Position numbers and translations under genes: made by a program
From: a virus
Length of the DNA: 24,153 bases
IMG/VR virus record: IMGVR_UViG_3300048105_000079
Span: 1-24,153 of that record
Direction: 5' to 3' (one strand)
The notes under the pieces: model-generated
The model's input: only the letters and a program-made list of their open reading frames with translations
Told to the model about the DNA's origin: nothing
The model's database searches: none
Shown: positions 1-24,153 of the stretch, piece by piece
How positions within the stretch are numbered: the first letter of the stretch is position 1
Layout: each line of letters begins with the position of its first letter

Positions 1-364
1 TTAATTGGTCTGATGTTACTGTATCTGAAACAGATGATGGATTTGAAGTTGTAAAATAATATACTTCTCGTTGACCATCAGCTGCTTGTTTTAATTTTTT
101 TCTATAATGATATTTTAGAACAGGAATATCCGTTTCTATTGATGTATTAACAACACTACCAGATACAATAAGTCCATTTTGTGATGAACCACTATATGCT
201 AATTGAGTACTACCCGTTGGAATAAGACCATCATCAGTAAGTATTTCACCTGCACCTAAATCAAAAACATCAGTAAATGCTTCTTGCCCCAATGATAGAT
301 TATCGGTTGTAAACCTTCTACCTTGTAATAATCTCTCCGACCTATTATCTGAATTATATGCCAT
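1..364 (-). CDS. Virion structural protein, 5' part only (cut by left window edge)
   Basis: An open frame starts at an ATG (362-364) and runs 121 codons to base 2 without a stop, so the C-terminal part lies outside the window. The protein opens MAYNSDNRSERLLQGRRF and continues with a Gly/Ser/Thr-rich stretch (GLIPTGSTQLAYSGSSQNG), then a basic patch (YHYRKKLKQ). This is the style of neck, baseplate or fibre-associated proteins of marine T4-like phages, but I cannot name a specific one. It starts 15 bases after the stop of the 893-aa virion gene, so it is probably co-transcribed. The ribosome site is weak (AAAGAAAT before the ATG). Reading frame and start are seen directly; the structural role is inferred from composition and position. 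Confidence 0.75.
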   Translation of the reverse strand, partial: MAYNSDNRSERLLQGRRFTTDNLSLGQEAFTDVFDLGAGEILTDDGLIPTGSTQLAYSGSSQNGLIVSGSVVNTSIETDIPVLKYHYRKKLKQAADGQREVYYFTTSNPSSVSDTVTSDQL

Positions 365-379
365 TTTTATTTCTTTTTA

Positions 380-3061
380 TTACGATACTGATACCGTTAT
401 TTGTTCCAATGTTTGTGATGGTGTACCTTTATATCTAATAAGTAACCAAATTTTATCATTTGTTCCGTTAATTGTTTGACCACCTGCGTTATTTAAACCT
501 AATGTTAATGTTCCGTTTGAATTTGATATAGATGAGAAATCTCCTTTAACATCTACACTATCACTAAATGGGTTTGTTGCTCCAGTTGATTGTGAGTTCA
601 AACTACCACCATATGATTGATTACCTTTAACTGCATCAAATATAGTTGAAGTAGATGAACCAAATATTACACCTACTGCTATTTTATTAGCCGATGTACT
701 ATCAAATGTTACTAAATCAGCTGATGAGTTGGGATTTAAATCAATTGTCAATGTACCTTTGTTATTTGTAGCATTTGTATCAAACTCTCTCATATACCAT
801 TTGTAATGTCCAGCGTTATATGATGAAGTATCATACCAATATCCGTTTGATGATTCGTGGTTAACTAAATAACCCGGTTTAACCTGTAAATCTTTACCAT
901 CTCCATTGGTTAATGCTGTTGTTGAAACCCAAGCGTTTGTTAATGCGGTTGATGTACTAATTATTCTTCTGTAAGTTTCATTGGTAAATCGTTCTATCAA
1001 TGTAGTTGATGCAGTTCCACCACCAAAGTACCCCATTGAACCATTCCCATTAGGTTGTCCAAATGTTCCTGCCGTATGTAGAGGTACTGTCTTAGTATCT
1101 AATGTACTTTGTGAACCAGCTCTGTTTTTTGCAGTAGTGGTTAAAGTAAATGATGTATCACTAAACCCACTTTCGGTAATTGTATCACCAGTACCACTAA
1201 TTGTGTAAGTTGCATCAATCAATACTAAGTCTGTTCTATGTGGTACACCACTATTTCGTGCCGTTGTACCATCTGCTGATGTTACCATTCCAGATGTTTG
1301 GATTGTACCACCACTTGTTGATAATGTATCCTTACCTGATGTGTTTGTAATTGTATATCCATTTACACTTCCAATAGAAACATTTACTAATGAGCTATTA
1401 GCTGAATACATTGGTTGGAATACTCCACTAGCAGTTGCTACTAATTTCCAAGTACCACCATTTATATATGGTGCTCCAGAAAGAGAAGATGAGGTTAATG
1501 TAAGTGGTGTTACCACTTCTCCATTACTTGCTAATGAATTTGTTCCAATATTTGAATCTATATTTGAAACAGGTGCCCAAAATATAGTTTCACTTATACT
1601 TTTATCTACAAATGCTGATTGAGAACCAGTTTTGATTCCAATTGTTGTATCTAATATATAAGTTCCTGATGCTGATACTGATGTGTTTGCTTCAGTAGTC
1701 CATCCCATAATATTTTGTGAGAATATGTTTGAAAATTTACCATCTTGGAAAGCTGCTGGGATAACTGCTGGATTTACAGTGTTTATTTTAGCTACCGTTA
1801 CACCATTTGAAGTTCCAAATGATGTATTAGTTAATGTTAGTGTTGATGATGAAACCTCAGTTTGATTTCCACTATTATTATTGTTAAATCTAAATGAATG
1901 TGAACCTCTTATTGTAAATGTATTAGCTCCACCACTATTCAATACACCTAATCCAAATAATTGTGAATCATTTGATGATTGTACTGATGTAGAACCACCT
2001 GCTACAGATGAATATCTCAATCTGTATCCAGTATTATTATAAATTTCTTTTGATGGGAATATCGTTCCCCCAACGGATGCAAATCCTTTATCAATAAGAT
2101 ATGTTAAATCATTAATATTATTATCGTTTGGAATATACCCAGAAGGAGCATTTCCAGTATTAGTATTACTTTTAGTTTCTGAAATTGAATTAAATGTTTT
2201 TGTATTTGGTGTTGGATTAGCTGCTGATGAGGATAATAAACCTGCAACAAATCTTAATACTTCAGATACATCTGTATCTTTAGTAAAGTTATTAAAATAT
2301 GAACCATTTAAGTTAGTTCCCCAATCATTCGATGTTGGTACACCAACATTGATATTAGTTGCATTTATTGAACCTGTAACTTGTAGGTTTTTAGAAGTTG
2401 CAAAAATAGAACCTGTTTGTGTAAAGATTCCACCAATTTCAGCACCACCCTGTCCAAACCCACTCGCTGCAGCTGATGCTGAAATAAATGTTGGATTAAT
2501 ATAGGATGCCGTTAATGCAGTATCAGCGTATGATGATGAGGTTTCATAATTTATCTCAACTGATGCAGAAATAGCGTATAAAGCATGAGATGCTGTAGCT
2601 ACTGACATTGAGGATGTTTGATTTAGTCTTAGTAAGGATGATGTACTTTCTGCAGTTAAATACGAACTTGTAACATTTGTTATACTATTAACTTGAGTTT
2701 GGATTGAACCTGTAAACGTATTTAATTCAACTAAATCAATATTACCGCCACCAAAACCTAATCTTTGTATCTGTTTACTACTACTAATAGTTCCGTTTGG
2801 AATTGTTTGATGTGTTAAATCTGATATCTGTGATTCTGTTATTGTTACCTGAGCTGATGAACTAATAACACTTTCTGCATCTAATCTATCTTTTACATTG
2901 GATGCAAAGTTATCTCTAAACGCACTATTAGCTAATATAGAGTTTCCTTGAAACGTAGATATGGTGATTGGCTTATTAGCAAGAGTCGGGTAACTTATGT
3001 TTGTTAAGTTACTACCATTACCTTCAAAACTTCCACTAAATGAACCTGTATAATCTGGCAC
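380..3061 (-). CDS. Large Ser/Thr/Asn-rich virion protein (fibre- or baseplate-like)
   Basis: This 893-aa protein starts at a GTG (3059-3061) preceded by GGGAGA at a 6-base spacing, which supports the non-ATG start. The N-terminus (YTGSFSGSFEGNGSNLTNI) is typical of phage fibre or adhesin repeats. Residues about 60-250 carry many SSSAQ, TGSI and TASH-like short units suggesting a repetitive beta-structured stalk. The rest is Gly/Ser/Thr/Asn-rich and nearly free of Cys, with aromatic patches near residues 735-760 (NGYWYDTSSYNAGHYKWYM) that could form a small globular domain. No signal peptide, membrane segment or catalytic motif is visible. It follows phoH and precedes another structural gene. 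A distal tail or decoration role is likely, but the exact part is unknown. Confidence 0.7.
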   Translation of the reverse strand: MPDYTGSFSGSFEGNGSNLTNISYPTLANKPITISTFQGNSILANSAFRDNFASNVKDRLDAESVISSSAQVTITESQISDLTHQTIPNGTISSSKQIQRLGFGGGNIDLVELNTFTGSIQTQVNSITNVTSSYLTAESTSSLLRLNQTSSMSVATASHALYAISASVEINYETSSSYADTALTASYINPTFISASAAASGFGQGGAEIGGIFTQTGSIFATSKNLQVTGSINATNINVGVPTSNDWGTNLNGSYFNNFTKDTDVSEVLRFVAGLLSSSAANPTPNTKTFNSISETKSNTNTGNAPSGYIPNDNNINDLTYLIDKGFASVGGTIFPSKEIYNNTGYRLRYSSVAGGSTSVQSSNDSQLFGLGVLNSGGANTFTIRGSHSFRFNNNNSGNQTEVSSSTLTLTNTSFGTSNGVTVAKINTVNPAVIPAAFQDGKFSNIFSQNIMGWTTEANTSVSASGTYILDTTIGIKTGSQSAFVDKSISETIFWAPVSNIDSNIGTNSLASNGEVVTPLTLTSSSLSGAPYINGGTWKLVATASGVFQPMYSANSSLVNVSIGSVNGYTITNTSGKDTLSTSGGTIQTSGMVTSADGTTARNSGVPHRTDLVLIDATYTISGTGDTITESGFSDTSFTLTTTAKNRAGSQSTLDTKTVPLHTAGTFGQPNGNGSMGYFGGGTASTTLIERFTNETYRRIISTSTALTNAWVSTTALTNGDGKDLQVKPGYLVNHESSNGYWYDTSSYNAGHYKWYMREFDTNATNNKGTLTIDLNPNSSADLVTFDSTSANKIAVGVIFGSSTSTIFDAVKGNQSYGGSLNSQSTGATNPFSDSVDVKGDFSSISNSNGTLTLGLNNAGGQTINGTNDKIWLLIRYKGTPSQTLEQITVSVS

Positions 3062-3095
3062 TTGAATTCTCCCACTGTTTTTTAGTTAACTATAG

Positions 3096-3103
3096 ATAAA
3101 TAT
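3096..3103 (-). promoter_or_regulatory. Candidate phage promoter motif ATATTTAT before the 893-aa gene
   Basis: The minus strand reads GTATATTTATCTATAG in the gap between phoH and the 893-aa gene, about 35 bases upstream of the GTG start. It is one of eight identical 8-base copies in intergenic gaps. No -35-like element is evident. Promoter function is inferred from recurrence and placement. Confidence 0.45.
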
Positions 3104-3111
3104 ACAATTAA

Positions 3112-3771
3112 TTAGTAATCGGTTAGTAATGTTAAAATTTCATCTAAAGACTCATGTCTATGATTATCTTTTAATACAATATCATAAACATATTGTGAAC
3201 CTTTTAACTTAGGAACTTCATGCACTGCCGAATCATTATTGAATTTCAAATCAATTTGTTGCTTATCACCACATAGTATCATAATAGAACCCTTTCCTAC
3301 TCTACCTAATACCATTAATAGTTGCTGTTTAGTCAAATTCTGAAACTCATCTACTATAACTATTGAATTATCAAAAGTTCTTCCTCTAAAATGGGATAAA
3401 GAAACCAATTCTATAGATTCATCAGATTCCATCTTCTGTAATATGTTTGGTTTGTTGTAAACCTTTCTCATATTAGAACGAATTGGTACTAACCAAGGCT
3501 CCATCTTTTCTTCTAATGAACCTGGTAAGAATCCATTATCTTCATTTGATACAGTTGGTCTTGTTATTACAATTTTATTAACCTTTCTTTTGAAAAACAT
3601 ATCTAATGCTATTTGTACTGCTAATAGAGTTTTACCACTACCCGCTTTACCTACTACAAAATTAAATGGATGTCTTAAAATTTCAGATTTTGCTAACTTC
3701 TGTTCCTCTGATAACGATATAGAAAATCGTACATTACCCTTTGGTGGATTCTTTTTTATGTTCTCTGCCAT
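3112..3771 (-). CDS. phoH: PhoH-like P-loop ATPase
   Basis: This is a PhoH-family protein, a P-loop NTPase domain related to the ATPase half of superfamily 1 helicases. Visible motifs are Walker A GKAGSGKT (residues 41-48), Walker B with VDEFQ (IVIVDEFQNL), and a downstream CGDKQQID motif typical of the family. At about 219 aa it is one domain, as in many marine phages. The role in phages is unsettled; phosphate-stress or RNA-related functions have been proposed. I prefer the ATG at 3771 because AAAGGG lies six bases before it. An in-frame ATG at 3786 would add MKGYY but has only a weak AAAGAAA upstream. The gene lies just after the terminator of the major capsid gene, so it probably has its own promoter. 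Confidence 0.93.
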   Translation of the reverse strand: MAENIKKNPPKGNVRFSISLSEEQKLAKSEILRHPFNFVVGKAGSGKTLLAVQIALDMFFKRKVNKIVITRPTVSNEDNGFLPGSLEEKMEPWLVPIRSNMRKVYNKPNILQKMESDESIELVSLSHFRGRTFDNSIVIVDEFQNLTKQQLLMVLGRVGKGSIMILCGDKQQIDLKFNNDSAVHEVPKLKGSQYVYDIVLKDNHRHESLDEILTLLTDY

Positions 3772-3798
3772 ATAATACCCTTTCATAATTTCTTTAAT

Positions 3799-3806
3799 AT
3801 AAATAT
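3799..3806 (-). promoter_or_regulatory. Candidate phage promoter motif ATATTTAT before phoH
   Basis: The minus strand reads TGTGATATTTATATTAAAG. The motif sits directly after the capsid-gene terminator, 27 bases before the chosen phoH start, where a new promoter would be needed. It is the same 8-mer as in seven other gaps. Function is inferred. Confidence 0.45.
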
Positions 3807-3817
3807 CACATAGGCAT

Positions 3818-3845
3818 AAAAAAAGGGGAGATTTCTCTCCCCTTA
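3818..3845 (-). terminator. Strong intrinsic terminator after the major capsid gene
   Basis: On the minus strand a perfect nine-base stem AAGGGGAGA / TCTCCCCTT (3836-3844 with 3823-3831) closes a four-base GAAA loop and runs straight into a T-tract (3818-3824). This is a textbook rho-independent terminator about 28 bases downstream of the capsid stop codon. Confidence 0.93.
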
Positions 3846-3872
3846 ATTTAATGTTTAAAACTTAGTAATTAA

Positions 3873-5525
3873 TTACTGAATTTTGTGTAATCCATCTACA
3901 TATACTTTTCCGTAGAACTCACCTCTTAACATTTTCTTAGCGTAACGTGTCATTACACCTTTTCTTGGAGTGAAGTTTTTCGGGTCATATACTAATGGAG
4001 TCATAATCAATGGAATGTATGGAGAATAAACTGCTCCAGTTTCAAGGAATTGTGTTCCTCTATATCCCATTAGGATTACGTTCTCTTTCATATAAGGATT
4101 CTTATATACTTGGAATCTGCTGTTCAATGAACCAATCTTAGTTACACCAAATGCGAACTGAGCATCACCATTATCTGCTGTACTAGCATATCCTGGGATA
4201 GATTCAATGATTGTTGCAACATCAGGAGATACTACCATAAAGTTAGCTCCACCTCTTAATGTTTTTTGGTGAATCTTATTAGATACACCTGCAACTACAG
4301 TTCCTAAAGTCTGGAACCAAGCACCTTGGTTGAATGCAGAAGCACTAGCACCTACTGATGAATAATCAGCGAATGCAGAACCATTCCACTCTCTACCTAC
4401 TTGTGCAGACCAGTAACCTGTTGATTTAGCACCAGAGATTAACATATCTAAAATCTCAAAATCAATTTCTTGAGAGATATACTCAGATAACATTGAAGTT
4501 AATTCAGCTTCAGCGTCAATTGAGTGATATGCATTTAAATCTTGTGCGAATTCAGGAGTCCATTGTGCTTTCAACTTACGTGTCTTAGCAACAATTGGTA
4601 AACTCTTCATTTCAACATTCAATTCAGGAATATCGATATCAGCTTCTGGGTTAGAAGTTAATTGAGTTCCTGTTGCTTCGAAGTCACCTCTTGAAATATC
4701 AGTTGGTTGTTTGTGATATTTTACCACTAACTCATCAGCAGCACCTGCAGTTGCAAATCCTGAAGTTTTTACTACGAATACGATATCATTACCACTCTCT
4801 ACAGTAAATTGTGGGTAGTTATCTGTAATCTCAGAACCTTCAATTCTAAATCCTCTGATTCCTTTGTCATCATATCCAGCGATAGAAGCTTTTGGTACAG
4901 CAACTTTACATATAGTACCTGCTACAATAGCAGCACCATTAGATGCAGTAAATTGAGTATCATAGTTTACGTCTGATAAAGATACAGATGATGTTAAGAA
5001 TACATTAGATGCAGCTGAAGCTCCTAATGTTTGTAGTGCAGATGTTGCATCGTTGATAGAGTATCCGAATCTACCTGCACCATATAAACCACCTGATGGG
5101 TCATTTGATGTATCAGTAATACCAAATACAGAATCAGCTTGTGAATCTTTACCACTACCTGTTGCAAATCCAGCTTGACCTGTACCATATTTGAAATCTA
5201 GATAAAATACTAGACCTGATGGTAAGTTCATTGGTTGTACAGATACGAAATCCTTTGCTACGATTTCACTAAAAATTCTTCTTACCAATGGTAGAGCTAC
5301 ACCAGCCCACTCTTCTGAATTTGCAGAAGTACCAGTAGAAGAAGCCTCTTTTACTAATTGTCTTGCTTGGTTTTCTAAAAGTGTTGCAACACCAGCTTTT
5401 TCAACTTCGTTGTCAATACCTTCTAAAAGACCGGTTTTTTCCCACTTACCAGCTAAAGCTCTTGTAGCTTCAGATAGTCTTGCGGTGTGAGAAGAACCTT
5501 CATTTAAAATGTTTTTTAAATCCAT
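3873..5525 (-). CDS. 23: Major capsid protein, T4 gp23 family
   Basis: This 550-aa protein forms the head shell; T4 gp23 is 521 aa. The N-terminal delta region (MDLKNILNEG, GKWEKTGLLEG) and the following WAGVALPLVRRIFSEIVAKD and LDFKYG segments match what is known of gp23 homologues. T4 gp23 is trimmed by the gp21 protease after a (L/I)-x-E site near residue 65. Here the equivalent site is LVKE60/A61, just before SSTGTSANSEEW, giving a mature chain of about 490 residues. The ATG at 5525 has GGAG seven bases upstream. The gene follows the scaffold gene by 28 bases and ends before a strong terminator, as expected for the most abundant virion protein. Confidence 0.96.
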   Translation of the reverse strand: MDLKNILNEGSSHTARLSEATRALAGKWEKTGLLEGIDNEVEKAGVATLLENQARQLVKEASSTGTSANSEEWAGVALPLVRRIFSEIVAKDFVSVQPMNLPSGLVFYLDFKYGTGQAGFATGSGKDSQADSVFGITDTSNDPSGGLYGAGRFGYSINDATSALQTLGASAASNVFLTSSVSLSDVNYDTQFTASNGAAIVAGTICKVAVPKASIAGYDDKGIRGFRIEGSEITDNYPQFTVESGNDIVFVVKTSGFATAGAADELVVKYHKQPTDISRGDFEATGTQLTSNPEADIDIPELNVEMKSLPIVAKTRKLKAQWTPEFAQDLNAYHSIDAEAELTSMLSEYISQEIDFEILDMLISGAKSTGYWSAQVGREWNGSAFADYSSVGASASAFNQGAWFQTLGTVVAGVSNKIHQKTLRGGANFMVVSPDVATIIESIPGYASTADNGDAQFAFGVTKIGSLNSRFQVYKNPYMKENVILMGYRGTQFLETGAVYSPYIPLIMTPLVYDPKNFTPRKGVMTRYAKKMLRGEFYGKVYVDGLHKIQ

Positions 5526-5553
5526 TTTTTTTCTCCGTTATTAATCTTATTAA

Positions 5554-6606
5554 TTATTTTAAACCTGCTAGTTTTTTCCATCTAGCGGCCATATCATTAC
5601 CCTCAGAAATTATTTTCTTCGGTGCAGAACTCTTTGTTGCTTTTGAGGCATATCCTTCTTTTACAACAGTTCTTTTCTTTTTAGCAACGTTTAAGTTTTC
5701 TGCTAAAGTTGAGAATACTAATTTTACTTCTCTTACTGATGAAGTTCTGTCGAAGTTTTCTAAAACTTTAACCTTTTGGTTTTCGTTCAAGTCGAAAGTT
5801 CTGAATAATTTGTTAGTGAAAAGTAACTTAGCGTTAAGTAAATTAACTTCATTGATAGTTTTTTGTAAACTTTCAATAGTAGCATAAGCTTCTTCTAACT
5901 CATCATTTTCTTCAACTTCTTCTTCTTCGTTTACTTCTTCTTCAGATTCTTCAGAATCATCTTCCATCTCTTTTAAAGTTTTAATAACTTCGTCTAAATC
6001 GATTTCTTCTTCTTCATCCATATCATCTTCTTCAGCAACAGCTTCTTCTTCTTCTTCGTGATAGTTTTCATCAGCTGGAGCTTCTTCTTCTTCATCCATA
6101 TCTTCTTCTTCAGCCATTTCAGCTTCTAATTCAGCGATTACAGATTCTAAATCTAAATCATCTTCCTCTTCTTCATCCATGTCATCTTCTTCAGATACTT
6201 CTTCTTCAGATTCGTAAGTTTCATCAGTAGATTCTTCTTCTTCCATATCTTCTTCTTCAGACATTTCGTCCTCTTCTTCAGATACTTCTTCTTCCTCTTC
6301 TTTAACTTCTTCTTCTTCGTTGTGCTCTTCACCTTCTTCTTCAGTCAACTCATCATCGTTTTCGATATCAGATGAATCAGATGCACCATCAGTTGGTTCT
6401 GCGTTATCGCCTGAACCTAAATCAGTTGAATCTAAATCCTCATCCATCTCTTCATCAGCTTCTTCAGCTAATTTCGCAGAAATCATTGATTGGAGTTTTG
6501 GGGTAAAAGCTTCCTCTAAGGCTAATTTAGCGTTTGCTAGTGCAGTTTCTTTAACGGCTTTAGCATCAGCGATAGCTTCAGATAACAAATCTTTTCTATT
6601 TGCCAT
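5554..6606 (-). CDS. 22: Prohead core scaffold protein, T4 gp22 family
   Basis: This 350-aa scaffold fills the prohead and is destroyed by the prohead protease before DNA packaging. The N-terminal region (KDLLSEAIADAKAVKETALA, then AFTPKLQSMISAKLAEE) and the C-terminal end (MAARWKKLAGLK) resemble gp22 of marine T4-like phages. Between them, residues about 47-240 are an extreme Glu/Asp run with DMDEEEE units, followed by a predicted coiled coil (about 240-275). Candidate gp21 sites are LLSE10/A and IISE/G near the end. Position immediately before gp23 is the T4 order. The start has AGGAG upstream (AGGAGAACAATT-ATG). The long acidic tract is larger than I would expect in T4, and codes for a Ser-rich shadow frame on the other strand. 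Confidence 0.9.
   Translation of the reverse strand: MANRKDLLSEAIADAKAVKETALANAKLALEEAFTPKLQSMISAKLAEEADEEMDEDLDSTDLGSGDNAEPTDGASDSSDIENDDELTEEEGEEHNEEEEVKEEEEEVSEEEDEMSEEEDMEEEESTDETYESEEEVSEEDDMDEEEEDDLDLESVIAELEAEMAEEEDMDEEEEAPADENYHEEEEEAVAEEDDMDEEEEIDLDEVIKTLKEMEDDSEESEEEVNEEEEVEENDELEEAYATIESLQKTINEVNLLNAKLLFTNKLFRTFDLNENQKVKVLENFDRTSSVREVKLVFSTLAENLNVAKKKRTVVKEGYASKATKSSAPKKIISEGNDMAARWKKLAGLK
5890..6465 (-). repeat. Low-complexity acidic coding repeat in the scaffold gene
   Basis: Repeated GAAGAAGAAGAT-type codons encode variants of EEEDMDEEEE and SEEE. It is an imperfect coding low-complexity tract, not a tandem DNA array. Its length may vary between relatives by slippage. Confidence 0.7.
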
Positions 6607-6634
6607 AATTGTTCTCCTAAATTGTTTTTGGAAA

Positions 6635-6654
6635 TAAGATTATTGAGAATCTTA
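6635..6654 (-). other. Hairpin in the scaffold-gene leader
   Basis: TAAGATT and AATCTTA form a perfect seven-base stem around a six-base loop, about 29 bases before the gp22 ATG and downstream of the TATAAATA motif. There is no T-tract, so it is more likely a 5' leader structure than a terminator. Function is unknown. Confidence 0.4.
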
Positions 6655-6662
6655 ATAGATAT

Positions 6663-6670
6663 TATTTATA
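6663..6670 (-). promoter_or_regulatory. T4-type late promoter box TATAAATA before the scaffold gene
   Basis: The minus strand carries an exact TATAAATA, the T4 late-promoter -10 consensus read by gp55-type sigma factors, about 57 bases before the gp22 ATG. This lies in the longest gap of the window (about 154 bases), where a late promoter for gp22-gp23 is expected. A related CTATTTAT lies further upstream at 6715-6722. Confidence 0.55.
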
Positions 6671-6735
6671 AAAATAAATTTAATCGACTATTGGGAGCCG
6701 ATATTTTTTCTACAATAAATAGTGTAGTATTATTG

Positions 6736-6755
6736 AAAACACTAAAAAAGTGTTT
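6736..6755 (-). terminator. Weak intrinsic terminator after the bS21 gene
   Basis: On the minus strand AAACACT and AGTGTTT form a seven-base stem around a TTTTT loop, six bases past the bS21 stop. Only a short T run (TTTT, then C) follows, so termination may be partial. Confidence 0.4.
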
Positions 6756-6760
6756 ACTAT

Positions 6761-7027
6761 TTAATTTTCGAATTGATTTCTTCGCCATTGGGCTCGAATC
6801 GCATCTGCTTTTTGTTTACGTTTGATAGCTGATGGTTTGATATATTCTTTTCGGGCCTTAACCTCATCCATCTTACCACTATCTTTAATTTTTCTTTTGA
6901 AAGCTTTGAGTGCTAATTCTATGTTACCATTTACAACCTTAACTGCCATTGAGTTTCCTGGTATTTCCATATCCTCTCTTCTAACTTTTTTGTAAGGTCT
7001 TTTAAACTTCTTTTCGTTATCGTTCAT
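6761..7027 (-). CDS. rpsU: Phage-encoded ribosomal protein bS21
   Basis: The C-terminal 62 residues match bacterial small-subunit protein bS21: VKVVNGNIELALKAFKRK, then MDEVKARKEYIKPSAIKRK and a basic tail. bS21 binds near the 3' end of 16S rRNA beside the anti-SD and helps initiation. Phage bS21 homologues are known from pelagiphages and huge phages. The ATG at 7027 gives 88 aa, with a 26-residue basic extension absent from the usual protein. An in-frame ATG at 6949 has AGGAA five to seven bases upstream and would give a canonical-length protein. The 7027 start has no SD. A GTG at 7060 would fall inside the upstream hairpin region. It lies within the head module, preceded by a hairpin and followed by a weak terminator, so it may be expressed as its own unit. 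Confidence 0.88.
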   Translation of the reverse strand: MNDNEKKFKRPYKKVRREDMEIPGNSMAVKVVNGNIELALKAFKRKIKDSGKMDEVKARKEYIKPSAIKRKQKADAIRAQWRRNQFEN

Positions 7028-7047
7028 ATTATAATATAAGTGTTTGT

Positions 7048-7086
7048 AAAAAAAATACACCTACCAAATTGTTAATGATAGGTGTA
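7048..7086 (-). terminator. Intrinsic terminator or bS21 leader hairpin
   Basis: On the minus strand TACACCTATC pairs with GGTAGGTGTA (ten pairs, one G-T) around an 11-base loop and is followed by eight T residues (7048-7055). It looks like a rho-independent terminator for the genes upstream. It lies only 20 bases before the bS21 ATG and just downstream of an ATATTTAT motif, so it could instead form the 5' leader of bS21 mRNA. Confidence 0.8.
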
Positions 7087-7087
7087 T

Positions 7088-7095
7088 ATAAATAT
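7088..7095 (-). promoter_or_regulatory. Candidate phage promoter motif ATATTTAT before the bS21 hairpin
   Basis: The minus strand reads TTTAATATTTATATACACC, directly abutting the hairpin stem and 61 bases from the bS21 ATG. A transcript started from here would begin in or close to the hairpin. Function is inferred from the eight-copy motif. Confidence 0.4.
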
Positions 7096-7114
7096 TAAAA
7101 TTATTTTAGTAAAA

Positions 7115-7495
7115 TTACTCTTTGATAGAATATTTCTTTTGAAGTTTAGATATCTTAGCCATTATATCTTTAAGGTATCTATTATAGATTTTAGCTTTCT
7201 CATCTTTTAAATCAGCCATCGCTAATATATCTTCATCTGATGCTTTCTTTGCAAACTTTGGTCCAACATATCCTGGCATTGATTTTCTAATCGTATCTGC
7301 TTTCTTTGTATCTACTTCATTTACCAATTCGTTAACTCCTTCAGATAAATCATCAACACCATTTTTCATATCTGCAAATAGTTTTCCAAAAGCTCTTTGT
7401 TTTTTAGAATCTAACTTTTTGATATTCTTTAAATGTTTTTTTACCATAAAAGATAAATCAACTGAAATGTCTTGTAGTATATCTGAATAATCCAT
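7115..7495 (-). CDS. Small helical protein of unknown function in the head module
   Basis: This 126-aa protein is rich in Lys, Asp and Glu and probably all helical (MDYSDILQDISVDLSFMVKK, then DDLSEGVNELVNEVDTKKAD). I do not recognise a family. It starts five bases after the stop of the 798-aa gene, with AGGAT before the ATG, and is followed by a terminator-like hairpin. It is therefore the last gene of the protease-containing transcript. LVNE/V near residue 64 fits the relaxed [LIV]-x-E pattern, but one match in a Glu-rich helix is weak evidence. A prohead-core role, like the small T4 core proteins in this neighbourhood, is possible from position only. Confidence 0.75.
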   Translation of the reverse strand: MDYSDILQDISVDLSFMVKKHLKNIKKLDSKKQRAFGKLFADMKNGVDDLSEGVNELVNEVDTKKADTIRKSMPGYVGPKFAKKASDEDILAMADLKDEKAKIYNRYLKDIMAKISKLQKKYSIKE

Positions 7496-7500
7496 TGTTG

Positions 7501-9897
7501 TTATCCTATTTTCTTTAGTGAATGTGTTTCAGTTGCAATCCAATTCTTTTCAACACCAGCCATCTTAGCTGCTTTCTTAATAGCTTCAACTGTATTTCTT
7601 GCTTTTACTTTATACACATTCTTTTTAGATAGTTTAACACCACCAAGATTCATATCGGAAAATCTCATTTCCCAAGTTGAAAAACCTTCGTTGATTTTTT
7701 CTTCTTCTACTACTTCAGCTTCGTTTACTTTTTTATTCTTAACTGAATCCAACATCTCTTTTGCTGATACTTTCATCTTCATTAATTTAGATGATGGTAG
7801 TTCACCATATCCGAATGATTCATTTAGTAAAGAAGTAAGTTTTATTGATTTAGATTCGTTAGTAAATTCTTTTGCATTTTCTTTATCTTTTTTATCAACA
7901 CCTTTTACAGGATACTTTTTACCATCTACTTCGAATTCGCTATCACCATTTGCGATTGCTTTAGCTCTAGCAGCTCCGAATTCATTACCCTCTTCTAATT
8001 CATTGATTTCGTAATACTTTCCTAATACTTCACCAATCTCATCATAAGTTGATTCTAATCTTTGTTGTAGTGTTCCAACTTCTTTTAAAGTTTTCTCAAA
8101 TACTTTGAATGATTCATTCATTCTTTTTACGTGTCTACCAACTGTAATACCATCAAATGAACCTTCAGTTTCTTTAACCATATTCTTACCAGCAATTTCT
8201 ACCAATCCTCTGATTGATTCATACACTTTAGCTAATCCTTCTTTTCTGTATATTGATTCACCAAATTTTTTGTATGATTTAACTGCTTCTAAGAATGCCA
8301 TCTTTTGTTCATTACTCATCTCTGCAGATTCTTCATGTCTCTCATCATCGTTTTCTTTAACGAACGGAGTGTGAAATGGGTTTGAATAAACTCTACCACT
8401 TTCAAATGATTCTTTTAATATATTTTTTAGTTTCATTGTATTTCCCTTTGATTCTTTTATTTTTCTTTTAGATGATTCGTTTGCAGGTTTAGTCCACTCT
8501 CCATCATCACCTTTTTCCCAACCCCTAGATTCCATTTCATCATTATAAGCTTTTTGCATATCACCATAACTAAGTGCTTTGAAAGCGGCTGGCCCCAATT
8601 TCTTTTCTACTGCAGTTTTGATATAATAACTATCATTTTTATCTAAAGGTACTCGTTTTGGTTCACTCTTAGGTTCATCCTTTTTTGGTTCACTCTTAGG
8701 TTCTTCTTTTGGAGTACCATTGGTTTGTCTAATCATGTCTTTTAAATCACTTGCCATCTTTTCCAATTCTTCTTTTGGTCTTACATCTAAACCATCTTCT
8801 TCTGCTTCTTCTGGAGAATCGTAGTTTTCAGCTTCTTCAGCATCCATTTGTGCGTATTTTAAATCCTCTGTTTGACCTATAAGTTTTTTATAATCTTCAT
8901 CAGATATTTTACCTTCAAGTTTTTCAATTTCACTTTCGATATCATCTGCATAATATAACTTATCAAAATCTTTGGATAATTCAACTTTAGGTCCATCATT
9001 TTTAGGTTCATCCTTTTTAGGTTCTTCTTTTGAAGGATTTCTATTTGGTTCATCTTTTGCATCTGATTTAGCTTTTTCTATGTCATCCTTTGATGGTGGT
9101 ACGTGTTTAGATGGGTCAGCGTTTTTTACTTGATAAGTGTTCCCAGTCTTTTTATTCTTAACGTAAACATCTTCACTTAATAGGTCTGTTAGTTTCATAG
9201 TTCCCTCTATTTTTATTTCCATCATTTTCTTAGCCTCAGCTTCGATTTGTTTCTTAATCTTAGATGGAACTTTTTTATCGTAATACTTTATCTTACCTTT
9301 ATTATCAATGTGAGCTACATTTTTGTAATCACCCTTTTCTTCTTCGGCTTTATTGTAAATAGTTAATCCGTTTCCTTTACGAGCCATTCCGATATCGTAC
9401 TTAGCTTCGTTAACTACTGATTCATCAACTGCTGGTTTAATAAACATTAATCCAACTTTTGATTTAGGTACTTTTAATTTTTTGATTGCTAATAGTTTTG
9501 CATTGTAAAGGTCTTTAGCTTCACCTTTTTTAATTTCAATTTGCTTACCATTGTATCCAGCAATCCATCCTGCAAACTTTGATTCGTTTACATTATCTCT
9601 CATAGCCTTTGATAAAGTTTTGATATACTTTAATTCTTCTTTAGCACCTTTGTGTTTAGCGTATCTATCTAATCCAAAGTGTCCCATAATACCTAATGAT
9701 AAGTTTAATCTACCTTTTTTAGCATTTGGATACTTTCTACCATAAGGAGATGAGTTAAACCAATCAATCATAGCTTGTGCCATCTCTTTTGATAGTTTAA
9801 TTCCTTCTACTCTATCAGTATTACCTTTTACAACCTGTTTTAATCCACCGATTGCTGAGATTTCGTTGAGTGAGTTTTTTATATCAGTTAATTTCAT
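7501..9897 (-). CDS. Modular internal-head-protein candidate with repeated targeting-like leaders
   Basis: This 798-aa protein lies between prohead protease and scaffold. I do not recognise it as one family; it is a chain of modules. It opens MKLTDIKNSLNE, and similar units recur at residues 234-242 (MKLTDLLSE), 488-496 (MKLKNILKE) and 685-693 (IKLTSLLNE). Each resembles a T4 capsid-targeting leader ending in a (L/I)-x-E protease site. Other site-like borders are VNE164/A, IKE481/S, VNE726/A and INE737/G. Modules between them include an AKLLAIKKLKVPKSKVGL unit, an ARKGNGLTIYNKAEEEKGDY unit and Lys/Pro/Glu linkers (about 283-303 and 396-415). There is no membrane segment. The ATG at 9897 has AGGAG seven bases upstream, overlapping the gp21 stop. 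Inference: an internal polyprotein cut by gp21. Confidence 0.8.
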   Translation of the reverse strand: MKLTDIKNSLNEISAIGGLKQVVKGNTDRVEGIKLSKEMAQAMIDWFNSSPYGRKYPNAKKGRLNLSLGIMGHFGLDRYAKHKGAKEELKYIKTLSKAMRDNVNESKFAGWIAGYNGKQIEIKKGEAKDLYNAKLLAIKKLKVPKSKVGLMFIKPAVDESVVNEAKYDIGMARKGNGLTIYNKAEEEKGDYKNVAHIDNKGKIKYYDKKVPSKIKKQIEAEAKKMMEIKIEGTMKLTDLLSEDVYVKNKKTGNTYQVKNADPSKHVPPSKDDIEKAKSDAKDEPNRNPSKEEPKKDEPKNDGPKVELSKDFDKLYYADDIESEIEKLEGKISDEDYKKLIGQTEDLKYAQMDAEEAENYDSPEEAEEDGLDVRPKEELEKMASDLKDMIRQTNGTPKEEPKSEPKKDEPKSEPKRVPLDKNDSYYIKTAVEKKLGPAAFKALSYGDMQKAYNDEMESRGWEKGDDGEWTKPANESSKRKIKESKGNTMKLKNILKESFESGRVYSNPFHTPFVKENDDERHEESAEMSNEQKMAFLEAVKSYKKFGESIYRKEGLAKVYESIRGLVEIAGKNMVKETEGSFDGITVGRHVKRMNESFKVFEKTLKEVGTLQQRLESTYDEIGEVLGKYYEINELEEGNEFGAARAKAIANGDSEFEVDGKKYPVKGVDKKDKENAKEFTNESKSIKLTSLLNESFGYGELPSSKLMKMKVSAKEMLDSVKNKKVNEAEVVEEEKINEGFSTWEMRFSDMNLGGVKLSKKNVYKVKARNTVEAIKKAAKMAGVEKNWIATETHSLKKIG
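8434..8449 (-). promoter_or_regulatory. Possible internal ribosome site and ATG within the 798-aa gene (codon 488)
   Basis: AAAGGG stands seven bases before an in-frame ATG (8434-8436) that begins MKLKNILKE. Initiation here would give a separate 311-aa protein (7501..8436) with its own leader. It may be a relic of gene fusion. The Lys-Gly codons explain part of the match, so the evidence is moderate. Confidence 0.35.
8653..9051 (-). repeat. Two Lys/Pro/Glu linker repeats in the 798-aa gene
   Basis: Residues about 283-303 and 396-415 share KEEPK and PKKDEPK units. The DNA copies (around 8653-8712 and 8989-9051) are similar, suggesting a duplicated linker flanking the acidic helical segment between them. 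This fits modular assembly of the protein. Confidence 0.6.
9196..9207 (-). promoter_or_regulatory. Possible internal ribosome site and ATG within the 798-aa gene (codon 234)
   Basis: GAGGG stands four bases before an in-frame ATG (9196-9198) beginning MKLTDLLSE, nearly the same leader as the true N-terminus. Initiation here would give 565 aa (7501..9198). The Glu-Gly codons contribute to the match, so this could be chance or a fusion relic. Confidence 0.35.
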
Positions 9898-9907
9898 TTA
9901 TTATCTC

Positions 9908-10525
9908 CTAAATAGAACAAACACCATCAATTTCACAGATGATATCTCGTACTAATGTATTAATCTTTTTATATGAAGGTGTTTTTGCTTTTCCAACTAC
10001 CGATTCGTTCATAGGTCTCATAAATGCACCATGTGTTGATGGGTTTGATACAAAATCCCAACAAATTAAATCAAAATCATCTTCTACAGTAACAGTTTTA
10101 CCATTACTAGCTTCTTTTACAGAACCCATACCTCTTGAAGAGATACCAACAGTACAACCTGCCTCTAAAAGTTCTTTAAGGATGTTCCCTGCTGGAGTTT
10201 TAAGTACTTCTACCTTACCCATTACATCATCACCCTTCCAATATACTTCTCTGATGATATGTGAGGTATTTTTTAGTTCAACTACCGAAGATTCAGGATG
10301 GTCTAACTCACCAAAAGCCCTATTTTCTTTAATTTCTCTACCTTTGTATTTTTCCACTTCTCTTTCTAAGATTGAACGTGGATAAACTCTACCATTTTGG
10401 TTTTCAGCTTCAGCACGTTGTAGGACACCATTAACAATCAATCTACCATTGTTATCTTCCAATGATTCGTTGATTTGCCTCTTAGTCATAGTAAAAGGAA
10501 TTGTATCTATAAGTAATCTGCCCAT
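9908..10525 (-). CDS. 21: Prohead core protease, T4 gp21 family
   Basis: This is a herpes-assemblin-like serine protease (family S80) that cuts scaffold, capsid and internal proteins after (L/I)-x-E. Visible elements in the 205-aa protein are GELDHP with the candidate catalytic His76, GISSRGMG with the candidate Ser129 or Ser130, and WDFVSNPSTHGAF with Asp157. Gly/Arg/Pro-rich GRVYPR (45-50) is also typical. The true start is the ATG at 10525, which overlaps the stop of the 44-aa gene (TAATG); an in-frame TTG at 10537 is less likely. INE20/S may be a self-processing site near the N-terminus. The gene sits between the prohead-core candidates and the modular 798-aa protein, which is probably a substrate. 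Confidence 0.95.
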   Translation of the reverse strand: MGRLLIDTIPFTMTKRQINESLEDNNGRLIVNGVLQRAEAENQNGRVYPRSILEREVEKYKGREIKENRAFGELDHPESSVVELKNTSHIIREVYWKGDDVMGKVEVLKTPAGNILKELLEAGCTVGISSRGMGSVKEASNGKTVTVEDDFDLICWDFVSNPSTHGAFMRPMNESVVGKAKTPSYKKINTLVRDIICEIDGVCSI

Positions 10526-10659
10526 TATGCTCCCCAAACTTTACGTTTTCTATATAAATCAAACATGATTTGTGCTACTTCATATCTTATAAGTAGACGA
10601 ATATTCTCCAAATCTTTATTTGTGAGTTCTTCTTTTAATATTTTCTTTTTATCTATCAT
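10525..10659 (-). CDS. 44-aa conserved-looking small protein before the protease
   Basis: This short gene (MIDKKKILKEELTNKDLENI ... RKRKVWGA) starts at an ATG overlapping the stop of the 162-aa gene (ATGA) and ends overlapping the protease ATG (TAATG). Coupling on both sides argues that it is real. It is basic and probably helical, with an aromatic C-terminal end (FDLYRKRKVW). I recall similar very small proteins beside gp21 in cyanophages, but no function is known. A minor prohead-core or protease-associated role would fit its place. Confidence 0.8.
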   Translation of the reverse strand: MIDKKKILKEELTNKDLENIRLLIRYEVAQIMFDLYRKRKVWGA

Positions 10660-11144
10660 GCCGATAGTTCTTTTAAGTTTCTTGCAACTTTTAACATACG
10701 TTCTGAAATCTTACCGAACCTCTTTTGAGTGGATTTCCAATATTGTCCGTTATGAACACCAGCTTCAGTTTTTAATTTAGCATTTTGATTAACGATTCTT
10801 TCTAATTTAAACATCATACTATTGATTTCTTTGATTGAATCATTTATTTTTCGATGTTGCTTTCTTGTATCATCTTTTTTAAACTCGTTATAAGAAATCT
10901 CATTGATTTTAGTTTCTAACTTACGTTCTAACGATTCTAATTTTTTTGTGTTCATATGTTTCTCCTTTGATTTTTTCATACCCAACACTTCTATGTGGTC
11001 ATCATCTAAATCATCCTCATCTTTACTCTTTGCAAAAGCATGTGGAGTTTTAATCGGGCCTTCACCACCATCTAAGTTACCAGTTACATTGGCTTCTTCA
11101 ATTTCTTCAAACTTATCTTCGATTTCTTTTAGTAAACTTTTCAT
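10656..11144 (-). CDS. Prohead core protein candidate (position of T4 gp67/gp68)
   Basis: This 162-aa charged, largely helical protein lies between portal and protease, where T4 encodes the core proteins gp67 and gp68. The first 18 residues (MKSLLKEIEDKFEEIEE) form an amphipathic leader ending in IEE18/A, a good gp21-type site. It is followed by a Gly-rich ANVTGNLDGGEGPIKTPHAF segment that I associate with marine T4-like head proteins. Residues about 62-160 look like a coiled coil or helical bundle. The ATG overlaps the upstream stop (ATGA at 11141-11144). The core-protein role is inferred from position and leader, not from clear homology. Confidence 0.75.
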   Translation of the reverse strand: MKSLLKEIEDKFEEIEEANVTGNLDGGEGPIKTPHAFAKSKDEDDLDDDHIEVLGMKKSKEKHMNTKKLESLERKLETKINEISYNEFKKDDTRKQHRKINDSIKEINSMMFKLERIVNQNAKLKTEAGVHNGQYWKSTQKRFGKISERMLKVARNLKELSA

Positions 11145-11989
11145 TTGAATACCCTTCTTAGCTCATTATGAAGTTCTGTATATCTTAACAGAGATAAAAT
11201 CTGAGATTCCGTAATTACTTTAGCTGATTTTAATTTAGAAATTAATTTTACTACTTCATTTACTTTAATTTGAGTAACTTTATCTGTAACTTTGATTGAT
11301 TTAATATTTTTTGATAAAGAATTACATTCTCTTACTACAAACTTCTTCAGTTTAGCAGAATTATCTACAGAATTAATATATTCTCTAAGAATATCTTGCT
11401 GTTTATCAGTTAATGTAGTATATTTGTTGTTGAAATTCTCAACTAACATCTTCCATGCTAATAATCTAACTTCTTTTGGTTGTTTAGAATACTCTTCGTT
11501 AATAGTAGATACAACTTTATCATCACTTTGAGATTTACCTGTTAGTGATTCTAATAATGTAGACTTACAATCAACATATTCTTTTGGATTATCTGAATTT
11601 GTATGTTCAAATAATTTATATATAGATGCGTTCTCTTTATAATTGTTAACTCTATACTTAAAGAAATCTTCTATTACAAAATTCTTTTTAATTGCTTTAA
11701 TTAAATTATACTTCTGTCTATTTAAAACAGATTCATTTAATTTAACTCGTTCTTTTAGAATAATATTTAAAAATTCAGATGCCTTATAATCAGAATCAAA
11801 GGTTTCATCAATAAATAGTTTATACAATCTAAGCTCTTTAGATAGTTCTGTACTTTTACCAAAGTGTTCTTTAATAATTCTAGTCGCCAAAGAATCTTTA
11901 TTATTCAAAGTATCAGTAGCAATCTGCCTAACTAACAATTCGAATAGTATTCCTGTATTTTTGTACTTACTGTGTTTTAATTTCTTCAT
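11141..11989 (-). CDS. Conserved T4-like phage protein of unknown function after the portal gene
   Basis: This 282-aa basic, helical protein begins MKKLKHSKYKNTGILFELLV and contains YKLFIDETFDSDYKASEFLN and LLAWKMLVENFNNKY segments. I associate this N-terminus with conserved hypothetical proteins next to the portal in marine T4-like phages. No catalytic motif, Cys cluster or membrane segment is seen. The start has a strong SD: AGGTGAT stands four bases before the ATG. It overlaps the 162-aa gene by four bases, so the two are translationally coupled. Position between gp20 and gp21 suggests a role in head assembly, but nothing in the sequence proves it. Confidence 0.85.
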   Translation of the reverse strand: MKKLKHSKYKNTGILFELLVRQIATDTLNNKDSLATRIIKEHFGKSTELSKELRLYKLFIDETFDSDYKASEFLNIILKERVKLNESVLNRQKYNLIKAIKKNFVIEDFFKYRVNNYKENASIYKLFEHTNSDNPKEYVDCKSTLLESLTGKSQSDDKVVSTINEEYSKQPKEVRLLAWKMLVENFNNKYTTLTDKQQDILREYINSVDNSAKLKKFVVRECNSLSKNIKSIKVTDKVTQIKVNEVVKLISKLKSAKVITESQILSLLRYTELHNELRRVFK

Positions 11990-12032
11990 CTATATCACCT
12001 CTAATTTTGGTAGAGTAACCTATATTTTGTTA

Positions 12033-12040
12033 ATAAATAT
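12033..12040 (-). promoter_or_regulatory. Candidate phage promoter motif ATATTTAT before the 282-aa gene
   Basis: The minus strand reads TTAAGATATTTATTAACAAA in the 52-base gap after the portal gene, 44 bases before the next ATG. It is one of eight copies. Promoter function is inferred. Confidence 0.45.
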
Positions 12041-12041
12041 C

Positions 12042-13931
12042 TTAATTATCAGAATTCAGTATATTTTTCTCATCTAATAATCCATCTGATGTTTTTAAAG
12101 TATCATCTGATAAGGATTCTAGTATAATTTTCTTTGTTTTTACTTTACTTTTCATACGACCAACAACTGCATCAATTTGTTCTTGATTTATAACTGAATG
12201 GGCGTTGTATCTTTCGTTTTTAGTAGGTCGGTTTGCTCTGTTTCCTAATGGGTCTCTACCAAATGGATTATCATCTGTTTTATAATTACCCGGTTCTTTA
12301 GGTCTACCAGCTCCTTCAAACCCACCTTCGGGTGCTCCACCTTCTGCAGTTGGGAATCCAGCGTTGTTTCCACTATCATCACCACCACCATCTTGTTGTG
12401 TTAGTGCTGCTAAATCATGTGGAGTACCAAATGATTCTCCAGTCTTAACTGGGTCGTTACCTTCAGTTTCAATTTGTTCGTGTCTAAATCCTAATTTTAA
12501 ATCATTGATAACTTTAAATTGTTCATCTTTCCACTCATCTTCACTCATATTGAAGATGTTTTTGTAAACCCATTCTTGTGATACCATTTTTAAATCTTTG
12601 ATATCACTTGCTAATGTTACTTTTTCAGACCAAAGGTTTGCTTTTTCTTGCTCATAGATAATAGATGGTGTAGTAAGTTCTAATTCAAAGTTTACCAACT
12701 CATCATCTGTATAACCTTGTGCGTATAAGTGTACAATTGCAATCTTAGTTAATTCTGAAAGTACAATCTTTTGGATTCTTTCTACAGAACGAGCAAATCT
12801 AATATCTTCTTGTGCTAATGTTGCTTTACCTTCAACACCTTCTTCGTATCCAATAAATGCTTTTGGAACTTTAAGTGCTGCTAACATTCTATTCTTTAGG
12901 TATTCAATATCATCAATACCACCGAACTCCATTCCACTTAGGGAATCAATCTCAGTACCACTTTGCCCACCTCTAACAGGTAGATAGTAATCTTCCATCA
13001 TATTCTGCATATTGAATTTAAGATTATACTCACCTGTAGATTCATCTACATATGGTACTTTCTTCATCTGGTCGATAATATTCGCCATATATGAATCAAC
13101 TTCTGCTGGTGGGATATTTCCGATATCAATTTTAAAGATTCTCTTTTCAGGCGCTCTCATAATTCTATGAATCATCATCGCATCTTCCATAAGAGTTAAT
13201 TGTTTCCAAGTCTTTCTAGCTCCTTCTAATAATGAACGACCATAAGGAAGGAAGTTGGTATCAGTAAGTAATCTAAAGTGAGCTACTTGAAATGATTCTA
13301 AAAACTTAGTGTTGTTTCTTTGTGAGATTGCATTTGTGTTTTGTTCCTCAACTTCGAATCTAACTGAATATGGATTATCTAAATCATATCCTTCTTCTCT
13401 ACGAGTTTCATATGTAGATAATGGTTGTGCGTTTACAACACCTAACTCATCATCAATATCTAAGTAAAGATAGTAATCACCATATTTGTTCATACCCCTT
13501 ACCCAAGACCATAAGTTGAACTCAATGTTCAATACATCGTAAAATAAGTTTCTTAATGTTTTCTTTAATTTCTCATCAGATGATTTGATACGAATTACAT
13601 CACCCATATCATTTTTAAGTGTACATTCATCTGAGTATATATCTAATATAGATGAGATAATAGAATCCTTATCCATTGCCTCATAATCTGTATATAATTC
13701 TAATTTGTTCGAATGGTAGTTAAATCTTTCATTGTATGTTTGCCAATTCTTTCTTGAGTTAGAACCATGCAATCTTCCATACCTATCATAGTATGCTGAA
13801 CCTCTACGATTACCATCTGCTTGTAATCGTGAAGAATCCACTACTTTTAATTTGTTTTTACCGACTCTTCTAACAACTACCTGAGTTGAGAATAATCTCT
13901 TTAATCTACCGAATAACGAAGTATCTGCCAT
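12042..13931 (-). CDS. 20: Portal vertex protein, T4 gp20 family
   Basis: This 629-aa protein would form the dodecameric ring at the special head vertex through which DNA is packaged and ejected. Recognisable segments are the basic N-terminus (FGRLKRLFSTQVVVRRVGKN), GMNKYGDYYLYLDID, the long-helix region around IHRIMRAPEKRIFKID, and LAALKVPKAFIGYEEGVEGK followed by LAQEDIRFARSVERIQK. The last 100 residues are Gly/Asn/Pro-rich and probably disordered. Length is slightly above T4 gp20 (524 aa). It follows the terminase gene with a 66-base gap and starts at ATG 13931 without a clear SD. There are no tail sheath or tube genes between terminase and portal, unlike T4. Confidence 0.95.
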   Translation of the reverse strand: MADTSLFGRLKRLFSTQVVVRRVGKNKLKVVDSSRLQADGNRRGSAYYDRYGRLHGSNSRKNWQTYNERFNYHSNKLELYTDYEAMDKDSIISSILDIYSDECTLKNDMGDVIRIKSSDEKLKKTLRNLFYDVLNIEFNLWSWVRGMNKYGDYYLYLDIDDELGVVNAQPLSTYETRREEGYDLDNPYSVRFEVEEQNTNAISQRNNTKFLESFQVAHFRLLTDTNFLPYGRSLLEGARKTWKQLTLMEDAMMIHRIMRAPEKRIFKIDIGNIPPAEVDSYMANIIDQMKKVPYVDESTGEYNLKFNMQNMMEDYYLPVRGGQSGTEIDSLSGMEFGGIDDIEYLKNRMLAALKVPKAFIGYEEGVEGKATLAQEDIRFARSVERIQKIVLSELTKIAIVHLYAQGYTDDELVNFELELTTPSIIYEQEKANLWSEKVTLASDIKDLKMVSQEWVYKNIFNMSEDEWKDEQFKVINDLKLGFRHEQIETEGNDPVKTGESFGTPHDLAALTQQDGGGDDSGNNAGFPTAEGGAPEGGFEGAGRPKEPGNYKTDDNPFGRDPLGNRANRPTKNERYNAHSVINQEQIDAVVGRMKSKVKTKKIILESLSDDTLKTSDGLLDEKNILNSDN

Positions 13932-13962
13932 AATTTATTTCTTTTATATAGTACTACAATTT

Positions 13963-13970
13963 ATAAATAT
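13963..13970 (-). promoter_or_regulatory. Candidate phage promoter motif ATATTTAT before the portal gene
   Basis: The minus strand reads TTTGTATATTTATAAATTG, 32 bases before the portal ATG, in the gap after terminase. The overlapping TATAAATT differs from the T4 late box by one base, so either element could be the promoter. Confidence 0.5.
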
Positions 13971-13997
13971 ACAAAAAATATTTTTAATATCCAAATT

Positions 13998-15569
13998 TTA
14001 TAGTAACCAACTTATATCCTCATCACCCCTACCAGTATTAATCTTCCAAGCATCTTTTGCTCTTTGTGGAGTGGTTTTAAATACACCTGAATTTTTTGAT
14101 GTAAATTCTAATGCTCTTTTATTTAAATCAATACCTTGCTGTCTGAGTTTTAATGCCGTATCTCTAACCCACAATGATGTTGAAAATGATATTGTTAAAT
14201 CATCATTGTACCCTTGTTGAGCTTCAGCTCTACTACCATTCCATATAAAAACAAAAAGTTCATCAATCAATCGTTTAGACCGAATAATAGGAACTCTTTC
14301 TCTCATATAAGTATCTAATTTTGAGATAACCAATGGACGTGTTCTACTTGTCATTGAGAATCCAGGTACCATTTGTGATTTATCTTTTAAATCATATCCC
14401 TTTTGTAGATGAATGTCGTTATCTGTATAACCAAATTCTTTATATGAATAATATAGATTAGTATAATTTCTATCTATTGCTTCTTGAATTACTGCCCACC
14501 CAATGTTTGCGTTCTCAATCACTAACAATGCATCATTCCATTCGGTTGCAACGTTCACCAACATATTACCATAATGTTTAGTTTCAATTTTACCTTTGTA
14601 TTCTGCTACTTGTTCTACAGTTTCCACATCGATAACGTGAAATGCTGAATAATCAGCCCCATCACCTCTCGCAACATCGGCAACTACTACATAATCTTTT
14701 GTATAGTTTGGTTGTTGCCAAATCCAATAGTTACCATCGAACCCTCGTCTCTCTACAGGTTCTTGTACGTGAGTTTCTTCATACCATTGTAGAAGTTGTC
14801 CATCTACGACTGTATAACCAGAACTGATAAAATCACAATCACATTCTTGTGATGCCATCTTCTCACCTAAGAGTTGAGTTTGTTCTTCTCTCCACTTTTG
14901 GTTTCTTTCAGGATGTACAGTCCAATGAAGTTTGATTGGATTCCAACCATCTTTTTGTTCACCCTTTTGCCAAGTTTTATGAAAGAAGTTACCAACACCA
15001 TTTGGAGTTGATAGTACGATTGCCTTACCACCAGTTGATAATGTAGATTGAGCCGATGCCCATATCTCATCAACACCTTTAATAAAAGCAGCCTCATCTA
15101 TAATCAACATTGATAATGCTTCAGAACGACCAGCATCACCACTTGCTGATGTAGCTTTAATCGTTGAACCATTTCGTAATCGTAAGGATAGTTTGTTATC
15201 TTCTTCAGTATCACCTCTTAACCAACTCGGTAAGTTCTCATGCATATACCTAACCTTAGTAACTAAGTTTTTAGCTACCTCTTGTTTGGTTGCAATTACC
15301 AATATGTTTTTATCTTCGTGAAATAACATCATCCATAAAGAATAACCTGCGGATAATGTTGAGATACCTAACTGACGTGATTTAAGAATTACATTGAATC
15401 TATGTTCATCCAACTCACCCATAACATCTTCTTGGAATGGGTATAAATCAAAAAGTATCTTACCTCTTTTTGGGTGTTGAATGTAGCAATACTTCTTAAA
15501 GAAGTAAACTGGGTTTTTAGCACATTTAACGTACTCTTCCCTAATAAGTTCTTTTATGTTTTTGCTCAT
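13998..15569 (-). CDS. 17: Terminase large subunit, T4 gp17 family
   Basis: This is the DNA-packaging motor, with an N-terminal ATPase and a C-terminal nuclease. With the ATG at 15569 it has 523 aa. Seen in order: a Walker A variant SRQLGIST (64-71), Walker B LIIDEA (155-160), coupling motif STPNG (187-191), then RNase-H-like nuclease acidic residues Asp298 (VVVADVARGDGADYS), Glu352 (LLVIENAN) and Asp456 or Asp457 (GYNDDLT). A TTG 18 bases upstream is in frame, but the ATG overlaps the upstream stop exactly (ATGA, 15566-15569) and has GGGAAAG before it, so I choose the ATG. It acts at the portal, whose gene follows. Confidence 0.96.
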   Translation of the reverse strand: MSKNIKELIREEYVKCAKNPVYFFKKYCYIQHPKRGKILFDLYPFQEDVMGELDEHRFNVILKSRQLGISTLSAGYSLWMMLFHEDKNILVIATKQEVAKNLVTKVRYMHENLPSWLRGDTEEDNKLSLRLRNGSTIKATSASGDAGRSEALSMLIIDEAAFIKGVDEIWASAQSTLSTGGKAIVLSTPNGVGNFFHKTWQKGEQKDGWNPIKLHWTVHPERNQKWREEQTQLLGEKMASQECDCDFISSGYTVVDGQLLQWYEETHVQEPVERRGFDGNYWIWQQPNYTKDYVVVADVARGDGADYSAFHVIDVETVEQVAEYKGKIETKHYGNMLVNVATEWNDALLVIENANIGWAVIQEAIDRNYTNLYYSYKEFGYTDNDIHLQKGYDLKDKSQMVPGFSMTSRTRPLVISKLDTYMRERVPIIRSKRLIDELFVFIWNGSRAEAQQGYNDDLTISFSTSLWVRDTALKLRQQGIDLNKRALEFTSKNSGVFKTTPQRAKDAWKINTGRGDEDISWLL

Positions 15570-16162
15570 TTCTTTCCCAATTTCCAAAGAAACTGAGTTG
15601 ATATGATTGGTTGAAATTGGTCGTTTAATCCAATACCTAATCCAAACGCCTGCTTCTTTCTTGTTCTGTATAATATAGAACCACCAACGTAATTAAATTG
15701 TTTTGATGTTCCGTTTAACCCGAATCCTACATAGAATTCTCGTTGGTTAATATACTTTGTTTCCGTTACAGTTGTTGTAGGATAGATTAAATCGTAGAAT
15801 ATTTTTCTTGATAAAATTTTGTTCTGAGAGATTGTATCTTTAATTGTTAAGTTTAAAGAATCTAGTTGTTGAAAATCTTCATAAACATATTTTGCGAAGT
15901 AATCTTCTAAAATAGAAAGTGTATCAATATCTTGAGTTAATGTTATTGTATCAATCTCAGTTTTGATTCTAGTAACTATTTTAGGAACGTATTTTGTAAC
16001 TTCTTTGGTAATCGTATCGTACTTCGTTTCTACCTTTGTGATAATAGTAGGCTCGGATGGGGTAATTTCTCCCCCATCTCCACTACATTGTCTTAGTAAT
16101 AGTATAACAACTATTAAAACTAAGATTATCAGATTCCTAATATCTCCGAAATACTTTTTCAT
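15566..16162 (-). CDS. Membrane-anchored protein with beta-rich C-terminus
   Basis: This 198-aa protein has a single hydrophobic segment near the N-terminus (residues 10-24, LIILVLIVVILLL) followed by RQCSGDGG, which would place the rest outside the cytoplasm. The Cys at 26 does not sit in a good lipobox. Residues 40-80 are Thr/Val/Lys alternating repeats (TKVETKYDTITKEVTKYVP). Residues 90-125 look helical, and 143-196 alternate aromatic and polar residues with Gly, like beta-hairpins (FYVGFGLNG, AFGLGIGLN). I do not recognise the family. A spanin-like lysis role is one possibility because it pairs with another small membrane protein just before terminase. Its stop overlaps the terminase start. 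Confidence 0.75.
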   Translation of the reverse strand: MKKYFGDIRNLIILVLIVVILLLRQCSGDGGEITPSEPTIITKVETKYDTITKEVTKYVPKIVTRIKTEIDTITLTQDIDTLSILEDYFAKYVYEDFQQLDSLNLTIKDTISQNKILSRKIFYDLIYPTTTVTETKYINQREFYVGFGLNGTSKQFNYVGGSILYRTRKKQAFGLGIGLNDQFQPIISTQFLWKLGKK

Positions 16163-16171
16163 TTGCTACTC

Positions 16172-16501
16172 TTATTTTTTAGTAGCTTTTCTCTTGCGAT
16201 TTGAAGGTTTTCTACCTTTTCGGTTTCCACCTTTTGCGGCTTCAACAACATCTTTAGATTGTTTTGCTAAATTCTTACCAGCAGCTTTAACGTCTTTAAG
16301 TTCTTCTTTAACTCTTTTAACTCTACGCTTAACTTCTGATTTTACTTCAGCTACATCTTCTTTGATATCTTCTACTGTATCCTCTACTACATCAGGAATA
16401 AAATCCCCATCTGAATCTTTGATTTTTCCAGTGTATAATAATACTAAATAGGTTGCCACTGCAACACCGATAACACCTAAAATGATTAATAATGTACTCA
16501 T
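16172..16501 (-). CDS. Small membrane protein with acidic Asp loop and basic tail
   Basis: This 109-aa protein has one N-terminal membrane segment (residues 3-23). Next comes DSDGDFIPD (29-37), which resembles calcium-binding Asp loops. A charged amphipathic helix with VEDIKEDVAEVKSEV-type heptads follows, and the end is strongly basic (GNRKGRKPSNRKRKATKK). The layout of one membrane span, charged helix and basic tail is compatible with a holin or membrane-associated factor, but no family is recognised. The ATG has AAGG seven bases upstream. The next gene starts nine bases after the stop. Confidence 0.75.
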   Translation of the reverse strand: MSTLLIILGVIGVAVATYLVLLYTGKIKDSDGDFIPDVVEDTVEDIKEDVAEVKSEVKRRVKRVKEELKDVKAAGKNLAKQSKDVVEAAKGGNRKGRKPSNRKRKATKK

Positions 16502-16534
16502 AATTTGCCTTTTTAAAATTAAACTTCTTATACT

Positions 16535-16542
16535 ATAAATAT
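16535..16542 (-). promoter_or_regulatory. Candidate phage promoter motif ATATTTAT before the membrane-protein pair
   Basis: The minus strand reads TTACCATATTTATAGTATAAG in the 64-base gap after the 659-aa gene, 34 bases before the next ATG. It would drive the two membrane-protein genes and terminase. Function is inferred from motif recurrence. Confidence 0.5.
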
Positions 16543-16565
16543 GGTAATATATTTAATAAACCTAT

Positions 16566-18545
16566 TTACCACTTTCTACAAGACCAATATCTTGCTTTCC
16601 ATCTTGGACCAGGATTATCACAATTCATTCGTGCTCTAAATGATTTTCTTGCGCCAGGATTAGATTTTTTTATTGACATTCCCTTTTGCCCAAAGTTTAC
16701 TTTAACAACATTACCTTTATCGTTCTTTACATATACTTTGAACTTCTTAACATCACCTTGCATGATTTTACTTAGTTCTACTTTTCTACCTTGATACTCA
16801 GCTTCTTCAATTACTTCAGAAGTATTTTCTTTCTTCATAAGTTTGTAAGCCATATGACCCATATTAACAATACCACTCTTAACAAACTTATCTTTATTAG
16901 ATTGTTGTTTAAGTGCATCATATACTTGAACCATTAGGTTTGCTGAATTCATATCAACTCTTACCTTCTTACCACTCTTAGTATCTTTAATCAAATCGTT
17001 TTGTTTATTCTTTACGATTTTTCTTAATGTAGTAATTACTTCAGGTTCTTTAGCTTCGTTTACTGATTCATCAATTGCCTTTGGGTATGGAGTATTCTTT
17101 GCTAACTTTAAAAGAGTTTGTAAATCCGATGATTTATTTCTATTGTACTTATCTGCGTTTTTTTTATTTTTGAAGATAGCTGATACTTTCTTTCCGTTAT
17201 CATCAATCATAATGATAATACCTTTTTTACCAAAGTGTCTTTCATCGAATACGGATATACCTTCGTTTACTGATTCGTTTTTCATATCTGAGTACAACTC
17301 TTTAGCCCACTCTACGGAATCAGGAGTTTTCTTAACCTGTTTACCATAATTTTTAAAGAATGTTTTAACAAACTCTTGTTCTGATTTAGATTTATTGATT
17401 AATAGATGTAAATCACTCATCACACCTTCTTTTATTGATTCATCTATACCTTTGATTTTCTTTTTCACTATCATTGTTATACCACCCAAATCCTTTGCCC
17501 ATTTTTCAGCATCTTTCCTATCTGCGTATGCAGCAGTTGATACTGGCTTTACGCCTTTTTTGGGAGAATGTAATACAATATAAGCTTCTTCGATAGATTC
17601 TTTTTTAGTTCTCCAACCACCACCTTTACCTTTGTAGTTCTTAGCAGCCCAAGCGTTAGCGTATGCTGATGGATATACATCAAACTTTCTTTTAGCGGCT
17701 GCTTTAGATGCTGCCCACTTAGCTGGGTCCGTTGGTACATTTTTTTCTGTAAGTTCGATTACTTTTTCTTCTAACTTCTTACCTTCAACTGATTTTATGA
17801 TTGTATCAACGTGTCCTTGTATGTAAGAGTGTTCTTTTTCCAATCCCATCATCTTACCCATCTTCATAATGTTCTTTGCTATATTCTTAGCTACCATTAT
17901 ATAATCTTTATCAGGAGTATAACCTTCACCACCTACGTGTTCTTCTATAAAGAAAAGTGCATCTTGTAATCTTACACTTCTTTCAGCCATATCCATATCA
18001 ACACCTTTAGATTCTATATCACCATATAGTGATGATGCGCCAGGACAAACGTGAAAGTATTTAGTTTGGTATTCACCTATCTTAATTTCTTCTTTATCAT
18101 TCTCATCTTCATTTGACATATCTTCGTACTCATATGAATGAGTTACTTCTTTTATAAATTTAGTTACAAACATTTTAAGATTTTCATTCATACCTTCTTT
18201 AAGTGAAGATACTTTAGCACCTACAGGCCCACCAATAAACATTGAAACAAAGAATGATATAGCATCAATAATATCATGACCATCCCATTTTGCAGCTTTA
18301 GCAATTGGTACACCATGATTCTGTTCAATTGAAGCTTCCCAATCTTTTCTACCAGCATATTTGGATTGATTTGCTTTAGGGAACATATTTGCTACTCTCT
18401 TAGCTTCACTATGAAAGTTTGCATCTGTTAATGCACCTATTAGAATGTGTTTTACCCCATGATGTACTTCTGGGTCTGAGCCTTTAAACCCTTTGAAATA
18501 TGCATCTAAATCTTTTTTAACTTTTTTATTTAATCTGGTATTCAT
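16566..18545 (-). CDS. Mosaic protein of small domains joined by [I/L/V]-x-E/[G/A] sites
   Basis: This 659-aa protein is not recognisable as one family. It is a string of small units separated by nearly identical linkers: KESIEE320/A, DESIKE373/G, NESVNE428/G, DESVNE497/A and SEVIEE581/A, plus SSLKE117/G. All match a relaxed prohead-protease consensus. The first unit (1-117) has HHGVKHILIGAL and a hydrophobic helix near 92-110. Residues 118-133 (GMNENLKMFVTKFIKE) resemble a targeting leader. A short basic unit (AAAKRKFDVYPSAYANAWAA, about 282-301) and the C-terminal Cys/Arg/Trp unit (ARMNCDNPGPRWKARYWSC) recur in phage virion proteins to my recollection. Inferred role: internal head polyprotein. 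It starts two bases after the 141-aa gene stop. Confidence 0.8.
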   Translation of the reverse strand: MNTRLNKKVKKDLDAYFKGFKGSDPEVHHGVKHILIGALTDANFHSEAKRVANMFPKANQSKYAGRKDWEASIEQNHGVPIAKAAKWDGHDIIDAISFFVSMFIGGPVGAKVSSLKEGMNENLKMFVTKFIKEVTHSYEYEDMSNEDENDKEEIKIGEYQTKYFHVCPGASSLYGDIESKGVDMDMAERSVRLQDALFFIEEHVGGEGYTPDKDYIMVAKNIAKNIMKMGKMMGLEKEHSYIQGHVDTIIKSVEGKKLEEKVIELTEKNVPTDPAKWAASKAAAKRKFDVYPSAYANAWAAKNYKGKGGGWRTKKESIEEAYIVLHSPKKGVKPVSTAAYADRKDAEKWAKDLGGITMIVKKKIKGIDESIKEGVMSDLHLLINKSKSEQEFVKTFFKNYGKQVKKTPDSVEWAKELYSDMKNESVNEGISVFDERHFGKKGIIIMIDDNGKKVSAIFKNKKNADKYNRNKSSDLQTLLKLAKNTPYPKAIDESVNEAKEPEVITTLRKIVKNKQNDLIKDTKSGKKVRVDMNSANLMVQVYDALKQQSNKDKFVKSGIVNMGHMAYKLMKKENTSEVIEEAEYQGRKVELSKIMQGDVKKFKVYVKNDKGNVVKVNFGQKGMSIKKSNPGARKSFRARMNCDNPGPRWKARYWSCRKW

Positions 18546-18547
18546 TA

Positions 18548-18973
18548 TTATGCCCCTGTCTTACTATTAGTTGGTGTTTTACCTTTAGTTCGGTTTCCAC
18601 CTTTTTTAGAATCACCCGCTTTCTTTTGGTCTGCTCGTTTTCTTCTTACAAATGCCGCTCTACCCTTAGGTCCTAACTTATTGGCTTTTTCTTGTGATAA
18701 ACAAGCAGCGTATGCACCACCTTTTTTACCATCACCACACTTACCTAGCTTCTGACCATCACTTCCGTATCTATCCCATCCACCACCTGAGGTTGAGCCT
18801 GTTTTTCCCGTACCTAACCACTTTCTTAAATCTTCATTCATTAGATTTTCTGTGCAAAGATGCTCATACAAATCAGATAACGCAAATTCAACACATAGTG
18901 CTGAATCTGTACCATTTACTGAATACGAATCAAATTTTGATTCTATAAATTCTTTAATCTGTTGTTTGTTCAT
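18548..18973 (-). CDS. Basic Gly/Lys-rich protein with GGGWDRYGSDGQK motif
   Basis: This 141-aa protein has an N-terminal helical part (residues 1-45, EFIESKFDSYSVNGTDSALC) and a basic Gly-rich C-terminal part (about 55-141). The latter includes GGGWDRYGSDGQKLGKCGDG, AYAACLSQEKANKLGPKGRA and a Lys/Gly/Thr tail. The Trp/Gly/Cys core recurs in small phage and bacterial proteins to my recollection, with no established function. High positive charge suggests nucleic-acid contact, possibly DNA-associated internal protein. Its ATG lies inside the end of the 196-aa gene (20-base overlap), and the 659-aa gene starts two bases after its stop, so the three form an operon. Confidence 0.78.
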   Translation of the reverse strand: MNKQQIKEFIESKFDSYSVNGTDSALCVEFALSDLYEHLCTENLMNEDLRKWLGTGKTGSTSGGGWDRYGSDGQKLGKCGDGKKGGAYAACLSQEKANKLGPKGRAAFVRRKRADQKKAGDSKKGGNRTKGKTPTNSKTGA

Positions 18974-19544
18974 TTTTAAGTTTTCCTATAAAATCTGTTC
19001 TAAACTTTTCAAAATCATTATCAATTTTACTTACCAACTCATCTTCACTCATTCCTTCAGCCCATTCTTCAATAGAACCATCTTCATTTACGAATGAAGC
19101 TTTTAGAGTTGTTTTTAAAACTTCCTTTTCAACTTCGGCTTGTTTTAACCAAGCCTCAGCATTAGCCAACATTTTTTTTCTTTCGTACTCTTCGTACTCA
19201 CCTTTTTGTTTTAAATCATATTCCATTAAAGTAACACAATCTAAACACATACCATGTATAGCTTTCATTTTTAAATCAGCTTGGCCTGGCTCAATACAAG
19301 TACAAGTTTCTTTGTTGCAATTTGGAAACGCTCTTAACTCAGTTCTGAGTTCTGATAGTTTACCAACTTTAACTTTGTAACCTTTTCGTTGTTCCCACTT
19401 TTGACCTTTATCATCAGTCCAAGTTTCACCAACTTCTCTTCTTTTAATAACTTTATCAGTAAATGAAATAGTTTTTTTAGTTTGGGTTTTGTGTTCCCCA
19501 CCTAACATTTCTTTTACTGCTTTAATATTATTTAACTTTGACAT
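18954..19544 (-). CDS. Protein with Cys cluster, probable zinc-binding, of unknown function
   Basis: This 196-aa protein has a basic N-terminus (MLGGEHKTQTKKTISFTDKV), a WTDDKGQKWEQRKGYKVKV segment, and a Cys cluster of the form CNKETCTC followed about 20 residues later by HGMCLDC. These could bind a zinc ion. The rest is a charged helical region with LANAEAWLKQAEVEKEVLK. I associate the N-terminal segment with conserved hypothetical proteins of marine T4-like phages. The ATG at 19544 has no clear SD. It overlaps the next gene by 20 bases and is led by an ATATTTAT motif 18 bases upstream. Confidence 0.82.
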   Translation of the reverse strand: MSKLNNIKAVKEMLGGEHKTQTKKTISFTDKVIKRREVGETWTDDKGQKWEQRKGYKVKVGKLSELRTELRAFPNCNKETCTCIEPGQADLKMKAIHGMCLDCVTLMEYDLKQKGEYEEYERKKMLANAEAWLKQAEVEKEVLKTTLKASFVNEDGSIEEWAEGMSEDELVSKIDNDFEKFRTDFIGKLKNEQTTD

Positions 19545-19561
19545 AACTTATTTTGTTTTAT

Positions 19562-19569
19562 ATAAATAT
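19562..19569 (-). promoter_or_regulatory. Candidate phage promoter motif ATATTTAT before the 196-aa gene
   Basis: The minus strand reads TCTCATATTTATATAAAAC in a 36-base gap, 18 bases before the ATG. It is one of eight copies and would drive the 196-141-659-aa operon with a very short leader. Function is inferred. Confidence 0.45.
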
Positions 19570-19580
19570 GAGAATTTTAT

Positions 19581-21866
19581 TTAAAAGTACATTAATCCTA
19601 ATATCTGATTTAATGATGCGAATGTACCAGTTAATTTATACGTTCCACCTTTGTATGTGAATACGATTCCCTCGTTTGGTACAATCTTATCTTTACCACC
19701 TACTGCGGCTAATCTTTCTAATTCCATTCTTAGTTTTTCAATCTTTTTAACATCACCACTTTTCTGAACTGCTTTCACAGTTTTATCTAATTCTGATTTC
19801 ATAGTTCTAAGTGCTTTATCAGGATTGACTGTAAGTGCTGAACTCATAAATGAAAGTACATCTGCTCCAACACCTAAGAATATATCTTCAAACTTTCTAA
19901 GGTTTTGTTTAGATATCTTTGCTTTATCCTGCTTATCTGTTTTGGTTGCCCAAGCTAATACTTTAGAATCTGAAATATTCTTTTTGTTTAATCTGAATGA
20001 GTTATCAAAGAATGCCCATCGTTTAACTAATCCCATTTTGGTTTTGTTATCTAATGTAGCTGGTGAATTCTTATCAACATATTGTTCCCACCATGCTTGA
20101 TGATAATCAGCTACACCATTAGAATCTTTTAGTTTAAATTCTTTTTGGATTTTATTTAACGCTGAATAGTATTTACCTTGTTGTTTTGAAAGTTCCGTAG
20201 ATTGTGGTAACTTAACTACAGGTGGTCCTTGGATTGTATAATTATCTTGTACATCTTGATTGATTTGTTTAATCATTCCAGCTAAAATTCTTGCTGCTGA
20301 TGTATCAGCTCCAATTGCTTTCCCATCCATATTATATTGCATTGTTCCGTGGAATACTAATAAAGGTTGTCCATAAGGAATTACATTTACTGATGTTGGG
20401 AATATAACTTCTATATTCATAAAGGATGAACCTTGATTGAATACTTTATCTCTTTGTGCTTTTGATAATGATTTGATTGCTTTAGATAAATCCTGCATAG
20501 CGAAATTGTATGCATCAGTTAATCCACCTCTACCTTGAAACTTAGATGCTACTCCACTAATATCCAATGCGTTTTCACCACTATTCTTTAGGTGTCCACC
20601 ATTACGAGCAGCAATTAAACCTTTATCATCTCTCCAACTAATAGCAAGTGCTTGTCCATCTGTTTTTTCTCTAGCGAATTCTAACTTACCATTTAATGCG
20701 TTTGATATAATTGTTTTTAAATCACCAAATGTTAGATTCATTTGTGTATCGAATGGGTGAGCCATATGTCCATATGCCCCACCTTCGGTAATCAATCCTT
20801 CTTTTATTATATTTTCTGGTGATTCTTCTTTCTGAGGTTCATTTTTAGAACTATCAATAGATTTTTCAGCATCTAAGAAATCAACTAACTTATATCCTAC
20901 TATTGTTGCTACTTTTGTAATATGTTTTGCCCAAGTTTTATATGCTTGTGAACCTTTTAAATCAATATATCTTTGTGATTGTGCATCTAAACCTGCAACA
21001 CCTGATGGGAAATATGATACTGGGTATTTATCTGGTATTCCACCATCAAATAAATCATATATAGTTTCTTCATCTGTACCTAATATATAATCAACTACAG
21101 TCCAACCTAATTTTTCTGCAGCTTCTTTTCCAACTGCTTTATATGATTTTGAATTACCATAATATGCACCTGGTCCATCATCAACAGTTCCTTTAGTAGT
21201 TGAAAGTGCACTACCTTCTGATATTATTTTATTAAAATCAAATGTAGATAAAAAGTTTTCCATCTTAGTGGATATTTTACCTAATCTATCTGTTATAAAT
21301 TTATATATCTTTGGATTAAACTTTCCATCATATGCTTTTTTGAAACCTTTCTTTTTAGAATCATCACTACCAAATGATAATAACTTTCTAACTTCAGTTC
21401 CACTAATCCCACCACTTTGAGCTGGTGCTACATAAACATATCCTTTTTCTTCGTATCCTTTTTCAATTCTATCAGGATGATATGGTTCAAAATACTTACC
21501 TTTTAATCGGTATCTATCTTTTTCACCAACAACAGTAATAAATGCTGTTTTATCTTTATTGAATTTACCTATAATTTCTTTGGGAGCGTATGGGTTTTTG
21601 ATTTGAACAATCTTAGATGCTGGAACTCCGAACATCTTTGTCATAATCATTTTCTTTTCGTTAAACTTAAATGGTGATTTTAAATTATCTGTTTTATTAG
21701 AAGTACCAATGTAAACATTATCTCTACCAAATTGTTTCACTAAATGTTCGTAAGTGGCATTATGCCCTTTATGAAAAGGTTGAAATCTACCAGCGTAAAC
21801 TACTACCTTTTTTTCTATTCCTTCAGTTAAGATTCCCTTAACCCACTCTTTAATTAGTTTTCCCAT
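19581..21866 (-). CDS. Nucleotidyltransferase - unknown domain - ligase-like (KxDG) fusion with targeting-like leader
   Basis: This 761-aa protein has three domains. Residues about 17-200 are a HxGH-type nucleotidyltransferase (NMN adenylyltransferase or cytidylyltransferase-like): GRFQPFHKGH (26-35) and ISGTEVR (154-160). Residues 219-355 are an unrecognised Trp/Tyr-containing domain. Residues 362-761 look like a covalent nucleotidyltransferase (DNA/RNA ligase superfamily): motif I KTDGQ (Lys401), RNGG (421-424), motif III-like NIEVIFP (Glu486), LLVFHGT, motif IV EGIVF (732-736) and motif V YKLTG (Lys744). A helical stretch of about 200 residues separates the early and late motifs, and no OB-fold follows. 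The N-terminus (MGKLIKEWVKGILTE/G) resembles a capsid-targeting leader, and ISE218/G, IKE356/G and ITE361/G mark the domain borders. Likely an RNA- or NAD-related packaged enzyme; substrates unknown. Confidence 0.85.
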   Translation of the reverse strand: MGKLIKEWVKGILTEGIEKKVVVYAGRFQPFHKGHNATYEHLVKQFGRDNVYIGTSNKTDNLKSPFKFNEKKMIMTKMFGVPASKIVQIKNPYAPKEIIGKFNKDKTAFITVVGEKDRYRLKGKYFEPYHPDRIEKGYEEKGYVYVAPAQSGGISGTEVRKLLSFGSDDSKKKGFKKAYDGKFNPKIYKFITDRLGKISTKMENFLSTFDFNKIISEGSALSTTKGTVDDGPGAYYGNSKSYKAVGKEAAEKLGWTVVDYILGTDEETIYDLFDGGIPDKYPVSYFPSGVAGLDAQSQRYIDLKGSQAYKTWAKHITKVATIVGYKLVDFLDAEKSIDSSKNEPQKEESPENIIKEGLITEGGAYGHMAHPFDTQMNLTFGDLKTIISNALNGKLEFAREKTDGQALAISWRDDKGLIAARNGGHLKNSGENALDISGVASKFQGRGGLTDAYNFAMQDLSKAIKSLSKAQRDKVFNQGSSFMNIEVIFPTSVNVIPYGQPLLVFHGTMQYNMDGKAIGADTSAARILAGMIKQINQDVQDNYTIQGPPVVKLPQSTELSKQQGKYYSALNKIQKEFKLKDSNGVADYHQAWWEQYVDKNSPATLDNKTKMGLVKRWAFFDNSFRLNKKNISDSKVLAWATKTDKQDKAKISKQNLRKFEDIFLGVGADVLSFMSSALTVNPDKALRTMKSELDKTVKAVQKSGDVKKIEKLRMELERLAAVGGKDKIVPNEGIVFTYKGGTYKLTGTFASLNQILGLMYF

Positions 21867-21870
21867 AGTA

Positions 21871-21878
21871 ATAAATAT
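21871..21878 (-). promoter_or_regulatory. Candidate phage promoter motif ATATTTAT before the nucleotidyltransferase-ligase gene
   Basis: The minus strand reads AACTATATTTATTACTATGG. The motif is only five bases before the annotated ATG, in a 19-base gap, too close for a normal leader with an SD. Either the transcript is nearly leaderless or the motif has another role. Confidence 0.35.
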
Positions 21879-21885
21879 AGTTTAA

Positions 21886-24153
21886 TTAATTATTAGAACC
21901 TTTTTCTAATTTATTAATTCTTTCGGTTAATTTTTCAATCGTATCTGATTGTTCTTTTATAGCTTCAATTAGTAGTGGAACTATCTTTTCGTACTTAACG
22001 GCTTTGTATCCGTTTTCTCTTGTAGTTACTACTTCTGGTAGTACTTTTTCTATCTCTTGTGCGATAACCCCTACATCATGTCCTTCGTTCCCATGTATGG
22101 TTTTCTTTTCTTCCTCTGTAAGTTCTTTCCAATCAAACTCAACACCTCTGATTTGTAAAACTTTAGATAAAGAACTATCAATAGTTTTGATATTCTCTTT
22201 TAATCTTATATCTGAAGAAGAGTATGCAACAATATCGTTAGATGCATCAATTCTACCATTTGTTGAGGAAGCATTAACGTTTACACCCAATGCCCCACTT
22301 ACAACTTTAAGACCCGTTTCTTTTAATCTAAGTCTTTCACTTCCACCGAAAACTCCTGCGATTTCCCCAGTAGCCGGTAGGTAGAATCCTGTATCGGTAT
22401 CTCCAGCAAATGAGTAAGTTGGTGAAGAAGCACTACCTGCTCCAAACCTAACTCTACCACCACCTGAATTTGTATGTGATGTAAGGTAATACCCTTGTGT
22501 CCATGTTAATCCACTCTCTACCGTAGCCTCATCTGAATCTTTATAAGTTAATATACCATCTGCAGTTGAACCATCAAACGATATTCCACCACCACCACCA
22601 GATGGTATTGCTTGTGTTGATAATACACCACTAGCATTGGCAATAACCATTCTGTTTCCAGTTCCTGCCAATCCTGAAATTGTAAGTGCTCCATTAACTT
22701 CTGCGCCTGTATTGGTAACAGATAATCTTCTTGTAGTTCCATAAACAATCTGAAAATTACCCGCAGAGTTTGTTGTTAAATCATTTGGTGATTCAAATAT
22801 TTTTATGTTTGACCAAGTAATACCTTCATTTGGGCCAGGATCACTTATAGTAATATTATTAACACCAATAATATTATTATTATTTAAATCAAGTGCGGTA
22901 TAAACTGCAGTTCCAGTAAATTCTAACCTACCAACTATATTCATATTACCGGCGATTGTTACTGTATCATTGCTATCACCAATAGTTACGGCATTAGAAC
23001 CAAATCCACCAGCTAACCTAGTCTTTAAGTTTGCTACCGATACATCATTTACTGTTGTATTACCGGCTAATGCAGTAGTAGCAGTTGTTCCTATTGTTAA
23101 AGGTGTTAGATTATTAGTGTGATAAACCTCATATTGAGTAGTAGCACCACCAGCGTAAATCTTACCAGTGGTTGAAATACCACCAGCGTGAATGTTATCA
23201 AGATCTACCCTACTTTTTTGAGTTGCATTTGACCAATCTGATACTAGACTTGGAGATTCCGTATCAACCAACCAATCAACCAGAGCCCATCCACTTTCTT
23301 GTGCGTTTGCCCCTACAATAGCAACGTGAACATCATTAGTAGCATTATCAATGTAAACTTGAATAGCAGCACCATCATAAGTACCACTTTCTTTAATACG
23401 AATATATCTAAACACATCTGTACCATAGCTTGAATTTGCAGTTACTGTAATACTATTAGAATCATCTACACCAAAGTGGTGTGCCGCATTGAATACAACG
23501 GATTGATGTTTCCCACTTGAAGTATCCCAAATTTGGAACTCCCCTAATGCCCTATCACCAGTATTTTGAGCAATTGTGTACCAACCAGCAGCAAGATTGC
23601 TGGCTTGTTCGTGATTTATGTAACCTCTATTAAAGATGGTTTGCATTTCAGTCTCAGTATAATATCTATCATCGTGGTTATGTGAAGGTAGAGAAGTTAA
23701 ATAAGCCGTACTATTAAATGCGTTTGAACCAAATGTATATGTTTGGTTAGTAGCCCCATTTACACTAAATGTAAGTGTATTGCCAGATTTAGTAATTCCA
23801 TCTAAGTAGTAATTTGTATTTGCTATTTGAGTATCTGTCCAAGGAACGTTAACAAACATTTTCTCTGAGGATAATTCTACAGGATAGTTTTTACCATTTT
23901 CAGTATATCCAATTTTAACACCACCTCTTGTACCTGCTGCTGCTAATGGTAAAGAGTATGAACTTAAACCACTACCACCACCTGCGGATGCAGATGTAAA
24001 TGTTAGTTTACCTGTATGTGTGTTTATTCTTACAAATTTATTTGATTGAGAAACAGCACCTACAGGTGTTTCAACTGGATATAAGTTTTCTTCTTTTAGA
24101 TTTAGGTATATATTATCCCACTTATCTTCTGGTGCACCTAAAGAAAAACTTGC
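21886..24153 (-). CDS. Tail-fibre-like protein with C-terminal S74 intramolecular chaperone (5' end beyond right edge)
   Basis: The frame stays open from the stop at 21886 through the right edge (at least 755 codons). The ATG at 23859 is internal, since coding sequence such as TRGGVKIGYTENGKNYPVEL lies upstream without a stop. The body is a beta-rich fibre with an NTGDRALGEFQIWDT segment seen in marine phage fibres. The last 109 residues are a peptidase S74 domain: SDIRLKENIKTID (catalytic Ser codon 22213-22215), then GVEFDWKE, HDVGVIAQEIEKVLPEVV and a C-terminal coiled coil (EKLTERINKLEKG). S74 domains assist trimer folding and then cut themselves off just before this Ser. It is probably host-recognition or baseplate fibre. 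It is cut by the window edge, not broken. Confidence 0.9.
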   Translation of the reverse strand, partial: ASFSLGAPEDKWDNIYLNLKEENLYPVETPVGAVSQSNKFVRINTHTGKLTFTSASAGGGSGLSSYSLPLAAAGTRGGVKIGYTENGKNYPVELSSEKMFVNVPWTDTQIANTNYYLDGITKSGNTLTFSVNGATNQTYTFGSNAFNSTAYLTSLPSHNHDDRYYTETEMQTIFNRGYINHEQASNLAAGWYTIAQNTGDRALGEFQIWDTSSGKHQSVVFNAAHHFGVDDSNSITVTANSSYGTDVFRYIRIKESGTYDGAAIQVYIDNATNDVHVAIVGANAQESGWALVDWLVDTESPSLVSDWSNATQKSRVDLDNIHAGGISTTGKIYAGGATTQYEVYHTNNLTPLTIGTTATTALAGNTTVNDVSVANLKTRLAGGFGSNAVTIGDSNDTVTIAGNMNIVGRLEFTGTAVYTALDLNNNNIIGVNNITISDPGPNEGITWSNIKIFESPNDLTTNSAGNFQIVYGTTRRLSVTNTGAEVNGALTISGLAGTGNRMVIANASGVLSTQAIPSGGGGGISFDGSTADGILTYKDSDEATVESGLTWTQGYYLTSHTNSGGGRVRFGAGSASSPTYSFAGDTDTGFYLPATGEIAGVFGGSERLRLKETGLKVVSGALGVNVNASSTNGRIDASNDIVAYSSSDIRLKENIKTIDSSLSKVLQIRGVEFDWKELTEEEKKTIHGNEGHDVGVIAQEIEKVLPEVVTTRENGYKAVKYEKIVPLLIEAIKEQSDTIEKLTERINKLEKGSNN

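Follow-up and report, generated by a model that had tools for sequence, protein, structure and literature searches.

A putative prohead-protease-processed cargo polyprotein with nucleotidyltransferase and RNA-ligase-like domains in a T4-like phage

Gene locus and domain organization of P0001

The window, that is, the whole 24,153-nucleotide stretch of viral DNA analysed here, contains genes for the terminase, portal, gp21-family protease, scaffold, and major capsid protein arranged in T4 order (Table 1). A minus-strand ORF with an ATG start (21866..19581) encodes a protein of 761 aa, designated P0001. Its gene is flanked by a tail fibre/baseplate protein on one side and by small head-region genes on the other, and the large terminase, portal, gp21-type protease, acidic scaffold, gp23-type capsid protein, and PhoH follow downstream in that order. 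The protease gene lies approximately 9 kb downstream of P0001 along the direction of transcription, which agrees with an earlier interpretation made without database searches (the sequence-only reading), and its identity was confirmed by the Pfam match. The gp23-type capsid protein carries [LIV]xE sites close to its N-terminus (ILNE/G, GLLE/G, and LVKE/A), and no PHROG match was found for the gp22-like scaffold. PADLOC assigned P0001 to no defence family, with a single weak match in one relative. When a genome collection was scanned for the P0001 family, only four MAG contigs were obtained, most likely phage fragments, so the family appears to be phage-restricted. The ligase domain occurs widely in environmental phages; each of two scans confirmed more than 570 candidate stretches at the least.

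Table 1. Positions, strands, and supporting evidence of the features at the locus
Feature	Position	Strand	Basis
Capsid-targeting-like leader, residues 1-15 MGKLIKEWVKGILTE, predicted cut after E15	21822..21866	-	Homologue conservation
Nucleotidyltransferase domain (NadM/NMNAT-like), residues 16 to ~200	21267..21821	-	Pfam PF01467 (CTP_transf_like), PHROG 395
Internal second leader MENFLSTFDFNKIISE, residues 202-217, predicted cut after E217	21216..21263	-	[LI]xE before middle domain
Middle "DDGP" domain, residues 218 to ~342	20841..21215	-	Homologue alignment; 60 viral loci
Double site NIIKE356/G + GLITE361/G ahead of ligase domain, residues 354-361	20784..20807	-	Conservation in relatives
RNA-ligase-like covalent nucleotidyltransferase domain, residues 362-761	19584..20783	-	Motifs, model, Foldseek
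Third modular protein (probable), 659 aa	16566..18545	-	Several [LIV]xE/[GAS] sites; two separate genes in G001
gp21-type prohead protease (proposed processing enzyme)	9908..10537	-	Pfam PF03420 (S77) E=7.8e-35; PHROG head maturation protease
Second cargo polyprotein (probable), 798 aa, directly after gp21	7501..9897	-	Internal leaders; G001 alignment
gp22-like scaffold	5554..6606	-	Acidic, many [LI]xE sites, C-terminal KIISE/G; position between protease and capsid protein
gp23-type major capsid protein	3873..5525	-	PHROG 138 E=1e-72

The sequence-only reading had described P0001 as a packaged three-enzyme polyprotein that begins with a 15-residue leader of the T4 capsid-targeting type ending in ILTE/G and has a similar site at each later domain border. 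The leader was borne out (GILTE15/G16); it is conserved in homologues, and M1, L4, I12, L13, and E15 are invariant across 20 of them. The second site, ISE/G, is also present, but it had been numbered 218/219 and is correctly placed at E217/G218 (KIISE217/G218). The remaining two sites, IKE356/G and ITE361/G, were found at the domain border as described (NIIKE356/G357 and LITE361/G362). The picture of a polyprotein with domains bordered by these sites therefore stands, whereas "three-enzyme" was an overstatement, because no activity is known for the middle domain. The strict [LI]xE/G motif occurs four times in P0001, compared with 0.46 expected from shuffles (p ~0.0004), and the loose [LIVMF]xE/[GAS] motif occurs four times against 2.3 expected, which was not significant (p 0.2). 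Because of the latter result, the motif count within P0001 alone is not decisive, and conservation has to decide.

The N-terminal domain matched PF01467 with E=3e-7 and PHROG 395 with E=1e-13, and its nearest solved structures were NMNATs. The NadM-type motifs GRFQPFHKGH and ISGTEVR are present in P0001, and the S-G-T and R do not vary across 38 relatives. The curated NCBIfam NMNAT cut-offs were not reached (32 bits vs 127 for PRK01153 and 29 vs 181 for TIGR01527). Since the domain is NadM-like but falls under these cut-offs, its substrate is not settled; NMNAT activity, inferred from these comparisons, has about an even chance of being correct, and an NAD-related function of this cargo, likewise inferred, is probable. 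In the middle domain, the DDGP motif was invariant, and no match to a known family was found. AlphaFold on full P0001 (20 sequences) gave a pLDDT of 55 outside the nucleotidyltransferase, so there is no usable model of the middle domain.

The C-terminal domain contains the ligase motifs EK401-T-D403-G404 (KTDG), E486 (NxE), E732-G-I-V-F, and Y-K744-L-T-G. Among 91 relatives, motifs I (KxDG), III, IV, and V were invariant or nearly so, the last two taking the forms EG(I/V)VF and YK(L/F)TG. The AlphaFold model of this domain had a pLDDT of 90, with residues 360-366 (TEGGAYG), which hold the last site, disordered. In the Foldseek search against the PDB, RNA or DNA ligases made up most of the best 31 matches, which were weak (best E 1e-3, TM 0.2-0.25), and the best neighbours were a fungal tRNA ligase, archaeal RNA ligases, and T4 Rnl1 and Rnl2; sequence profiles of the domain gave only chance-level matches to the PDB. 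RNA ligase activity is inferred from these data and is the assignment we favour, with some reserve. In one relative (L104; IMGVR_UViG_3300033182_000581), a sequence ending in VNGILVHN, which resembles an intein C-terminus, interrupts the ligase at the catalytic EK/TDG, and the two ligase parts are in separate open frames.

Conservation of border motifs among relatives

Relatives were drawn from IMG/VR and three phage records, and 304 ligase-bearing ORFs were dereplicated to 93. The distance between the conserved nucleotidyltransferase and ligase domains ranged from 30 to 1,259 residues. In 85 of 92 dereplicated relatives, an [LI]xE/[GASN] site was located in the 25 residues preceding the ligase, compared with 2% of random windows taken from the ligase interior; the form [LI]xE/GG was found in 83 of the 92 and a double site in 55. 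The middle domain was preceded by [LI]xE in all 36 relatives that have it (31 with a strict P1'), and the stretch before it was usually M-led and amphipathic. Before the nucleotidyltransferase, [LIVF]xE was present in 61 of 63 proteins (random, 31%) and [LI]xE in 54 of 63 (random, 6%). Every one of the 72 proteins having both the N- and C-terminal domains contained at least one [LI]xE site between them.

The distribution of the sites within the proteins was also uneven. In the variable middle region, 219 sites were observed vs 70 expected (3.1 times enriched), whereas the sites were depleted within the ligase domain (30 vs 69 expected; 0.43 of expectation) and the nucleotidyltransferase domain (3 vs 15.6 expected; 0.19). 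The ends of homology blocks in the variable region fell within three residues of a site at approximately 2.7 times the rate of random positions. The conserved element is [LIVF]xE; the P1' glycine of P0001 is not general, with D, A, Q, E, N, S, or G at this position after the leaders. An alignment of homologues had been suggested as a check on the sequence-only reading, and its outcome was favourable: the sites are kept at the borders though the sequence upstream of each changes, so the pattern that would have refuted the reading, namely domains conserved without their borders, was not seen.

These results bear on whether the chain is cut internally or only at its start. Leader-only removal, with the domains staying joined and the internal [LI]xE motifs being either a by-product of linker composition or relics without use left by gene fusion, has some support. 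T4 Alt and the IPs lose mainly terminal pieces (PMC9026906), and the internal sites could be relics because the modules keep leaders from their separate-gene state. In addition, the site directly before the ligase was lost in 7 of 92 relatives (L288, L314, L318, L319, L258, L232, and L245), in which the E is replaced by M or C and the next [LIV]xE lies approximately 20-50 residues upstream. The ligase GG stays in these seven without a preceding E and is therefore probably kept for a reason other than cutting. However, relics would decay, yet no exception was found before the middle domain or between the end domains; the motif is depleted inside folded domains; and gp21 does cut internal sites in T4 gp22, gp67, and gp68 (PMC9026906). 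We therefore regard leader-only removal as unlikely, although not negligible. Cutting at the internal borders has not been observed, but it is supported, as far as comparative sequence evidence can go, by the border conservation, the avoidance of sites inside domains, and the gene-fusion history of the modules, and separation of the domains inside the head is inferred to be likely.

Leader-tagged modules and virion homologues

The modules of these polyproteins also occur as separate genes. Where the ligase is a standalone gene, its product begins with a leader whose end falls at E/GG or immediately ahead of it, namely MIRLKKLLSEVLLNE/GG in L203, MIRLHKILNEVLLKE/GG in L196, and MKFLKSYEEFLNENLILE/GG in the 429-kb phage L084. 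One module starts with MGDLEKIDTYADKQ in L072, where it is part of a polyprotein of 1,272 aa, but forms a gene of its own, starting with MGDLQKIDTFADKQ, in L203. DUF5661, which is internal in L072, L031, and L041, has its own gene in L084, close to that of the ligase and with the leader MEFVKTYLEFINE. In L099, there is no N-terminal domain, and the middle domain comes after the leaders MKQFIKQTINKILIE/S and SIIEDFLKSIDMSSLINE/A. The leaders of the standalone modules are close to the T4 IPIII capsid-targeting sequence; T4 IPII and IPIII start with MKTYQEFIAE/A. In L084, 23 genes matched the leader pattern (mostly MKYIxxYxEFLxE) vs 2.4 expected by shuffling, and the leader-tagged genes include a PNK3P 3'-phosphatase and a metallopeptidase. 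Approximately 20 genes share MKYIxxYxEFLxE in the 429-kb phage G006 (L320-L341; IMGVR_UViG_3300025030_000039), several of which encode leucine-rich-repeat proteins, and this gene set is probably a readable list of head cargo.

Two further proteins in the window probably have a similar organization. The 798-aa protein has the internal Met-led leaders MKLTDLLSE and MKLKNILKE/S and also IKLTSLLNE/S, and its part after MKLKNILKE/S shares 69% identity with a separate G001 gene that starts with MKNLKELLNE/S; the third modular protein corresponds to two genes in the same genome. The counterpart after gp21 is 325 aa long in G001; in the isolate Mel-JY01, a Microcystis phage, approximately 155 aa are encoded by the ORF that follows gp21. 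Mel-JY01 also has a fused nucleotidyltransferase-ligase of 639 aa, in which NNNIIAE is followed by GGLGGH.

Modules of CCA-adding enzymes were found in three polyproteins of different phages. One of the three, a 2,463-aa phage protein (L157:10153-17541, minus strand), combines P-loop kinase/zeta-like, CCA-adding + HD, nucleotidyltransferase, DDGP, and ligase modules with [LI]xE borders. The presence of CCA-adding and P-loop kinase-like modules together with the ligase points to RNA repair, most likely of tRNA. It could be proposed that the cargo is chiefly a structural or assembly filler of the core with degenerate enzymes, as T4 has very abundant core proteins (PMC9958956) and the middle modules vary freely among relatives. 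Nevertheless, both end domains keep their catalytic motifs across 35-45% identity, and modules such as the CCA-adding enzymes and PNK3P are enzymes, which leaves this proposal with hardly any credibility.

No proteomics exist for the ligase-bearing family, and the homologues known from virions are distant and share only the nucleotidyltransferase domain. S-SCSM1 ORF91 (PMC9602691) and S-CREM2 ORF154 (PMC10665884) were found in virions by mass spectrometry, the latter report also citing S-SZBM1 and S-CBWM1, and carry-over of these NMNAT/cytidylyltransferases was not excluded by the authors. The S-CREM2 cytidyltransferase matches PHROG 395 (E=2e-59), as does the N-terminal domain of P0001, and S-SCSM1 ORF91 is its homologue. 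Both start with a leader, MKSFLQFLKE/A on ORF91 and MKNFSSFLTE/A on ORF154, of which the portions of PMC9602691 and PMC10665884 that were consulted contain no mention. Related leaders were present on the MS-detected kinase, SAM hydrolase, Cas9-like protein, and ORF13 of S-CREM2. In this phage, the T4-type leader was found on 5 of 13 MS-detected non-structural proteins vs 1 of 52 others (p=0.0008), these genes coming from two genome regions only. The T4-type pattern (an aromatic residue and then [LIVM]xE) was taken from IPII/IPIII and was picked after the result of a broader pattern; the general leader expression with fixed P1' residues gave no significant difference on S-CREM2 (p 0.098).

These observations can be weighed against the idea that P0001 is an unpackaged late intracellular fusion enzyme of NAD or RNA metabolism whose [LI]xE motifs are structural features of domain edges. 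Phages do possess NAD and RNA repair enzymes that are not packaged (PMC7824862), and the P0001 family is without virion data. On the other hand, the N-terminal leader resembles the T4 targeting sequence and also fronts unrelated modules, the gene sits in a head and packaging cluster, and the NadM-Nudix protein of phage XbC2, encoded in a metabolic gene cluster, starts directly with its domain and has no leader, whereas the virion-detected homologues have one. An unpackaged enzyme is thus improbable. Packaging of P0001 is inferred to be very likely, as is, with equal confidence, cutting of its leader, and the leader-based route is strongly supported by the comparison with relatives.

Proposed processing and delivery

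The leader, the conserved border sites, the unfused leader-tagged versions, and the gp21 gene in the locus are all present in the DNA itself. Packaging, cutting, injection, and enzymatic activities have not been shown, and the idea of a protease-cut packaged cargo put forward in the sequence-only reading is supported to the extent that genomic comparison allows. We consider it probable that P0001 serves a T4-like phage as an internal-head cargo polyprotein processed by gp21; that it is packaged, cut, and ejected, and that its domains are active, is inferred. The N-terminal leader would act as a capsid-targeting sequence that carries the P0001 chain into the scaffold core. Shell closure would then activate the gp21-type protease. 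By cutting behind the [LI]xE of the leader and of every border, the protease is predicted to release the NMNAT-like nucleotidyltransferase, the middle domain, and the RNA-ligase-like enzyme as separate proteins inside the head, and these would be ejected together with the DNA. The delivered enzymes could act prior to any phage gene expression; this early action is an inference by analogy with the T4 IP and Alt precedents (PMC9026906, PMC9958956). The ligase, accompanied in some relatives by the CCA-adding and P-loop kinase-like modules, may repair RNA, most plausibly tRNA cut by host defences, and the nucleotidyltransferase would probably support NAD. A counter-defence role, also inferred, is possible but falls somewhat short of an even chance. 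The modules may be exchangeable cassettes that arose by fusion of neighbouring leader-tagged cargo genes.

T4 gp21 recognizes L/I-x-E, and the function of the leader in T4 has been described (PMC9026906). T4 IPI, IPII, IPIII, and Alt have a leader ending in [LI]xE that is cut by gp21, in common with P0001, for which cutting is predicted; a gp21-type protease in the locus, a late head gene cluster, and predicted ejection with the DNA are also shared. In the comparison with Alt made by the sequence-only reading, the route holds, but nothing suggests ADP-ribosylation. Unlike the T4 internal proteins, which have one domain per chain, P0001 has several unrelated domains with a site at every border, and these include RNA-ligase and NMNAT-like enzymes.

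The nearest published concept is that of the polyvalent proteins (Iyer et al. 2017, PMC5512222), in which unrelated catalytic domains are combined in one protein thought to be injected; P0001 has two unrelated catalytic-type domains in one polypeptide, its packaging being inferred. That article already drew the analogy with viral polyproteins, and in the sections consulted no protein with the P0001 architecture was found described. Processing of polyvalent proteins is thought to depend mainly on an embedded zincin metallopeptidase or a fused assemblin-like peptidase, whereas a separate gp21 is the proposed protease for P0001 and leader-like border motifs are the sites. An embedded peptidase or ArdC-N domain, common but not universal in polyvalent proteins, was not found by Pfam in P0001 or the relatives scanned. 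Polyvalent proteins were reported to be scarce in cyanobacterial lineages, and no association between their 2H domains and ATP-grasp RNA ligases was reported (PMC5512222). Jumbo phages encode an RNA ligase, kinase/phosphatase, CCA-adding enzyme, and NMNAT directed against host RNases and NAD-depleting defences, but the description of these repair and salvage enzymes is one of individual genes, without packaging, leaders, or processing by a protease (PMC7824862). No description of the architecture or processing of P0001 was found in the literature searched.

More generally, and only tentatively, in-frame fusion of leader-tagged modules into one targeted chain that is cut in trans by the prohead protease may be a general head polyprotein strategy, providing a ready-made tRNA-repair/NAD kit that acts before phage expression and blunts tRNA-cutting and NAD-depleting defences. 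If so, bacterial viruses would have their own version of the polyproteins known from eukaryotic viruses, with the capsid protease doing the processing, and the leader together with [LI]xE borders would give a simple sequence rule for the head contents of T4-like phages. It would also lead one to expect RNA repair enzymes to enter the host together with the genome.

The virion NMNAT/cytidylyltransferases of the cyanophages S-SCSM1, S-CREM2, S-SZBM1, and S-CBWM1 resemble P0001 in matching PHROG 395 (in the one tested) and in having a T4-type leader (in both examined), and differ in having no ligase domain in those examined. The same strategy, if true, would suggest that they are real cargo, though carry-over remains possible. 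Separately, the virion-reported Cas9-like protein of S-CREM2 (ORF12; L343:7704-10313, minus strand) may be packaged cargo, because it carries the T4-type leader LRFASFMAE/A.
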